From assembly GCF_000429325.1 (NCBI RefSeq), contig NZ_AUBQ01000019.1, forward strand, positions 1-64,000: a stretch of DNA of 64,000 nucleotides. The letters are read 5' to 3'. The notes under the pieces are model-generated. The model saw nothing but the letters and a program-made list of their open reading frames with translations. It did not search any database and was not told the DNA's origin. Shown in pieces: positions 1 through 64,000 of the stretch. This DNA is from Fundidesulfovibrio putealis DSM 16056 (GTDB lineage Bacteria > Desulfobacterota > Desulfovibrionia > Desulfovibrionales > Desulfovibrionaceae). How positions within the stretch are numbered: the stretch's first letter is position 1; each line of letters opens with the position of its first letter. Both the position numbers and the translations under genes were made by a program.

Positions 1-120
1 AGTTTCGGCTATCTCTCGGACCTGGGCCAGCTTTCTGCGGCCCATGAGGTGTGTCTTGGCTATCTGCCTGTCCGATTCGCCAAGGCGCATCCGGACAAGA
101 GCATGGCGATATTCAAACAT
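1..120 (-). CDS. istA: IS21-family transposase IstA, N-terminal 40 residues (continues beyond the left edge)
   Basis: Reading the minus strand from the ATG at 120 gives a frame open to the window edge, beginning MFEYRHALVRMRLGESDRQI and continuing with an HLMGRRK segment. This is the characteristic N-terminal helix-turn-helix start of IstA, the DDE transposase of IS21-type elements, which works with the ATPase IstB. IstB and the catalytic domain would lie to the left and are not visible. The five 24-bp repeats upstream of the start (222-327) fit the multiple terminal repeats of this family, so the IS end lies between about 220 and 350. Confidence 0.8.
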   Translation of the reverse strand, partial: MFEYRHALVRMRLGESDRQIAKTHLMGRRKLAQVREIAET

Positions 121-221
121 CTCGAACCTCCGATTGGACATCCCGCGTACCTCCCGCTCGTGAATCCGGCGGAAATACGTGGCATCTCGAAGGTCCGAAA
201 CCCGGTTCGGCCAGGCTAGAC

Positions 222-327
222 TGGCTCCATTACCTGATCATCAAATGGCCCCATTGCGTGAGCACTGGGTGGCTCCATTAGGTGAACATCCGGTGGCTCC
301 ATTGGGTGAACATCGAATGGACCCATA
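222..327. repeat. Five tandem 24-bp repeats at the end of the IS21-type element
   Basis: The core TGGCTCCATT or a close variant recurs at 222, 246, 270, 294 and 318, exactly 24 bp apart. Most units continue with GTGAACATC. The spacing is perfect although single bases vary (TGGCCCCATT in unit 2, TGGACCCATA in unit 5). Repeated blocks upstream of istA are the known transposase-binding terminal repeats of IS21 elements. I read no gene in 121-460; the exact outer end of the IS was not located. Confidence 0.75.
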
Positions 328-460
328 GGGGCGGTCGCCGACAGATAATCCGACATTTGTGCTTTCCTCAAAACCCGTCAACAAAAATATATCTAAAACA
401 TATAATTCTCTTGACGTCTGACACTCATTCAATTATTCTCCCGCCCCCTCAATTCTCCCC

Positions 461-490
461 TTGACAAAACCTCTGTAGTATGAGAATGTA
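461..490 (+). promoter_or_regulatory. Candidate sigma-70 promoter for the 521-1226 gene pair
   Basis: A perfect -35 hexamer TTGACA lies at 461-466. The -10 is not clean: GAATGT at 484-489 gives 17-bp spacing and GAGAAT at 482-487 gives 15. The following leader is about 30 nt and ends in a strong ribosome binding site (AAAGGAGG, about 509-516) just before the ATG at 521. The surrounding stretch is AT-rich. The promoter is likely, its -10 assignment uncertain. Confidence 0.5.
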
Positions 491-520
491 TCGCCATCAA
501 CACAGAGGAAAGGAGGCTTT

Positions 521-775
521 ATGGACAAAGTGTCTCAGACGGAAAAGGAATGGGAAGAGCGTTCGGGGATGAAAGGGCTTGCTTATCGTCCAACAGCAAA
601 GGAGCTTTTTGACAGCGGTATGCATCCCTTGCAGCTCACAAACTACACAGACGGCGGGGTTCCCCTGGAGCCTGTGACCTGGGGGGATGTAGTGGATTTC
701 GAGATTGAGCTTTGTTGTGAAGAAGTAGTCAACAACCCCGAACTTCGCGCCCACATTTTCGGAGTAACAATCTAA
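521..775 (+). CDS. Hypothetical protein, 84 aa, first gene of the accessory region
   Basis: Not recognised. The start is fixed by a near-consensus AAAGGAGG ribosome binding site 5-8 nt before the ATG and a promoter-like TTGACA 60 bp upstream. The product is acidic and soluble, with no signal peptide, membrane segment or cysteine motif beyond a CC pair near the end. It contains several aromatic residues and a VTWGDVVDFEIELCCEEVV segment. It is followed 16 bp later by a second small unknown gene on the same strand, and the pair ends at a hairpin terminator, so they form a two-gene transcription unit between the IS21 end and the capsid cassette. Function unknown. Confidence 0.6.
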   Translation: MDKVSQTEKEWEERSGMKGLAYRPTAKELFDSGMHPLQLTNYTDGGVPLEPVTWGDVVDFEIELCCEEVVNNPELRAHIFGVTI

Positions 776-791
776 CAAGAAGGATATTTTT

Positions 792-1226
792 ATGGGACTG
801 GAATTTGCCATCGAAACATGTTCGAAGTTCGTAAACTTTAAACAAGACCCTAACAAGTCTGAATGTGAAAATGGGTGGGACTTGGTTCAAGAACTTAAAG
901 ATGAGGGCTATTATGAAGACAGCTTTCATGCTGAAGAAAGCAACAAAACGCGCACTCTTATCGAGCACCTGAAGAATGCTTTCAACACACACATTGGAAA
1001 AGATGCTTCCTGTTCATTTGACGTTATTAAGGAAATTTCTGAGTTAGTCGATGAAGAATTTTATCCATGCAATTCCTGTAAAGAGACAGTACGATCTTTA
1101 ATAAGGAAGATTGTAACGCTACCGACTCCACTCGATCCTAAGCTTGTAGAGTGGAAATCGAGAGTTAGTGCATTCAGTATAGACATAATTCGAAACGGCG
1201 TTATGAAATCATACTTCGATGAATAG
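792..1226 (+). CDS. Hypothetical protein, 144 aa, second gene of a two-gene operon
   Basis: Not recognised. The ATG follows an AGAAGGA ribosome binding site and lies 16 bp after the stop of the 84-aa gene. The protein is hydrophilic and probably mostly helical. A CNSC pair at about residues 95-98, with C79 nearby, could be a partial metal site, but only two closely spaced cysteines are present, so I do not claim a zinc finger. Base composition is clearly lower in G+C than the core genes, as in the other genes of the first 10 kb, consistent with acquired DNA. The hairpin at 1251-1276 closes the unit. Confidence 0.6.
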   Translation: MGLEFAIETCSKFVNFKQDPNKSECENGWDLVQELKDEGYYEDSFHAEESNKTRTLIEHLKNAFNTHIGKDASCSFDVIKEISELVDEEFYPCNSCKETVRSLIRKIVTLPTPLDPKLVEWKSRVSAFSIDIIRNGVMKSYFDE

Positions 1227-1250
1227 CCTATTCATTTAGTTTGGACCACG

Positions 1251-1276
1251 AAGAAAGGGCTGTTAGGCCCTTTCTT
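1251..1276 (+). terminator. Hairpin terminator after the two-gene unit
   Basis: AAGAAAGGGC (1251-1260) pairs perfectly with GCCCTTTCTT (1267-1276) around a 6-nt loop. The U-tract is short and lies partly within the stem. It stands 25 bp after the stop at 1226. Confidence 0.6.
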
Positions 1277-1482
1277 ACATTACCGTCCCTAGCTATGTTA
1301 CTGACGGTATTTCCCGACTCAGAAATAATCCCGGACACTGAAAAACGGTAACTCTCCCAGCCTTCGCCCCTCCCCATTCTATAGAAATTTTAAATAGCAT
1401 CTATCGTCTTCACCACTACACGATATCCCAGCGGGAAACGCCACAAAACCCAGTAATAGCCCAGATTCCTGGGCATTTTCTA
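1277..1482. other. Gene-free stretch with a hairpin upstream of the recombinase
   Basis: No convincing coding frame. GCCCAG (1459-1464) and CTGGGC (1469-1474) form a short hairpin followed by ATTTT, a weak terminator-like structure immediately before the inverted repeat at 1483-1524. Nothing else is recognised. Confidence 0.5.
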
Positions 1483-1524
1483 GCTTGACTACATACAAAC
1501 CTTCGTATAGAGTTTTAGTCAAGC
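1483..1524. promoter_or_regulatory. Inverted repeat upstream of the serine recombinase, candidate recombination or operator site
   Basis: GCTTGACTA at 1483-1491 is perfectly repeated in inverse as TAGTCAAGC at 1516-1524, centred about 35 bp before the recombinase start. Small serine recombinases bind dyad sites that often sit beside their own gene and also regulate it. The sequence shows only the dyad; its use as a crossover site is inference. Confidence 0.4.
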
Positions 1525-1538
1525 AAGGGGGAATGGTC

Positions 1539-2198
1539 ATGGAAGGCAAGTTTGTCGCATATTATCGAGTCTCGACAGCCCGCCAGGGGTCATCCGGCCT
1601 TGGCCTGGACGCTCAAAAAGAAGCCGTAACCTCCTACCTTAATGGCGGGAAGTGGACGCTCTTGAGGGAGTTCACAGAGGTTGAAACAGGCAAGGGCAGC
1701 AACGCCCTCTCCAAACGCCCCCAGCTTCGGGAGGCTATGGCCTTCTGTAAGAAGAACAAGGCCAAGCTCATTATTGCCAAGCTAGACCGTCTGGCAAGGA
1801 ATGTGAATTTTATCAGCGGCTTAATGGAAGCAAAAGTCCCATTTGTTGCCTGTGATCTCCCAGAGGCCAACAACATGACCATTCACATTATGGCCGCGTT
1901 TGCGGAGCATGAGGCACAGCGTATCTCTGCCAGAACCAAGGAAGCCCTTGCTCAAGTGAAGGCCAGAGGGAAGCAGTTAGGCAATCCCCGCATCAAGGAA
2001 ATGGCTGCTATGCAACGCTCGCAGGCTATGGAAGATGCTGAAAGGTTGCGCCCTGTACTGACGGGGTTCAAGGCACAGGGATTCACTCAGAGGCGCATGG
2101 TGGACGAACTGAACGCCCTTGGCATCCTGACTGTACGCGGGAAGCAGTGGGGCTTACTCCAAGTCCAGCGTGTACTATCCCGGCTTGATATAAAGTAG
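1539..2198 (+). CDS. Small serine recombinase (resolvase/invertase type)
   Basis: Catalyses site-specific DNA strand exchange through a serine nucleophile. The N-terminal resolvase domain (about residues 1-145) starts with the YYRVSTARQ motif containing the active-site serine and includes the LDRLARN and AFAEHEAQRISARTKEAL helices. A short C-terminal Hin-type helix-turn-helix follows (RRMVDELNALGI to the end). At 219 aa it is a small recombinase, not a large phage serine integrase. I prefer the ATG at 1539 because the AAGGGGG ribosome binding site (1525-1531) suits it; the frame is open further upstream. It is the only recombinase next to the capsid genes and may mobilise them. Confidence 0.85.
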   Translation: MEGKFVAYYRVSTARQGSSGLGLDAQKEAVTSYLNGGKWTLLREFTEVETGKGSNALSKRPQLREAMAFCKKNKAKLIIAKLDRLARNVNFISGLMEAKVPFVACDLPEANNMTIHIMAAFAEHEAQRISARTKEALAQVKARGKQLGNPRIKEMAAMQRSQAMEDAERLRPVLTGFKAQGFTQRRMVDELNALGILTVRGKQWGLLQVQRVLSRLDIK

Positions 2199-2224
2199 CC
2201 ATCCCCCGCCATACGATACGCACT

Positions 2225-2248
2225 AGCCCCCTACATGGGGGCTTTTTT
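2225..2248 (+). terminator. Intrinsic terminator after the serine recombinase
   Basis: AGCCCCC (2225-2231), loop TACAT, GGGGGCT (2237-2243), then a run of T to 2248. A classic rho-independent terminator 27 bp after the recombinase stop. It also argues against any gene starting at the ATG inside it. Confidence 0.85.
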
Positions 2249-2342
2249 ATTGCCTCAAGCTATACAAGGTAGAACTGCTAAAGATACCATTGCATATACT
2301 ATTACAAGGGTACAGTACAGGAACACAACAGGAACACCGGGA

Positions 2343-2672
2343 ATGATGAACATGCCAAGAGCAGCAAGCCGCAACAATCCGAAGCTTCACCCACTGGAGA
2401 AGCGGGCCAGGATATATCAGGCCAAGTATGAAATTGATCTTGAGTGCAAAACTCAGTTCTCTAAGGACGTTTGCCGCACACTGGCCGCATTGCGTGTGGA
2501 ACTCGACAGACTAGAGGCTGCTGGTGGTCTTGGCCCTGAGTATAACAGGACGCTCAAGCTCTTCAATAAGACCTTCAAACTCCTTCCGAAGCCCAAGGCC
2601 ATCCCCCAACCCCATCCTGTAGAGCCTACCCCTGCACCTGAATCTGACTTCTGGGGGGCTGCTGTTGGCTAG
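2343..2672 (+). CDS. Probable phage terminase small subunit
   Basis: Small, basic, helical 109-aa protein directly upstream of the large terminase with overlapping ends, the usual place of TerS, which recognises DNA and hands it to the packaging motor. It has the run of charged helices (EKRARIYQAKYEIDLE, LRVELDRLEAAG) and the Pro-rich C-terminal tail common in P27-type small terminases, but no decisive motif. The frame is open from 2235, but that ATG lies in the preceding terminator. The ATG at 2343 has an AGGA site 9 nt upstream and is preferred; 2352 is possible. Confidence 0.6.
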   Translation: MMNMPRAASRNNPKLHPLEKRARIYQAKYEIDLECKTQFSKDVCRTLAALRVELDRLEAAGGLGPEYNRTLKLFNKTFKLLPKPKAIPQPHPVEPTPAPESDFWGAAVG

Positions 2673-4320
2673 TAAGAAAGACCTGGCTCTAACCCGTTGG
2701 AACGCCCCCGGCTATGCGGGGTTCAAGAACTGGCTTCAGGACATCAAGCCCCACATAAAACACGATGACGGGCTTTTCCATCCCTTGCAACTGGAGCAGT
2801 GGCAAACTGACATCCTGCGGGATGCTTTGGCCGTGGATGAGCGCGGTAACTTCAGCCACAATATCATAATGACCTGTATGCCCCGTAGGCATTCCAAGTC
2901 TACCATGTGGCAGTTGGTGATTCTCTGGCTTGTAATGTCCAGGGAGAACCAGAACATTATAGCTCTACCTTGCACCGATGACCACGGATTACGGACGATG
3001 TTCAAGCCGATGGCTGGTATTATCTCTCACACGCCCAAGCTTTCCCCGCATTTCAAGGTGTTTCCGTCCCGTGGTACTATTCAGTTTGATGAGATGGGCG
3101 GAAGCATTACTATTGTCGCGCCCAACCCTGCAAGTGCCTTTGGAGATAAGGTCAGTGTCCTTTGGACAAGTGACATGCACATCTCCCCTGATTTGCGCCC
3201 ATTCAATGCTTTTCTAGCTGGTTTGATGGACTCGAAGAACTCTATTGTACTTATTGACACAAACGTTGACGTAATAGGTGGCCCTGTTCATTCCCTGCAA
3301 GTAGAAGCCGCCGAAAACCCCCGCATCTACTCAAAGCACCTAGAATATAAAGATTTTGAGGAGTATTGTGAAAAGGCTCCTCGCTGGATTGACCGCAACA
3401 CGGCGGCAACAAACAGGGCAGTAACGCTAGATGCAGAGTTTCAGCGGGATACGTTGGGGAAGCGTGGGTCAGGAGTGCATGACCTTTTCCCTTCAGACGT
3501 TTTAGAGAAGTGCAAAGATTCTTACACAATGCCCGTATCTGCTGAAGCCCTGAAGGAGCTTGTGGGCGGTAGACAGTACATCGTCACAGGTGGACTTGAC
3601 CGGGCTAAAAAGTTGTGGGGCGGCGATGGTACTATCTGGACTGTCACGCTTAAAGTTGCCTCAATCTCTGGGGAGCCTCATGTCTACGTTCTCAACCAGA
3701 AGGCAATAGCCCCCAACACTGCCGCTGAAATCAAGAAGGCCATACTTGAAGACCATGAGCGTTACACACTGACCAACGTAACGATGGAAGATTACGAGAC
3801 GCACGATATAACGCCGTGGCTCGATTCCCAGAAGATTCCCAACGAATCTGTATCAGCGACCAATACCCGTCAGAACTCCGCATTTCTTGAGATGCACCGG
3901 GTTGCAAAAGAAGGGCGGCTTCATATTCCAACCAACGCCCCCCTAATCACTGAGATGCGAACCTTCATCTACAGTGAGTCGAAGACTGGAAAGTTCCAGT
4001 TCGGCAGTTCTAACAAGCGGAACTTCCCAGACGATAGGGTTTACTCTGCCTGCTGGTCTATCTTCGCTGCTCGTAATGCAGTTCTCAGCATGTACCGCAT
4101 TGGCAACATCCTTTGCAGAAACAAAAGCCCGAAGAAGTCTCTGTGTTTCCTGCTTGGGGGTTCTTTGGAACTCGTATGTAAGACAGGATGCCACGCATAC
4201 AGCCAAGTTGAGAAAATGCACCAGCACTATGCAGCATTGACGCTTCAAGAAACAGATATCCCAAACTTCTTCAGTAGCTACGTCAAACTTGACGGCGCAC
4301 GAATCTCACAGGCGGTTTAG
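2665..4320 (+). CDS. Phage terminase large subunit (packaging ATPase-nuclease)
   Basis: Motor that translocates DNA into the procapsid and cuts it. The Walker A-like motif CMPRRHSKST lies at residues 71-80, a Walker B-like strand (VLWTSDMH) near 167, an RNaseH-fold nuclease start (VTGGLDRA) near 308, and the typical late motif FPDDRVYSACW near 454. The length of 551 aa is normal, with about 70 extra residues after the nuclease. The start is a TTG overlapping the TerS stop, with a G6 Shine-Dalgarno run 8 nt upstream, implying translational coupling. Followed without a gap by the next gene. Confidence 0.85.
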   Translation: MASKKDLALTRWNAPGYAGFKNWLQDIKPHIKHDDGLFHPLQLEQWQTDILRDALAVDERGNFSHNIIMTCMPRRHSKSTMWQLVILWLVMSRENQNIIALPCTDDHGLRTMFKPMAGIISHTPKLSPHFKVFPSRGTIQFDEMGGSITIVAPNPASAFGDKVSVLWTSDMHISPDLRPFNAFLAGLMDSKNSIVLIDTNVDVIGGPVHSLQVEAAENPRIYSKHLEYKDFEEYCEKAPRWIDRNTAATNRAVTLDAEFQRDTLGKRGSGVHDLFPSDVLEKCKDSYTMPVSAEALKELVGGRQYIVTGGLDRAKKLWGGDGTIWTVTLKVASISGEPHVYVLNQKAIAPNTAAEIKKAILEDHERYTLTNVTMEDYETHDITPWLDSQKIPNESVSATNTRQNSAFLEMHRVAKEGRLHIPTNAPLITEMRTFIYSESKTGKFQFGSSNKRNFPDDRVYSACWSIFAARNAVLSMYRIGNILCRNKSPKKSLCFLLGGSLELVCKTGCHAYSQVEKMHQHYAALTLQETDIPNFFSSYVKLDGARISQAV

Positions 4321-4719
4321 ATGACATCCGCTCAAGTTACAAAAGCACTTCAAGCCTATTTTGTTCTCAAGTTCAATTCTTGTGAAGTCGAATACGCCCA
4401 AGCAGTTCCCCATAGCATCAAGCGGGAAGTTCAGTGGGTGAGAGTCACAGTCAAAACGGGGCGGGGTTCTATCCTTGAGAAAGGAGAAGACGAACCACTT
4501 ACAAGAATCCCTGGAATCGCCATCTTTGACGTTCACACTCCATTGAAGTTCGGCGGGATGAAGGGGCTTGATGTTGCAGACGAAATACAAGCCCTGTTCA
4601 GAGTCAAAGAGATAGGCGGCATCTATACGGAGCAACCCTACACAGACGACTTGGGGGCTTCAGAGTTTGCTTTCATGCATAGCGTCTGTGTTCCATTCTA
4701 CTATTACCAAGGCATGTAA
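4321..4719 (+). CDS. Tail-terminator/tail-completion-like protein (DUF4128-like)
   Basis: 132 aa, starting on the base after the terminase stop. The arrangement (N-terminal helix with ALQAYF, a beta-rich middle with PGIAIFDVHTP, then GLDVADEIQALF and a final strand pair) resembles the tail-terminator/neck family DUF4128, which caps the tail tube and joins it to the head. The match is by pattern only. If right, the cassette carries the protein that meets a tail although no tail gene is present. Its position between large terminase and portal is unusual; such genes normally follow the connectors. Confidence 0.45.
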   Translation: MTSAQVTKALQAYFVLKFNSCEVEYAQAVPHSIKREVQWVRVTVKTGRGSILEKGEDEPLTRIPGIAIFDVHTPLKFGGMKGLDVADEIQALFRVKEIGGIYTEQPYTDDLGASEFAFMHSVCVPFYYYQGM

Positions 4720-5997
4720 ATGTTATATTATCCAGTAATCCAAGACATCAAATTCCCTGACAATCAGCGTAAGGAAGAGGCTCAAAAGCGTTTAGAGCTA
4801 TACCACGATATACACGAACTCCATACCCTGAACCAGTTGAAAGACTTTTCCGAGCCTGAGCTTCTGCAACTGGCCTCATTGAACATAGTCAAGAAGTGCA
4901 TCAACCAGCTTGCACAGACTTACCAAGAGCCGCCCCGTCGCGTGGTAGATGGCACTGATTCTGATAAGGAAGTCTTCGCTCAGATTGTGGAGTCTTCAAT
5001 GCTTGACATCAAGCTCAAGCAGGCTTCCCGCTATACCAAGCTGTTGAAGACCGTCCTGATTCGTCCTGTCTGGCGTTCCAACAAGATGGACTTGGACATT
5101 CTGACCCCTGACTTCGTTGATTGCGAGTGGGGGGATACCCCGTCCGAACTGCTCAAGGTCATTGTCACGAATTGGGGGAGTCTTGGCCGTCCTGATGAAG
5201 TGACTTTCTCTATCTGGACCGCTGAAACCTACGTCCTGAAGGACTACCGGGGGACTGTTCTCGAAAGCATCCCCAACCCATACAAGCAAGTCCCCTTCAT
5301 AGCCTGTTGGGATTACGCCCCCGCCTCTGATTTCTGGCTCCCTGGTGGTGATGACCTCATTAGCTGCCAGCTTGCCGTCAACTCCAAGCTGGTCGATCTG
5401 CTCCATGTGCTTCGGCATCAGGCTTTCGGGGTTGGGTGGATTCGTGGGGTTGCTGGTTCCGGTCATCTCCGGGTTGACCCTGGCTCCCTGGTTGAACTGC
5501 CGGAGGATGGGGCTTTGGGGTTCGAGTCTCAAGAAGCCAAGATCACAGAGACTATCCAGGCCATTGACCAGCTTCTCAAGTGGACAGCCATAACCAACGG
5601 GCTTCCCGCTGCTTCCCTCTCTACTGATCCTGTAGAAGAGTCTGGCATATCCAAACAGGTATCCAATTCTGAGCTTGAAGAACTTCGGCGGGATGATTGT
5701 GAACTCTGGCGTACATACGAGAGGCAACTATTCGACATCTTCCGTATCGTCAACAACGTCCACAACACAAAGAAGCTTTCCGACAAGGCTACTCTCAGCA
5801 TTGACTTCTTCGACAACAAGCCCGTCATTTCCCCTACTGAACAGGCTTCAGCGTGGGAAGCACTCATTGCTTTGGGGGTTATCAGTCAGGTTGATATTGT
5901 TATGGAGCGAAACCCAGACATAGCAACTAGAGAAGATGCCCTAGCGTATCTGGTCGAACTGCAACAGGAACGGAAGGCCATTACCAATGAAGTTTAA
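4720..5997 (+). CDS. Phage portal protein
   Basis: Forms the dodecameric ring at one capsid vertex through which DNA enters and leaves. The 425-aa product starts directly after the preceding stop and lies downstream of the terminase, as expected. It has the portal-like layout of an N-terminal helical part, a beta-rich wing (LDILTPDFVDCEWGD, VTNWGSLGRPDEVTFSIW), a conserved-looking IPNPYKQVPFI strand, long stem and crown helices (EELRRDDCELWRTYERQLFDIF) and a C-terminal helical tail. Assignment rests on size, order and overall pattern, with no single signature motif. It overlaps the next gene by 11 bp. Confidence 0.7.
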   Translation: MLYYPVIQDIKFPDNQRKEEAQKRLELYHDIHELHTLNQLKDFSEPELLQLASLNIVKKCINQLAQTYQEPPRRVVDGTDSDKEVFAQIVESSMLDIKLKQASRYTKLLKTVLIRPVWRSNKMDLDILTPDFVDCEWGDTPSELLKVIVTNWGSLGRPDEVTFSIWTAETYVLKDYRGTVLESIPNPYKQVPFIACWDYAPASDFWLPGGDDLISCQLAVNSKLVDLLHVLRHQAFGVGWIRGVAGSGHLRVDPGSLVELPEDGALGFESQEAKITETIQAIDQLLKWTAITNGLPAASLSTDPVEESGISKQVSNSELEELRRDDCELWRTYERQLFDIFRIVNNVHNTKKLSDKATLSIDFFDNKPVISPTEQASAWEALIALGVISQVDIVMERNPDIATREDALAYLVELQQERKAITNEV

Positions 5998-6406
5998 TGT
6001 CACATTCTCACATACGCCAAAGCAGTTTGAAGAAATGCTAATGGCAGAGTTTGAAAAGCCTTTTCGTGAAGCGGTTATCGAACTGTTCACACGAATCATT
6101 CAACGAACACCTGTTGATACTGGAAGGGCTAAAGCCAACTGGCAACCCGCCAATGGACGTTACATCGAAGACCGCTCCCTTAATCAATACGACAAAGAAG
6201 GCACGGCTACTATCAATAAAGTGCGGGATGTATTGAGCAAGTGGAAGCTATCAGATGGCTTTGTGTCACTGTGCAATAATCTGAACTACATCGTCCCACT
6301 TGAGTATGGCTTTTCTAACAAAGCCCCTACTGGAATGGTACGCATTAGCATTGAAGAGTGGGATGACATTGTAAATGAAGCTTGGGCGAAAGCTCAATCT
6401 AAATAA
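5987..6406 (+). CDS. HK97 gp10-like head-tail joining / tail-completion protein
   Basis: 139 aa. The segment TPVDTGRAKANWQ at about residues 43-55 is the hallmark of the HK97 gp10 / tail-completion family, proteins placed at the head-tail joint. The C-terminal half has the typical NNLNYIVPLEYG stretch. The ATG lies inside the last codons of the portal gene (11-bp overlap), implying coupled translation. In most siphophages this gene follows the connector genes; here it sits between portal and scaffold. Confidence 0.7.
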   Translation: MKFNVTFSHTPKQFEEMLMAEFEKPFREAVIELFTRIIQRTPVDTGRAKANWQPANGRYIEDRSLNQYDKEGTATINKVRDVLSKWKLSDGFVSLCNNLNYIVPLEYGFSNKAPTGMVRISIEEWDDIVNEAWAKAQSK

Positions 6407-6438
6407 TCGTCGCCAGACGTTAAATAGGAGCATCACAC

Positions 6439-6813
6439 ATGAGCGAAGAACAGATTCAGAATCAGGACAACAACGGCAACGCTACCGACAACAGCGAGAA
6501 GATGATTCCCAAGTCCAGATTCGATCAAGTGAACACAGCCAAGAAGCAGGCAGAAGAAACCCTTCAATCACTGGTTGAGGAACTGAAAGAGGACATCCCC
6601 GAAAAGTTTAGGGAACTTGTCCCGAATCTTCCCCCTGCCGATCAGGTGAAGTGGATTCGTACTGCCAGCAAGGCGGGCATGTTCACTGAAAAAGCGGAGC
6701 CGAATGGCCCCGACTCGAAAAGGCCGGGAGGCAAGCCAAGCGTGGACTTCTCCACCATGTCTCCAATGGAACAAATCACACTCGGCCTGAATCAGGCCGC
6801 CGAAAGGAAATAA
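6439..6813 (+). CDS. Probable capsid scaffolding protein
   Basis: 124-aa hydrophilic, Glu/Lys/Asn-rich protein lying 3 bp upstream of the major capsid gene. It has the MIPKSRFDQVNTAKKQAEE segment seen in many phage scaffold proteins, followed by a helical stretch and a basic C-terminal end. Scaffolds guide assembly of coat subunits and are then expelled. No head-maturation protease gene is present, which fits phages in which the scaffold leaves without cleavage. The start has a good upstream AATAGGAG ribosome binding site. Confidence 0.65.
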   Translation: MSEEQIQNQDNNGNATDNSEKMIPKSRFDQVNTAKKQAEETLQSLVEELKEDIPEKFRELVPNLPPADQVKWIRTASKAGMFTEKAEPNGPDSKRPGGKPSVDFSTMSPMEQITLGLNQAAERK

Positions 6814-6816
6814 CAA

Positions 6817-7740
6817 ATGGCTACCATGACTCTTGTTGAATCGCTGAAATACTACCAGAACCCTTTGCAGCGCGGGATTGTCCAGCTTTTCCCCGCCAAC
6901 TCTGCAATTCTTCAGTATCTTCCCTTCCGTAGTATCGACGGCAACAGCTACAGCTACAACCTGGAAGATACCCCCCCGAATGTGGGATTCCGTGCGATTA
7001 ACGCCGAATATACGGCAGACCAGGGAGTAATCAACCCTCAGTCTGAAGCCCTCAAGATTGGCGGTGGTCTTATCAAGATCGACCGCGCTCTTCTGGCTAT
7101 GCAGTCCAGCAACGGCACTGACATTCTGGCTGAACAGACCGCCATGAAGGTGCGGGCTATGTCTCGCCGCTTTGAGAAGGCGTTTATCAAGGGAGATGCT
7201 ACCGGAACCCCCGAAGAGTTCGACGGCCTCGAACTGCGCGTTGCTGGTGATCAGCTTATGACCGCTGGCACTGCGGCGGGTGGTGCTGCTCTGACTCTCG
7301 CCATGCTGGACGAATTGATTGACCGCCTCGATTTTGCCCCCACTGTCCTCCTGATGAACAAAACCATGCGCCGCAAGGTCAACTCCCTCATGCGTGCGGC
7401 TGGTCAGGCTACCGAAACCGTCTCTGGTGTCTTCGGCCAGCAAATCCCGGCTTACGCGGGCGTGCCGATTGGCATCGTGGGCAAGGACAACACCGGGGCG
7501 GAAATCCTCGCTTTCGATGAGAAGGACGGCCAGGCCGTACCCGCTGCCGCTTCTTGCACTAGCATCTATGCCCTTTCGATGGGTGGGGAAGGCGTGTGCG
7601 GTATCCAGAATGGCTCCATGAACGTGGATGACCAGGGCAATTCCGAGATTTGGCGTAAGATTCTGGTGGAGTGGTACTGCGGCCTGACTATCCAGCACGG
7701 CCACTCTGTTGCCCGTCTGAAGGCCATCAAGAACGCCTAA
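6817..7740 (+). CDS. Major capsid protein
   Basis: 307-aa coat subunit. Position after portal and scaffold, length and pattern agree with an HK97-fold coat. It has an N-terminal SLKYYQNPLQRGIVQLF helix, a long beta-rich arm (VGFRAINAEYTADQG), a spine-helix region (AMKVRAMSRRFEKAFIKGD), TVLLMNKTMRRKVNSL before the A-domain, and a final strand ending HSVARLKAIKNA. Codon use here is richer in G+C than in flanking cassette genes, as usual for a highly expressed coat gene. A strong hairpin follows immediately (7752-7796), separating it from the second half of the cassette. Confidence 0.75.
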   Translation: MATMTLVESLKYYQNPLQRGIVQLFPANSAILQYLPFRSIDGNSYSYNLEDTPPNVGFRAINAEYTADQGVINPQSEALKIGGGLIKIDRALLAMQSSNGTDILAEQTAMKVRAMSRRFEKAFIKGDATGTPEEFDGLELRVAGDQLMTAGTAAGGAALTLAMLDELIDRLDFAPTVLLMNKTMRRKVNSLMRAAGQATETVSGVFGQQIPAYAGVPIGIVGKDNTGAEILAFDEKDGQAVPAAASCTSIYALSMGGEGVCGIQNGSMNVDDQGNSEIWRKILVEWYCGLTIQHGHSVARLKAIKNA

Positions 7741-7751
7741 CTTCTGAACTC

Positions 7752-7796
7752 AAGTGCAAAAGTGGGGGGAGTCGGGATTCCTCCCACACTGCACTT
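7752..7796 (+). terminator. Nested hairpin after the major capsid gene
   Basis: AAGTGCA (7752-7758) pairs with TGCACTT (7790-7796), enclosing an inner stem GTGGG...GGAG / CTCCCAC. It begins 11 bp after the coat stop. No long U-tract follows, so it may act as a partial terminator or mRNA-stabilising structure. Confidence 0.6.
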
Positions 7797-7810
7797 CTTA
7801 GGATTTCAAT

Positions 7811-8191
7811 ATGTTTGAAGGGAAGAAGCGCACTCCACTAGAGGCCATGAAGGCATTTTGCCATTGGTGTATGTCTGGCACTGCACACGATTGCAACTCA
7901 GTCGAGTGCGCCTTGTTCCCTTACAAGGGGGGAGAAATCCCCCCCAAAGCTTCCCGCAATCTACTGAAGCAAATCAAAGCCCGTTGCCTGGACTGTATGC
8001 CCAATGGGGCTGAATCCTGTGACGCCTTCGAGCCTTACGAATTTCATAAGCCTTGCCCCCTCTGGCCGTACCGTTTGGGGAAGTCGCCCAATGTCTCTGA
8101 AGCAACCAGACAGAAGCGGTCAGAGCAGGCCAAAAAACAGGGCTTAGGCAAAGCACAGGACGGCAAAAACGGGGCAAATCTCGCATCCTAA
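7811..8191 (+). CDS. Duplicated Cys-cluster (zinc-binding-like) phage protein
   Basis: 126 aa with two versions of one module. The first is AMKAFCHWCMSG, then C...VECALFPYKGG; the second is QIKARCLDCMPNG, then C...KPCPLWPYRLGK. Each has a CxxC pair followed by two more cysteines and ends in LWPYR-type residues. The single module (RAKCLDC ... CPLWPYRLG) is known from small phage proteins of unknown role, probably metal-binding. The tail is basic (RQKRSEQAKKQG), suggesting nucleic acid contact. It sits alone between two hairpins in the middle of the head genes. Confidence 0.65.
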   Translation: MFEGKKRTPLEAMKAFCHWCMSGTAHDCNSVECALFPYKGGEIPPKASRNLLKQIKARCLDCMPNGAESCDAFEPYEFHKPCPLWPYRLGKSPNVSEATRQKRSEQAKKQGLGKAQDGKNGANLAS

Positions 8192-8320
8192 TTCAAAAGA
8201 CGTACTTCGCTGAGACATGGGGTGCTTGAGTCTTCCATGTGCCATTTTCGCTAGCCCCTGCGGTTCTCCCTCCTCCTCCCGCATAAAATGGTGGACTCCG
8301 GTACGGTGATGCCGAAAACG

Positions 8321-8348
8321 AAGGGTGTCCTAGTAGTGGACGCCCTTT
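8321..8348 (+). terminator. Hairpin terminator in the mid-cassette gap
   Basis: AAGGGTGTCC (8321-8330) pairs with GGACGCCCTT (8338-8347) around TAGTAGT, followed by T residues. It lies in the 190-bp gap between the Cys-cluster gene and the connector genes. Nothing else was recognised in 8192-8381. Confidence 0.7.
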
Positions 8349-8381
8349 TCACCAATAACTTTCAACCAGAATGGGGGATGT

Positions 8382-8741
8382 ATGATTTCAAAATCACAAG
8401 TTGACTCTGCCGTAACTGCACTGATGAATGATTGTCAATTTGCTCTTCAAGAAGCGACCTTCAAGCGTGTGGAGTCTTCCGACTATGACCCTGAAACAGG
8501 GGAAGTAACGGTTGTTGAGAAGTCATTTACTGCAAGCGTAATTTCCAGACGCTACAAGTCAAGTCAGGTAGACAACACAAATATTCTCTTTGACGATCTG
8601 AGACTGCTTACAAAATCTAGCTGGTGTGACTTCAAGCCGAAAAAAACTGATACTTTGGTACTTGACAATCGCGTTTACAGCATTATTTCTGTTAGAAGTG
8701 ATGCGTTCGAGTCTTCGTATGCCATTCAGGTACGCGGATGA
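8382..8741 (+). CDS. Probable head-closure (stopper) protein
   Basis: 119 aa, the first gene of the second capsid block, overlapping the minor head gene by 4 bp. Small beta-rich protein with an RVYSIISVRSDAFESSYAIQV C-terminal end of the style found in SPP1 gp16 / lambda FII-type head-tail joining proteins, which seal the portal after packaging. It has only general resemblance; position among head genes is the main argument. The ribosome binding site is GGGGGAT upstream of the ATG. Confidence 0.45.
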   Translation: MISKSQVDSAVTALMNDCQFALQEATFKRVESSDYDPETGEVTVVEKSFTASVISRRYKSSQVDNTNILFDDLRLLTKSSWCDFKPKKTDTLVLDNRVYSIISVRSDAFESSYAIQVRG

Positions 8742-9655
8742 ACACCGAAGACAAATACATCATCCTAGAACACGCGATTGAGGGATATTCTGGCACGGTG
8801 CTTGCTAGTATAAATGATAAAGTAGACAAACTGCTACCCGTCATCCTTGCTTATCTCAGCATCTACGCCGATAAGTACCAAAAAGCCCCGATTTTACAGC
8901 GTCAAGCGGTCATAGCCGATTACAAAAACGTAACCGGAAGTGCAATTTCTGTAACCTATGACCGCATACAACAGCAGCTTGTGCAGTCTGGTGCATCAAT
9001 AGTTGGAGTCTTACCCCCGATCTTTGAAGCTTTTGATCTTAAGTTCAAGAGTATCCCCGCCTTTCAGGCTGGTGGAATGGTAATTGACGGGAAGAATCTG
9101 ACCGAATGGGTTGGGGGGTTGGGGGATTCTCTGAAGTCCCGCCTCGCTGAGAAGATTAAAGTTGATTCCAAGTCAACTTTAAATGCTGCCCGTGAGTCCC
9201 TGAACTTGGGGAAGCCTGGGCTTGATGCCATAACGGGAACTTCTATCAGGTATGACAGACAGGCTTTCGAGCTTGCACTGATCGAAGCCAACCCCCAGAC
9301 AATGCCCCAGACTCTTACGTTCATTGCCATACTGGATAGCCGGACTAGCCGAATCTGTAGGAGCCTTCACGGGAAGACCTACCCGGCGAACTCCCCCAAT
9401 CTTCCTGTCCCGCCCTTGCATCCACGTTGCCGTTCTCGGTTGGTCCCATATGTCTCGCCAACCCAAGTTCAGACTTATCGGGAGTGGCTTGAACGGATGC
9501 AGGCGGCGGGGCGGGTTGACCTTCTCAAAGCAATACTAGGCCCCCGCTATGATCTATTCGCTTCAGGTAAGTACACGCCTGACGGGATGGAGATGGCAAC
9601 TAAACTCAATACGGCTGAAGATGTAGCCGACTTCGTAAAGGAATATGCAAAATGA
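8738..9655 (+). CDS. Minor head protein, SPP1 gp7-like (phage head morphogenesis domain)
   Basis: 305 aa. The domain near residues 195-235 shows the family signature DSRTSRICRSLHGKTYP followed by PPLHPRCRSRLVP, typical of the SPP1 gp7 / Mu gpF head-morphogenesis family. These proteins bind the portal inside the procapsid and affect DNA ejection. The N-terminal part is helical and variable, as usual. It is translationally coupled to its neighbours at both ends (ATGA-type overlaps at 8738 and 9652). In typical genomes this gene follows the portal; here it is displaced behind the coat gene. Confidence 0.8.
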   Translation: MNTEDKYIILEHAIEGYSGTVLASINDKVDKLLPVILAYLSIYADKYQKAPILQRQAVIADYKNVTGSAISVTYDRIQQQLVQSGASIVGVLPPIFEAFDLKFKSIPAFQAGGMVIDGKNLTEWVGGLGDSLKSRLAEKIKVDSKSTLNAARESLNLGKPGLDAITGTSIRYDRQAFELALIEANPQTMPQTLTFIAILDSRTSRICRSLHGKTYPANSPNLPVPPLHPRCRSRLVPYVSPTQVQTYREWLERMQAAGRVDLLKAILGPRYDLFASGKYTPDGMEMATKLNTAEDVADFVKEYAK

Positions 9656-10050
9656 TTGTTTTCCCTACTGTAGGATTTAATTCATATATTGATGTTGACT
9701 ATGCCGATGAGTATTTCACCACTAGGATTCGTGGGGATGCTTGGTTTGCCTTGGATGATGACCAGAAAGAGATTGCATTGATATCAGCATATAGAAAGCT
9801 CTGCCTGTTGTCTCTCTCTGTAGAGCTAAATTCGTATGACTTTCTAGCCAGCATATCACAAGCACAATGTGAGCAGGCGTTGTATGAAGTAAAGAATGAC
9901 CTTGACCAATCTGCAACGAATATCTCTAAAGTCGATCTTGACGGGGTTTCTATTGATTGGAAATCAAGTCAAGTGAAGCAATATAGTGAAATGGCAATGG
10001 CGTTGTTGTCTGGGTATTTAACCATTAGGACCGTGAAAAGGAGTCGATGA
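9652..10050 (+). CDS. Head-tail adaptor (gp15/DnaT-like connector) protein
   Basis: 132 aa, overlapping the minor head stop by 4 bp. It begins with the pattern PTVGFNSYIDVDYADEYFTTR...DAW, common in phage proteins annotated DnaT-like or head-tail adaptor. An all-helical core follows. The related SPP1 gp15 forms the first ring below the portal. Assignment is by N-terminal pattern and neighbourhood. Together with the gp10-like, stopper-like and terminator-like genes it would complete a neck. Confidence 0.6.
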   Translation: MIVFPTVGFNSYIDVDYADEYFTTRIRGDAWFALDDDQKEIALISAYRKLCLLSLSVELNSYDFLASISQAQCEQALYEVKNDLDQSATNISKVDLDGVSIDWKSSQVKQYSEMAMALLSGYLTIRTVKRSR

Positions 10051-10053
10051 TTT

Positions 10054-10809
10054 ATGAGCATGTGTAATCAATGCGACCTGAAGAAGACTAAGGATTGTGG
10101 AAGAACGCAACTGCCTAGCGGCGAGTATGCCGTCTGTTTTCCTATGAAGCAGATTCTTAGCGGTGAAACAAGTGGACAGGATATTAGGAACAGCAAGGGA
10201 GAGACTGTCTATTGTAAGAACAGAAGCGATAAAGAAATCAGTTTTTCTAGCTTTGGTGATGAAACATATATGAAAGACATGGTTGAACAAATGGATGAGG
10301 AAGAGTTCAAAGACAGGTGGGAAGAGCTTAGGGCAGAAGCCCCAAAGTATCTTGCTATCTATGTGGCAAGAAACGTGCTTGGGCGTACATATGAGCAGAT
10401 TCAAGAAGAGTTCGGCTTCAATACCATCAATTCAGTGGGGCAGGCAATTAGAGATTCTGAAGCCGCTTTCAATAACATTGCCGATTTGCTTAACACTTGG
10501 CATAGAATGAAGCCGCTTTATGATTTTGTCTCTGACAAACGCCTGCCAGCGGGACTTGCTGAATGGCTTCTGGTTCAACTTAGTGGCCGTCCAGCTAACC
10601 AGATTGCGAAGCTGATTAACCCGGACAACCCCGAAACGGTCCACAGGCGGATCAAAACGCAACAGGGTTACTTTTTAAACGGCGGGGTGACTATCAATAC
10701 TCAGGACGGTAAGGTCACTCTGACCTACGGCAACGGAAAGACTAAGGCGGTGACGGTCCCTGACGTTCTCGCCAACCCTGAATATCAGACACAAATCAGC
10801 ATGAACTAA
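10054..10809 (+). CDS. Hypothetical protein with N-terminal Cys cluster, last gene of the capsid cassette
   Basis: 251 aa, not recognised. The N-terminus carries CNQCDLKKTKDC and another Cys 16 residues later, plus a YC pair, so a metal-binding knuckle is possible. The middle is charged, with a YEQIQEEFGFNTINSVGQAI segment that reads like a helix-turn-helix. The C-terminus is beta-rich (GGVTINTQDGKVTLTYGNGK). Co-directional with the capsid genes and closed by a strong terminator. A regulator or DNA-binding morphogenesis factor is possible; I cannot choose between these. Confidence 0.65.
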   Translation: MSMCNQCDLKKTKDCGRTQLPSGEYAVCFPMKQILSGETSGQDIRNSKGETVYCKNRSDKEISFSSFGDETYMKDMVEQMDEEEFKDRWEELRAEAPKYLAIYVARNVLGRTYEQIQEEFGFNTINSVGQAIRDSEAAFNNIADLLNTWHRMKPLYDFVSDKRLPAGLAEWLLVQLSGRPANQIAKLINPDNPETVHRRIKTQQGYFLNGGVTINTQDGKVTLTYGNGKTKAVTVPDVLANPEYQTQISMN

Positions 10810-10818
10810 TGCGCGAGT

Positions 10819-10840
10819 GGGGGGCTTCGGCCCCCCTTTT
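10819..10840 (+). terminator. Intrinsic terminator closing the capsid cassette
   Basis: GGGGGGC (10819-10825), UUCG tetraloop, GCCCCCC (10830-10836), then TTTT. A textbook rho-independent terminator 10 bp after the last capsid-cassette stop. Confidence 0.9.
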
Positions 10841-10844
10841 GGCC

Positions 10845-10890
10845 TGTGCCACATGAGCCTGTGCCACAATCCCCGAAAATCTGTGCCACA
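10845..10890. repeat. Three direct copies of TGTGCCACA between the cassette and tRNA-Ala
   Basis: TGTGCCACA occurs at 10845-10853, 10860-10868 and 10882-10890; the first two share CC in front. The block lies between the cassette terminator and the tRNA terminator. Short direct repeats beside a tRNA 3' end are typical of integrase arm-type or excisionase sites, but no integrase gene is next to it. Confidence 0.6.
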
Positions 10891-10892
10891 AA

Positions 10893-10929
10893 GCAAGAAA
10901 AGGGCACCTAGAACTTCTTCTAAGTGCCC
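10893..10929 (-). terminator. Intrinsic terminator of tRNA-Ala
   Basis: GGGCACCTAGAA (10902-10913) and TTCTAAGTGCCC (10918-10929) pair with one mismatch around CTTC. On the minus strand the stem is followed by TTTTCTT. It lies 9 bp beyond the tRNA 3' end. Confidence 0.8.
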
Positions 10930-10937
10930 GTAATCTT

Positions 10938-11013
10938 TGGTGGAGGCGATGAGGATCGAACTCACGACCTCAGCGTTGCGAACGCTGCGCTCTCCCAGCT
11001 GAGCTACGCCCCC
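10938..11013 (-). tRNA. tRNA-Ala(CGC)
   Basis: Complete cloverleaf of 76 nt including encoded CCA. Acceptor GGGGGCG pairs with CGCCTCC, D-arm GCTC/GAGC, anticodon stem CAGCG/CGCTG with loop TTCGCAA giving anticodon CGC, T-arm GTGAG/CTCAT with TTCGATC. It reads codon GCG. Its 3' end faces the capsid cassette, so the gene may be the integration target of that element. Confidence 0.95.
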
Positions 11014-11051
11014 TTGGGAAGCGTGGACTTTAGGGATTCCTGCTCTCGGGG

Positions 11052-12521
11052 TCAAGTCTTAATGCGTGCAAGGATGGAACTGATTCGATGGGAGTAGGTG
11101 TGTTCATTCAGGATAAGCTCACGCCATGCCTGCGCCAGGGCTGGTCCGGCCTCTTCCAGGGAGGCCACGGCTCCTGCGACGTGCGCTGGTGTCTTGTAGG
11201 TGATGGGGGCCGTCAGTTCGCGCGGGAAGAGTTCCAGGCCGGGGGTTGCATCGCTTATGAGCCGCCCCCCCGCAGCCCACACGTCGAAATGGCGCTGGGT
11301 CAGTCCGCGTGGCAAAAGCGGGCTGGTGGCTCCCACCACGCATCGCGCTGATGCGTACATTCCGGCCAGGGGGCCGTAGTAGTCCACCGGGGGCATCAGG
11401 GAGTAGTTCGCATCCACCAGGCTCCGCCACGCATCGTCCCCGCACAGCACCAGGTCTCCGGCTGAGGCAGCCGCCTCGATGACCGCCGTGCGCCACATTC
11501 GGCCCGTTTCCTCCGCTCCCAGCGCGGCCAGCCGGGCCTGTTTTCCCGGCCAGTAGCGCTCGATGCCCGTGCGCTTGCACCACCACGCGAAGTCCGGCCT
11601 CTGGCCGCGGGCAAAAAGGCTGGCGGCCTCGGCCAGGGCGGCCTCCGGGAGCTTAAGCCCCGCGAAAAAATCGTCGCGGCCTGGAAACGCGCTCCGCCCA
11701 GCGAACAGGAGCTTCCCGGCAAGCTCCGGCGCGTCCGGTTCGGTCCGGAAGAATGCGGGGCTCGCAGCCAGGGGGAGATGGTGCACGTTGCGCGCCCCGT
11801 GGCTTTTGAGAGGACCTATGAACCAGTCGTCTGTGACGAAGAGGCTCACGTCCTTCCAGAACTGGCTTTTCAACCCGCTCAACGCGTTGAAGGGATTGTC
11901 CACGCACCAGACTGCCACGGGAACGCCCGCGCGCTCCAGCAGCGAGAAGGCCTGCCCGTAGGCGTCCAGACCTGAAAAGTTGACTGACAGATACAGATCG
12001 GGGCGGCCTTCCTTGAGTAGGGATGGAAGGTGCTCCCAGGCCACGTTCTGCACCTGATAGCCGAGTCCGCCCAGGGCTTCGGCCACCTCGCGCACGATGA
12101 GCCGATCCTGCGAGGCGGGCATGAACACGGTCCTGTCCGGGAAGCGGTCGGTCAGTTCGGGCTGGGGCAGGGTCAGCGCGGCCAGTACCGGCCCCCAGAA
12201 ACCCGGAAACAGGCGCAGGGCGCTCTGGGATACGGCCACGTTGGAGTCGTCGTGGGGATCGAAGCAGGTGACGGCGCGCCAGTTCTTCGGAATGGCGGCG
12301 CGCCAGTCCTCCCCGGCCTGTTCGGCGAAGGCGGGGCATTCGAGATAGCGCACCGACGCGTCGGGAGGCAGCGACGCGGCCAGCGCGGCTGGTTCCGGGC
12401 CGAGGCCCAGGACGAGCCAGTCATTGTGGCGCGAGGTCCTGACGATATCATGGCCGGGGCCTGGCGTCTTGGGTGTCCCGAGCTCGTCGGTCAGGCGTAG
12501 GCGCCTGGGGGGGCTTTGCAT
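11052..12521 (-). CDS. Glycosyltransferase-like protein with CgeB/DUF3880-type C-terminal domain
   Basis: About 489 aa. The N-terminal half has Rossmann-like segments ([16 protein letters not shown]). The middle and end match the DUF3880/CgeB style of GT-B glycosyltransferases: [13 protein letters not shown], a PLAASPAFF strand, [12 protein letters not shown] and [26 protein letters not shown], ending with the glycosyltransferase-1-like [22 protein letters not shown]. Likely acts in cell-surface or flagellin glycosylation, substrate unknown. I start at the ATG at 12521, which has AAAGGG 9 nt upstream; the longer frame (12563) would run into the leader of the divergent rlmE. Confidence 0.65.
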
Positions 12522-12561
12522 CTGCGTGTGCCCTTTGCTACAGTTCCAGGTTGGGGGGGAC

Positions 12562-13173
12562 ATGAAAAAACGACATGACCATTATTTCAACCGAGCCCGG
12601 CAGGAAAACTATCCGGCCCGCTCGGTCTACAAGCTCCAGGAGCTGGACTCCGAATTCCGGCTGCTCCGCCCCGGCATCAAGGTGCTCGACCTGGGAGCCA
12701 CGCCCGGCTCCTGGACGCTGTTCGCGGCCAAGAAGGTTGGTCCCACGGGGAGAGTGCTCGGCGTGGACATAAACCCCACGGACACTGCCTTCCCGGAGAA
12801 CGTCACCTTCATGGTGGCGGACGCGCTGAACCCCGGCCCGGAGTTCACTGCCGTGCTTCAGGAGTGGAAACCATTCCAGCTGGTGGTGAGCGACATGGCT
12901 CCCAAAACCACGGGCCAGCGGGTCACCGACCAGTGCCGCTCCCTGGAGCTGGTGGAGCAGGCCCTTGCCCTGGCCGGGACTTGCCTGATACACGGCGGCC
13001 ACTTCGTCGCCAAGATCTTCATGGGTCCCGATGTGAAACCCTTTACGGACTCAATGCGCGGGGCCTTTGAAAAGGTCAAGACCGCCAAACCCAAAAGCTC
13101 CCGCTCGGAGAGCTTCGAACAGTTCATCGTGGGGCTCGGTTTCAAGGGCCTTCAGAAATATCCGGAGGAGTAG
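12562..13173 (+). CDS. rlmE: 23S rRNA 2'-O-methyltransferase, RlmE/FtsJ family
   Basis: SAM-dependent enzyme that 2'-O-methylates the ribosomal A-loop (U2552 in E. coli). 203 aa. The SAM-binding motif [11 protein letters not shown] is at residues 41-51. The K-D-K-E catalytic tetrad is visible as K24 (ARSVYKL), D111 (VVSDMAP), K151 (FVAKIF) and E186 (SRSESFEQF). The ATG at 12562 follows a GGGGGGGA ribosome binding site; the frame is open upstream but without a better start. It stops directly before the yebC ATG, so the two are co-transcribed. Confidence 0.93.
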
Positions 13174-13920
13174 ATGGCTGGACATTCGAAATGGAAGAAC
13201 ATCCAGGTGCGCAAGGGCGCCCAGGACGCCAAGAAGGGCAAGGTTTTCACCAAGGTCACCAAGGAGCTGATGCTGGCGGCCAAGGCCGGAGGCGGCGACC
13301 CCGGCATCAACGCCCGCCTGCGTTCGGCCATCGCGGCCGCCAAGGCCGTGAACCTGCCCAAGGACAAGATCGAGACCGCTGTCAAGAAGGGCACGGGCGA
13401 ACTCGGCGGGGGCAACATCGACGAGATCACCTATGAGGGCTACGGTCCCGGCGGCGTGGCCATCCTGGTGGAAGCCGCCACGGACAACCGCAACCGCACC
13501 GTGGCTGAAATCCGCCACATTCTGGGCAAGGGCGGCGGCTCCCTGGGCGAGTCCGGCTGCGTGGCCTGGATGTTCGAGAAGAAGGGCATCATCACCCTGG
13601 ACAAGGCCAAGTACGCCGAGGACCAGCTGATGGAGGCCGCTCTCGAGGCCGGAGCCGATGACGTGGTGGACCAGGACGACACCTGGGAAGTCAGCACCGC
13701 TCCCGAGGTTTTCGAGACCGTGCGCCAGGCCCTGGAAGACGCTGGCATGGAGCTTCTCTCCGCCGAGGTCACCATGTCCCCCAAGAACACCGTGGACGTG
13801 GACGTGGAGACCGGGCGCAGGCTCCTGAAGCTCATGGACAACCTGGACGATAACGACGACGTGCAGCAGACCCACGCCAACTTCGAGTTGCCCGAGGAAT
13901 TGCTGGCGGAACTGGGCTAG
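13174..13920 (+). CDS. yebC: YebC/PmpR-family protein
   Basis: 248 aa, full length. It starts with the invariant [22 protein letters not shown] and contains the family blocks [14 protein letters not shown] and [32 protein letters not shown]. Members are DNA-binding regulators; some relatives act on ribosomes at polyproline stalls. Placed 0 bp after rlmE and 10 bp before ruvC, the common yebC-ruvCAB arrangement, so it is probably part of the same operon. Confidence 0.95.
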
Positions 13921-13930
13921 GCCCGAAAGA

Positions 13931-14431
13931 ATGGCCGCCGTCACCATCCTCGGCCTGGACCCCGGTTCGCGCAACACCGGCTGGGGCATCGTGCGCGAGG
14001 AGTCCGGCGTGGCAACCCTGGTGGACGCCGGGGTCATCCGCGTGCAGTCCCTTGGCGACATGGACCTGCGCCTGGGGGCCATCTTCGAGGCCCTGGCCGG
14101 GCTTCTGGCCAGGCATCAGCCCGGCGAGGCCGCCATGGAGGACGTGTTCGTCTCCAAGAACCCGTCCTCGGCGCTCAAGCTTGGTCAGGCGCGCGGCGCG
14201 GCCATGGCCGCCTGCGCCGTGGCCGGAATCCGCGTGCACGCCTATGAGCCGACGGTGGTGAAAAAGAGTCTGGTGGGCGTGGGTCGGGCCGAAAAAACGC
14301 AGGTGGCCTTCATGGTCGCGCAGGTGCTTGGATGCCGAAAACCCCTGGCCGCCGACGCTTCGGACGCGCTGGCCGTGGCCGTGTGTCATCTGAATCAGCG
14401 GCGCTTCAAGCGCCTCTTGGGGGAGCTGTGA
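13931..14431 (+). CDS. ruvC: Holliday junction resolvase RuvC
   Basis: 166-aa dimeric endonuclease that cuts Holliday junctions after RuvAB branch migration. The RNaseH-fold acidic residues are visible: D in ILGLDPGSRNTGWG near the N-terminus, E in AAMEDVF, and the late DASDALAVAVCH pair. Length is normal. The gene overlaps ruvA by the shared GTGA at 14428-14431, giving coupled translation. Confidence 0.95.
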   Translation: MAAVTILGLDPGSRNTGWGIVREESGVATLVDAGVIRVQSLGDMDLRLGAIFEALAGLLARHQPGEAAMEDVFVSKNPSSALKLGQARGAAMAACAVAGIRVHAYEPTVVKKSLVGVGRAEKTQVAFMVAQVLGCRKPLAADASDALAVAVCHLNQRRFKRLLGEL

Positions 14432-15042
14432 TCGCCTATCTGCGCGGAGAACTGCTGGAGAAGTCCGACAAGGGCTGCCTGGTGCTCACCGCCTCCGGCG
14501 TGGGCTACGAGCTTGCCGTGTCCACGCCCACTGCGGCGAATCTGCCCGCGCGCGGCGAGGAGGCCTCCTTCTTCGTGCACGCCCAGACCGGCGAGGACGG
14601 CACGCGCCTGTTCGGCTTCCAGACCGGGGACGAGCGCCGGGCCTTCCGCGCTCTGATAGGCATCCCCAAGCTCGGCCCCAAGACCGCGCTGTCCATGCTG
14701 TCCTGCTATTCCGTGAACGACCTGTCCCAGATCGCGGCCCGCGAGGACGTCACGGCACTGTCCCAGGTGCCGGGCATCGGCAAGAAGAGCGCCCAGCGCA
14801 TGATCCTGGAGATCAAGTACGCCCTGGCCGACATCTCCGAGACCAGTTCGTTCACGCCCTCGATGGGAGGCATGGCCGCCGGCTCGGTGATGCGAGACGC
14901 CCTGGCCGCGCTCACAAACCTGGGCTACGCCGAGTCCGAGGCCGCGCCCCTGCTGCGCGACGTCCTGGACGCCGAGCCCGATCTTGACGTGGCCCAGGCC
15001 ATCCGTGTGTGCCTGAAGAAGATCGCGGCGGCCAAGGCATGA
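14428..15042 (+). CDS. ruvA: Holliday junction branch-migration protein RuvA
   Basis: 204 aa. Tetramer that binds four-way junctions and loads RuvB. The start is a GTG overlapping the ruvC stop: [11 protein letters not shown] is the standard RuvA N-terminus, so the longer upstream frame is not real. Domain I has the GVGYEL loop. The two HhH motifs are [13 protein letters not shown] and [14 protein letters not shown]-terminal domain III follows a variable linker ([11 protein letters not shown]) and ends with the RuvB-contacting helices. Confidence 0.95.
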
Positions 15043-16013
15043 CGACCACACCCACCGCCCTCCCGGACGACACCATCCGTCCCAAGCGCCTGGCTGATTT
15101 CATCGGCCAGCAGGACCTGCGCGCCAACCTCCAGGTGTATCTTTCCAGCGCCACCGAGCGCGGCAAGGCCCTGGACCACACACTCTTTTACGGGCCTCCG
15201 GGCCTGGGCAAGACCACCCTGGCCCAGATCATGTCCTCGGAGCTCGGGGTGAATCTCATCACCACCTCCGGGCCGGTGCTGGAGCGCGGCGGCGATCTGG
15301 CCGCTATCCTCACCAACCTGGGCCGCCACGACATCCTGTTCATCGACGAGATCCACCGCATGCCCCCAGCCGTTGAGGAGATCCTCTATCCGGCCATGGA
15401 GGACTTCAAGCTGGACCTCATCATCGGCCAGGGGCCGGGCGCGCGCACCGTGAAGATCGACCTGGAACCCTTCACCCTGGTTGGGGCCACCACCCGCATC
15501 GGGCTTCTGACCTCGCCGCTGCGTGACCGCTTCGGGGTGATCTTCCGCCTGGATTTCTACTCCCCGCAGGAGCTCTCGGCCATCGTCACCCGCGCCGCGA
15601 AAATCCTCGGAGTGTCGCTCACGCCAGAGGCGGCCCTGGAGATCGGCAAGCGCTCGCGCGGCACGCCGCGCATATCAGGTCGGCTCCTTCGGCGCGTGCG
15701 TGATTTCGCCGTGGTGCAGGGTAGCCCCGTCATCGACCAGGAGCTGGCCCGCGTGGCCCTTGGCCGCATGGACGTGGACCCGCACGGCCTGGACCAGATG
15801 GACCGCAAGATTCTCTCCTGCCTGGTGGAGCAGTTCGGGGGCGGGCCGGTGGGGGTGAAGACCCTGGCCGTGGCCTGCTCCGAAGAGGTGCGCACCCTGG
15901 AGGACATCTACGAGCCGTATCTCATCCAGTGCGGCCTGATACAGCGCACCCCGCGTGGGCGCGTGGCCACGGCCAAGGCCTACCAGCATCTGAAAATTCA
16001 TCCGTTAGGTTAG
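15039..16013 (+). CDS. ruvB: Holliday junction helicase RuvB
   Basis: 324-aa AAA+ motor driving branch migration with RuvA. It has [15 protein letters not shown] near the N-terminus, Walker [10 protein letters not shown], Walker [10 protein letters not shown], sensor 1 [18 protein letters not shown], and the C-terminal winged helix ([31 protein letters not shown]). The ATG at 15039 overlaps the ruvA stop (ATGA), fixing the start; an in-frame ATG at 15009 is inside ruvA and unlikely. Confidence 0.95.
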
Positions 16014-16016
16014 AAC

Positions 16017-16739
16017 ATGCCCGCCAAAAGACTCGACGTATCCCTGTTGGCCTTCACCCCGGAGCCGCTCTCGGTGATCTACGCGGCCTTCCGCCAGTGC
16101 TACCACGCCGGTTTCGTGGCCGACATGTGGCCTCGCCTGCTGGCCGGGGAAATCCCGCGCGAGAAGCAGGCCGAGTTCGTGGCCAAGGTGCTGGAGTCCG
16201 GGCACGTGAGCCCCATCGAGCACGTGAGCTTCACCTTCGCCATCGAGGGCGTGTCGCGGGCGCTCACGCACCAGCTGGTGCGCCACCGCATCGCCAGCTA
16301 CTCCCAGCAGTCCCAGCGCTACGTGGACGCCTCCTCCTTCGACTACATCATGCCCCCGGCGATTAAAAAGATCCCCGAAGCCAGAGCCCGCTTCGAGGCC
16401 TTCATGGAAGAAGTCGGCACGGCCTACCGCGATCTTAAAGCGATACTCGAGGACAACGGCAGGAAGGACAAGGCCAAGGAGGACGCCCGTTTCGTGCTGC
16501 CCCAGGCCGCCGAGACCCGCATCGTGACCACCATGAACTGCCGCGCCCTGTTCAACTTCTTCGAGCAGCGCTGCTGCACCCGCGCCCAGTGGGAGATACG
16601 CGCCCTGGCCGACAAGATGCTCTCCCTGTGCCGCCTGACCGTGCCCGAGGTGTTCGCCGTGGCCGGGGCCAAGTGCGAGCGCCTGGGCTACTGCCCCGAG
16701 GGCGAGAAGTTCACCTGCGGCAGGTATCCGCTGCCGTAG
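16017..16739 (+). CDS. thyX: Flavin-dependent thymidylate synthase ThyX
   Basis: Makes dTMP from dUMP using methylenetetrahydrofolate and FADH2. The ThyX motif RHRxxSxxxxSQR is present as RHRIASYSQQSQR at about residues 89-101. The C-terminal substrate-binding part (CRALFNFFEQRCCTRAQWEIRALA) is typical. The 240 aa match the longer ThyX forms. It begins 3 bp after ruvB and is probably last in the operon. Downstream is a long gene-free region. Confidence 0.93.
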   Translation: MPAKRLDVSLLAFTPEPLSVIYAAFRQCYHAGFVADMWPRLLAGEIPREKQAEFVAKVLESGHVSPIEHVSFTFAIEGVSRALTHQLVRHRIASYSQQSQRYVDASSFDYIMPPAIKKIPEARARFEAFMEEVGTAYRDLKAILEDNGRKDKAKEDARFVLPQAAETRIVTTMNCRALFNFFEQRCCTRAQWEIRALADKMLSLCRLTVPEVFAVAGAKCERLGYCPEGEKFTCGRYPLP

Positions 16740-17260
16740 TATAGAGCTTTGTGGACCGGCCGCGCCTCCGGCTCTCCCACCTTTCGCTCGTGTGGCGTTC
16801 TCAAAATACGTTCTTACACTACATGGCCTTAAGCCAAGAGAACCATTGATTTTGTTTGTGAAAAACATGTTCATGTCTTTCACAAACGCGACACTGCGGC
16901 AAAGCGACTTTCCTTTCCCTTGACCTTCCCCGGATGCAGGTCCACACAGCATGTATGGCCCTCCTGCGTGTGCTGCTCCTGCTTGCCTGCCTGCTTATCG
17001 TGAGCGAGGTTACTCTCTCCGGGTGTCCTCCCCAATGCGGACCCTCACCCGATTTGTCGTGCTCTGCGCCCTGACAGGGCTGAACGAGTGTCCCGACAGC
17101 CCCAAGACATCTCACCGGAACCAATGCCCCGCGCCTGGGTCTTCCTGCGCCTGAAATTCGAGTCGTCGCTTCCCAAATCAGTATTTTCGCGTTAATCAGA
17201 AAGCAGTCCTGACTATTTTTTGCGTCGCCCGCCGGTAGACGCTCCCAAGGAGACCCTCCG
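16740..17260. other. 520-bp gene-free region between thyX and the lactate dehydrogenase gene
   Basis: No credible coding frame. The only clear structure is the 34-bp palindrome at 16854-16887. The rest probably holds the promoter and leader of the 17261 gene, whose ribosome binding site (CAAGGAGA) lies just before the ATG. Confidence 0.6.
16854..16887. promoter_or_regulatory. 34-bp near-perfect palindrome, candidate operator upstream of the lactate dehydrogenase gene
   Basis: The left half, GTTTGTGAAAAACATGT (16854-16870), matches the reverse complement of the right half, TCATGTCTTTCACAAAC (16871-16887), at 15 of 17 positions. Without a U-tract it is not a terminator. The length fits a dimer or tetramer of a regulator binding both arms (TTTGTGAAA / TTTCACAAA) and the inner ACATG/CATGT. 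Confidence 0.55.
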
Positions 17261-20104
<2,844 letters not shown>

Positions 20105-20120
20105 GGAAGATATAAGAGAA

Positions 20121-20158
20121 GATGCCTCCGGCGGCCAGGGGGAGAAGCCTCCCCCTGG
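20121..20158. repeat. Post-gene repeat: GATGCCTCCGGCGGCCAG plus hairpin, copy 1
   Basis: GATGCCTCCGGCGGCCAG at 20121-20138 recurs exactly at 28998-29015. Both follow closely after a stop codon and both run into a hairpin, here CCAGGGGGAG / CTCCCCCTGG (20135-20158). The shared module with different stems suggests a mobile or convergent terminator-type element. Confidence 0.7.
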
Positions 20159-20210
20159 ACCCGGCTTTCCGCTTCGCGCCGTGCGCGGGAGTGTTGTGGT
20201 GGGCGGGTCT

Positions 20211-20317
20211 GGAGGCTGGGGACTGTCCCGTTCGTGTCCTGGCGGGCGGGCGAGAACCGATTTGAAGACGATTCGTCGCCCGCCCGCCAGAACCCGACCG
20301 TGACAGCCCCAGCCTCC
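20211..20317. repeat. Long imperfect inverted repeat
   Basis: Outer arms GGAGGCTGGGG...CTGTC (20211-20227) and GACAGCCCCAGCCTCC (20302-20317), and inner arms CTGGCGGGCGGGCGA (20239-20253) and TCGCCCGCCCGCCAG (20276-20290), can fold into one long cruciform. It is not coding and not a standard terminator. Confidence 0.6.
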
Positions 20318-20378
20318 AGCCCCAGTCTCCGGTTCTGGTCGGAGTCGGGGGGCGGGGTCGGAAAAAGGCGATTTCAAG

Positions 20379-20426
20379 AATTAAAAACCCTGAAGCGCGG
20401 CTTTGCGCGCTTCAGGGTTTTTAATT
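20379..20426. terminator. Bidirectional intrinsic terminator with a 21-bp perfect stem
   Basis: The arm at 20379-20399 (AATTAAAAACCCTG...) is the exact reverse complement of 20406-20426 around the loop GCTTTG. A-rich and T-rich outer ends allow termination in both directions, separating the lactate dehydrogenase gene from the convergent peroxiredoxin unit. Confidence 0.85.
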
Positions 20427-20456
20427 GGGCAATATTTAAAGCTGTAGCAGTATGTT

Positions 20457-20540
20457 ACGCGAAGCTAATGCAGGGTCCAGGGGGATCATCCCCCTGGCGG
20501 GTCCAGGGCAGAGCCCTGGTGGGGTCCGGGGCGAAGCCCC
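20457..20540. repeat. Dispersed 84-bp hairpin-rich repeat, copy A
   Basis: Nearly identical to 29221-29304. It contains three successive small hairpins: CCAGGGGGATCATCCCCCTGG-type, CCAGGGC...GCCCTGG and GGGGCGAAGCCCC. Here it lies just downstream of the 3' end of the minus-strand wHTH gene. Confidence 0.8.
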
Positions 20541-20549
20541 GCCAGCCTC

Positions 20550-20771
20550 TCACAATTTCAGCTTCTCCTGCCCAAGCGGCGTAGGACGCAGCGTGCCCCC
20601 GGCTTCTTCCAGAAGGCCCTCGTCGATAAGGGCGCGGGTCAGCATCCGCACCCGGTACAGGGGGAGCTTGGTCGCTGCGGCAGCGTTGTCGACGTTGCCG
20701 TGGGCGGCCAGTGCTTCCAGTCCCTGGCGTCCGAGTTCGGTGAGGGTCCCGTCGGGTTTGACGCAGGCCAC
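20550..20771 (-). CDS. Small winged-helix-like protein downstream of the peroxiredoxin
   Basis: 73 aa from the GTG at 20771; the frame is open to an ATG at 20810 inside the peroxiredoxin gene. The sequence VKPDGTLTELGRQGLEALAAHG...ATKLPLYRVRMLTRALIDEGLLEE reads as a winged helix with a recognition-helix-like PLYRVRMLTRALI. It could be a DNA-binding regulator. It lies 2 bp after the peroxiredoxin stop, with AAGAAGAG 9 nt before the GTG, so it is co-transcribed and perhaps translationally coupled. Confidence 0.6.
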   Translation of the reverse strand: MACVKPDGTLTELGRQGLEALAAHGNVDNAAAATKLPLYRVRMLTRALIDEGLLEEAGGTLRPTPLGQEKLKL

Positions 20772-20773
20772 GG

Positions 20774-21442
20774 CTACAGGCTCTTCTTGCAAAAGAACCA
20801 GTCCACGCATTCGATGCCTTCGGCCTTCACGCGCTCGTCAGCGGCGTCCTGGGTGCGTGGCGGCGGCATGATCACCTTGTCTCCGGGCCTCCAGTTGGCG
20901 GGGGTGCCCACGGAGTTGGCGTCGGTGACCTGAAGCGCGTCAACGAGTCGAAGAATCTCGTCGGTGTTTCGTCCGGTGGTCAGGGGATAGTAGATCACGG
21001 CGCGCACGGTGAGCTTGGGGTCGATGACGAACACGCAGCGCGAGGTCTCGGTCTTGGATTCGCCGGGCATTATCATGCCGTAGAGTTCGGCCACCTGACG
21101 CGAGAGGTCGGCCACCAGGGGAAATTCGATTTTGGTCCCGAATTTTTCCTCGATGCTGCGCACCCAGGCGATGTGCGAGAAGATGGAGTCGATGGACAGG
21201 CCCAGGAGTTCGCAGTTTCTGGCGCGAAGCTCACCGTGGATGGCGGCGAAGGCCAGGAATTCGGTGGTGCAGACCGGGGTGAAGTCCGCCGGATGGGAGA
21301 AGAAGACCAGCCAGGAACCTTTGAAGTCTTCCAGGCGCAGCACGCCGTGTGTGGATTCGGCCTCGAAGGCGGGGGCGGGGTCGCCGATGCGCGGCAGGCG
21401 GGGCGGGCAGGGGGAGATGCCTGGGGATATATTCTGGTCCAT
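20774..21442 (-). CDS. Peroxiredoxin, Prx6 (1-Cys) subfamily
   Basis: 222 aa; reduces hydrogen peroxide and organic peroxides. The peroxidatic cysteine is C58 in PADFTPVCTTE. The downstream Prx6 blocks PLVADLSRQVAELYGM and RAVIYYPLTTGRNTDEILR are present. The C-terminus has ECVDWFFCKKSL, whose two cysteines resemble the extra cysteines of archaeal-type Prx6 proteins that resolve the sulfenate, so it may work as a 2-Cys enzyme. It lies 63 bp downstream of glnD on the same strand. Oxidative-stress defence fits an anaerobe exposed to oxygen. Confidence 0.9.
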   Translation of the reverse strand: MDQNISPGISPCPPRLPRIGDPAPAFEAESTHGVLRLEDFKGSWLVFFSHPADFTPVCTTEFLAFAAIHGELRARNCELLGLSIDSIFSHIAWVRSIEEKFGTKIEFPLVADLSRQVAELYGMIMPGESKTETSRCVFVIDPKLTVRAVIYYPLTTGRNTDEILRLVDALQVTDANSVGTPANWRPGDKVIMPPPRTQDAADERVKAEGIECVDWFFCKKSL

Positions 21443-21505
21443 GAATTCCTCCTGAAGGGCTAGGGATAGTTTCTTGATAGCCCATCAGGAGAGGAAAAGT
21501 CCACC

Positions 21506-24082
21506 TCAGGCCAGACCGGCCAGGAGAATGTGCGTGATTTCGTCGATGCGCTGGGAGTCTGTGACTTTGCGGCCTTTCTGGGCGCGCACGTAGAACACGT
21601 CGTAGACCTCCAGCCCGTGGGTGTCGATCTTGGCCATGTGCACGTCAAGCTCCAATGAATCCAGGGCCACGGCGATGTCGTAGAGCCTTCCCAGCCGATC
21701 GGAGGCTTTGACTTCCAGGCGGGTGAAGTACTCGGATGAGTCATTGTCCACGCCGACGCTGGGCCGGATGCCCATGTCGGGCGGGCGCGGCGTCAGGGGG
21801 GAGGCGCGCTTCTCCTGGATGCGGTAGTCCAGCGAGAGCTTGCCGGTGAGGGCGTAGCGCAGCGCGCGGCGCACCCTGGCCCAGAGTTCGTCCGGGAAGA
21901 GGTTGTCCGGCGGATTGGCGGTCTGGTAGGTGTGGAGCTCGGTTGCGTCGCTCCAGAGGAAGAAATCGGCGGAACGGATGTTGATGCCGTGCAGGGCCAG
22001 CACCCCGGCCATGGTGGCGAAGAGCCCGGGCTGGTGCCTCGCTGCGAGCGTAACGCTCCAGCCGTCGCCTGCGGGGGAGGGGGTGGCCTCGATGATGGCC
22101 ACTCCGATCCCGGCCTTGCTGGCGGGGCGCATGCGCGAGTCCTCTTCCAGGGCTTCGTCCAGTCGGGCCAGCAGATGCAGGTCGCCAAGAATGTCGGTGG
22201 CGGAGCGGGAGAGCAGGTAGCGGGGAGGCATGGCGTCCAGGCAGGCTTCCAGCCGTTCCGCAGAGAAGAGGTCCTTGGCCTTGGCGTACAGGTCGTCGCG
22301 AAGGTGCAGCATGGCCTGGGCGTCTCCAGCGTCAAACAGGGAGCCTCCCTCCAGCATGGAGAACACCCGCGCGTGCAGGCCGCCGATGAGGCTGGCCTTC
22401 CAGTCGTTCCAGGCGGAGGGGCCGGTGGCCTGGGAGTCGGCCATGGTCAGGAGCAGCAGCATGTCCAGGCGCTCGGGCGTGGAGACGCGCTGGGCCGTGG
22501 CGGCCAGCACGTCGCGGTCGGAGATGTCGCGGCGCATGGCGGTGTCGGCCAGCAGCAGATGGCGCAGCACCAAAAAGCTCACGTCGGAGAGGGCGTCCTC
22601 GTCCAGGCCGAAGCGGGACAGGGCCTCGCGGGTCAGGTCCACGCCCTTCTCGGAGTGCGCGCCGCCCAGGCCCTTGCCGATGTCGTGGAAGAGCGCCCCC
22701 AGGAAAAGGCGCTCGGGGTGTGGCAGCCGGGCGTAGACGTGATGCCAGGGATGCTCCGGCAGCGCGGCCTTCTTGAGTTCGAGGATGGTCTCCAGGGTGT
22801 GTCGGCCTACCGGATGGATGTGGAACACGTCGTACTGCACCATGTGCTGCACACGCCCGAATTCGGGGACCAGCGCCCCGAGCACACCGGTCTCCAGCAT
22901 GTCGGTGAGTGCCGCGTCGCCGCCGGGTTCCAGGAGCGCCTTGCGCAGCAGCGCGAAGGCCCGCTCGCCGCCCTCGGCGGTGGCCGCGAAGCTGGCGATC
23001 TCGGGGATGGCGGCCTCTATGCCACGCCGCGCGGAAAGCGAGAGCGGCTCTCCCAGGCGCAGGGAGTGGCCGAAAATGTCCAGGACGTCGCCGGGGCTGA
23101 CCGAACTGAGCCCTTCGGTGAAGTCCAGGCCGTCTCGGGTGAGCACAACGTTTGCGCCCAGCGGCTTGGCTGGCGCGGGGGCAGGGGGGACGGCGTTGCC
23201 AAGCAGCGGCCAGAGGGCGCGGTGCAGGGTGCGGATCTCGGCCATGATGCGGTGCAGTTCTGTCAGGAAGGCCTCGACGCCGCGGATGGCTCCGGCTGCC
23301 TCGAAACCCAGGCGGCGGGCCAGTTCGCGCTGGGCGTCCAGGCTCAGATGGTCGTCCTTGCGGTTCAGCACCACGTGGAGGTGGTTGCGCACCACGAGCA
23401 GAAATTCCAGATGTCCTTCCAGGACGGCGAGCCATTCGGCGGGGAGCCCTGCGCCGCTCAGGCGCGAGAGCGTGTCCAACCAGCGTACCTGATGCACGTC
23501 GCGAAGGCCGCCCAGGGCTTCCTTGAGATTGGGCTCAAGCATCCCCGACGCGTCGCCGTAGCGGGATGCGCGGCTTCTGTTCTGCCCTTCCAGCCAGGTC
23601 TTGAAGTCCGTTGCGCGTCCGGGCAGGAGCTTTTTGTCGCGACGTTTGACGAAATCGTCGAATATTTGCCGGTCTCCGGCCAGAAAACGCGTGTCGATCA
23701 GGGAGGCGAATACCTGCCAGTCCGTGGCGGCAAGTTCCAGGCATTCGTCGGTTGAGCGTACTCCATGTCCCAGGTCGGCCCCCAGGTCCCACAGCGGGAA
23801 GAACACAGCCTTGGCCAGTTCCTTGGCTTCCTCGGGGACTGAACGCCCGTAAAGCAGCAGCACGTCTATGTCCGAGCGTGGACACAGTTCGGAGCGCCCG
23901 TAGCCGCCTACGGCCACGACGGCGAAAGGGATCGTGCTGGGGGGGAGTTCCGTCAGGCGGTTTCGGAAATAGTCGTCGAAGGCAATTGCGTGTTTTTGAC
24001 AAAAACCGACGCCGGGGGCTTCCAGGAGCTTCCGGCGTTTTCTGTCCAGGCTGCGGACTGCTTTTGAGGTGGGGCGTGCCAT
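21506..24082 (-). CDS. glnD: Bifunctional PII uridylyltransferase / uridylyl-removing enzyme GlnD
   Basis: 858 aa; senses glutamine and adds or removes UMP on PII. The nucleotidyltransferase motif GGYGRSELCPRSDIDVLLLY is at residues 59-78 with the metal-binding D71 and D73. The HD domain for de-uridylylation follows in the middle (FLGALFHDIGKGLGGAHSEKG). Two C-terminal ACT domains bind glutamine (LFATMAGVLALHGINIRSAD; GRLYDIAVALDSLELDVHMAKI). It lies just downstream of its substrate gene glnB but behind a terminator, so it is partly uncoupled from amtB-glnB. The start at 24082 lacks an obvious Shine-Dalgarno because the terminator stem occupies that place. Confidence 0.93.
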   Translation of the reverse strand: MARPTSKAVRSLDRKRRKLLEAPGVGFCQKHAIAFDDYFRNRLTELPPSTIPFAVVAVGGYGRSELCPRSDIDVLLLYGRSVPEEAKELAKAVFFPLWDLGADLGHGVRSTDECLELAATDWQVFASLIDTRFLAGDRQIFDDFVKRRDKKLLPGRATDFKTWLEGQNRSRASRYGDASGMLEPNLKEALGGLRDVHQVRWLDTLSRLSGAGLPAEWLAVLEGHLEFLLVVRNHLHVVLNRKDDHLSLDAQRELARRLGFEAAGAIRGVEAFLTELHRIMAEIRTLHRALWPLLGNAVPPAPAPAKPLGANVVLTRDGLDFTEGLSSVSPGDVLDIFGHSLRLGEPLSLSARRGIEAAIPEIASFAATAEGGERAFALLRKALLEPGGDAALTDMLETGVLGALVPEFGRVQHMVQYDVFHIHPVGRHTLETILELKKAALPEHPWHHVYARLPHPERLFLGALFHDIGKGLGGAHSEKGVDLTREALSRFGLDEDALSDVSFLVLRHLLLADTAMRRDISDRDVLAATAQRVSTPERLDMLLLLTMADSQATGPSAWNDWKASLIGGLHARVFSMLEGGSLFDAGDAQAMLHLRDDLYAKAKDLFSAERLEACLDAMPPRYLLSRSATDILGDLHLLARLDEALEEDSRMRPASKAGIGVAIIEATPSPAGDGWSVTLAARHQPGLFATMAGVLALHGINIRSADFFLWSDATELHTYQTANPPDNLFPDELWARVRRALRYALTGKLSLDYRIQEKRASPLTPRPPDMGIRPSVGVDNDSSEYFTRLEVKASDRLGRLYDIAVALDSLELDVHMAKIDTHGLEVYDVFYVRAQKGRKVTDSQRIDEITHILLAGLA

Positions 24083-24083
24083 G

Positions 24084-24113
24084 AAAAAGGAGGGGCCGCA
24101 GCGCGGCCCCTCC
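24084..24113 (-). terminator. Intrinsic terminator between glnB and glnD
   Basis: Perfect 11-bp stem GGAGGGGCCGC (24089-24099) / GCGGCCCCTCC (24103-24113), loop AGC, then TTTTT on the minus strand, ending 1 bp before the glnD ATG. Read-through would be needed for an amtB-glnB-glnD transcript. Confidence 0.85.
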
Positions 24114-24125
24114 GTGTGAGTCGGG

Positions 24126-24467
<342 letters not shown>

Positions 24468-24476
24468 TTAGACTCC

Positions 24477-25688
24477 TTAGTTCTGATAGCCGGTTTCGCC
24501 GTGCTGGCTGACGTCCAGACCCTTGTTCTCGTCTTCCTCGTTGACGCGGACCTTGATGATCGCGTTCACGATGTACAGGATGACGAGCGTGCCCACGAAG
24601 CAGAACACCCAGGTGGCCACCACGGAGATGAACTGGCTCCAGAGCAGATCGGGGTTGCCGTAAAGCAGGCCGTCGTTGCCGACCTCGTTCACGGCCTTGG
24701 TGGCGAACAGGCCGGTGGCCAGCGCGCCCCAGGTGCCGCCCAGGCCGTGCACGCCCACAACGTCCAGGGCGTCATCATACTTGAAGATGTGCTTCATGTT
24801 AACACCCAAATAGCACACCAGGCCGCCGACCAGACCGATGATGATGGAGGCCATGGGGGTGACGAAACCAGCGGCCGGGGTGATGGCGACCAGACCGGCG
24901 ACCGCGCCGGAGGCCAGGCCCAGGGTGGTGGGCTTGCCGCGATGCATCCACTCCGCGAAGATCCAGGAGAGGGAAGCGGCGGCGGCGGCCAGGTGGGTGG
25001 TGACGAAGGCCGAGGCGGCCAGATCGCCAGCGGACAGCGCGCTGCCTGCGTTGAAGCCGAACCAGCCGAACCACAGGATACCGGCGCCGAGGATGGTCAT
25101 CGGCAGGTTATGAGGGATGAAGGGCTCGCGGCCGTAGTTCTTGCGCTTGCCCAGGAAGAGGCAGAAGGCCAGGGCGGAAGCGCCGGAGCTCATGTGGACG
25201 ACCGCGCCGCCGGCGAAGTCGAGCGCGCCAAGGCCGGCCAGCCAGCCGCCGCCCCACACCCAGTGGGCAAGGGGGTTGTAGATGCAGATGGCCCAGATCA
25301 GGCTGAAAAGAAGGAAGGCGCTGAAGCGGATGCGTTCCGCGAAGGCGCCGGAAATGAGTGCCGGGGTGATGACTGCGAACATCATCTGGAAGGCCATGAA
25401 GGCCAGGTGGGGCACGGTCTTGGCGAGGTCGTTGGGCTTATCCATGCCCGCCAGGTTGAGGTAGTCCAGGCCGCCCACGATGCCGCCGATGTCGGACCCG
25501 AAGGCCATGGTGTAGCCGAGGATGGCCCACTCGATGGAGATCAGGCCGATGAGCACATAGCTGTGCATCAGGGTGGCCAGGACGTTTTTGGAGCGGACCA
25601 TGCCGCCGTAGAAAAGACCAAGCCCGGGAGTCATGAGCAATACCAGGGCAGCCGAGATGAGAATGAAAGCTGTGTCCGCCGCGTTCAT
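24477..25688 (-). CDS. amtB: Ammonium transporter AmtB
   Basis: 403-aa inner-membrane channel for ammonium with about 11 hydrophobic helices and no long cleaved leader. Amt signatures are visible: MTPGLGLFYGGMVRSKNVL near the N-terminus, HWVWGGGWLAGLGALDFAGG with the twin-His neighbourhood, and the late GVHGLGGTWGALATGLFA. The ATG follows AGGAGGG. It is the first gene of the amtB-glnB unit; upstream is a 445-bp AT-rich region shared with a divergent sensor gene. Confidence 0.95.
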   Translation of the reverse strand: MNAADTAFILISAALVLLMTPGLGLFYGGMVRSKNVLATLMHSYVLIGLISIEWAILGYTMAFGSDIGGIVGGLDYLNLAGMDKPNDLAKTVPHLAFMAFQMMFAVITPALISGAFAERIRFSAFLLFSLIWAICIYNPLAHWVWGGGWLAGLGALDFAGGAVVHMSSGASALAFCLFLGKRKNYGREPFIPHNLPMTILGAGILWFGWFGFNAGSALSAGDLAASAFVTTHLAAAAASLSWIFAEWMHRGKPTTLGLASGAVAGLVAITPAAGFVTPMASIIIGLVGGLVCYLGVNMKHIFKYDDALDVVGVHGLGGTWGALATGLFATKAVNEVGNDGLLYGNPDLLWSQFISVVATWVFCFVGTLVILYIVNAIIKVRVNEEDENKGLDVSQHGETGYQN

Positions 25689-26133
25689 CAGATAACCCTC
25701 CTGTTTTCGATGCTGGCTTCCGGCAGGACTCCCCTGCCGGAAGCCTCGTGCCTGCCTTTGTTGTAACCGGGAGTTTCCTGCCTGCTCTGTCCGGCTTGGG
25801 CGGCACGGCTAGAGAATTAACGACGTTTTTACACTTTTGCAAGTTTTTTGTGGAATCAGACATTTTCAGGATAAGCGGTTCAAAAATGTCAGCATGGTGA
25901 GATTTGGCTGTTAATTGCTTAAATTAGTATGTTTTTTTTGGCAAGTGGCCCTTGGTTTCGTGTGGATATTTTTTTACAAAATATGCAAATTTTTTCAATT
26001 GGAGCGGTTTCGTCCAGGTGGGTGCAGAAACAGGCCATCCTGGAGCAGGAACTTTTGTCGTTTACCAGCTTGCCATGCCCGCTGGTTTGGGACAAAGATA
26101 CGGATAAGCCTGTAAACCATTTCAGGAACTCAC
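25689..26133. other. AT-rich 445-bp divergent intergenic region (amtB / sensor gene)
   Basis: No gene seen. Markedly AT-rich compared with the core, with T-runs at 25930-25938 and 25970-25976. I looked for a sigma-54 promoter for amtB; TTCCACAAAAAACTTGCA (minus strand, about 25837-25854) has the -12 TTGC but lacks GG at -24, so it is not convincing. Confidence 0.45.
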
Positions 26134-27600
26134 ATGGCCGAAACGCTCCCTGCTGCCAAATGCATACTCACCGTGGACGACGACATTTCCGTGCGGGCCA
26201 CCATAGCCGCCTGGATCGAGGACACAGGGTACACACCCATACAGGCCTCAAGCGGCGTGGAGGGATTGGAAAAGCTCGCGCAACACAAGCCCGACCTCGT
26301 CCTTCTGGACCTTCGCATGCCGGTCATGGACGGCCTTGCCTTCCTGGATGAAAAGAAGAGGCTCGGAGACGACACACCCGTCATCGTTGTCTCCGGCAGG
26401 GCGGACCTGCAGGACGCCATCCGCGCCTTCCGCCTGGGAGCCTGGGATTACATCACCAAGCCCATCGAGAGCTTCGAGCTGCTGGAACACGCGGTATCAG
26501 TGATCTTCGAACGCCGGGATATGGCCTTGAAGATCCGGCAGGCCGAGGCGCGCTATACCAATCTGGTCCAGAACATACCGCTGGTGATCTTCAGCCTGGA
26601 TGAGAACCTCAACCTTCAGTTCGTGAACCGTGCCAGCCAGAGCATGCTCGGTTTCTCCCGCGAGGAGGCCCTGGAGTCGCCCGGCTGGCTGCTGGAACGC
26701 ATCCACCCCGACGACCGGGACCGCGTCCGTCAGGTGCTCCAGGGCAGCCTGGACGACTGCACCCTCACGTTTTCCAAAACCTGCCGCCTGCTTCACAGGA
26801 CCGGGCGCGTAGTCCACGGCATCCTGAAGTCCGTGCCTTTGGGCAGTTGCGACGCAGGGTACGGCCGTCCCGTGGTGGAAGGAATCATCCTGGACATAAC
26901 CGATCGGCTGATGCTGGAAAAGTATCTGGTGCAGAAGGAGAAGGTGAAGACGCTGGGAGCGATCTCCGCCGAAGTGGCTCATGAGATACGCAACCCGCTC
27001 ATGTCCATCGGGGGGTTCGCGCGCAGGCTCCTGAAAAAGTCTCCGGGTTTGGCTGAAGCCGAGATCATTCTCGGGGAGGCACAACGCCTGGAGCGCATCC
27101 TGGACCGTATCCGGGACTACCTGAGCCCCGTGCGACTGCACCGGACCGCCATCCTGCTCTCGGACGTGGTGCGCGACTGCCTGGAATTGCTCTCGCCGGA
27201 ACTGGACGCCAACGGAGTGAGCCCCTCATTGGATGTGGAGCCGGACATCACCGCCGTGGAGGAAGACCCTGACCTGTTGACCCAGGTGGTCATAAACCTC
27301 ATCCGTTCCACCCTCACCACGTTGGCGCCGCAGGGCCGCATGTGGATACGGGCTTTCGTGAGCGAGCAGTTCCTGCATCTGGAGATCGGCGGGGATCAGG
27401 CCGCGCCGGTGGAAGACGTGGAAAAGGTGTTTCTGCCCTTTGACGAAGGGGGGGACACCATAGGGCTGCCGTTCTGCTATCGGCTGCTGCGCACCATGGG
27501 CGGCGCGCTGGCCTTTGAACAGCGCGACGGCAAGGGGTTCTACACCATGAGCGTCCCGCGCGGCGAGCACGGCCCGACCGGCTTCAAGAGCCAGCGCTGA
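26134..27600 (+). CDS. REC-PAS-histidine kinase hybrid with degenerate ATPase domain
   Basis: 488 aa. The receiver domain (8-125) has phosphoacceptor D59 (LVLLDLRMPVMDG) and lysine in YITKP. A PAS domain (about 138-265) is followed by a DHp helix with H283 in EVAHEIRNPLMS. The C-terminal ATPase is odd: the N-box reads NLIRSTLTTL, with Ser where Asn is expected, and no clear G1 DxGxG box is present (FDEGGDTIGLPFC). It may dimerise and be phosphorylated or act as a phosphatase rather than autophosphorylate. The location, divergent from amtB, hints at nitrogen signalling but proves nothing. There is no membrane segment. Confidence 0.8.
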   Translation: MAETLPAAKCILTVDDDISVRATIAAWIEDTGYTPIQASSGVEGLEKLAQHKPDLVLLDLRMPVMDGLAFLDEKKRLGDDTPVIVVSGRADLQDAIRAFRLGAWDYITKPIESFELLEHAVSVIFERRDMALKIRQAEARYTNLVQNIPLVIFSLDENLNLQFVNRASQSMLGFSREEALESPGWLLERIHPDDRDRVRQVLQGSLDDCTLTFSKTCRLLHRTGRVVHGILKSVPLGSCDAGYGRPVVEGIILDITDRLMLEKYLVQKEKVKTLGAISAEVAHEIRNPLMSIGGFARRLLKKSPGLAEAEIILGEAQRLERILDRIRDYLSPVRLHRTAILLSDVVRDCLELLSPELDANGVSPSLDVEPDITAVEEDPDLLTQVVINLIRSTLTTLAPQGRMWIRAFVSEQFLHLEIGGDQAAPVEDVEKVFLPFDEGGDTIGLPFCYRLLRTMGGALAFEQRDGKGFYTMSVPRGEHGPTGFKSQR

Positions 27601-27685
27601 AGGCTCTGCCTGCGAGTCCCCCGGAATTGCGCTTCCGGTAAAACCGCCGCACTTCACATTTTGGTCTTTCGAGCGACGCTCAGGC

Positions 27686-28159
27686 TCAGAGCGAGCCCAC
27701 CCGGCTGAGGTTCCCCTCGATGCGCCGGTACAGCGTATTTTCCCTGCCGAGCTTGCCTTCCACCAGCGCCAGCGCCTGCCCGAATTCCTGGGCGGCCGCG
27801 TCCGGTCTGGACGCCAACAGATGCACCAGCCCCAGGTTGTTGCGCAGCTTCGCTTCGTACATGGATACTCCGGCGCTGCGGGCGAGGCCTATCCCCTCGG
27901 AGAGCAGCCGGTTCGCCACATCAAAATCGCCGTGCTGGCAGGCGTCCATTCCCTGTCGGTTCAGGCGCGTCATGGTCTTGGCCCGGCATCCGCACGAGCT
28001 GGACCCGCACCCAGGACCACCGAGGGAGCTGCAATTGCTCCCGCAGCCGCATCCGTCCGACTTGTGCCGGGCTGGCGCGGTCACTGCGCGCGAGCGCACC
28101 AGGGTCGAGAACATCTCGCTGGGTCGGGCTTTGGAACCGATGCTGGATTTCGTGGTCAT
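27686..28159 (-). CDS. TPR-type protein with a Gly/Cys-rich N-terminal cluster
   Basis: 157 aa from the ATG at 28159, chosen for its GGAGG site; the frame is open to 28204. After a basic N-terminus comes a cysteine-glycine stretch CGCGSNCSSLGGPGCGSSSC, followed by helical TPR-like repeats (MDACQHGDFDVANRLLSEGI, AKLRNNLGLVHLLASRPDAA). The Cys cluster could bind metal or FeS. A Fur-box-like site lies about 100 bp upstream, and the leader contains a strong hairpin. Function unknown; iron-related regulation is inferred from the site only. Confidence 0.75.
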   Translation of the reverse strand: MTTKSSIGSKARPSEMFSTLVRSRAVTAPARHKSDGCGCGSNCSSLGGPGCGSSSCGCRAKTMTRLNRQGMDACQHGDFDVANRLLSEGIGLARSAGVSMYEAKLRNNLGLVHLLASRPDAAAQEFGQALALVEGKLGRENTLYRRIEGNLSRVGSL

Positions 28160-28186
28160 ACGCACCTCCACGGTTTTTTGCGGAGA

Positions 28187-28224
28187 GTCGGGGCCGGACA
28201 CCACCCATGGACTCCGGCCCCGAC
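28187..28224. promoter_or_regulatory. Strong leader hairpin upstream of the Cys-rich TPR gene
   Basis: GTCGGGGCCGGA (28187-28198) is the exact complement of TCCGGCCCCGAC (28213-28224). No U-run follows on either strand, so it is not a simple terminator. It lies between the Fur-like site and the gene start, in the presumed 5' leader. Confidence 0.6.
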
Positions 28225-28253
28225 TTGTTCCACATGGCGTGAGGAGTGTTTAT

Positions 28254-28274
28254 TGAAAACGATTCTCAATGTCA
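28254..28274. promoter_or_regulatory. Fur-box-like site
   Basis: TGAAAACGATTCTCAATGTCA resembles the GATAATGATAATCATTATC-type Fur operator in its GA-A-A-GAT-TCAAT-TC pattern and partial dyad. It lies between two divergent genes, the Cys-rich TPR gene (minus) and the FkbM methyltransferase (plus), and could control either. Confidence 0.55.
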
Positions 28275-28317
28275 ATGCACTGTTTCACACTTTTTCGTTT
28301 CATGCCATACAAACCCC

Positions 28318-28986
28318 ATGATCAAAGCGCACTTGCCTATAAACTCGCGTCAGGACCCTTTCGCCAGGTTGCTGCACATAGTGCCCGACGCACGCCGGAT
28401 CATCGACGGCGGAGCCAACAAGGGGCGCACCGTGGCGCGTTTTCTGGACCTTTACCCGCAGGCGCACGTGGCAGCGTACGAGCCTATGCCGCGTCTGGCC
28501 CGCAAGCTTCACAAGCGTTTCGCCGAGGATCACCGCGTGAGCGTCCGCGCTGCGGCCTTGGGCAGTTGTCAGGACCGCCTCTGCCTGAACGTGCTGGAAA
28601 GCGCCACCTGTTCGTCGTTTCTTGCGCCAACCGGGATCCGCGACAAGCACGCGGGAAAGCCCATGGACGTGGCCCAGACCGTGCTGGTGGACGTCGTCTG
28701 TCTGGACTGCGAACTGGCCGCATCGCCCGACATCATCAAGCTCGATCTGCAAGGTTTCGAGCTTGAGGCGTTGCGCGGGGCCGAGGCCCTGTTGCGGGGT
28801 GTTGCCGCCGTCCTCTGTGAGGTGTCCTTCGCCAATCTCTACGAGGGACAACCTGCCGGTGGCGACGTGATAAGCTGGATGGAAGAGCGGGGGTTCAGGC
28901 TGGACGGGCTGTATGGTCCCTGGTTCGACAAGGACGGCACCGTAATCGCCGCGGATGCGCTGTTTGTGGCGGGAAGAGAAGAGTAA
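28318..28986 (+). CDS. FkbM-family SAM-dependent methyltransferase
   Basis: 222 aa. The SAM-binding motif RRIIDGGANKGRTVARFL is near residues 29-46, AAYEPMPRLARKL follows, and the FkbM signature IKLDLQGFELEALRGAEALL lies in the second half. FkbM enzymes methylate hydroxyl groups of sugars or polyketides; the substrate is unknown. I start at the ATG at 28318; the frame extends upstream to 28246 but would cover the Fur-like site. Followed by a repeat/hairpin terminator. Confidence 0.8.
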   Translation: MIKAHLPINSRQDPFARLLHIVPDARRIIDGGANKGRTVARFLDLYPQAHVAAYEPMPRLARKLHKRFAEDHRVSVRAAALGSCQDRLCLNVLESATCSSFLAPTGIRDKHAGKPMDVAQTVLVDVVCLDCELAASPDIIKLDLQGFELEALRGAEALLRGVAAVLCEVSFANLYEGQPAGGDVISWMEERGFRLDGLYGPWFDKDGTVIAADALFVAGREE

Positions 28987-28997
28987 GAAAAGAGGGG

Positions 28998-29050
28998 GAT
29001 GCCTCCGGCGGCCAGAGAGGAAACTTTTTGGAAAAAGTTTTCCTCTCTGG
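28998..29050 (+). terminator. Post-gene repeat copy 2 with hairpin terminator
   Basis: Starts with the same GATGCCTCCGGCGGCCAG module as 20121-20138. The stem is CCAGAGAGGAAA...CTTTTT (29012-29029) with AAAAAG...CCTCTCTGG (29032-29050), one bulged base, loop GG. It lies 12 bp after the FkbM methyltransferase stop. Confidence 0.75.
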
Positions 29051-29213
29051 ACTCTCCTTCAAAAACTTTTAAGTAGCTTCGCGACGGGCCGGGCAGTTTG
29101 GCAGAAACCGGACGAAAGACATCAAGGCTCAGGCAGGGACGCAGATGCCTTGCGGTCAGAGCGGGCACTTCCCAGCATATTTGTCACGTGCCGGGCAACT
29201 TGGGAGAAAGCGG

Positions 29214-29786
29214 ATGAACGACGCGAAGCCTATTGCAGGGTCCAGGGGGATCATCCCCCTGGCGGGTCCAGGGCGGAGCCCTGGTGGGGTCTGGGGCGAA
29301 GCCCCAGCATGCGCGCGTTGCCTGACGTGGGCGGTGCTGTCGGTGTGCCTGCTTCTGTCGGCCTGCGGCCAGCCGGGCGTGGAGCTGGTCCAGAACGGCA
29401 CGGTGCCCATGAACCCCACGGCCCCGGTGGGGCTGGCCATCAAGAGCTATGCAGGCTTCAAGGAAGTCACCTGGGAGCAGTACGTGGACGCCCAAGGCGT
29501 GACCCGCGTGCTGGCCACCGGCGAATACCGCATGGACCTGCCGGAGATCCAGGCCTGCCCCAGGCGTGGGGACGGCGGGGAAGTGAAGGCCGCGCGGATG
29601 TTCCTGCGCATGATTTTCTCGGTGGATCTGGCGGACAAGAGCTTCACTTTCAGCGACGCGCAGTTCCTGGTCTATTCGCCTAAGGGCTGGTCGGCGTCCT
29701 ACCCGGCGGGACTCACGGTGTTCGAGGCCATCCTGGCGGGTGAATCCGGCATCACCTGCGGCGTGGCCTACGTGGACGTGCGCTAG
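29214..29786 (+). CDS. Putative outer-membrane lipoprotein with repeat-derived N-terminus
   Basis: 190 aa from the ATG at 29214 (GGGAG 9 nt before). A hydrophobic segment LTWAVLSVCLLLSACG ends in a lipobox LSAC, so the mature protein would be lipid-anchored at that Cys. The mature part (about 140 aa) is not recognised; it contains PVGLAIKSYAGFKEVTWEQYVDA and a beta-rich C-terminus. Some 30 residues before the signal core are encoded by the dispersed repeat at 29221-29304 and are unlike a normal signal peptide, so the true start may be a non-ATG codon near 29320. Ends 4 bp into the convergent cysS stop. Confidence 0.65.
   Translation: MNDAKPIAGSRGIIPLAGPGRSPGGVWGEAPACARCLTWAVLSVCLLLSACGQPGVELVQNGTVPMNPTAPVGLAIKSYAGFKEVTWEQYVDAQGVTRVLATGEYRMDLPEIQACPRRGDGGEVKAARMFLRMIFSVDLADKSFTFSDAQFLVYSPKGWSASYPAGLTVFEAILAGESGITCGVAYVDVR
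29221..29304 (+). repeat. Dispersed 84-bp hairpin-rich repeat, copy B, inside a reading frame
   Basis: Matches 20457-20540 with only a few differences (e.g. GAAGCCTATTGCAGGG versus GAAGCTAATGCAGGG). In this copy the repeat is open in the frame of the downstream lipoprotein and encodes a possible N-terminal extension. Confidence 0.8.
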
Positions 29787-31240
29787 GCCACGTCCCACAC
29801 TGCCCCGGCAGGGGTATCCTTCACATCCACCCCCATGGCGGCAAGCTCGTCCCGGATGCGGTCGGAGGCAGCGAAATCCTTGTTGGCGCGGGCGTCCTTG
29901 CGCGCGGCCAGCAGCGCTTCCACGGCGGCGGCCTCGATGCCCTTGCGCCTGGCCTTGCTGTCGCGCAGGTCGATCAGGAAGGTGGCCGGGTTGGAATCCA
30001 GCACTCCCAGGATTTTGGCATAGCCCGCGACGTCAGCCTTGATGCGTTCCAGGATGGCCTTGCCGCCCTGGCTCTTGCGCAGGGTCTTGTCTTCCATAAT
30101 GCGCCCGGCCAGGCGCACCATGCCGAACAGATGGCCCAGTGCGGCGGCGGTGTTCAGGTCGTCCTCCATGGCCTGGACGAACCCGGCCTCCAGGAGCGAC
30201 AGCTCGTCCTCGAGTTCCTTGGGGGCGGGCGTTGCGGCCCACTTGGTCCCGGCCAGCACTTCCTCCATTTGGGCCAGCGCGGAATAGATGCGCTTGATTC
30301 CCTTCTCGGCCTCGTCCAGGGCCTCGGTGGAGTAGTCCAGGGGCGAGCGGTAGTGGGCGGTCACCAGGAAGAAGCGCAGCACCTCGGGCAGGCAGTAGCC
30401 GAAGATGTCGCGGATGGTCACGAAGTTGCCGAGCGACTTGGACATCTTCTCGGAGTCGATCTGCACGAAGCCGTTGTGCACCCAGAAGTTGGAGAACTCC
30501 TTGCCAGCGGCGGCCTCGGTCTGGGCGATTTCGTTCTCGTGGTGGGGGAAGATGAGGTCCTGGCCGCCGCCGTGGATGTCCAGGGGCAGGCCCAGCAGGT
30601 CCTCGCTCATGGCCGAGCATTCGAGATGCCAGCCGGGGCGGCCCGGTCCCCAGGGGCTGTCCCAGGTGGGTTCGCCGGGCTTGGCGGACTTCCACAGGGC
30701 GAAATCCAGCGGGTCTTCCTTCTCTTCGCCGGGGGCCACGCGCGCTCCGGCCTGAAGCTCCTCGAGGTTGCGCCCGGAGAGCTTGCCGTAGGGCTTGAAG
30801 GCGCGCACGCGGAAATACACGTCGCCGGACGGGGTGGCGTAGGCGTAGCCTGTGTCGATCAGGTGCTTGGCCAGCCGGACCATCTCGCCGATGTACTCGG
30901 TGGCCTTGGGCTCCAGGTCGGCGCGCAGGATGTTCAGGCGGTCCATGTCTTCGTAGAAGGCGTTGATGTACTTCTCGGACACTGCCTCGGAGGTGGACTG
31001 CTCCTGCTGGGCGCGCTTTATTATCTTGTCGTCCACGTCGGTGAAGTTGCGGGCGAAGCGGACTTCCAGACCCTGGGAGCGCAGGTAGCGGACCATCACG
31101 TCGAACACCACGGCGGAGCGGGCGTGCCCGATGTGGCAGTAGTCGTAGGCGGTGATGCCGCAGACATACATGTTCACCCGGCCTGCGGTGACGGGGACGA
31201 AGAGTTCCTTGGAGCGCGTGATGGTATTGTAGAGCTGCAT
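29783..31240 (-). CDS. cysS: Cysteinyl-tRNA synthetase
   Basis: 485-aa class I synthetase charging tRNA-Cys. HIGH is at residues 36-39 in AYDYCHIGHARSA, zinc-site Cys in YVCGITAYD, further zinc ligands in WHLECSAMS and the HHENEIAQTE histidines, and KMSKSLGN. The C-terminal DALR-like helical domain is complete. The start is the ATG at 31240 (MQLYNTITRSKE is the family's N-terminus); the open frame upstream to 31315 is not used. Confidence 0.96.
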   Translation of the reverse strand: MQLYNTITRSKELFVPVTAGRVNMYVCGITAYDYCHIGHARSAVVFDVMVRYLRSQGLEVRFARNFTDVDDKIIKRAQQEQSTSEAVSEKYINAFYEDMDRLNILRADLEPKATEYIGEMVRLAKHLIDTGYAYATPSGDVYFRVRAFKPYGKLSGRNLEELQAGARVAPGEEKEDPLDFALWKSAKPGEPTWDSPWGPGRPGWHLECSAMSEDLLGLPLDIHGGGQDLIFPHHENEIAQTEAAAGKEFSNFWVHNGFVQIDSEKMSKSLGNFVTIRDIFGYCLPEVLRFFLVTAHYRSPLDYSTEALDEAEKGIKRIYSALAQMEEVLAGTKWAATPAPKELEDELSLLEAGFVQAMEDDLNTAAALGHLFGMVRLAGRIMEDKTLRKSQGGKAILERIKADVAGYAKILGVLDSNPATFLIDLRDSKARRKGIEAAAVEALLAARKDARANKDFAASDRIRDELAAMGVDVKDTPAGAVWDVA

Positions 31241-31336
31241 GCTTGGTCCTTGAAGTCTGCTTGGAGGAAGTCGTTTCGGGGCAAAATCCGTTGCAGAGCG
31301 CGGCCCAAAAGTCAAGGCGGGCCAAGCTCTGGCGCG

Positions 31337-32572
31337 TCAGGAGCAGGGCCGCAGGGCGTCCGCGTCCATGAGCGAGATGGCCGTGGCCGTGGCGTAGGCC
31401 TTGATCCCCAGCTTCTCACCGGTGAAGCCGAGCTTCTCCTCGGTGGTGGCCTTCACGTTCACCCGGTCCTGCGCAAGGCCCAGAAGACCGGCCACATTGC
31501 GGCGGATGTGGTCGCGGTGCGGTCCGATGCGCGGAATCTGGGCCACGATGGTCAGGTCCACGTGCGTGAGCGTGAGCCCTGCCGGGCCGAATTTCGCAAG
31601 AACCTCGCTCACCAGGATGGAGCTTGCCACGCCCGCATAGGCCTGGTCGGTGTCCGGGAAGTGCTGGCCGATGTCGCCCTGGCACAGGCAGCCAAGCAGC
31701 GCGTCGGCCAGGGCGTGCAGGAGCACGTCGCCGTCGGAGTGGGCGATCACCTGGGGCGCGCCTGGGATGGGCGTGCAGCCAAGGACCATGGGACGGCCTG
31801 GAGTCGATTCGGGCGTCTTCGCGGTGACGTAGCGGTGCACGTCGTAGCCGAAGCCCACGCGGGGCACGGCGATCTGGGGGGATGTACGGCCCAGCAGGCG
31901 CAGGTCCTCGGGCGTGGTCAGCTTCACGTTGTCCTCCGAGCCTTCCACCACATGCACGGGCAGGCCCAGCGCCTCGGCCAGCCCCGCGTCGTCGGTGACG
32001 GTGAGATTGTCGCGGCGCGCCGCCTCGAAGCCCTGGCGCAGTGTCTGGAGCTCCACGCCCTGCGGGGTCTGCACCGCCATGAGGCGCGAGCGGTCCGGCG
32101 TGGACGAGACCACGCCGCCGGATACTTCCTTGATGGTGTCCTTGACGGCCACTGCCGGGATGACGGCCTTTGCCCCGGCACGCAAGGCGTCGATCACCCG
32201 GACGATGACCGCCGGGGTGACGAAGCAGCGCGCGGCGTCGTGCACCAGCACGTGGGTGCAGAGGGCGGGCAGGGCGGCCAGGCCGTTTTCCAGCGAATCC
32301 TGGCGGCGCTCTCCGCCTATGGCGGTGGTCCACTCCAGGCCAAGCGGCGCTTCGCGGTCAAGCCGGGCGATGGTTTCGGCCATGGCGTCATGCTCGCTGG
32401 GCGGCAGCACGAAGACCATGCCGGACACGCCAGCCGTACGCGCGAAGGCGCGGGCCGATTTCCAGAAGACCGGCTCGCCGCCCGCGTCCAGGAACTGCTT
32501 GCGGGTGGAGAGGCCTGCGGCGGCCATGCGCGAGCCGCTTCCGGCGGCCAGGAGTATGGTCCAGACGTTCAT
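31337..32572 (-). CDS. ispDF: Bifunctional IspD-IspF enzyme of the MEP isoprenoid pathway
   Basis: 411 aa. The N-terminal IspD half (2-C-methyl-D-erythritol 4-phosphate cytidylyltransferase) starts ILLAAGSGSRMAA and has VLVHDAARCFVTP. The C-terminal IspF half (cyclodiphosphate synthase) starts RVGFGYDVHRYV with the zinc-binding DVH, then AHSDGDVLLHALADALLG, and KATTEEKLGFTGEKLGI near the end. Fusions of the two steps occur in several proteobacteria. The start is the ATG at 32572 (MNVWTILLAAGSG). It lies upstream of cysS, 96 bp apart, probably in the same unit. Confidence 0.95.
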   Translation of the reverse strand: MNVWTILLAAGSGSRMAAAGLSTRKQFLDAGGEPVFWKSARAFARTAGVSGMVFVLPPSEHDAMAETIARLDREAPLGLEWTTAIGGERRQDSLENGLAALPALCTHVLVHDAARCFVTPAVIVRVIDALRAGAKAVIPAVAVKDTIKEVSGGVVSSTPDRSRLMAVQTPQGVELQTLRQGFEAARRDNLTVTDDAGLAEALGLPVHVVEGSEDNVKLTTPEDLRLLGRTSPQIAVPRVGFGYDVHRYVTAKTPESTPGRPMVLGCTPIPGAPQVIAHSDGDVLLHALADALLGCLCQGDIGQHFPDTDQAYAGVASSILVSEVLAKFGPAGLTLTHVDLTIVAQIPRIGPHRDHIRRNVAGLLGLAQDRVNVKATTEEKLGFTGEKLGIKAYATATAISLMDADALRPCS

Positions 32573-32665
32573 TGGTGTCCGATCGTTTGAGGTGCTTGTT
32601 TCGGAAGCGGGAAGATGCCCCAATCCGGGGCGGTTGTCACCTGCGGCGACTAATCCCGCCGCGCA

Positions 32666-32701
32666 AAGAAAAAGCTCCCCGGAGCGTGCGCGCCGGGGAG
32701 C
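32666..32701 (-). terminator. Intrinsic terminator of RNase P RNA
   Basis: GCTCCCCGG (32674-32682) and CCGGGGAGC (32693-32701) pair; on the minus strand the stem is followed by TTTTTCTTTG. Lies 10 bp past the rnpB 3' end. Confidence 0.85.
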
Positions 32702-32710
32702 GATATATCG

Positions 32711-33087
32711 AGAGGGGAGTCGGCCATAAGCCGGATTCTGTAACCCGGGCCTTGCGGCCCTGGCGCTGTCATTCCTCTAGGGCGGCGATTACTCGCCGCC
32801 TCAAGCAACCTACCCGGAAGCTTCGGCCGGGCCAGCCTCAAGCGCTTCTCTATTTGGTCTTGCTCCGAACGGGGTATGCCTAGCTTGCCGTGTCGCCACG
32901 GCAACTGGTGGGCTCTTACTCCACCGTTTCACCCTTACCTGCCGGTTGAAACCGGCGGGCGGTCTGCTTTCTGTGGCGCTGCTCCGGGGATCGCTCCCCC
33001 TGGGGGTTACCCAGCGTCCTGCCCTGCGGAGTCCGGACTTTCCTCCCCAGGTTTCCCTGCGGCGACAGCCTGTCCGACTCCCCTCGA
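32711..33087 (-). ncRNA. rnpB: RNase P RNA (class A)
   Basis: Catalytic RNA that removes 5' leaders from pre-tRNAs. On the minus strand the two ends pair as P1 (GAGGGGAGTCGG with CCGACTCCCCTC). The 5' conserved region has GAGGAAAGTCCGGACTCC, and the 3' region has ACAGAATCCGGCTTA. The internal GGTAAGGGTGAAA block and an AGAG...CAAA-type P4 region are also visible. Length about 377 nt is normal. No protein gene lies here although several frames are open. Confidence 0.95.
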
Positions 33088-33162
33088 TGAAACTATGGCC
33101 CGAAGGCCCGGGCGTCCAGAGTCATGTCCTCGGGATTGCCCGTGTGATGCAATGCGGCTGCA

Positions 33163-33915
33163 CTAGGCCTTGGCGTCGGCGGTCTCTTCCGTCTGCGCAG
33201 GCGCGATGTGCTGCTGCCAGTAGATCAGGCGCTGGCAGTTGGGGCAGGAGAGAATCTGCTGACCCTTCTGCAGCTCGATGTAGGCCTGCGGCGGAATGGA
33301 GATGTTGCAGCCGGAGCACACGCCCAGGTCCACGGACACGATGACCGGGTTGGCCAGGCGCGAGCGGATGAACTCGTAGCGCGACAGGATGGGCGGGGGC
33401 AGCACCTTGCAGGCTTCGCGGCGCTGGCCGTTCAGGACTTCCAGGCGCTTCTCGGCGGCGGTCATGCGCTCGGCCAGTCCGGCGCGGGCGGCGTCGAGCT
33501 CCACGCGCACGGCGTCGGCCTGGGCGGTCACTTCCTGGTCGGCTGCGGCCTGGCGCTCCAGCTCTTCGGCGAAAGCGGCCTTTTCCTCGTCGCGCGACCT
33601 GTTGAGCTTCTCCAGGGAGTCCATCTCGCGCACCATGGCGTGATATTCCTTGGAGTTGCCAACCATCATCATCTTGCTCTTGGACTTCTTCAGGCGGACG
33701 CTGTCGTCGGCCAGGTCGGTCTCAAGGCGCCTCAGCTGGTCGGTCAGGTAGTTGAGCTTTTCCCTGACCTGCTCTTTGGCGGCTTCGGTGTCCTGGAATT
33801 TCTTTTCCAGGCCCTGGATTTCCTTGGGGGCGTTTGCAAGCTCGGACTTGAGGGCGATCATTTCGCCGTCAATAAGCTGGAGCATCACCAATTGTTCGAT
33901 CTGCTTCTGGTACAT
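33163..33915 (-). CDS. Coiled-coil protein with C-terminal C4 zinc ribbon (CT398/CdsZ-like)
   Basis: 250 aa. Residues 1-175 are long charged heptad-like helices forming a coiled coil (EIQGLEKKFQDTEAAKEQVREKL and onward). The C-terminus has a zinc ribbon, CSGCNISIPPQAYIEL then CPNCQRLIYW. The family is widespread and called C4-type zinc ribbon protein; relatives include chlamydial CdsZ and flagellar-associated proteins. The exact role is unknown. It lies between rnpB and a Nif3-like gene, an arrangement common in this group, and all three share the minus strand. Confidence 0.85.
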   Translation of the reverse strand: MYQKQIEQLVMLQLIDGEMIALKSELANAPKEIQGLEKKFQDTEAAKEQVREKLNYLTDQLRRLETDLADDSVRLKKSKSKMMMVGNSKEYHAMVREMDSLEKLNRSRDEEKAAFAEELERQAAADQEVTAQADAVRVELDAARAGLAERMTAAEKRLEVLNGQRREACKVLPPPILSRYEFIRSRLANPVIVSVDLGVCSGCNISIPPQAYIELQKGQQILSCPNCQRLIYWQQHIAPAQTEETADAKA

Positions 33916-34079
33916 TGCCGTCTCCGGGTGTGTTCGTCGGCGCCCTCATGGCTTTGTCCCGCTGTCGGCGGGAGTCCGCCGTGAAGGGAACCGACCTTGA
34001 CCGTCAATCGTCTTTCGAAACTGTCGATATTCCAACGGATTGCGCGCCTGCGCAATCCGGTACGAATCAAATCCGGGCG

Positions 34080-35099
34080 CTAGGGCCTTATAACCGCCCG
34101 CATGGGGTCGGCGCTGGCGAAGAAGCGCACCTCAAGGTCCCGGTCCTTTGTCTGTCCTGCAAGCGAATCCGCGAACCGGCGCATCATCTCTTCCTCCAGC
34201 ACCCGGTGTCCCACGTCGACGGTCAGGCCCAGCGGGGCCAGATCCAGGGCCGGGTGATGGGTCACGTCGCCGGTCAGGAACACGTCGGCTCCCTTGGCGA
34301 AGGCCAGGGGCGCGCAGGACGAGCCTGACCCCGTGCAGTAGGCCACGGTGCGAACGGTCTCGGGCTGCTGGCCGATCATGGTGAAGAACGAGCGCGGCAC
34401 GGCCTTCCACAGCGCCTTCAGGAACTCATCCCAGCCCAGGGGCTGCGCGAGCCTGCCGATCAGGCCGTAGCCGTAGGGCTCGGCGGGTTCCTTCAGGCGG
34501 ATGGCTCCGGCCATGGAGGACACGTCGGGGCAGTCGGCCAGGATCTTTCGCATGGCGGGCCACTGCGGCTCCGGACAGGAGAAGGCCTGCGGGGCGTGGC
34601 GCAGGGCGTCGCGGTCGAAATGCATGCGGTCCACGTCGAGCTCGTCCGGGAAGACCAGGCCGTTGAAGCCGTCGGTGGCCACTTCCTTGTAGATGCTCAT
34701 GATGCGCGGCGTGTCGCCCTGCGGGTCGACGATGGCGCGCTGCATCAGGCCCAGTTCGTCGGCCAGCCAGGAGGCAGGGCCGCCAGGGGCGCAGTCCAGG
34801 GAGGTGTGGGCCGCGAAGAGCCAGGCGTCGTGCGACAGGAGCAGCTTGAGGGCCGCGTGGTGCGCGTCGACGCGGTCCGGCAGTCGAGGGGTCTTGCCCA
34901 GCGGATGATGGGTGAGCACCACCTGCGCGCCCCATTCGAGCGCCTCGGCCAGGATGTTGGGGGTTGGGTCCAGGGCCACGGCCAGCCTGGAGGCGGCGGT
35001 GGTGACAGAGGCCACCTGCACGCCGCAACGGTCCCAGGAGGCGGCCATGTGCGGCGGGGCGGCCTGTTCGATGAGGCCAAAGATTTCGCGTATGTTCAT
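34080..35099 (-). CDS. Nif3-like dinuclear metal centre protein (GTP cyclohydrolase I type 2 / DUF34)
   Basis: 339 aa. The N-terminal half has WDRCGVQVA and the metal-binding LTHHPL; C-terminal ligands are FLTGDVTHHPALDLAPLG and DVGHRVLEEE, together forming the di-metal site of the Nif3/YbgI family. The insertion between the halves is typical of longer members. Biochemical role remains unsettled; hydrolase activity has been proposed. It starts at 35099, very close to the terminator of the upstream tRNA-Met gene, so it probably has its own promoter in that narrow space or relies on read-through. Confidence 0.85.
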   Translation of the reverse strand: MNIREIFGLIEQAAPPHMAASWDRCGVQVASVTTAASRLAVALDPTPNILAEALEWGAQVVLTHHPLGKTPRLPDRVDAHHAALKLLLSHDAWLFAAHTSLDCAPGGPASWLADELGLMQRAIVDPQGDTPRIMSIYKEVATDGFNGLVFPDELDVDRMHFDRDALRHAPQAFSCPEPQWPAMRKILADCPDVSSMAGAIRLKEPAEPYGYGLIGRLAQPLGWDEFLKALWKAVPRSFFTMIGQQPETVRTVAYCTGSGSSCAPLAFAKGADVFLTGDVTHHPALDLAPLGLTVDVGHRVLEEEMMRRFADSLAGQTKDRDLEVRFFASADPMRAVIRP

Positions 35100-35102
35100 T
35101 TG

Positions 35103-35150
35103 TCAAAAAAGAAGGCGCTTTCCGGGTGGACCCCTAGGAAAGCGCCTTCC
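35103..35150 (-). terminator. Intrinsic terminator downstream of tRNA-Met
   Basis: GAAGGCGCTTTCC and GGAAAGCGCCTTCC (35111-35150) pair with a 14-nt loop. On the minus strand the stem runs into TTTTTT (35105-35110). Follows tRNA-Met by about 75 bp and abuts the next gene. Confidence 0.85.
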
Positions 35151-35226
35151 GGCAAGCGTTGTGTGCGGTGTCCGCCAAAGTGGTGTATCGCACGTCGTTC
35201 GTCAACGAAGCATCCTTACGAGGGAG

Positions 35227-35302
35227 TGGTGGGCCCACCAGGATTCGAACCTGGGACCACCCGGTTATGAGCCGGAAGCTCTGCCAACTGAGCTATAGGC
35301 CC
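35227..35302 (-). tRNA. tRNA-Met(CAU)
   Basis: 76 nt with encoded CCA. Acceptor GGGCCTA/TGGGCCC, D-stem GCTC/GAGC, anticodon stem TCCGG/CCGGG with loop CTCATAA giving CAU, T-arm CCAGG/CCTGG with TTCGAAT. The sequence alone does not separate elongator Met from the Ile2 type whose C34 is converted to lysidine. It is not the initiator, since the anticodon stem lacks the three G-C pairs. Confidence 0.92.
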
Positions 35303-35373
35303 CCCAACTCAAGTCTGAAACAGGATTCATAGTCCCTGGCGCGCAGTCCTGTCAAGGAACATGGGGCGAAATA

Positions 35374-36273
35374 TTATCCCTTCGGGCATTTTTCCTTGAG
35401 CCAGCTGATGGCCGACTTGGCGGCCAGCGCGCCTTCGCCCACTGCCACCGCGATCTGGAGGAAGCCGCCGGTGCAGTCCCCTGCCGCGAAAACGCCCTCG
35501 ATATTGGTCTTCATCTCGCTGTCCACCGAGAGGAACTGGCCGTTGCGGGCAACGCCCAGAGTGTAGGCGAAGTCGGTGGAGGACGCCTCGCCCATGGCGA
35601 TGAACAGCCCGTCCACGGCGCGGGTTTCGGTGCTGCCGAAGGTCACGGCGCTTAAGCCGGGCTGGCCGGAGAGAGCGGTGATGGTGTCGGTGGTCACGGA
35701 CACGCCCGCCGCGTCAAGGCGCGCCAGGAATTCCGCCGGGATTGTGGGGGCCTTGCCCTGGGTGCAGATGCTCACGTTGGGGGTGTAGTTCAGGAGCTCC
35801 AGGGCCTGGTTGGCGGCGAACACGCCTTCGCCCAGCACCACGACGGGCTTCCCCTTGTAGAAATAGCCGTCGCAGGACACGCAGTAGGACACACCTTTGC
35901 CTTCGTAATCCGCGATGCCGGGGATCTTGGGTTTGGTGCGGCTGACGCCGGTGGCCAGGATGACCGCGCAGGCCTGGTATTCGCCCTTGTCGGTTTTTAT
36001 CTTGAAGCCGCCCAGGTCGCCGTGATGGATGCCCAGCACCTTCTCGCAGCGGATGTCCGCCCCGAAGCGCGCGGCCTGGCGGCGTCCGCGCTCGATCAGG
36101 TCGCGCCCGGAGATGGTGGTCTCGAAGCCGAAATAGTTGTCGATGTCGTAGTCGCCCTCGATCTTGGGGGCGCACCCCAGGACCAGGGTGTCAAGGCCGG
36201 CCCTGGCCGTATAAATGGCGGCGGAAAGCCCCGCAGGCCCCCCGCCAACTATCAGACATTTGGTCTTTTCCAT
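35374..36273 (-). CDS. Thioredoxin-reductase-like FAD oxidoreductase
   Basis: 299 aa. FAD-binding GxGxxG motif LIVGGGPAGLSAAIYTARAG, TrxB-type redox pair CVSC in GVSYCVSCDGYFYKG, and a final AAGDCTGGFLQIAVAVGEGALAA. The second nucleotide motif is altered: VVVLGEGVFAANQAL where NADPH-dependent TrxB has GGGDSAVEEA, and the HRRxxxR basic motif for NADPH phosphate is absent. It may use NADH, ferredoxin or another donor. No thioredoxin gene lies next to it. Confidence 0.8.
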   Translation of the reverse strand: MEKTKCLIVGGGPAGLSAAIYTARAGLDTLVLGCAPKIEGDYDIDNYFGFETTISGRDLIERGRRQAARFGADIRCEKVLGIHHGDLGGFKIKTDKGEYQACAVILATGVSRTKPKIPGIADYEGKGVSYCVSCDGYFYKGKPVVVLGEGVFAANQALELLNYTPNVSICTQGKAPTIPAEFLARLDAAGVSVTTDTITALSGQPGLSAVTFGSTETRAVDGLFIAMGEASSTDFAYTLGVARNGQFLSVDSEMKTNIEGVFAAGDCTGGFLQIAVAVGEGALAAKSAISWLKEKCPKG

Positions 36274-36457
36274 GAAAGCCTCCGAAAAACGGTGAAAAGC
36301 ATTCGTTCAATATACACACGCACGGTAAAATGGGAAGCCTCCCGTGCCGGGGGCGTGGATCGGGGCTTTGGGCGCGCCCCCGGTTGCCAGGGGGGGCTTA
36401 TCCACGTAAAGAATGAGCCGGACTTGGAATCGTAATGCAAAGGATATTGTGCTTTCC

Positions 36458-38755
36458 ATGAAACACTCTCCCTTCGTTACCGGCGACGGGCAGCTGGTCG
36501 AGGCCAGCGTCATCCATTTCAATCAGGAACTCGCCGCGCCGCAGCTTTTCGGGGTCATGCGCTTCACGCACGTGTCCGACGCCCTGCGCGGACTGGTGCG
36601 AGACATTGCCGGGCGGGCCAGGGACGAATCCCGTCCTCTGGAAAACTACCTGGACATAAGCGGACGTAGCGGCCATTCGCGCATCGGCATCGACATCCAT
36701 CTGGGAGATGGCGAACCGGTGGTCTCCGACGCCCAGAAGTTCATCGAACTGCCCGTGGTGGTCACGGCGCTGAACAAGCATCTGGCCGAATCCCTATCGG
36801 ACTTGCAGCTGCTCACCCAGCGCGCTCCCGTGGACATCGGCAGGCTGTTCGTGCCCATGGGGAGGCCGCTCTCGCGAGACGAGGTGCTGGACGCCCTGGA
36901 GCGCGAGGAGCTCCTGCTCCCCGAGACCCACACCATAAGCCCCGAGGGCGTGGTGGAGATACCGCTCGAGAACGTGCGCTACATCCTGTCCCAGCGCCTG
37001 ATCTCCATCCCCAACAACTTCGCCGAGATGATCGTGCGCGGCAAGCACGGCCTGTCCACCTTCCAGCAGCCGGCTCCTTCGGGCCTGCCCAAGGAGATCG
37101 CGCCCAAGGAGTTCATGGTAAGCGCCGTGCGCATCTCCATCGGGCCGTTCACCGCTTTCATCTCGCGCCAGCTGAGCCACTCCGGCGTGTTCCACCTGGC
37201 CTCGCGCCTGCTGGACGGCGTGCGCACCACCGGCATTGCCACCCTGCGCCAGGCGGAAATCTACAACCAGGGCGAGGACGCGGCCAACTGCCGCGACCTG
37301 CGGGTGCGCATCAAGCTCTATCCGGCGGACGAGCGCGTGGCGGCCATCTCCCAGCGCGTCTTGAAACCCGGCAAGGCCACCACGATCCTGGCTCGCGGAG
37401 TGGATTTCGCCGAGATCACCGACATATTCAATCCCTCCGCCTGCAACGCCCTGTTCGATGAAATTTCACAAGCGCCGGGGCGCGGCGGCCTGTACGGGCG
37501 CATCATGATGCCCGGGCGCATCGTGAACATTCCCTGGGAGCAGGAGGACGGGCGCTGGATACCGGAATTCCAGTGGGGGCTCCTGTACGAGTGCGCCAGG
37601 GGCAACGTGGCCGAGGCCATCCTGGCCGAAGAGGAAATCCCCAAGCGTTTCCGCACCTTCCTGCACGACCTCAAGTACGTGGGCGGCGAGCAGAGCCTCT
37701 CCAAGGTGTTCGTGGCCGACGCGCTGCCCCCGGTGGACGCCCTGCGCGTTCTCAAGCGCAGCGGGGTTGGCGTGGTCGTCATCCGCAGCATCAACATGCG
37801 CGGCGCGGGCAACGGCGAGAAGCCCGAGTATTACCTGGACCAGTCCTCCTATGAGGAAATCGCCCGCCTGTGGCGCGAGGGCATGCGCTTCTACATGATT
37901 TTCGGTTCCGAGGATCACAGTCACATTCGCGAATTTTACAGCGGCTTCTGGGTGACCGCCGAAGGCAAGGAAGGCATCACCCGCCTGCACACCACAGTGG
38001 CCTTCTTCGGGTCTGCCGTGGACGAGACCAAGGCCATCCTGCTGGCCCAGTTGGAGGACTTCTTCGCGGCCCTGGCCGGAGACGAGCGCCTGGGCAAGGG
38101 GCTGGCCGTGGCCCACGGCAGCGGGCCGGGCGTGATGAAGGCCGTGGACGACGCGGCGGCCCGCCACGGCATCTACCGCATCGGCGTGGGCATCGACGGC
38201 GAGCGCATCGGCCAGGAGACCAACTTCTCTCCCGAGGCCGTGGTGCAGTTCGTGAACATAGCCCTGAACACCCGCCAGGACATCCTGGACCGCCGGTCTC
38301 TGTTCAAGGTGTTCAATCTAGGCGGCTACGGCACCTGCTACGAGATCAACATGGCGCTTACCTTCATGAAGATCGGCCACTGCCTGCCCGCGCCCTACGT
38401 GTTCGTGGACCCCGTGGGCATGGGGGGCGACGGCGGGCACCTGTGGCGCAAGGCCATCGAGCAGTTCCAGGAGATCTCCGTGCCCCACGAGGTGAACGGA
38501 GTTCATATCCCCGCGCTCGGCCCCATGTGGGTGGTCAACTGCTGCCATCTGGTGAGTTCCTACCCGGAGGCGCTGGCAGTGCTGAAGGGCTTCCTGGACG
38601 ACCCGGCCGCCTACTGGCGCAAGGCGGGCATCGAGCTGTCGCGCGTGATTTCGGCGCGTGACAACCTGGCCCGGGCCGGGGTGGTCATCCCGCCCTATAT
38701 CGAGCGAGCCTTGCAGATGGCCATGGCCCAGGAACTGGAAGAAGACATGAAGTAG
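36458..38755 (+). CDS. Large protein with C-terminal LOG (lysine-decarboxylase-like) Rossmann domain
   Basis: About 765 aa; the frame is open from 36413, and a GTG at 36449 follows AAAGGA, so the start is uncertain by 15 codons. Residues from about 530 form a LOG-type nucleotide-binding domain (VAFFGSAVDETKA, AVAHGSGPGVMKAVDDAAARHG, FNLGGYGTCYEINMALTFMKIG). The usual PGGxGTxxE reads LGGYGTCYE, a variant. LOG proteins are phosphoribohydrolases or nucleotide binders. The remaining 500 N-terminal residues are not recognised; no membrane segments. A hairpin terminator follows. Confidence 0.7.
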   Translation: MKHSPFVTGDGQLVEASVIHFNQELAAPQLFGVMRFTHVSDALRGLVRDIAGRARDESRPLENYLDISGRSGHSRIGIDIHLGDGEPVVSDAQKFIELPVVVTALNKHLAESLSDLQLLTQRAPVDIGRLFVPMGRPLSRDEVLDALEREELLLPETHTISPEGVVEIPLENVRYILSQRLISIPNNFAEMIVRGKHGLSTFQQPAPSGLPKEIAPKEFMVSAVRISIGPFTAFISRQLSHSGVFHLASRLLDGVRTTGIATLRQAEIYNQGEDAANCRDLRVRIKLYPADERVAAISQRVLKPGKATTILARGVDFAEITDIFNPSACNALFDEISQAPGRGGLYGRIMMPGRIVNIPWEQEDGRWIPEFQWGLLYECARGNVAEAILAEEEIPKRFRTFLHDLKYVGGEQSLSKVFVADALPPVDALRVLKRSGVGVVVIRSINMRGAGNGEKPEYYLDQSSYEEIARLWREGMRFYMIFGSEDHSHIREFYSGFWVTAEGKEGITRLHTTVAFFGSAVDETKAILLAQLEDFFAALAGDERLGKGLAVAHGSGPGVMKAVDDAAARHGIYRIGVGIDGERIGQETNFSPEAVVQFVNIALNTRQDILDRRSLFKVFNLGGYGTCYEINMALTFMKIGHCLPAPYVFVDPVGMGGDGGHLWRKAIEQFQEISVPHEVNGVHIPALGPMWVVNCCHLVSSYPEALAVLKGFLDDPAAYWRKAGIELSRVISARDNLARAGVVIPPYIERALQMAMAQELEEDMK

Positions 38756-38794
38756 AGCACTATGCGCGCGGCTGGACGCCAGCCGTGGACTTTG

Positions 38795-38829
38795 AAAAGG
38801 GGCGCTCGCGCATGGCGGGCGCCTCTTTT
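38795..38829 (+). terminator. Terminator after the LOG-domain gene
   Basis: AAAAGGGGCGC (38795-38805) pairs with GCGCC-T-CTTTT (38819-38829) with one G-T pair; the U-rich end lies in the stem. Also lies at the 3' end of the convergent HAD gene. Confidence 0.65.
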
Positions 38830-38833
38830 GTAT

Positions 38834-39448
<615 letters not shown>

Positions 39449-39449
39449 G

Positions 39450-39920
39450 TCAGTTCCCTCCGGGAGGTGCTGTCAGTCCGGCTTCCAGGGCGTTGACCTT
39501 GCCGAGCCTGCGCGCGTGCCTTTCGGCTCCGCTGAAGCGCGCGGCCAGGAATATCCTGCAGAGTTCCAGGGCCTGCATGGGGCCGGTCACCCGGCTGCCC
39601 AGGCACATGATGTTCATGGCGTCGTCCTCCACGCCCTGGTGCGCGCTGAAGCTGTCGGTGATCAGGCAGGCCCGCGCGCCGGGAATCTTGTTGGCGGCGA
39701 TGCAGATGCCCACGCCGCTGCCGCACAGGGCGATTCCCCGTTCCACGGCCCCGGAGGCCACCGCGCGGGCCAGTGCCGCGCCGAAATCCGGGTAGTCGTC
39801 TCCGGTGTCCAGGGCTTTGGCCCCGAAGTCTTCCACCTCATGCCCGTCTGCTCGCAGAGCCTCTGCCAGGATGCGCTTCAGTTCGAAACCGCCGTGGTCG
39901 GCGGCGATGCCCGTCCGCAT
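39450..39920 (-). CDS. rpiB: Ribose-5-phosphate isomerase B
   Basis: 156 aa; interconverts ribose 5-phosphate and ribulose 5-phosphate in the pentose phosphate pathway. N-terminal IAADHGGFELK with the active-site DHGG, the catalytic Cys in GIALCGSGVGICIAANK, and the C-terminal MCLGSRVTG are all present. The ATG at 39920 has AAAGGAG 7 nt upstream and gives the normal N-terminus. Immediately followed by the HAD gene. Confidence 0.93.
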   Translation of the reverse strand: MRTGIAADHGGFELKRILAEALRADGHEVEDFGAKALDTGDDYPDFGAALARAVASGAVERGIALCGSGVGICIAANKIPGARACLITDSFSAHQGVEDDAMNIMCLGSRVTGPMQALELCRIFLAARFSGAERHARRLGKVNALEAGLTAPPGGN

Positions 39921-40066
39921 GGGAATCTCCTTTGGGGTGGCTGAATATGCGCCTGGACGCAAACCAGCAACCGGGATGATTCCCCGAAGTATCAGGATTT
40001 CAGGAAAGCGTCCTCAAAATTCGCCTTGATCGTACCTGAAACAGGGGCGAAGGATACGACGAATGC

Positions 40067-41812
40067 TCAGTTCCGGCAGGCGGCGCATCCATTGCCGCTT
40101 CGGACGGTGTTCCCGCAACCGCATTCCTGCCCCGGTTGCGGGAATCCCGGGCTGTTTTCTTGCGAGGGGATGTGTTCGATCGGCAGCGTAACCGTCACGC
40201 GCGTGCCCTCGGACTCCGAGGAATAGAACGTGATTGCTCCGCCGTGGGCCTGGGCGATCAGCCGGGCGCTGTACGCGCCAAGACCGGTGCCGTTTCTTTT
40301 GCCGCTGGTGGCGTATTTCTGGAAGAAGCAGTGGCGGATGTCTTCGGGCACTGCCCCCTGGTTGTGGATTCCCACCTTCAGGGTCGAGCCGTTGGGCGTG
40401 ATATGCACCGTGATCGCGCCATTTTGCGGAGACGCCTCCAGGGCGTTCTGGAGCAGGTTGGAGAACATGTTTTCCACCAGCGGGGCGTGGCAGGACAGAG
40501 GCAGCGCCACGTCCAGGCCAAGCGGGACGTTCTCCAGCAGGATGCGCATTTCCAGTTCGCGGTTGCTTAGGGCCGAACTCATGCCCAGGCGCAGCCGATG
40601 GAGCATCCGGGCGAGGTCGCACCGGGTCGGCTCCAGCTTGAAAAGACCCTGCTCAATCTTGAAGATGTCCAGGTTCAGCTCGACCAGCTGCAGCATGCCT
40701 TCACTGCATTCGCGTATGGCCTCCGCCCATTCCTTGACCTTTGCTTCCTGCGTCCGGTCTTCCACCAGCTTGCTCAGGCCGAGTATCCCGGAGAGCGGGG
40801 ATTTGAGGTCGTGGCGGAGCATCGCCTCCACGCGCTGGCGCATCTCCTCCGCCTGGACGCGCTTGGTGACGTCGTGAACGATGGAGAACAGCAGGGGCCG
40901 CCCCTGGCGCTGGACCGGGCCGCTGTAGACCTCCACGTCGCGGAGTTCTCCGCTGGCGAGGCGGTGCTTGAACAGGAAATGCCTGCATGTGCCTGTCCAG
41001 GCCCGCTGGAGAATCTGGAGCACCTGCTCCGAGGGCATGGTGTCGATGTCCTGGATTCGCAACTGCGTCATCTCGCCGTAGGCGTAGCCGTAAAATTCGC
41101 AGGCAGCCGCGTTGGCGTCGATTATTGCTCCTGTGCCGGGATCGATGAGCAGCTTGAGGGCGATGTTCACGCAGAAAATCGCCCTGTAGAGATCCTCGTT
41201 TTCCCTCTGGGCTCTTTCCGCCTGGATGCGCGACAAGGCCAGGGCGACGTTGTCCGCAAGTTTTTCCAGAAATGATATGAGTTCCGGGGTGAAGCGCCCC
41301 GGTCGCGTGTCGTTGAAAAGAAGGATTCCGAACGTCTCGGCCCTGTAGCGCAAGGGCACCAGGGCCATGGACTGGTACGGCCTCCTGCCTGCCTGCTCCT
41401 GGGGGGACGCCTCCTCTTGGTCGCCATTCCTGATGCAGAACGCGCCGTTGTTCCAGAAGGTTCCGTGGGCCGTGAAAGTCGGAGCGGACATCGCAGTGAC
41501 GTCGCGTGAGCCGGTCTTGTCCGGAGACGTCGTCAAGGTCTGTGGGGAGCTGGGGGTCTTCTCGCCTGGAGGGCAAAGCCTGTTTTCCATGTGTATGAAG
41601 TCTTCGGCGAACCCGTCCGTCTCGATATACGGGTGCTCATGCCCCGTACGCAGGCGGATTCCCACCGCCTCGCAGCCGGACCAGTGCTGCAACAGCGGCA
41701 GCAGGGCGGTGAGCATTTCTTCGGGACTTGCGCCGGAACTCAACAACCCGATGAGTTCCATGAACATTTCGCGCTCGTCCACGGTGCGCCCGGCGGAACA
41801 TGTGCAGTTCAT
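40067..41812 (-). CDS. GAF-PAS sensor histidine kinase with Cys-rich tail
   Basis: 581 aa, cytoplasmic. GAF domain at about 15-190 (WSGCEAVGIRLR; FGILLFNDTRPGRFTPE), PAS at about 210-325 (IIDANAAACEFYGYAYGEM), DHp with His near 334 in MLRHDLKSPLSGI, and ATPase with N-box NLLQNALEASP and G-box GTGLGAYSARLIAQAHGG. Unusually, the C-terminal 20 residues contain ECGCGNT and GCAACRN, a possible metal or redox site. Its kinase core closely resembles the next kinase (42132-44684), suggesting duplication. No partner response regulator is adjacent. Confidence 0.85.
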   Translation of the reverse strand: MNCTCSAGRTVDEREMFMELIGLLSSGASPEEMLTALLPLLQHWSGCEAVGIRLRTGHEHPYIETDGFAEDFIHMENRLCPPGEKTPSSPQTLTTSPDKTGSRDVTAMSAPTFTAHGTFWNNGAFCIRNGDQEEASPQEQAGRRPYQSMALVPLRYRAETFGILLFNDTRPGRFTPELISFLEKLADNVALALSRIQAERAQRENEDLYRAIFCVNIALKLLIDPGTGAIIDANAAACEFYGYAYGEMTQLRIQDIDTMPSEQVLQILQRAWTGTCRHFLFKHRLASGELRDVEVYSGPVQRQGRPLLFSIVHDVTKRVQAEEMRQRVEAMLRHDLKSPLSGILGLSKLVEDRTQEAKVKEWAEAIRECSEGMLQLVELNLDIFKIEQGLFKLEPTRCDLARMLHRLRLGMSSALSNRELEMRILLENVPLGLDVALPLSCHAPLVENMFSNLLQNALEASPQNGAITVHITPNGSTLKVGIHNQGAVPEDIRHCFFQKYATSGKRNGTGLGAYSARLIAQAHGGAITFYSSESEGTRVTVTLPIEHIPSQENSPGFPQPGQECGCGNTVRSGNGCAACRN

Positions 41813-42131
41813 TCGCCTTTATCCTCCAAATCAGGGCGTCTTGCGTTGCAAGGGCAACGGCTGCCTGATTATGGTCTCTGTATAGTGAAGTTGGCCCTCT
41901 ATCTAGTAAAGCTTCTTCGCTATCGCAATGCAATTTTTGAGGTGAGTGTGGGTGGTGGTGCCAGGAGCGCCCTGTCCCATTCGATGTTGATTGAATTTCA
42001 GAGACGGGCGTCTGTATGGATACGGACTGTGAATATCGTCCACGAATACGGCAATATCCTCCTATTGCGGTATGAAAACTGTCCATCATGGTCAGATATT
42101 GCGATGCCATAAACAGCCTCCCTCGGGAGAG
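41813..42131. other. 319-bp gap between the two paralogous kinases
   Basis: No gene recognised. Moderately AT-rich; presumably holds the promoter of the 41812 kinase and the 3' end of the 44684 kinase transcript. No hairpin terminator was found. Confidence 0.4.
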
Positions 42132-44684
42132 TCACCGTCGTTCATCCTGAGGAAATGGAAGGATCACACTGACCGTGGTCCCATCTGTGCCCGATGTGGT
42201 GAACTCAATGCCCCCCCCATGAGCCTTGGCGATGAGTTGGGCGCTGTAGGTTCCCAATCCCTTGCCATGTGATTTTCCCTCAGTTGCGTATTTTTCAAAG
42301 AAACGGTCACGGATAGTTTCGGGAATTGTTCCCATATTATGGATATCGATGCGCTGTTCGTCATTCTCGTGGGAGAGGGAGATAGTCACGTCGTTATCCC
42401 CTGGCGAGGCTTCCACTGCATTCTTCACCAGGTTCAGGAGCATGTTCTCGATCAGGAATTCTTCTCCAAATACCAAGGAAAGTTGACGCGCGACGGGGTC
42501 GAGCGCTCCCTGCTGGACAAGGCGGATCCGTTTGGTCGTTATCCACGTTCGCAGCGACAGTTCGATGCTCTGCACCACTCCCTTGATGTCGAACCATTTT
42601 GATTGAGGCTTGTATTCCCCAAGCTCCATTTGAGCGACTTTATCTGATGAATCAATCAGATTGATCACTTGGCGGATGCCGTGCAGGAGCGGTGGAATCT
42701 CCGCGCGCAACTCTCCGTCCAGATCTTCGCTCAAGGCATATTGAGCAAGGGAGTGAATGCCAGCAAGAGGAGCCTTGATGTCGTGGCGGATGATGCGTTC
42801 CACATCTATTCGGAACTGCTCAGCCCTCTTGCGGCCGGTGAAATCAGCATAGGTCCCGATGATGCGCGTCGCTTTGTTGTTCTCATCAAAATCCATTAGC
42901 TGTGATTTCTGCGCAATCCAGAGGTAGTGCCCCTGTTTAGTTTTCATTCTAAATTCTTCATTGAACCGACTGTCACAGTTCTTCATTGCTTCTTCAAAGT
43001 TACGCAAGACCCTTGGCAGGTCATCTGGATGGACTTGCTCGCGCCATGTGTCGAAACTTGGGGTGAATTCTCCTGGTTCATACCCCAGCATTCTAAACGC
43101 TTGGGGACTTAAAAAAATATCGCCAGTATTGAGTGACCAATCCCAGAGTACAATATTTGTTGCGGCTAAGGCCAGCTCGAGTCGTTCTTCATTCTCTTTC
43201 AAGGCTTGTTCGGCCTGTTTGCGTTTAGTTATGTCGCGTCCTACCACTACCGAGCCGACAATCTTGCCGTTCGTGTCATATAGCGGAGCGAAACTGTAGC
43301 TTCCAACCCAACGCTCGCCAGTGTCTCTGCGCCGAAGGTTGTAAATGACATCCTTGCCGGTCTCGCCGCGCAATGCTCTGGGGACAGCCCATTGTTCCAA
43401 GGGAGCCAAGTCTCCGTTTTCCGTGAAGACTTCCAAAACGTTTGGGAACTCAGCCAGATTCTTGAAGCATTTTTGCCTGTCATTGAATCTGTAAAACGAT
43501 GCAAACGCGTCACTGGAGACGAGGAAATTTCCGTCTACGTCTGAAATGAACATGGCATCAGACATGCTCGCCAGGGCCGTATGGAGCAAAAACTGGCTCT
43601 CGCGCAGGGCATTATCACGCTGCTGAAGGAGTTCTGAAGCCCTGGCCAGAGATTCGCCCACCCCCTTGGTCTCACTGAAATCATAGTGGCCATTGGCCAC
43701 CGGTTTTCCCATGCCTACAGCCATGGCCGCATCTGCGAGGGAATTGATGGACTGGGAAATACTGTTCCCCAGACGCAAGGCGATGCCCACACCAATGCAC
43801 CCAAGAAGGAACGTGCCTCCGAGCCCCCAAAGCAACCATGGCCACAAGTGTTTCTCAACGGAGGCCATAGGCACACTGATGACCATGGTCCATCCCGAGA
43901 TGGTCGACTGGCTGTACCCTACCAGGACCGGTACTCCTGCAAGTCCCTGGGCTTCAAAGACTCCCTCTCGCGCTGTTTCTTTGTGGCGAGCGAGAACTGG
44001 CATATGGGGCGTTGTTCCTGCGAACTTCTCATGGTCCCGTGTGCGGGTCGCAACAACGCCGTTGCTGTCCAGGATCGTGGCCGTCCATTCAGGTGGCAGC
44101 TTCGGAAGCAATAGGTTCTGCAACAGGGTGTCCACGGGCAAGGTCATCCCCAGGTCGTAGATCGCTCGGCCTTCTTTCATGACCGGGACATCGAATCCGA
44201 CAAGGTGACGGCCTGTAACCGCTCCCTTGAATATGTCGCTTACGCTCGGCTCGCCGGTCTCAAACAGACGTTTGACTCGATCCGGAATATTGCGTTTGGG
44301 AAGGGGTGCTCCATGAGGAAGATAGGAGTTGGCCAACTGCTGCCCTGTCTCGTCCGCCAGAATGATGTCAGCTCCGGGACGACCTACAAGAGCCAGCAGG
44401 GTCTGATCGTACAGGCAGGTGAGATTGCCCGATGAGAGGGCAGGTGATTTGGCCAGCGTTTGCAAGGTCGCAAGAATACCCTCCAACTCCTGGTCCATGG
44501 TTGCGGAGTACCTGCGGGTGGTCTCAAGCATGCTTTGGGAAATATCTTCGCGCTCTTGCTGATAATGTGTGTAAACCAGAATACTGGCGGCTATACCAAC
44601 CGGCAATACACTTGCCACGATCAGCAGGACAAGCCGGAAGCGCATGGACTTTCGCAGCGAACGCCATCTATGTCCAAGGTTCAT
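42132..44684 (-). CDS. Membrane dCACHE-PAS-PAS histidine kinase
   Basis: 850 aa. Membrane helix 1 is about residues 15-38 (FRLVLLIVASVLPVGIAAS); a periplasmic dCACHE-like sensor (40-275) follows, with DIILADETGQQLANSYLP and ATILDSNGVVATRTRDH. Helix 2 is near 280-305. Two PAS/PAC modules lie at about 365-490 and 500-625, DHp has His near 632 in IIRHDIKAPLAGI, and the ATPase ends with GKGLGTYSAQLIAKAHGGG. The kinase core is paralogous to the 40067-41812 kinase (same H-box style and YSAxLIAxAHGG). It senses an unknown small extracytoplasmic ligand. No cognate regulator beside it. Confidence 0.88.
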   Translation of the reverse strand: MNLGHRWRSLRKSMRFRLVLLIVASVLPVGIAASILVYTHYQQEREDISQSMLETTRRYSATMDQELEGILATLQTLAKSPALSSGNLTCLYDQTLLALVGRPGADIILADETGQQLANSYLPHGAPLPKRNIPDRVKRLFETGEPSVSDIFKGAVTGRHLVGFDVPVMKEGRAIYDLGMTLPVDTLLQNLLLPKLPPEWTATILDSNGVVATRTRDHEKFAGTTPHMPVLARHKETAREGVFEAQGLAGVPVLVGYSQSTISGWTMVISVPMASVEKHLWPWLLWGLGGTFLLGCIGVGIALRLGNSISQSINSLADAAMAVGMGKPVANGHYDFSETKGVGESLARASELLQQRDNALRESQFLLHTALASMSDAMFISDVDGNFLVSSDAFASFYRFNDRQKCFKNLAEFPNVLEVFTENGDLAPLEQWAVPRALRGETGKDVIYNLRRRDTGERWVGSYSFAPLYDTNGKIVGSVVVGRDITKRKQAEQALKENEERLELALAATNIVLWDWSLNTGDIFLSPQAFRMLGYEPGEFTPSFDTWREQVHPDDLPRVLRNFEEAMKNCDSRFNEEFRMKTKQGHYLWIAQKSQLMDFDENNKATRIIGTYADFTGRKRAEQFRIDVERIIRHDIKAPLAGIHSLAQYALSEDLDGELRAEIPPLLHGIRQVINLIDSSDKVAQMELGEYKPQSKWFDIKGVVQSIELSLRTWITTKRIRLVQQGALDPVARQLSLVFGEEFLIENMLLNLVKNAVEASPGDNDVTISLSHENDEQRIDIHNMGTIPETIRDRFFEKYATEGKSHGKGLGTYSAQLIAKAHGGGIEFTTSGTDGTTVSVILPFPQDERR

Positions 44685-45129
44685 AGATTACTCGTTCAAG
44701 ATTCGCACGTTAATAATGTATGCTGCGCATATTGAGGAGTGAGTTTGCCCCAGAGGCACCTTGTTACTTGTCGAAGCACTATCCGGAAAGATACTCTCAC
44801 CTTTGTTGTAGGATCGCAATCAAAAGCGTTTGTCGATCGTCTTGAGGTCGCGTTCTGATGTATGAGCTGTTCTTGACCGGGCCAAGAACAGGTCCTTCTG
44901 GATTGTGGGGGCTGAGCGGACGACCTGTTCGCGCTCTGCATGACGGTCACGCAGGCAGGGCCATGACCGACAAGGAGGAGTATCTCGTCTTGCCAGTTCC
45001 TGGATGCGGCCAGCACTGACACGGCCATCGCTACGCCGACCGCCGCTGAACACGTCAGCCCGGAACTGGCAGCAGCCACTGGCGGTGTTTCCTTGCAGTG
45101 CTCGATCATTGGGTGAACACAGCCCAGAA
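44685..45129. other. Gene-poor stretch left of the island debris
   Basis: Several short frames are open on both strands but none has a convincing start or family pattern. Probably the promoter region of the 44684 kinase followed by decayed foreign DNA leading into the methyltransferase remnant. Confidence 0.4.
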
Positions 45130-45341
45130 GGTACACCTGCGGGCAAGCCAGTGGACCTGATCAAGGACCATCTGGCAGTGAGCCAGCCGGGCGGCATGGT
45201 GCTGGACCTGTTCATGGGGGGGGCACTACGGCGTTGGCCTGCATGGAGACGGGAAGGCGCTTCACGGGGGTGGAACTGTCGACCGAATGTGCGGCCCTCG
45301 CCACCGAGCGAATCCGCAAGGCCGAGGAGGCGTTTAAATAG
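45130..45341 (+). pseudogene. C-terminal remnant of a DNA N6/N4 methyltransferase, frameshifted
   Basis: The frame reads KPVDLIKDHLAVSQPGGMVLDLFM and then GG followed by nonsense. In the +1 frame it continues TTALACMETGRRFTGVELST and ends in ERIRKAEEAFK before TAG at 45339-45341. This is the end of a DNA methyltransferase, with the DLFxGSGTT SAM motif broken within an 8-G run: nine G would restore the frame. Only some 70 residues remain, without an N-terminus, so it is a dead fragment of phage or restriction-modification origin. Confidence 0.7.
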
Positions 45342-45531
45342 AGGGAGGCTGACAGGGCAGCGTGCCGAATCGCGCGAAAATCAGTGCCAAATTGCGCGCC
45401 GCCTTACACCACCGTGCCCGCCTCTTTGAATTCTCAAACTATCTTGCAGGAATTCTCAAACTGTTTTGCGAGCTCTACGACCGTGCCGCTTCTGACAACG
45501 ACGTTAGCCATCCGTTAGCCAGAGATAGGAA

Positions 45532-45562
45532 AAGGGGTTGCGACTTGTGGTCGCAACCCCTT
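45532..45562 (-). terminator. Terminator downstream of the tRNA-Arg 3' fragment
   Basis: AAGGGGTTGCGA (45532-45543) and TCGCAACCCCTT (45551-45562) pair perfectly; on the minus strand TTTTCC follows. It is the terminator that would have served the original tRNA gene. Confidence 0.75.
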
Positions 45563-45572
45563 GAATTCCTTG

Positions 45573-45620
45573 TGGTGGGCAGTACAGGATTCGAACCTGT
45601 GGCCTTTGGCTCCGGAGGCC
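45573..45620 (-). other. 3' fragment of tRNA-Arg(CCG), candidate attachment-site scar
   Basis: On the minus strand the sequence runs GGC-CTCCGGA-GCCAA (3' part of the anticodon stem-loop, anticodon CCG), variable loop, T-arm ACAGG/CCTGT with TTCGAAT, acceptor ACTGCCC, A, CCA. The 5' half is absent: upstream bases do not pair as a D-arm or acceptor. A tRNA 3' end that keeps its own terminator is the usual mark of the distal junction of an integrated element whose intact tRNA lies at the other end. Confidence 0.75.
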
Positions 45621-45869
45621 CATTTCAGCCTGTCTGATGAGTTTCGACGAGTTCCTATGTGGCATGAATCGTTGACTAAAATTTTCTCATTTTTTCTGAA
45701 GAGGACCGAGAATCTCGGATGAGTTGTTGCTTTTTTGTTGCTACTTGGCCTTTGGGCTGCGGGGCCAACGGTCAAAATCGAGCGGATACCTCTACTTCCA
45801 GATAAAATCCATGTAACCTAGCAGGCTTATGCTGTTTTGCATGTTATACATGCAGAATTTGTTTGTTGT

Positions 45870-46090
45870 CATTGTTCTGTCACTAGTTTGGCAAACGTCA
45901 GCAAGGTGAGTTCGCGACTGAGTTGCTCTGACTTGAGGGCCTCAGGCGACTTGTATCCGAAAGTAGAGTGTAGGTAGTTTACGTTGTACTCGTTGTTCCA
46001 GCGGTCAAGATCCTCCAAGAAGCGGTCGAGTTACGAGTAATAATGCGTCTGGATAATGCCATGCTTGTTGCACAGTTCGCCGATTGGTCA
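45870..46090 (-). pseudogene. Remnant of an IS3-type (rve) transposase, C-terminal end
   Basis: On the minus strand the frame reads ELCNKHGIIQTHYYS, stop, LDRFLEDLDRWNNEYNVNY and LHSTFGYKSPEALKSEQLSR, ending at TGA (45870-45872). This is the end of the DDE transposase OrfB of IS3-type elements (typically ...W...YN..RPH..LGYKSP). It carries an internal TAA and loses frame upstream, so it is dead. The surrounding stretch to 46425 holds no other recognisable gene. Confidence 0.7.
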
Positions 46091-46425
46091 TCCTCAAGGG
46101 CCTTCGAGAACAATCCCCTTCGGCTTTGAGGTCAACTGCCATCTTTTCATGGCAGACCTCCTCTTCGTAATCAGCCACGAAAACTGAGTTAGTACTGCCT
46201 CGTCAAGCCGGGCAGGATGTCATGACCTGTGCTTTCAAGACGTGTCATGATTACGCACTGTACCTGCGGGTAAAACGCCACCAAAGGACATACTCGGCGC
46301 TGTTCTCACAAATTGCACTAGGATTGCTCTCGAGGGAACGGGCACTTGCCTGTCACATTGGTTTGTTTTATATTGCCTTAACATGAGGTGCATTGTTCTT
46401 AGGTATATGGCTGGGGGCATGTCAG
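46091..46425. other. Gene-free stretch upstream of the signalling operon
   Basis: Further decayed transposase-like sequence up to about 46200, then the leader of the receiver gene. An AT-rich TTTTATATT (46368-46376) could be a -10 region, but no good -35 was found. Confidence 0.35.
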
Positions 46426-46803
46426 GTGCAGCATTCCGTACTTATTCTTGATGATGAGGAGCGCATCTGCGAGACCCTCGAAGACTATCTCGTGGATATG
46501 GGGCATCATGTTGTCTCTTGCGGGGATGGGGCCGCAGCTCTTGAGGCATTGCGCGCGAACAATTTCACCTTGGCAATTGTCGACCTTCGCCTGCCAGGTA
46601 TCGACGGGAATACGTTCATCAAACAAGCAAGCCTTTTGAGGCCGGAACTGCGCTACATTATTCACACAGGCTCTCTCGAATACGCAAGTGGCAATGTGGA
46701 GCAGGAACTTGTGGGGGGCCGGATAATGGCTGTGCTCAGCAAGCCCGTGGAGAGGATGCAGGATTTTTCGGATATCCTCGATCTCATAGGCCGCGCGAAA
46801 TGA
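46426..46803 (+). CDS. Single-domain response regulator (receiver)
   Basis: 125 aa from the GTG at 46426 (GGGGGC 10 nt upstream); an in-frame TTG at 46393 is possible. Receiver fold with acidic pair DDEE at 9-12, phosphoacceptor D53 (LAIVDLRLPGIDG), the Thr of HTGS and Lys in LSKP. No output domain, so it signals by protein contact, like CheY or a phosphorelay intermediate. It overlaps the following activator gene by 4 bp (ATGA), so the two are co-translated. Confidence 0.85.
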   Translation: MQHSVLILDDEERICETLEDYLVDMGHHVVSCGDGAAALEALRANNFTLAIVDLRLPGIDGNTFIKQASLLRPELRYIIHTGSLEYASGNVEQELVGGRIMAVLSKPVERMQDFSDILDLIGRAK

Positions 46804-48188
46804 GCGACCTGACCTCGGTAAGCATCCTGATCATCGAGGACGAGCCTATGTTGAGACTCACCCTAGGCGACCACTTGCGCGACCGGGGCTTTGAGGTGCT
46901 GGAGGCCGATAACGGCCAGGCCGGACTCGACCTTTTCCGTGGCCAGCGTCCCGCACTCATCACGCTGGATTTGCGCATGGCCCCCATGGACGGACACGCA
47001 GTTCTCGCCGCAATCCGCCAGGAGGACCTCGACGTCCCGGTTATCATTGTTTCCGGCCAGGGGCAGATGGATGACGTCATCAGGGCCCTGCGTGCTGGGG
47101 CCTTCGATTATATCCAGAAGCCTGTCTCTGATATGGCCATATTGGACCACGCTGTGGATCGCGCCTTGGAAAGAAGCGCACTCAAGCGCGGCAATGCCAT
47201 GCTCTCGCGTTCCTTTTTGGCCGAAGGGCCGCAGCGGCCGGAGGATTTCGAGCAAATACTCACTGCGAGCACGCGCATGCGCGACATTTTTCGCTACTGC
47301 GAGGCCGTGGCTCAGGGCTCGGAGCCGGTGCTCATCACTGGGGAGACAGGTATAGGCAAAGAACTGCTGGCCCGGGCCCTGCACCGCTCCAGTCGCTGCA
47401 CTGGACCCTTTGTGGCAGTTAACGTGGCCGGATTAGATGACCAAGCCTTCTCGGACACGCTTTTCGGTCATGTGCGGGGAGCCTTCACCGGGGCCGACAG
47501 ACCTCGCGAGGGACTCATGGAGAAGGCCGCCGGGGGGACCCTGTTTTTAGACGAGGTGGGCGACTTGGGCCAGCAGGCACAGATACGCTTGCTACGTGTG
47601 CTTCAAGAGCGAGAATACCATCCCCTTGGCAGCGACTGCCTTCGTCCTCTGCGGGCTCGAATTCTGGCTGCCACCAACCGGAGACTCGCAGTGCTGCGTT
47701 GTGATCCGGATTTCCGTAGTGACTTCTTTTTCCGACTAGCCACACATACCGTGGACCTGCCCCCTCTGCGGGAACGGCTCGAGGACATTCCGCTGTTGCT
47801 TCGACATTTCCTGGTCCAGGCCTGTACCCATCTGGGGCGGCCTGTGCCGGACTGCCAGCCCCGCCTGCTTACTCAGCTAAAGGCCTACCCATTCCCGGGA
47901 AACGTTCGCGAGCTGAGGGCCATGGCCCATGACGCCCTTAGTCGCAGCATCGATGGCTCTCTCGGGCCGGAGGCCTTCCCCGCTCTTGCCACCCTACCTG
48001 AAGCAGAACTCCCGAATGTCACATGCAAAACGCCATTCGCCGAACTGCCCGTCTTGCCCAGTCTACGGGCCGCTGCAGACGCCTTGGTGGCCGAGGCCAT
48101 GCGCCGTGCCGGGGGCGTGCAGAAGGCTGCAGCCGCTCTCCTGGGTATAAGCCCCCAGGCTTTGAGCGAACGTTTGAAACGCGGTTGA
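46800..48188 (+). CDS. NtrC-family sigma-54-dependent response regulator
   Basis: 462 aa. Receiver with D57 (LITLDLRMAPMDG); AAA+ domain from about 155 with Walker A GETGIGKE, the sigma-54 contact loop GAFTGA (HVRGAFTGADRP), Walker B GGTLFLDEVGDL, sensor ATNRRL and RLATHTVDLPPLRERLEDIP; C-terminal Fis-type helix-turn-helix AAALLGISPQALSERLKR. All parts needed to open sigma-54 promoters are intact. It sits 240 bp upstream of the HD-GYP gene, with a sigma-54-type promoter between, suggesting it drives the downstream genes. Confidence 0.93.
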   Translation: MSDLTSVSILIIEDEPMLRLTLGDHLRDRGFEVLEADNGQAGLDLFRGQRPALITLDLRMAPMDGHAVLAAIRQEDLDVPVIIVSGQGQMDDVIRALRAGAFDYIQKPVSDMAILDHAVDRALERSALKRGNAMLSRSFLAEGPQRPEDFEQILTASTRMRDIFRYCEAVAQGSEPVLITGETGIGKELLARALHRSSRCTGPFVAVNVAGLDDQAFSDTLFGHVRGAFTGADRPREGLMEKAAGGTLFLDEVGDLGQQAQIRLLRVLQEREYHPLGSDCLRPLRARILAATNRRLAVLRCDPDFRSDFFFRLATHTVDLPPLRERLEDIPLLLRHFLVQACTHLGRPVPDCQPRLLTQLKAYPFPGNVRELRAMAHDALSRSIDGSLGPEAFPALATLPEAELPNVTCKTPFAELPVLPSLRAAADALVAEAMRRAGGVQKAAAALLGISPQALSERLKRG

Positions 48189-48375
48189 GCGATCCGATCA
48201 AGTTTTCCTGATTGTCTCAAGATTTCTTGTTTGTACGTTAAGTCCTTGTTTCCCTTCACTGTACCCACCCACGTCAGTCGTTCCGCTCAATAAACCCGTA
48301 GCGGTCTCTCCTTACGTCGCCCCATTTTGCGAGTGAAATGGTCTTAAGTGTCTAATTTCAAACAGTAAAGCCGTG

Positions 48376-48391
48376 TTGGCACAGCTCTTGA
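48376..48391 (+). promoter_or_regulatory. Sigma-54-type (-24/-12) promoter upstream of the HD-GYP gene
   Basis: TTGGCAC (48376-48382), 5 bp, TTGA (48388-48391) matches the TGGCAC-N5-TTGC consensus except the last base. It lies about 40 bp before the HD-GYP ATG (48430), with an AAGGAGGA ribosome binding site between. The upstream gene encodes the matching class of activator. Confidence 0.6.
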
Positions 48392-48429
48392 CTACTTCGG
48401 GTGAGACCGCCGCCCAAGGAGGACCCAGC

Positions 48430-49461
48430 ATGGCGAAGATTCTGTGCATCGACGATGAGCCAATTTTGCGTCTGATCACCAGCGATTACCTGGGAGACAT
48501 GGGGCACGAAGTGCTGGAGGCATCTAGCGGGGCCGAGGGGCTGACTCTCTTCCGGAGGTATCGGCCAGACATTGTGCTCTCGGACCTACGCATGCCCGAC
48601 GGGGATGGTTTTCTCGTTGTGACTCACCTGGCCGAGGAGGCCCCGGAGACACCGGTGGTCATTATCTCAGGTACTGGCACCTTGGATGATGCCGTTAAGA
48701 CCATGCGCCTGGGAGCCTGGGACTACCTGTCCAAGCCTCTCAAGGACATGCCTCTCCTGGGGCAGACAGTAGAGAGAATGCTTAACAAGGCCCGGGAACG
48801 CCGGAACGCCAGCCAGTATCTGCTGAATCTGGAGAGCAGGGTTAATGAGCTGGAGCATGAGTTGCAAAGCTGGTCCAGTAGCCACAAGGACACGGTGCTA
48901 CGTTTGGAGGCGGCTCTCAAGACGAGCATTGGTTCACTGAACCTCGCCCTACGTGAGAAAGATCCCTACACGGCAGGACACAACGAGCGCGTTGCCCGCA
49001 TATCCGTGGACATCGGCATTGCACTGGGACTGGGGGAGCAGGAGCAGGAGGTGCTCATGCTGGCCGGACTCCTACATGACATCGGCAAGATCGGCGTCCC
49101 CGAGTCCATCCTTAACAAGCGCATCGCGTTGAGTCCCGACGAGCTCGAGGAGATTCGCAGCCACGTCACTTGCGGCTACCGCATTCTGTGCAACATCCCT
49201 TTCGACGGCCCCGTGGCCGAGTTGGTTCTGCAGCATCACGAGCGTTACGACGGCTCGGGCTATCCCAAGGGGTTGGCAGGGGAGGGTATCCTCCTGGAAG
49301 CACGCATCCTCGCCGTGGCAGATGTCTACGAAGCTCTCTGTTCAGATCGCCCCTACCGGGCAGGGTTGAACCCAGTTGATGCCGCCAGCTACGTCTTCAA
49401 AAACGCAGGCACTCATTTCTGTCCGAAATGCGTCGACGCATTCAGGCAGATCATTTTTTAG
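48430..49461 (+). CDS. Response regulator with HD-GYP output domain
   Basis: 343 aa. Receiver with D52 (IVLSDLRMPDGDG), a coiled-coil linker (about 125-170) and an HD-GYP domain with LLHDIGKIGVPESIL and HHERYDGSGYPKGLAGE, both metal and GYP motifs complete. Such proteins hydrolyse cyclic di-GMP (some cGAMP) and so influence motility and biofilm. The ATG at 48430 follows AAGGAGGA, and an earlier in-frame start (48373) would overlap the promoter. The downstream CheW/receptor genes are in the same direction. Confidence 0.93.
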   Translation: MAKILCIDDEPILRLITSDYLGDMGHEVLEASSGAEGLTLFRRYRPDIVLSDLRMPDGDGFLVVTHLAEEAPETPVVIISGTGTLDDAVKTMRLGAWDYLSKPLKDMPLLGQTVERMLNKARERRNASQYLLNLESRVNELEHELQSWSSSHKDTVLRLEAALKTSIGSLNLALREKDPYTAGHNERVARISVDIGIALGLGEQEQEVLMLAGLLHDIGKIGVPESILNKRIALSPDELEEIRSHVTCGYRILCNIPFDGPVAELVLQHHERYDGSGYPKGLAGEGILLEARILAVADVYEALCSDRPYRAGLNPVDAASYVFKNAGTHFCPKCVDAFRQIIF

Positions 49462-49484
49462 CAATAGCTCTGAAAGAGAAGACC

Positions 49485-49763
49485 ATGAATCCAAAACACA
49501 TCGCACCCCCGTGCAACCTGTTTGCCTACGGCAACAATCAGGCCCGCCGTCTGGCAGGCCGAGTTGAGCATCAGTCCGAGTCCATTTCCCTCGGCGTAAG
49601 GGGAACTCGCATGCCGCAGGGTTTCCCGCCGGAGAGTCTGCTCCGCTTTGTCGAGCGCTTCCTGCTGCGTCTGGTCAATGTCATGTACGGCCAGAACCCC
49701 GGCCATGTCTCCTACATGTTGGCCTGGAATATCGGTCACGAGCCTGCGAAGGAGGGCGCATGA
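49485..49763 (+). CDS. Hypothetical 92-aa protein in the chemoreceptor operon
   Basis: Not recognised. The ATG at 49485 has AGAGAAGA just upstream and lies 23 bp after the HD-GYP stop; the stop overlaps the cheW start (ATGA). Middle segment ESLLRFVERFLLRLVNVMYGQNP is amphipathic; no membrane segment or cysteine motif. Conserved placement between HD-GYP and CheW could indicate an adaptor role, which is only inference. Confidence 0.6.
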   Translation: MNPKHIAPPCNLFAYGNNQARRLAGRVEHQSESISLGVRGTRMPQGFPPESLLRFVERFLLRLVNVMYGQNPGHVSYMLAWNIGHEPAKEGA

Positions 49764-50269
49764 ACGTCGAAGCAAACATCAGCAGCGCCATGGACACCTT
49801 GCTCCAACTCGTCACATTTAAGGTGGCTGAGGAGGAATATGGAGTGGACATCCTCTCTGTGCAGGAGATCATCCGCCATACGGGCCTAACCAAGGTGCCT
49901 AGCGCACCGGCCTTTGTGGAGGGCATTTTGAATCTGCGCGGCAAGGTCATCCCTATCATCGACATGCGCAAACGCTTCGGCCTCGCCTCTAAGGCCCCAG
50001 ACACGCAGACGCGGATCGTGGTTTTCGCCCTGGAGAGCGGGGTCATTGGCTGCCAGGTGGATTCCGTGTCTGAGGTGTTGAGGCTGCCCGCAAGTATGGT
50101 CGATGTGCCCCCGACAGTGATTTCCGGGATGGACTCAAAATTTATTCGTGGAGTGGGACGACTGGGGGGTGAACGAGACGGCCGCTTGCTCATATTGCTC
50201 GACTCAGGTCAGATGCTGACAGTGGAAGAGATGGACGCATTCCACGATCAACCAGCAATCCATCAGTAA
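49760..50269 (+). CDS. cheW: CheW-type chemotaxis adaptor
   Basis: 169 aa. The CheW fold is visible: QLVTFKVAEEEYGVDILSVQEIIRHTGLTKVPSAPAFVEGILNLRGKVIPIIDMRKRFGL is the classic start (VQEI, LNLRG, IDMRKRFG). It couples receptors to CheA. It overlaps the preceding gene by 4 bp and is followed 66 bp later by the receptor. No CheA gene is visible in the window, so it must work with a kinase elsewhere, or dock the receptor to another system. Confidence 0.92.
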   Translation: MNVEANISSAMDTLLQLVTFKVAEEEYGVDILSVQEIIRHTGLTKVPSAPAFVEGILNLRGKVIPIIDMRKRFGLASKAPDTQTRIVVFALESGVIGCQVDSVSEVLRLPASMVDVPPTVISGMDSKFIRGVGRLGGERDGRLLILLDSGQMLTVEEMDAFHDQPAIHQ

Positions 50270-50335
50270 TCCGAATGGACTGCGCCGGGCATATGGATCG
50301 GTGCATCTACAATACTTCATCCAGAGGAGGCCACC

Positions 50336-52105
50336 ATGAACACACTGCGTAACATAAATCTCCGCACAAAATTAATCACAAGTTTTTTCGTCGTATCACT
50401 GCTCACTCTCGCAGTAGGAACTTATGGCAGCATGGAGATGCACCAGATAGATGACAACGGCACGAGGCTCTACGAACAGAGTATGGTCCCCCTGGGGCAG
50501 ATAGCCTCAGTCGCCATCAACATGCAGCGCATCCGTGCAAACGCCATGGAGGCCGTGAACGCGAAAGACATGCCGACGTTCAATGCATATGTGGAAAGGA
50601 TAAAGCAGTTCCGGGTGGCTATTAGCGAAAGCTTGTCCAAGTACGAAGCAACCCTGAGCAGCGATGACGAGCGGTCCTTGTATAAGAAATTGCTGGAAGA
50701 TCGTCATGGATTCATCACCGTTCTGGATAAAGTCCTTGCAATGGGGACTGCGGGGAACATGGACGAAGCCGCAGCGTTGCTTGCGACCGATGGGCGCACC
50801 AGTGCCCGTAAGTATCAGGATAGCATTGATGCGCTTATGAAGGAGAATGAGAAGCAAGGCAAGCAGATCTCCGAAGGCAACAACGCTAGCGCCAGCAAAG
50901 CCACGAACATGATGCTGGTCGTCATGGCCCTGTCCTTCATCGTCTCCATCGGTCTGGGATTTATGCTTACATCCAGTGTGTCCGCCCAATTAGGTGAGGA
51001 TCCTGGCTATCTGGGAGACGTGGCGGGTAAGATCGCTGGCGGCGACCTTGATGTGGCCTTCCGCCCTCAGAAGCGACAGGGTGGCGTTTACGCGGTCATG
51101 CAGGACATGGTGAAGGCCATGAAATCTAAGATCGTCGAAGCTGAACAGAAAACCGCCGATGCCGCGGGGCAGGCCCGGCTAGCTCAGATCGCCACGGACG
51201 AGGCCAATGAGGCCAAGACCAGGGCGGAACGGGCTAAGGCCGAAGGCATGATCGCCGCCGCCCATCAGTTGGAAAAGATTGTCGAGGCCGTCAGTTCAGC
51301 CAGTGAGGAACTCTCGGCTCAGATCGAGCAATCAAGTCGTGGCGCTGAGGTTCAGTCCCATCGCGTGACTGAGACCGCCACGGCCATGGAGGAAATGAAC
51401 GCCACTGTGCTTGAGGTGGCTAAGAACGCCTCCCAGGCGGCGGACTCCTCGGGCAACGCCCGCACCAAGGCTCTTGAGGGTGCCAAAGTCGTTGCCCAAG
51501 CAGTTGAAAGCATTACTGACTTGCAGAGTAAGTCTGTGGCCTTGAAAGGGGACATGGTCGTGCTTGGCAAACAAGCCGAAGGCATTGGCCAGATCATCAA
51601 CGTCATTAACGACATCGCCGATCAGACAAACCTCCTTGCGCTAAATGCTGCCATTGAAGCGGCGCGTGCAGGTGATGCCGGGCGCGGCTTCGCGGTTGTG
51701 GCCGACGAGGTGCGTAAGTTGGCCGAAAAGACCATGGCCGCAACTAAGGAAGTGGGCGAGGCTATCAGCGGCATCCAGCAGGGTGCCCGCAAGAACCTGG
51801 AGAACGTGGAGCACTCCGTCATCACTATTGAACAGGCAACAAACCTTGCCAACGAGTCGGGCACGGCGCTCAAGGAAATCGTGACCCTGGTCGAGGTGTC
51901 CACCGACCAAGTGCGCTCTATCGCGGCGGCCTCCGAGCAGCAGTCCGCTGCCAGCGAGGAGATCAATCGCTCCATCGACGATATCAATCTCATCTCCGGC
52001 GAGACCGCCAGCGCCATGAATCAGTCTGCTCAGGCCGTGGGAGATCTGGCGAGGCAGGCGCAAACCCTGCGAACGCTCATCGAGAGCATGAAGAACGGCG
52101 CGTAA
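50336..52105 (+). CDS. Methyl-accepting chemotaxis protein, 4-helix-bundle sensor
   Basis: 589 aa. TM1 near residues 12-32 ([19 protein letters not shown]), a periplasmic four-helix-bundle sensor (35-190) and TM2 near 193-213 ([20 protein letters not shown]). A HAMP-like linker and long coiled coil follow, with the signalling tip [20 protein letters not shown] and [17 protein letters not shown]. The C-terminus lacks a CheR-tethering pentapeptide. AGGAGG lies just before the ATG. Ligand unknown. Last gene of the operon. Confidence 0.93.
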
Positions 52106-52129
52106 GGCCGTTATCTACGAAGTTGGCTG

Positions 52130-52159
52130 GTCCCGCCTTGACTCTGTTCCAGGCGGGAC
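52130..52159. terminator. Hairpin between receptor gene and convergent kinase gene
   Basis: GTCCCGCCT (52130-52138) and AGGCGGGAC (52151-52159) pair around a 12-nt loop, with TTT after. Serves one or both convergent transcripts. Confidence 0.7.
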
Positions 52160-52165
52160 TTTGGC

Positions 52166-55100
52166 TCAATGGCTGGACGACTTGACCGTCCGTGTAAGTG
52201 GCAGTCGGATAGTGAAACATGTTCCCCGGCCGGGTTTCGAGTCCACGCTCATCTTGCCCCGGTGGGTGGTGGTGATGATGAAATAGCTTACGGACAGCCC
52301 CAGGCCTGTGCCCTCGCCTACCTTCTTAGTGGTGTAGAAGGGCTCAAACACCCTGTCGACCTGGTTGGCCGAGATGCCTGGGCCGTTGTCCTCCACCTGG
52401 ATTATGGCCTCGCCGTCCTCTCTGGCCGCACGTACCGTGATTGTCGGGTTCACAGTTCCAGCTTCAGCCAATGCCTGTGCAGCATTTCTTAGCAGGTTGA
52501 GGAGGACTTGTTCGACCTCGGAGGGGATGCAGGGAATTGAAGGGAGCGACTCCGAGAGCATTAAGTGAACAGCAATCTGGCGGAAGTCGTAATTCTTTTT
52601 GAGATCATAATCCTTTTCCGCCAGGGAGACTGCTTGGCGCACCAGCTCGGATACATTCCGATCCACGAAGCCGGAGTCGCTCTTGCGGCTGAAGTTGAGC
52701 ATGTTTCGCACGATGCTCGTGGCGCGCTCGTTCGCTTCTCGAATTCCTTCCAGGTAACGGAGAATATTCCGGCGTCGCATGTATTCGTGGGTGGCCTCCA
52801 TGTCCAGGTCAAGAGTTTGAGCTACCTCCAGGTTGGTCGGCAGGGCGGGGTCGAGTCGACGCTGTACGCCCTGCACGGACTGGGCAATAATCCCCAAGGG
52901 GTTATTTATCTCGTGCGCCATGCCAGCGGCCAGGCCGCCGAGAGACATCATCTTCTCCGTCTGTACCATGGCCTGCTGCGCCAGCTTTATTTCCGTGATG
53001 TCGCGCACGATGTTCAGGGAGCAGCGTTCGCCATTGATCTCAAGGTACTGGCACGAGTTCAAGGCGTTGCGAAGTGTGCCGTCCTTGCGACGCATTATAA
53101 ATTCATAATCGAATACCGTTCCGTCGCGGTGAAGCTGTTCCAGGAAGGCTGTGCGACTTGCATGGTCATTCCAAATCTGTAGATCGTCTCCGGATTTTCC
53201 AATGCTCTCAGACCGAACGTGTCCGGTGATCTTTTCGAATGCAGCGTTCACGTCAAGAATAATACTGTCACTCAGTCGTGAGATGGAGATGCTATACGGC
53301 GCAAGATTGTAAATTTTGGAGAACTTCTCTTCTGAGAGGCGTAGGTTACGTTCGGCCTCTTTGCTTTTGGAAACATCCCGCGTGAGGGCCAACAGATACC
53401 GTGCACCGCCCACATCCATGGGCGTCAGCGAGGTCTCCACTTCTATAATACCGCCGTCCACCCTCTGGCACAACCACTCGAAGCGCAGCCGCTCTCCGGC
53501 CTCGGCATGCTCAAGGATGCGACGCATCATCCGGGTGGTCTCCTCGCCATCTGCCTGTACCCGCGGGGAGAAATCTGCCGGGGCCCGACCGATCATTTCC
53601 TCTCGGGTGCAGCCGATGAGGGCGGTTGCGCTGGGGTTGCAGTCCACGATGGTCGGCCCGTCCATCACCAGGATTGTGTCCTGGGCGGATTCGAAGAGGG
53701 TGCGGTACATCTTCTCGCTGGCAGCAAGGGCCAATTCCGCTTGCTTCCGCGCGCTAATATCCTGAATGATGCCTAACATCCGTCTAGGTTGACCACCATT
53801 TCCGGCCTGAATTACGCCGCTGTCGTGCACGTAGACATAGTGGCCGTGCTTGTGGCGCAAGCGGTATTCAATGTCGAATTTCCCTTCGTGCGCGCAGACC
53901 TCTTCCAGCCACAGTAAAACCTCCGGCGCATCTTCCGGGGGGAGCAGATCCTTCCATCTCTGCACAGGACCGTCTAGCTCTTGAAGTTCGAATCCCAGTA
54001 CCTCTCGCACTGCGCCGACCCACTGCATGTTGCCCGACCGTAGGTCATAGTCGTAAAAGATGTGCTGCGCCGCAGTGTTCACTATCTCAAAACGTCGTGT
54101 CCAGAACTGGAGCTCGCGCTCATGCTCTTTGCGCTTACTAAGATCCTCTATGAATCCGTTGATCCAAGAGGGTCGGCCTTCTGCGTCGAGTTGAAGTGAG
54201 GCGCTGATCGCGACAGGCAGTTGGTTGCCGTCCTTACGATGGAGGATCACTTCGCTGCGCACCCCGGCCGGGGAGGCCAGAAGCTGTTCCAGAAACTCGC
54301 TTTTCTCCTGCGGTTCCGCATACAGGGCGTGAGGCCTTGCGGCGAGAAGTTCTTCCCTGTTTTCATAGCCGAGCATTCGAACCAACTCGCGGTTGACCTC
54401 CTCGGTGGGGCCGTTGAACGTCGAGCGGAAAATCCCGAGTGGGGCGTTGTTGAATAATGTTCGAAGCGTTTCCTCACTTTCCATCTTTGCGTGCAGGGCT
54501 TCCTTTTGCGGAGTGATGTCCACGGTCAGGCTGAGCAGGCAGGGTTCACCATCATAGGTGATGGGCACCGAGGTGTAGATCACGTGTGCGATGCTGCCAT
54601 CGGGTCGGCGAGTAGTCGCCTCTTGTCCGTGCAGGCCGCCTTGCTTCGCAATGTGTTGACGCAAGGCGTGGGCCTCCTCATCGGAGAGTTCTGTGAGGGC
54701 GTTGGCGTCAAATTGGCGCAGGTCCACTCGAGTGATGTTCATTCGCTTGAGGAAGGCTTGGTTTGCTTCAAGGGGGACGCCGTCGGAGATACGCTGGACC
54801 ACCATGGAATAAGGAGCATTGTCAAAAATCGAGCGGAACATGTTCTCGCTTTCCGTGATGCGGGCGCGAGCCTGCTCAATCTCGGTGACGTCGAGCAGGA
54901 TGCCCGCCAGTCCGTCCGCCTTGCCTTCCGCATCCGTCAGGGGGCTGGTCAGCAGTCGGAACGTGCCGCCGGAATAGGAGACAAAATCCTGAACAGTCTC
55001 TCCCTGCATGCTTTGCTGGAGGTAGGCCTGCAAATCCGATAGCTCAGGATATGCGTCATGAAACTTCTTGCCGACGCTCCCTTCTTGTGAATCTTTGACA

Positions 55101-55432
55101 GCGTTCTGAGCCATGCCCTCGGACAGTCGTACCGTGCCGTCATAGTCGAGGATGAAAATAATAGTGTTGGTGTGCTTTAGGATGGTGCGCAGGCATGCGT
55201 CGCGTTTGAGCAGCGTTTTTTGCATCTCAAGGACTTCGATGTGTTCACTTTCTACTGTCGCAAGTTGCTTCGCATGGCGCCTCCTCATTGAAAGTAAGGC
55301 TAGGAGTGCGGCCAGGGTGACACAAACGCTGACAAGGGCGATAGAGGCCAGGATTGCATTGCCAGGAAGCCAGTTGACGTGAGGAAGGGACAATATGCTC
55401 CAGGCCGTATCGATGTGTGGAGGTGTTGCCAA
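52166..55432 (-). CDS. Large membrane-anchored multi-PAS histidine kinase
   Basis: 1088 aa. One N-terminal membrane segment (about 25-48, ILASIALVSVCVTLAALLALL), then about six PAS/PAC modules spread over 80-810 (e.g. IIFILDYDGTVRLSEGMA, MVVQRISDGVPLEANQAF, TIVDCNPSATALIGCTREEM, ISISRLSDSIILDVNAAF). DHp has His near 834 in GLAAGMAHEINNPLG, and the ATPase is complete (NLLRNAAQAL, DNGPGI, GEGTGLGLSVSY). No receiver is attached. It faces the REC-NtrC-HD-GYP operon, so it is the likely kinase for those receivers. Confidence 0.92.
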   Translation of the reverse strand: MATPPHIDTAWSILSLPHVNWLPGNAILASIALVSVCVTLAALLALLSMRRRHAKQLATVESEHIEVLEMQKTLLKRDACLRTILKHTNTIIFILDYDGTVRLSEGMAQNAVKDSQEGSVGKKFHDAYPELSDLQAYLQQSMQGETVQDFVSYSGGTFRLLTSPLTDAEGKADGLAGILLDVTEIEQARARITESENMFRSIFDNAPYSMVVQRISDGVPLEANQAFLKRMNITRVDLRQFDANALTELSDEEAHALRQHIAKQGGLHGQEATTRRPDGSIAHVIYTSVPITYDGEPCLLSLTVDITPQKEALHAKMESEETLRTLFNNAPLGIFRSTFNGPTEEVNRELVRMLGYENREELLAARPHALYAEPQEKSEFLEQLLASPAGVRSEVILHRKDGNQLPVAISASLQLDAEGRPSWINGFIEDLSKRKEHERELQFWTRRFEIVNTAAQHIFYDYDLRSGNMQWVGAVREVLGFELQELDGPVQRWKDLLPPEDAPEVLLWLEEVCAHEGKFDIEYRLRHKHGHYVYVHDSGVIQAGNGGQPRRMLGIIQDISARKQAELALAASEKMYRTLFESAQDTILVMDGPTIVDCNPSATALIGCTREEMIGRAPADFSPRVQADGEETTRMMRRILEHAEAGERLRFEWLCQRVDGGIIEVETSLTPMDVGGARYLLALTRDVSKSKEAERNLRLSEEKFSKIYNLAPYSISISRLSDSIILDVNAAFEKITGHVRSESIGKSGDDLQIWNDHASRTAFLEQLHRDGTVFDYEFIMRRKDGTLRNALNSCQYLEINGERCSLNIVRDITEIKLAQQAMVQTEKMMSLGGLAAGMAHEINNPLGIIAQSVQGVQRRLDPALPTNLEVAQTLDLDMEATHEYMRRRNILRYLEGIREANERATSIVRNMLNFSRKSDSGFVDRNVSELVRQAVSLAEKDYDLKKNYDFRQIAVHLMLSESLPSIPCIPSEVEQVLLNLLRNAAQALAEAGTVNPTITVRAAREDGEAIIQVEDNGPGISANQVDRVFEPFYTTKKVGEGTGLGLSVSYFIITTTHRGKMSVDSKPGRGTCFTIRLPLTRTVKSSSH

Positions 55433-55657
55433 GCAAGCTCCATTCTTATGCTAATGATCTATGTGAGGGTTGAAATCTTTATGAAGATTAGCAAAACAGA
55501 AAAAAATGGCAAGTGTGGTAAATTGGAATCGAGTCCGTTGAGAGCGGCAAACGACACATCTTGAGAAGGCTACCCCTGACTTACGACGAATGCCAGCAGA
55601 GCCGTTAAAGGAGCGTCTTGGATCCCAGGATCACCGAGTCAGAGCTACGTTCGTCGC
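55433..55657. other. Leader of the multi-PAS kinase and left flank of the tRNA-Glu fragment
   Basis: AT-rich part (55440-55520) probably holds the kinase promoter; no clear hexamers. Nothing coding is recognised. Confidence 0.35.
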
Positions 55658-55700
55658 TACTCCCAAGGGGATTTGAACCCCTGTTAACGGCGTGAAAGGC
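55658..55700 (-). other. 3' fragment of tRNA-Glu(UUC), candidate attachment-site scar
   Basis: On the minus strand: CTTTCAC (anticodon loop, UUC), GCCGT (3' anticodon stem), TAAC, T-arm AGGGG/CCCCT with TTCAAAT, acceptor TGGGAGT, A. The 5' side of the anticodon stem matches only the last two bases, and no D-arm or 5' acceptor strand lies upstream; CCA is replaced by GCG. It is the distal junction expected of an element integrated in a tRNA-Glu gene, with the element to the right. Confidence 0.7.
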
Positions 55701-56273
55701 AAGGCCCAACCCAACGCTCCCCAATGTTTAAGCGGCTTCCTGCCTACATCCCTGGACACCAAACACACCCTTGGACACCCAGGACTATGTCCATCGCTAT
55801 ATCCACCTCGACCATTTCCCACCTCGAAACAGCTCCCAGGAACACCCAGAAATATATCAGCCAAGTCGATCCACAGGAAGCATGGGGGTGGGTCTGAAAA
55901 TCGCTGTGCGCGCGTGAACAGGTAACTAGGTCACAAAAGACGCCGCCCCCTCGTCCACATGCCCCCCCACTGCCACTCACGCCCCCCCATCCCCTCGACG
56001 CATCCAGCTCCAGTCGAACCCTCCGCCCAGGCTGGCTGACCATGACTTCAGCGGTCCCGTCTGCCGCGTTCTGATGCCCGCAGTGACACCTTACCCCGGT
56101 TTGCCCACTTGCGAGGCTCCAGCGATCCTGGTCGTGACCATGCCCGTGGAAGTCATCCGCGTTCACTTCCAGTGAGTCCAGGTGTGTCAGTCAGAGTGTA
56201 CCTTTCCCGTCACGCCCTGGCCTGCGCCGGAACCCGCTGTTCACCGTGTCAACAAAGGTCGAATCGAGCCAAG
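55701..56273. other. Gene-free left end of the second element
   Basis: About 570 bp rich in CCC and CAC runs with no credible coding frame. Short repeats such as TGGACACC (55751 and 55772 region) are present. Likely non-coding attachment-end DNA. Confidence 0.35.
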
Positions 56274-56312
56274 TTGACCACGTGACAGCCTTAGTCTAGA
56301 GTGATGCTGTCA
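56274..56312 (+). promoter_or_regulatory. Promoter with overlapping dyad upstream of the resolvase
   Basis: TTGACC (56274-56279), 17 bp, TAGAGT (56297-56302) form a plausible sigma-70 promoter. TGACAG (56283-56288) and CTGTCA (56307-56312) form a dyad across the -10, so the resolvase may bind here for autoregulation or recombination. AGGGAGGA precedes the ATG at 56327. Confidence 0.5.
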
Positions 56313-56326
56313 ACAGGGAGGACACC

Positions 56327-56902
56327 ATGAGCGGTCAGCATGTCGGATACGTCAGGGTGAGCAGTGTGGATCAGAACCTAGCCCGCCAGTTGGATGGGGT
56401 GAGCCTGGATGAACGGTTTGAGGATAAGGCGTCAGGCAAGGACACCAACCGCCCCGGCCTGGAGGGCTGTTTGAAGCACCTCCGCAGGGGCGATACTCTC
56501 CACGTCCATTCGATGGACCGGCTTGCCCGCTCCCTGGCTGATCTGCTCAGACTGGTGAAGGAACTCACCGAGCGCGGTGTTGCCGTCCAGTTCCACAAGG
56601 AGGCCCTGACCTTCACAGGGGAACCGAACCCCATGCAGGACTTGCAGCTTGCTGTCATGGGAGCCGTAGCAGAGTTCGAGCGGAGCATGATCAAGGAGCG
56701 GCAGCGTGAAGGGATCGCCGCAGCCAAGGCCGCAGGGAAGCACCTGGGACGCTCCAAGATGCTGACGCCGGAACAGGTGAAGGAGATCAAGGAGCGCAAG
56801 GCCAAGGGTGAGACGGTGAAGGCCCTGGCCGTAGAGTTCGGGATCAGCCGTCAGAGCCTGTATGCGAACTACCCGGATGCTGTAGGCAAGCCCGCCGCCT
56901 GA
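56327..56902 (+). CDS. Resolvase-type small serine recombinase
   Basis: 191 aa. The catalytic domain starts VGYVRVSSVDQNLARQLDG with the nucleophilic serine, then DTLHVHSMDRLARSLADLL and GAVAEFERSMIKERQREGI. The C-terminal helix-turn-helix is MLTPEQVKEIKERKAKGE...EFGISRQSLYANYP. It resembles Tn3-type resolvases and DNA invertases. Only distantly similar to the recombinase at 1539-2198 (different N-terminal sequence). A dyad at its promoter is a candidate site. It is the first gene of the tRNA-Glu-linked element. Confidence 0.9.
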   Translation: MSGQHVGYVRVSSVDQNLARQLDGVSLDERFEDKASGKDTNRPGLEGCLKHLRRGDTLHVHSMDRLARSLADLLRLVKELTERGVAVQFHKEALTFTGEPNPMQDLQLAVMGAVAEFERSMIKERQREGIAAAKAAGKHLGRSKMLTPEQVKEIKERKAKGETVKALAVEFGISRQSLYANYPDAVGKPAA

Positions 56903-57379
56903 CCCTTTATGCCACCCAGGCACATTCCAGGCCCTGGCACTCACACTGCCGGGGCTTTCTCATCGTCCCACGCCACAACTTCACCAGAATGCGCGACCTT
57001 CTGGGCATGAAATGCCGTAACATGCTGTAATCACTAGGGAGCGCATAGTCATGGGCATGGCCTATCGAACCCACCCAGAACAATCACGGGCTTGCTTTCA
57101 AGGACGTTCCACCCCCTCAACCTAGCATCCACGCGCCTTGCCAGCCTTCTCCACCACCTGTCCACAAGAACTTGACAAGCTCTTTTCCCTTGAAGCTAGG
57201 ACTGGCGCGGTCTGTGGGGCGAGGGAACACTTGTGAGTAGTTGGGAAGTGCCTCCCGGCAGATCGTGTATTGTTGTCTGTTTGATCGCCGAGGCAGGATG
57301 TTTAAGGAAATGACATACCAGCCGGGACTCGTGGTAATATTAGGCTTTCATCGTCGAGAAGGGCCGCAACGCCCGCCGC
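56903..57379. other. 477-bp region without a supported gene
   Basis: A TTGACA at 57172-57177 is a possible -35, without a good -10 at 17 bp. A short frame from 57298 is open but looks like shadow sequence. Nothing else recognised. Confidence 0.35.
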
Positions 57380-57742
57380 TTGTGCCTCCAGGCTCTGACC
57401 AGGGCCGTCCTCATAGGCCACGCTGTGCTGACCACGCAGCGTGGCCCTCTTACGCACCAGTTCATCTACATTGTCGCACCAGGCCTTCGCTTGGCTGCGT
57501 CTTGTTCATCTACAAAATCGACCCACAAGGGGGGTGATAGCATCGCAAGAGAACACTTTAGCGCACGTCTTGACAGCAAACTCAAGGCCACCATCTACGC
57601 AATTGCGGCAGACGCCAGCCTTCCAATGGCGCGAGTAGTCGAAGACCTGTTGCTCTGGGCAACCGTCGCAGTTGATCGCAGGGCAACCAAACGCTTCCAG
57701 ATGCTCCAGTGGAAAAGCTCCATGCTGGCGGGGCGTTACTAG
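57380..57742 (+). CDS. Uncertain small protein with ribbon-helix-helix-like segment
   Basis: The frame is open from a TTG at 57380 and further upstream to a stop at 57341, with no ATG. The C-terminal half, EHFSARLDSKLKATIYAIAADASLPMARVVEDLLLWATV, resembles a ribbon-helix-helix DNA-binding fold of small plasmid or phage regulators. The N-terminal half is doubtful because a hairpin (GGCCACGCT at 57416-57424 / AGCGTGGCC at 57438-57446) lies in it. The real gene may begin near 57530 with a non-standard start. Confidence 0.35.
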   Translation: MCLQALTRAVLIGHAVLTTQRGPLTHQFIYIVAPGLRLAASCSSTKSTHKGGDSIAREHFSARLDSKLKATIYAIAADASLPMARVVEDLLLWATVAVDRRATKRFQMLQWKSSMLAGRY

Positions 57743-57880
57743 GTACAGTGCTCCGTAAGAGGCCCACAACGCCCATCTAGTTTCGCCCCATGCCAGGGTA
57801 TCAAAACCAAATCAGAGTTCACCCAGGCCCTCCTTACGATGGGGCCTACTTCATCGAAATCTCAACCAAGGAGTTTTCAC

Positions 57881-58264
57881 ATGCAGAAACGACGCATTCT
57901 AGTCCACTTGAAGAACGGCAAGGCTGAGTTCCGGCGCGGCTACCAGCTAAGTGAGATCGTGGCCGTGAAGATCGGGGCCGACATACTTGAGCTGATGGTC
58001 TTCGGCGATGCCGACACTACCAGTGACAGGCCCGAAGTGGTTGCCCTGGTCAAGCCTCCCAAGTCTGGCGATGGCGGTTGGCAGACATTCAAGGCCTTCC
58101 CGGCTGGCAAGGTCACTGAACGTGACATCATGGCTCTGGGTGATCGCGTCAGTGATCCCGGTTTGAAGCTGATTGCCTCCACCCTCGGTGTGATGCTGGG
58201 CAAGGCCCTGAAGGCCAAGGCCGTCGAGGACTACGTCTCTTTGTTCCAGGGAGGAAACCGCTAA
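57881..58264 (+). CDS. Hypothetical 127-aa protein, first gene of a tight operon
   Basis: Not recognised. The ATG follows AAGGAG. The protein begins MQKRRILVHLKNGKAEFRRGYQL, is basic at the N-terminus, mixed alpha/beta, with no membrane segment. Its stop overlaps the next start (TAATG at 58262-58266), so it is translated as part of an operon with the two following genes. It may be a DNA-associated accessory protein of the element, but no motif supports this. Confidence 0.6.
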   Translation: MQKRRILVHLKNGKAEFRRGYQLSEIVAVKIGADILELMVFGDADTTSDRPEVVALVKPPKSGDGGWQTFKAFPAGKVTERDIMALGDRVSDPGLKLIASTLGVMLGKALKAKAVEDYVSLFQGGNR

Positions 58265-58809
58265 TGACCACCGCAGAAGTCTCCACCCGCGTAGCAGACC
58301 TTGAAGCCCAGATCACAGACCTCAACCGTGAGGCCGCAGACCACTCCGAAATCATCAGTTCCTGCCTGCTGGCCGCCTCACGGTTGGGCAAGCTCGACGC
58401 TGAATCCTTCACTGCCGCCCACGTTGGCCTGGAGAAGTGTCGCATCGCTGTCCAGGGCTGTACCACCGCGCTTGCATCGCTTAGCGAGTTGCAGGGACGT
58501 GCCGCCCGCGTTGACCAGATCAGGCGGGACAAGGTGTTGTTCATCGACGGTCTGTCTGGCTTGCTGGACTTCAAGAACGACATCGACACCTTTAATGCCA
58601 AGCGTTCCAACAGTGACCGCCATCGTGATGCGGCGTTCATGCACTCCCTGGAACGGGTGAAGGCGTTCGTGTCCCACTCGAACAGTCTAGCGAACCGTGC
58701 CCAAGAGCTTGGCTTGAGCGAGGCTCACACGAAGACTCTCGCTGCACTTGGCTTCGACCAGTCTGGCGTCAACGGCCTGTCGCATGACGCTGTAAGGGCG
58801 TCCCGTTAA
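58264..58809 (+). CDS. Hypothetical 181-aa helical protein
   Basis: Not recognised. Start overlaps the preceding stop and the stop overlaps the next start. The N-terminal AEVSTRVADLEAQITDLNREAADHSEI is a coiled coil; the rest is helical with LDAESFTAAHVGLEKCRIAVQ. No membrane segment. Probably oligomeric. Middle member of the three-gene overlapping set 57881-59195. Confidence 0.6.
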   Translation: MTTAEVSTRVADLEAQITDLNREAADHSEIISSCLLAASRLGKLDAESFTAAHVGLEKCRIAVQGCTTALASLSELQGRAARVDQIRRDKVLFIDGLSGLLDFKNDIDTFNAKRSNSDRHRDAAFMHSLERVKAFVSHSNSLANRAQELGLSEAHTKTLAALGFDQSGVNGLSHDAVRASR

Positions 58810-59195
58810 TGCGACTCCCGACTGCACGGGTCTCCCTTGGGCCGGGTCACGGGTCGAAACGCGTCCTTGTCCTCGGTGAAGAGGTCGTTCCACTCGCAGA
58901 ACATGGAGAGATTTTGGGGTTCAAGATCGTCATGCCACCTGATGAAAACGGATTTTGGATCGTTGAAGACCGCAGCTTTGGCAGTCGAATGACTTCTGGT
59001 TGGCTCAACTTGGAGGGAGTTCGTGAGGAGGTACAACGCAGGCAGAGCGAGCTAGATGCACTGAGGCGTGCCGTTGGAGAAGCCGAGCGCGTTTATGCTG
59101 CCCTGATGGGTGAACGTAAGTCCAAGAAGGACAGTTCTGCATCCAGGCGCAGGGATGGTGGCTTGCAACGCGTCAGGACTTGGCTGGTCGATTAG
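58809..59195 (+). CDS. Hypothetical 128-aa protein, third gene of the overlapping set
   Basis: Not recognised. The ATG shares its A with the preceding TAA. The middle is beta-rich (ILGFKIVMPPDENGFWIVEDRSFGSRMTSGW), the second half a helical stretch (REEVQRRQSELDALRRAVGEAERVY), and the tail basic (KSKKDSSASRRRDGG). The tail suggests nucleic acid contact. Followed 96 bp later by the replication-type gene. Confidence 0.6.
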   Translation: MRLPTARVSLGPGHGSKRVLVLGEEVVPLAEHGEILGFKIVMPPDENGFWIVEDRSFGSRMTSGWLNLEGVREEVQRRQSELDALRRAVGEAERVYAALMGERKSKKDSSASRRRDGGLQRVRTWLVD

Positions 59196-59291
59196 TCCGC
59201 ATTGCAGTGGGGCGGTAACTGTCTCGCCCTGCTGCAACCCCCTGGAACTGGTCCTCCAGAGACGTACCAACATCAAACAAGAGGGCAGCAC

Positions 59292-60113
59292 ATGGTCAGT
59301 ATTCTACAGTTCCCAGTGGGAACAGATCAAGTCGATGGGTCATCAGTCCCAGTCACGCACACAGAGCGCGACATCTTCTACAAGTTCTCAAACAGAATTA
59401 TCGACAGTGGCCTGTGGGCCAGTCTCAAACGTCCTGCCAAGAGTTCGTTCCTCTGCATCGCAGCACACGCTGACGCCAATGGGAAGTCCTTTCCCTCTCA
59501 GGGGATGGTTGCTGAACTCACTGGCATTACCGCCAAGCAAGTGAGGGTCGGTACTGAAGACTTGCGCGAGAAGATGCGCGACACGTTCCATGCCAAACAG
59601 GTTTGGAACCAAAGCACCGGACGTAATCACTGGGAATATTTCCTTGTCAGACCCAAGATGAACTGGTTCCCGCTGGTGTCACGCTGGTTGAAGGACGGCA
59701 CACTGTCCAAGTTAGAGTCTGCTGCTCACAGCCTGTATCCAGTAATGAGGCGCACGGGGAACCTCCACCACAAGGATGCCCTTGTCCACTTCACAGGTCA
59801 GGACGCCGCCCGGTTCCATCTGGAATGCCCGAGCAGCTCAGACTTTGAGAGCTGGTTCCCGTCCAGACCGTTCGACCTGTGCCGTGCCGAGGTGGAATGG
59901 CTCATGTCCCAGAGCGGGATCAAGGACGCGAAGACTCTGCGGAAGGGCCTGCGCTCCCTGGAGACTCATGGCCTGATCCGTGAAGTCTCCACCGACACTG
60001 GCCAGGGCTGGCTGGTGAACCTCTGGCCCCATGCAAGCCTTGACCGTCAGGCCCGATCCCCACTTGAAACCCCATGTGATCCACACACGATCCCGCTGGC
60101 TTGTTCCCTCTAA
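59292..60113 (+). CDS. Replication-type protein with N-terminal HTH_36-like helix-turn-helix
   Basis: 273 aa. Residues about 40-85 read SSFLCIAAHADANGKSFPSQGMVAELTGITAKQVRVGTEDL, the HTH_36-like arrangement (LxxAxxADxxGxxxPSQxxLAxxTGxSxxxV) found in plasmid and phage replication initiators and helicase loaders. A second helical region near 225-260 (AKTLRKGLRSLETHGLIRE) may be another winged helix. Iteron-like 12-bp repeats lie 50 bp downstream (60164-60324), supporting an origin-binding role. The start is the ATG at 59292 with GAGGG upstream; the longer frame lacks a better site. Confidence 0.65.
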   Translation: MVSILQFPVGTDQVDGSSVPVTHTERDIFYKFSNRIIDSGLWASLKRPAKSSFLCIAAHADANGKSFPSQGMVAELTGITAKQVRVGTEDLREKMRDTFHAKQVWNQSTGRNHWEYFLVRPKMNWFPLVSRWLKDGTLSKLESAAHSLYPVMRRTGNLHHKDALVHFTGQDAARFHLECPSSSDFESWFPSRPFDLCRAEVEWLMSQSGIKDAKTLRKGLRSLETHGLIREVSTDTGQGWLVNLWPHASLDRQARSPLETPCDPHTIPLACSL

Positions 60114-60163
60114 GCCTACGGCATTGATGACTATCCTAGGGATTTTCCTGATGCGAACCCACA

Positions 60164-60324
60164 CACGATCCACGGCACAACCCACGGTACGTCACCCGGT
60201 ACGACACACGGCGAACCACAGCCTTTACCCTGTAAACCACTGCCACTACAGGATATTTCAAGGTTGTTCTGCCGCGTACAACCCACGGATCAACACGCGG
60301 TACGTCACGCGGTACGACAAACAG
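60164..60324 (+). repeat. Two clusters of 12-bp iteron-like repeats, candidate origin
   Basis: Cluster 1 (60164-60211) holds CACGATCCACGG, CACAACCCACGG, TACGTCACCCGG, TACGACACACGG; cluster 2 (60277-60324) holds TACAACCCACGG, ATCAACACGCGG, TACGTCACGCGG, TACGACAAACAG. The consensus is close to TACGNCACNCGG, in one orientation, with a 65-bp spacer that includes an AT-richer stretch. Tandem repeats beside a replication-type gene are the usual form of iteron origins. Confidence 0.65.
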
Positions 60325-60750
60325 GGTGGATTTTGGAGAGGAGGCGCGGGAAATGGCGAGGGAAGAATTACCCACTAAGAAGGCTGTTAAGCTGGCTCGA
60401 AGAATACATGTCCTACGTCCTGCGGTCTGCTGATCCACCGGGTAAGAAGACCTTGCGCCCTGCCGGGAGGAACCCGTCAGAGCGTGTACTCGCCTTCGGC
60501 GCGTACGATGTTGTTCTGGGAGCGGGCTTCTTTTGGACTATCCCAACAGATGGGCTTGATGTCCACGCGGTGGAGTTGGCCCCGTCCTCATCTTCCGGCC
60601 CTGAAAAGGGTGTAGGCTACACCCGTTTCTCTCACCACCCAGTGAACCCCACGTGGTCCACTCACTCAACTGTCGGAATTTCTTACATATATTCCTTGCA
60701 CTACCTGCCGGATGTGCTAGGCAAGCGCATCAAATCGTTCTGGAGGGTTC
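60325..60750. other. Gap between iterons and the small zinc protein gene
   Basis: An open frame runs through much of it but has no good start or motif. It includes the first GGGTGTAG palindrome (60608-60624). Confidence 0.35.
60608..60624. promoter_or_regulatory. 17-bp palindrome, copy 1
   Basis: GGGTGTAGGCTACACCC is a complete dyad around a central base. A second copy, GGGTGTAGCCTACAACC (one mismatch), is at 61063-61079. The two flank the zinc-protein gene, as expected of operator sites for one regulator. Confidence 0.5.
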
Positions 60751-60951
60751 ATGATCTGCTCATCTTGTGACGCTGAAGTCTCGTTCATCTACGCCTGTGA
60801 AGCTGAGTTCGCTGACTTGTCCGAGACTCACCTTGTCGAAGTCGCGCACCAGCCGGAAAACACAGGGCCGTTGTGTTTGACATGTCTCATGGAGAACCTG
60901 AAGAACATGGTCACGCAGGCTGAATCGGTGGAAGAGACAGACGCGATATAG
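60751..60951 (+). CDS. Small four-cysteine (zinc-ribbon-like) protein
   Basis: 66 aa with MICSSCDAEV at the N-terminus, one further Cys at YACEAE, and PLCLTCLMEN in the second half: two CxxC knuckles as in zinc ribbons, so probably metal-binding. TGGAGGG precedes the ATG. Function unknown. It is bracketed by the two copies of the 17-bp palindrome. Confidence 0.6.
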   Translation: MICSSCDAEVSFIYACEAEFADLSETHLVEVAHQPENTGPLCLTCLMENLKNMVTQAESVEETDAI

Positions 60952-61062
60952 TCAAGTGTCCGGAATCGGACAATTAGCAAAGTGCTGGGGTCATCATGGC
61001 TCCGGCCCTTGTTCGTTTGGGCGGAATCTCCCCCTTTGATGCCAGTGGGCGTGGCAGCAAAT

Positions 61063-61079
61063 GGGTGTAGCCTACAACC
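61063..61079. promoter_or_regulatory. 17-bp palindrome, copy 2
   Basis: GGGTGTAGCCTACAACC; same dyad as 60608-60624 with one mismatch. Lies in the gap before the Sel1 gene (minus strand 3' end). Confidence 0.45.
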
Positions 61080-61209
61080 ATTCCAGCGCAAGGAGCCTCT
61101 CCAGGTATCCTGGTTGGTCAACCAGCATCCCTGGAGTAGGCTTCCGGGTCAGGATGCCCCCAGGGGGCCTTATGGCGGGGTCTGGCGCAACAGAGATGGG
61201 AAGCGCGGC

Positions 61210-61800
61210 CTACGGCTTCCCCTCAGAGTTCCACTCTGCCGCGAGTTTCTGTGCCTGGGCTATCTGGGTGGGGGTCATCATCTTGGCGAGTTCGTCGCGG
61301 TTCTTCCTGGCTGTTTCATCCCCGCCAGCAGCAGCGATGTTGAACCACTTGTGAGCCTGGACGTAGTCTCGTGCTACGCCTTCGACCTTGCTGTTCATCA
61401 TCCCAAGGTTGAACATGGCCTTTACATCTCCAAGTTCAGCACTCTTTCTGAACCACCTCATCGCTTCAGCATAGTTCTGCGGTGTCCATTCCCCTATGTA
61501 GTACATCATCCCTATGTTGAACATTGCCTTGTGATCCCCAAGTTCAGCAGCTTTGTTGTACCACTTCATAGCTTCATAATAGTTCTTTTGTATGCCTATG
61601 CCGTCGTCGTACATCACGCCAAGGTAAAACATTCCCGACACATTACCCTGTTCCGCAGACACCTTGTACATCCCAAAAGCCTTTTCATAGTCTCCGCTCG
61701 TTACCGCTTCACGAGCTTCATTGAAAGGATCAGCAGCAGACTCACCACCAGACACACATAGCACCATCGCCAACATGACCAGCACTCGCACAGTGTTCAT
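61210..61800 (-). CDS. Secreted Sel1-repeat (TPR-like) protein
   Basis: 196 aa. A signal peptide is likely (MNTVRVLVMLAMVLCVSGGESAA, cleavage near residue 23). Four Sel1-like repeats follow (YEKAFGMYKVSAEQGNVSGMFYLGVMY, YYEAMKWYNKAAELGDHKAMFNIGMMY, then YAEAMRWFRKSAELGDVKAMFNLGMM and a fourth), ending with a charged helical tail. Sel1 proteins mediate protein contacts; exported ones occur on accessory islands. Stands alone on the minus strand within the element. Confidence 0.88.
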   Translation of the reverse strand: MNTVRVLVMLAMVLCVSGGESAADPFNEAREAVTSGDYEKAFGMYKVSAEQGNVSGMFYLGVMYDDGIGIQKNYYEAMKWYNKAAELGDHKAMFNIGMMYYIGEWTPQNYAEAMRWFRKSAELGDVKAMFNLGMMNSKVEGVARDYVQAHKWFNIAAAGGDETARKNRDELAKMMTPTQIAQAQKLAAEWNSEGKP

Positions 61801-61953
61801 CTGTGTATCTCCATCAAACTGCTTGCTTGGACTAGGCGTTGACTGTCAACCAGTACGGGCAGTTAGCCCGGAGGTGAATCCGCCGTCAATGTAGGAAGAC
61901 CCTACCCAGTGTCTGTCATCGTCTTCCGGACTGTTGCCGGGGCCGGAATGAAT

Positions 61954-62139
61954 TCACCGCTTCAGTTTCGACACCTCATCTTCTAGCGCCTTCAAGCGAG
62001 GTTCTGGAAGGGCAAGTGCCGCACTCGTTGCGTTCCTCACAATACTCTCGATGACCGCTGGGCGCTCTGCCGGGACGAAGTACCAAGGCTCCCGGTCGGC
62101 CTGGCGGTGGTCAATCTGGCCTGGGCGGTGGTCTTTCAC
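61954..62139 (-). CDS. Possible small coiled-coil protein
   Basis: 61 aa from a GTG at 62139 without a clear ribosome binding site. The C-terminal EPRLKALEDEVSKLKR is coiled-coil-like. It could be a decayed phage protein end. Low confidence. Confidence 0.3.
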   Translation of the reverse strand: MKDHRPGQIDHRQADREPWYFVPAERPAVIESIVRNATSAALALPEPRLKALEDEVSKLKR

Positions 62140-62185
62140 TCTCGGATTAGGTATGCTCCCGGCACCTATTCAGGGGAGGGGCCAC

Positions 62186-62590
62186 ATGAAGGGCGTCAAG
62201 TTGTTGTTTTTGGTCGCTGCGATGTCAATTTTTCATATAGAGATGGCAATCGCCGAAAAAGTAGTGTTCATGGGGATTCCGGACGAGCTTGTGAACGATG
62301 CATGTGATACTGTAAAGCTGGACGGTGCGAAAAAGCAAGAATCCATGGTGTCCATCATAGAGATAAATGGGAGGTACTACTGGCAGACAAGAGACAACAG
62401 AGAGCTGATGTACCGGAAGTCTGGAGTGTTCCACTCTTTTGTTGACACCCTGGGAGGGGGATACATCAGGATTATGGATGCATCACACCCTGACTTCAAT
62501 AAGGTTCGAGGCCTTGAATACGTCGAACACCTTGTCATGGGTCTTGGGTCAATAACCTATCGGGGGACTGGCCTCACTGTTGCTCCGTAA
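62186..62590 (+). CDS. Secreted hypothetical protein, 134 aa
   Basis: Not recognised. The ATG follows AGGGGAGGGG. A signal peptide is clear (KGVKLLFLVAAMSIFHIEMAIA, cleavage near residue 24). The mature part is 110 aa, mixed alpha/beta, with VVFMGIPDELVNDACDTVKLDG and YYWQTRDNRELMYRKSG. One mature cysteine. Downstream is the KilA-N pseudogene on the opposite strand. Perhaps an exported accessory protein of the element. Confidence 0.6.
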   Translation: MKGVKLLFLVAAMSIFHIEMAIAEKVVFMGIPDELVNDACDTVKLDGAKKQESMVSIIEINGRYYWQTRDNRELMYRKSGVFHSFVDTLGGGYIRIMDASHPDFNKVRGLEYVEHLVMGLGSITYRGTGLTVAP

Positions 62591-62611
62591 GGTAGAAACT
62601 CTGACCGAACT

Positions 62612-63063
62612 TCAGAGCCACTTGAGGCGGCGAAATGAGCCGAACTCACGATAAGCCCCGACGTAGTTGCGGATGGAACGAGCCCTGACTTCGATGTCAG
62701 CCAGCTTCTTGGGGTCCGTCTGCTTGTCGATCACTTCCAGCGCCAGGGTGTGGTCACCCGACTTGTAGCGCATGTAGGTCTCGTTGACCGCCATGTGCAG
62801 CTCGGGGGACAGCCACTTCGCGTAAGCCAGGGCGATCTGCCAGTGGGCGAAGGTTCCGCCGTAGCGACCAGCCTTGGACTCGTAAATGTGGGATATCCCA
62901 CTTTTGGATTCGGCAGCGACCTTCGCCATGAATTCGAGGCTCCCCTCGTAGCGGGTCCACTGGCCGGGGGACTTCTTGGGGTCACCACCAGACGCCTTAT
63001 ATGAAGGTCCGTCAAGCAGATCAGCCCCTTGTCGTTCTGACGGATGTCCCGGCCCATGATCAC
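62612..63063 (-). pseudogene. KilA-N domain protein, broken by a frameshift
   Basis: The N-terminal part from 63063 reads MIMGRDIRQNDKGLICLTDLHI. At about 63000 the frame is lost, and the continuation KASGGDPKKSPGQWTRYEG is found in another frame, followed by MAKVAAESKSGISHIYESKA, GGTFAHWQIALAYAKWLSPE and a helical tail. This is a KilA-N DNA-binding domain of phage antirepressor-like proteins. One missing base near 63000 explains it, so it is a pseudogene unless the sequence has an error there. Confidence 0.75.
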
Positions 63064-63411
63064 GAGGTCAGACTTGGGTTGTGTCAGGGGCGTTCGTAAG
63101 GGGGTGTTTCAAGCATCCTGTTTCGAGCGCCCATACTCCGGGTCGGCTTTGAAGCCAGACGTTCCCCAGGTCCGCCTTACAGGGGGGTGTCGCGCCGGGA
63201 AGTGGCGTTCCAGGTGGGATACATGCCTGCCTGAAATTATCTTAGGGGGCAAATAGTGGACTAATGCGACACGCCGCTTGCAGCATGTGGCGCTATCACT
63301 GCACTACGGGGCCGTATTCCATATTGGTCGGGAACATATGCATATTGAATTACATGTTGACTGGCAGGTGAACCGTGCTAAGTCCACTCGATCAACTCCA
63401 TGGAGGTCGTT
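63064..63411. other. Intergenic region upstream of the HTH gene
   Basis: No gene seen. TTGACT at 63357-63362 may be a -35 element; the -10 is not clear. AT-rich stretch at 63321-63356. GGAGG at 63402-63406 serves the short frame at 63412. Confidence 0.4.
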
Positions 63412-63474
63412 ATGAGCATGCGAAGACTCTCACTGAACACAAGATCATTTACCATCGGTGGTGACACTTGGTAG
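63412..63474 (+). CDS. Possible 20-aa leader peptide overlapping the HTH gene start
   Basis: ATG at 63412, with GGAGG 5 nt upstream, opens a 20-codon frame (MSMRRLSLNTRSFTIGGDTW) ending at TAG 63472-63474. The TTG start proposed for the HTH gene (63468) overlaps its end. A translated leader coupling to the HTH gene is possible; the true start of the HTH protein may instead lie at another codon. Confidence 0.35.
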   Translation: MSMRRLSLNTRSFTIGGDTW

Positions 63475-63728
63475 GTAGTCCGGCGCAGTTGGACACTGCA
63501 CGGCAGAGGCATAGCGTTGGAACAGTCAACATCCCAAAGCGATACCTCACCTCTCACGAGGTGGCAGCGGTTTACGGCGTGAATGAGAAGACCCTAGCCG
63601 ACTGGCGGCTGAAGGGTTCCGGCCCTGCGTACTCCAAGCTGAATCGGCTTGTGAGGTACAATGTCGATGACCTTGAATCGTTCTTCTTGAAGGCCAGGGT
63701 CAGTACGCGAGATTCTTACCAGCATTGA
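63468..63728 (+). CDS. Excisionase/AlpA-like helix-turn-helix protein
   Basis: 86 aa from a TTG; the functional part begins near IPKRYLTSHEVAAVYGVNEKTLADWRLKGSGPAY, a MerR-like HTH_17 typical of excisionases and AlpA regulators (here with LVRYNVDDLESFF after it). Such proteins control integrase expression and excision direction. Its 3' end overlaps the 3' end of the convergent integrase gene by 29 bp, so antisense interference is possible. The start codon is uncertain. Confidence 0.7.
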   Translation: MVGSPAQLDTARQRHSVGTVNIPKRYLTSHEVAAVYGVNEKTLADWRLKGSGPAYSKLNRLVRYNVDDLESFFLKARVSTRDSYQH

Positions 63729-64000
63729 GAACGTCGAGGATAACGGTCTGTTTTGCTGACAACTCCTCTGGTATGAGGTGGGCGTAACGCTGTGTCATCT
63801 CCACGCGCTTATGTCTGAGGAGTGTTTGCAACTCATAGAGGGTCACCTTTCCGCTCTGTGCATGCCAACTTGCGAAGGTATGGCGCAGGGTGTGGAAGGT
63901 GACCTTCATGGTGTTGGGGGTGTCGTCTTGATTGAGACCAAGGGCAGTACAGACACGTTGGAAGGTGTCGGACAGGGTGACAATCCGCTTGCCGTTTCTG
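63700..64000 (-). CDS. Tyrosine recombinase (integrase), C-terminal part, running off the right edge
   Basis: The minus-strand frame is open from the window edge, RNGKRIVTLSDTFQRVCTAL then HTLRHTFASWHAQSG, ELQTLLRHKRVEMTQRYAHL and ending ILDVLNAGKNLAY. It shows catalytic R of HTLRHTFAS, the H of LLRHKR and the Y nucleophile in TQRYAHL. It inserts and excises the element at an attachment site; the tRNA-Glu scar at 55658-55700 is the likely distal end, with the intact tRNA-Glu expected beyond the right edge. The N-terminal arm-binding domain is not visible. Confidence 0.88.
   Translation of the reverse strand, partial: RNGKRIVTLSDTFQRVCTALGLNQDDTPNTMKVTFHTLRHTFASWHAQSGKVTLYELQTLLRHKRVEMTQRYAHLIPEELSAKQTVILDVLNAGKNLAY

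Follow-up and report, generated by a model that had tools for sequence, protein, structure and literature searches.

Capsid-forming satellites have been defined from few lineages, and in one of these, cf-PICI, the early region carries an AlpA-type regulator and a primase. We compared a locus of Fundidesulfovibrio putealis with cf-PICI, as defined in PMC10690885 and PMC11389934, and with other systems. The window (i.e. the whole stretch of 64,000 nucleotides that was analysed) is the start of contig C12, and it carries the larger part of an element of about 17 kb. We concluded that this element is very probably a capsid-forming phage satellite of 17.0 kb, which its own tyrosine integrase placed at the 3' end of tRNA-Ala(CGC) and which an IS21-like element split afterwards. 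It works like a cf-PICI but forms a lineage apart, in which the head genes are private and the neck genes interchangeable.

Like cf-PICI, the window element is an integrated satellite with its own MCP, portal, connectors and terminase (TerS by position) and with no tail genes, and its relatives carry primases. It differs in that no HNH endonuclease, which in cf-PICI belongs to the packaging module, was found in it (one HNH match was seen when 78 early ORFs from the screened elements were searched), no separate head protease was found and the scaffold is separate, an extra serine recombinase is present, and some relatives encode a tape measure. Excisionase/regulator families and HTH_17 were each matched by three early ORFs of the element set, and primases were found in several; none of the window element's own proteins matched an AlpA-type regulator or primase family. 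When a profile of 20 MCPs was compared with the PDB, the cf-PICI EcCI2 capsid (9gyi) was not matched at E 0.1, and it shares only the distant HK97 fold with the window MCP; cf-PICI capsids form three clades (PMC11389934), and this one solved capsid is the only one compared here. As the HNH endonuclease and the head protease are missing, and the MCP shows no relation in sequence to the single solved cf-PICI capsid compared, we do not claim cf-PICI membership.

The Streptomyces satellites MulchRoom and MiniFlayer (PMC10690885) resemble the element in having terminase, portal, MCP, scaffold, adaptor and their own capsids, and (for MulchRoom) no tail. They differ in having no primases, in infecting Actinomycetota and in using virulent helpers, and no Streptomyces phage record among 50,697 phages matched the window TerL. 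The phiCbK-like and other siphophages have a homologous MCP (at most 41% identity among the matches listed), but they are full phages (40-357 kb among the records listed), their TerL and portal show no detectable similarity, and their MCPs lie outside the satellite side of the tree.

Extent of the element and its insertion site

The element had originally been predicted to start at the serine recombinase. This proved wrong: the left end lies on another contig, C4, 6.4 kb past the IS21 copy, and the right end is the 3' end of the tRNA-Ala gene. When the C4 and window halves are joined (attL on C4 to attR in the window), the satellite is 17,026 bp long without the IS. The G+C of the two halves is 0.486 and 0.492, while that of the flanks is 0.60-0.61 (i.e. 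49% for the element and 60% for the chromosome).

The IS has the termini TGTC...GACA, and a 5-bp target duplication, GATAA, is common to the window and C4 flanks. Joining the flanks restored a 25-bp palindrome with 12-bp arms (CAAATGTCGGAT-A-ATCCGACATTTG), which probably serves as an operator or another type of control site; the pattern has no further copy elsewhere in the genome. The IS21 copy lies in an intergenic stretch and caused no loss of sequence: both the target duplication and the palindrome are intact. Its insertion may have inactivated this copy of the satellite. The IS21-like element is present in several copies (the window and the four contigs given in Table 1), which break the assembly.

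From attL, the gene order on C4 is the tyrosine integrase (Pfam Phage_integrase 1.5e-21), two small ORFs, an 1109-aa protein and then the opposite IS21 end. Tail genes just left of the IS, which the original prediction had named as evidence against a satellite, are thus not found there. Its statement that replication genes were absent has to be withdrawn, that impression having come from the contig break inside IS21: by position and by its Walker-like and primase-like motifs (FDVED, GSGGRF, GAGKS), the 1109-aa protein is a putative primase/helicase-like protein. Neither Pfam nor PHROGs matched it, the PDB gave nothing meaningful, and IMG/VR contained no relative. A 23-bp exact direct repeat (L124:15729-15751 and 15807-15829, 78 bp apart) follows the primase-like gene and is a candidate origin or control region.

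We also examined the same site in related genomes. Five congeners retain the tRNA-Ala(CGC) and the gene next to it, along with the att core (49-50 of 50 bases), and the satellite-type TerL was absent at this site in all five (i.e. the site is empty). The empty site was demonstrated via the right flank, since the congeners do not retain the gene to the left of attL. The sole satellite-bearing congener (G136) has its element at a tRNA-Leu. A second att candidate in the host genome (G000:C1:216086-216148; 63 bp, 97%) was set aside, as no satellite was present among the adjoining ORFs read; this orphan copy of the tRNA-Ala 3' end is perhaps the scar of a lost element.

Table 1. Features of the satellite and its flanks in the window
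Feature	Position	Strand	Basis or remark
IS21-like insertion sequence, right end	1..343	-	contig begins within it; splits the satellite; identical to ends of contigs C6, C15, C9, C8
Right half of 25-bp palindrome	344..360		cut by the IS; seen on joining the flanks
84-aa protein	521..775	+	ORF; no PHROGs match
144-aa protein	792..1226	+	ORF; weak phrog_33787 match
Serine recombinase, DNA-invertase type, 237 aa	1485..2198	+	Pfam Resolvase 6e-25, phrog_125 8e-30
Candidate TerS, 145 aa	2235..2672	+	position only, immediately upstream of TerL; no family match
Large terminase TerL, 551 aa	2665..4320	+	phrog_9 2e-12
Tail terminator / tail completion, connector to tail	4321..4719	+	phrog_179 1e-8; Xp15 tail terminator, 25% identity
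Portal, 425 aa	4720..5997	+	phrog_104 1e-6
Neck1 / tail completion, HK97 gp10-like	5987..6406	+	phrog_169 9e-38
Scaffold, 124 aa	6439..6813	+	weak match below cut-off (Pfam Phage_scaffold 6e-4); conserved immediately upstream of MCP in related loci
Major capsid protein (MCP), HK97 fold, 307 aa	6817..7740	+	phrog_212 3e-69; Foldseek and PDB matches
Cys-rich 126-aa protein after MCP	7811..8191	+	no family match
Head closure Hc1 (stopper)	8382..8741	+	phrog_161 9e-17
MuF-like minor head protein	8738..9655	+	phrog_241 6e-22
Head-tail adaptor Ad1	9652..10050	+	phrog_477 1e-12
251-aa last gene, Cys cluster and HTH-like stretch	10054..10809	+	homologous to c12 of relatives (hhalign probability 94)
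attR, 50-bp core	10937..10986		identical to attL, G000:C4:321602-321651 (L124:9603-9652)
tRNA-Ala(CGC), integration target, intact	10938..11013	-	ARAGORN; five congeners share the tRNA and its att core

Head and neck genes of the satellite and its relatives

All ORFs of the head cassette were present, intact and co-directional, as had been predicted. The gene identities held in part: PHROGs confirmed TerL, tail terminator, portal, Neck1, MCP, Hc1, the MuF-like protein and Ad1, while the scaffold was matched weakly and TerS is assigned by its position. The lack of tail, lysis and holin genes was borne out in family searches of the whole 17 kb, in which no tail tube, tape measure, baseplate, fibre, holin or lysis family was recognised and some ORFs had no family match.

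The TerL motifs PRRHSKS and DDxVYS-type are conserved in an alignment of 17 sequences; the Pfam TerL_ATPase family was not found in the window TerL, and the TerS candidates of the relatives (c10, c14, c17) did not match the 145-aa ORF. The AF2 model of the portal (pLDDT 80) matched solved portals (E 6e-12). The MCP model had low confidence (pLDDT 60), yet Foldseek recognised the HK97 fold in it, and the profile of 20 MCPs matched 3j4u and 3j40 in the PDB, the capsids of phages BPP-1 and epsilon15. The top Foldseek matches of this low-confidence model were family 2 encapsulins (SrpI, E 7e-11), which ranked above phage capsids. The MuF-like protein also matches phrog_595 (head maturation protease), over a short stretch only. 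The serine recombinase, which has relatives in eight other loci examined, is accessory and not the integrase of the element. The product of the last gene could possibly act in packaging recognition or as a late regulator. The Cys-rich ORF was evaluated as a counterpart of c6, the gene after MCP in the relatives, and this was rejected, as the two are not related.

Repeats of tRNA sequence, 48-108 bp long, delimit six relatives, which measure 14.6-15.9 kb: G030 (tRNA-Leu, 108 bp), G239a (tRNA-Asn, 49 bp), G136 (tRNA-Leu, 57 bp), G035 (tRNA-Lys, 50 bp), G235 (tRNA-Ala CGC, 48 bp) and L029 (tRNA-Ala GGC, 48 bp). A metagenome contig of 15.7 kb (L170) has a 123-bp terminal repeat. The shared plan is tyrosine integrase, regulators, primase/helicase, TerS, TerL, portal, scaffold, MCP and then connectors. 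The window element fits these complete, tRNA-bounded relatives, which supports the original reading of the cassette as a capsid-forming satellite.

The TerL (alignment A1) matched 77 IMG/VR contigs, 76 of them below 20 kb and one of 20 kb or more, and the closest MCPs in IMG/VR are on contigs of at most 20 kb. TerL matches were also seen in genomes of Desulfovibrio, Desulfarculus, Desulfosarcina, Magnetospirillum, Azospirillum and others. We observed the TerL in 7 of 288 genomes of the bacterial family, always on satellite-size elements or on fragments cut by a contig end; a homologous full prophage, the other finding that had been named as evidence against a satellite, was thus not encountered. 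One genome (G239) holds two different satellites of the family, on contigs C46 and C57. The window MCP is 88% identical to that at L012:9441-10361, while TerL and portal are 45% and 48% identical to those of the same locus, which indicates recombination inside the head module.

In the MCP tree, a branch of moderate support (82/91) separates 47 satellite MCPs from 17 others, which come from full phages, a single prophage and IMG/VR contigs. From the tree, the satellite MCPs may have a single origin. The dN/dS of the MCP is 0.076-0.084 against its three closest relatives, and, as judged from the sequences, the MCP is under purifying selection.

The head and neck genes differed in how far they are shared with phages. 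Among the 50,697 phage records, TerL had one weak partial match and the portal none, the tail terminator had one match and Hc1 eight, the MCP had 270 (at most 41% identity among the matches listed), and Neck1 had relatives in 1,887. Of the 88 locus records that have both TerL and MCP, in which some contigs are counted twice, nearly all also have portal and scaffold, while the window-type neck1 was found in four and hc1 in 22. Neck1 of G235 comes from another family (phrog_5, in place of phrog_169 in the window). The private TerL and portal, the shared Neck1, the presence counts and the phrog_5 protein of G235 together suggest that the head is conserved and that the parts at the tail interface are exchangeable. 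Prophages of this bacterial family have an ORF of tail-terminator size and large ORFs of tape-measure size after Ad1, Hc1 and Neck1; by ORF size and order, these look like a tail module.

Tape measures and alternative explanations

The statement that tail genes are absent fails for the family as a whole, since relatives at other sites carry a tape measure. The att-bounded element of G235 encodes one of 696 aa with the classical C-terminal motif (L102:9346-11433), and that of G030 a homologue of 683 aa (L092/L093). Both are lambda gpH-like and lie upstream of TerS/TerL, and no recognised tail tube was found in either element. When the non-core ORFs of the related elements were evaluated (137 listed, 127 scanned; first 25 families listed, so that weaker single matches may lie outside the list), tape-measure families appeared among the matches listed in one late ORF, from L183, a distant member whose contig could be part of a larger phage. 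The tape measures of G235 and G030 came to light in a further scan of selected proteins. These tape measures, along with several ORFs of no known family, would fit an autonomous mini-phage that builds its short tail out of unrecognised proteins and can do without a helper. However, no tube, baseplate or lysis family was found in the elements screened, and the connectors are of the type made to receive a long tail, and we consider a mini-phage unlikely.

A decayed prophage, a full phage from which deletion and IS21 insertion had stripped the tail, lysis and regulatory genes, would account for the IS21 copy that does interrupt the element. This copy is intergenic and took nothing away, however, and the att sites and the integrase are intact. 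The MCP has a dN/dS of 0.08, the same head-only plan recurs at similar size at unrelated tRNA sites in other genomes, and no full phage with the satellite TerL or portal was found (50,697 phages, and 288 genomes for TerL). Decay is thus very improbable. Gene transfer agents are domesticated host loci, fixed in place, with head and tail genes and with particles that carry random host DNA. The locus could in principle be such a particle, packaging host DNA like the Desulfovibrio GTA Dd1, and it does come from the Desulfovibrionaceae, the family from which a GTA was reported (PMC11841831). Against this, the cassette belongs to a mobile element that targets a tRNA and brings its own integrase, the same site lacks the element in five congeners, the distribution is scattered (7 of 288 genomes) and tail genes are absent; we give this explanation hardly any credence.

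Proposed life cycle and helper phages

With its own head and apparently no tail, the capsid-forming satellite probably borrows the tails of a helper virus. A tailed helper phage would induce it, the integrase (by position and motifs) would excise it, and the 1109-aa primase/helicase-like protein, on the same grounds, would start its replication. The scaffold, MCP and portal, whose genes are seen in the element, would then build the head, and its own TerS/TerL would fill it. Its Ad1, Hc1, Neck1 and tail-terminator proteins would finish the neck, on which a helper-made tail could dock, and the helper would carry out lysis. We infer the dependence on a helper tail: as the element has no recognisable gene for a tail tube, tape measure, baseplate, fibre or lysis, tail and lysis must come from the helper.

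More tentatively, and in a form that could well be wrong, we propose an old, separate and undescribed satellite family in Desulfobacterota and Alphaproteobacteria, with private head and packaging genes. Its neck genes would be swapped (phrog_169 here, phrog_5 in G235) to fit the tails of helpers, and two relatives would supply the tape measure and so set the length of a tail made of helper parts. We found no literature joining phage satellite, Desulfovibrio and capsid; the lists of the cf-PICI founding paper and of SatelliteFinder were outside this comparison. The strategy of an own head and a borrowed tail is probably also used by an old and widespread lineage whose packaging genes are unrelated; it occurs in sulfate reducers, a group in which little is understood about gene transfer. 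With the head private and the neck interchangeable, it becomes testable which proteins decide the choice of helper, and the relatives with tape measures could reveal whether the satellite dictates the length of the borrowed tail.

In the host's own genome, the search for a helper candidate gave one tape-measure match (PF10145), in a prophage that looks Mu-like and has no matching neck genes. This prophage, the one tailed prophage of the genome that was examined, lies at G000:C2:293000-330000 (L244, L245) and is probably contractile-tailed.
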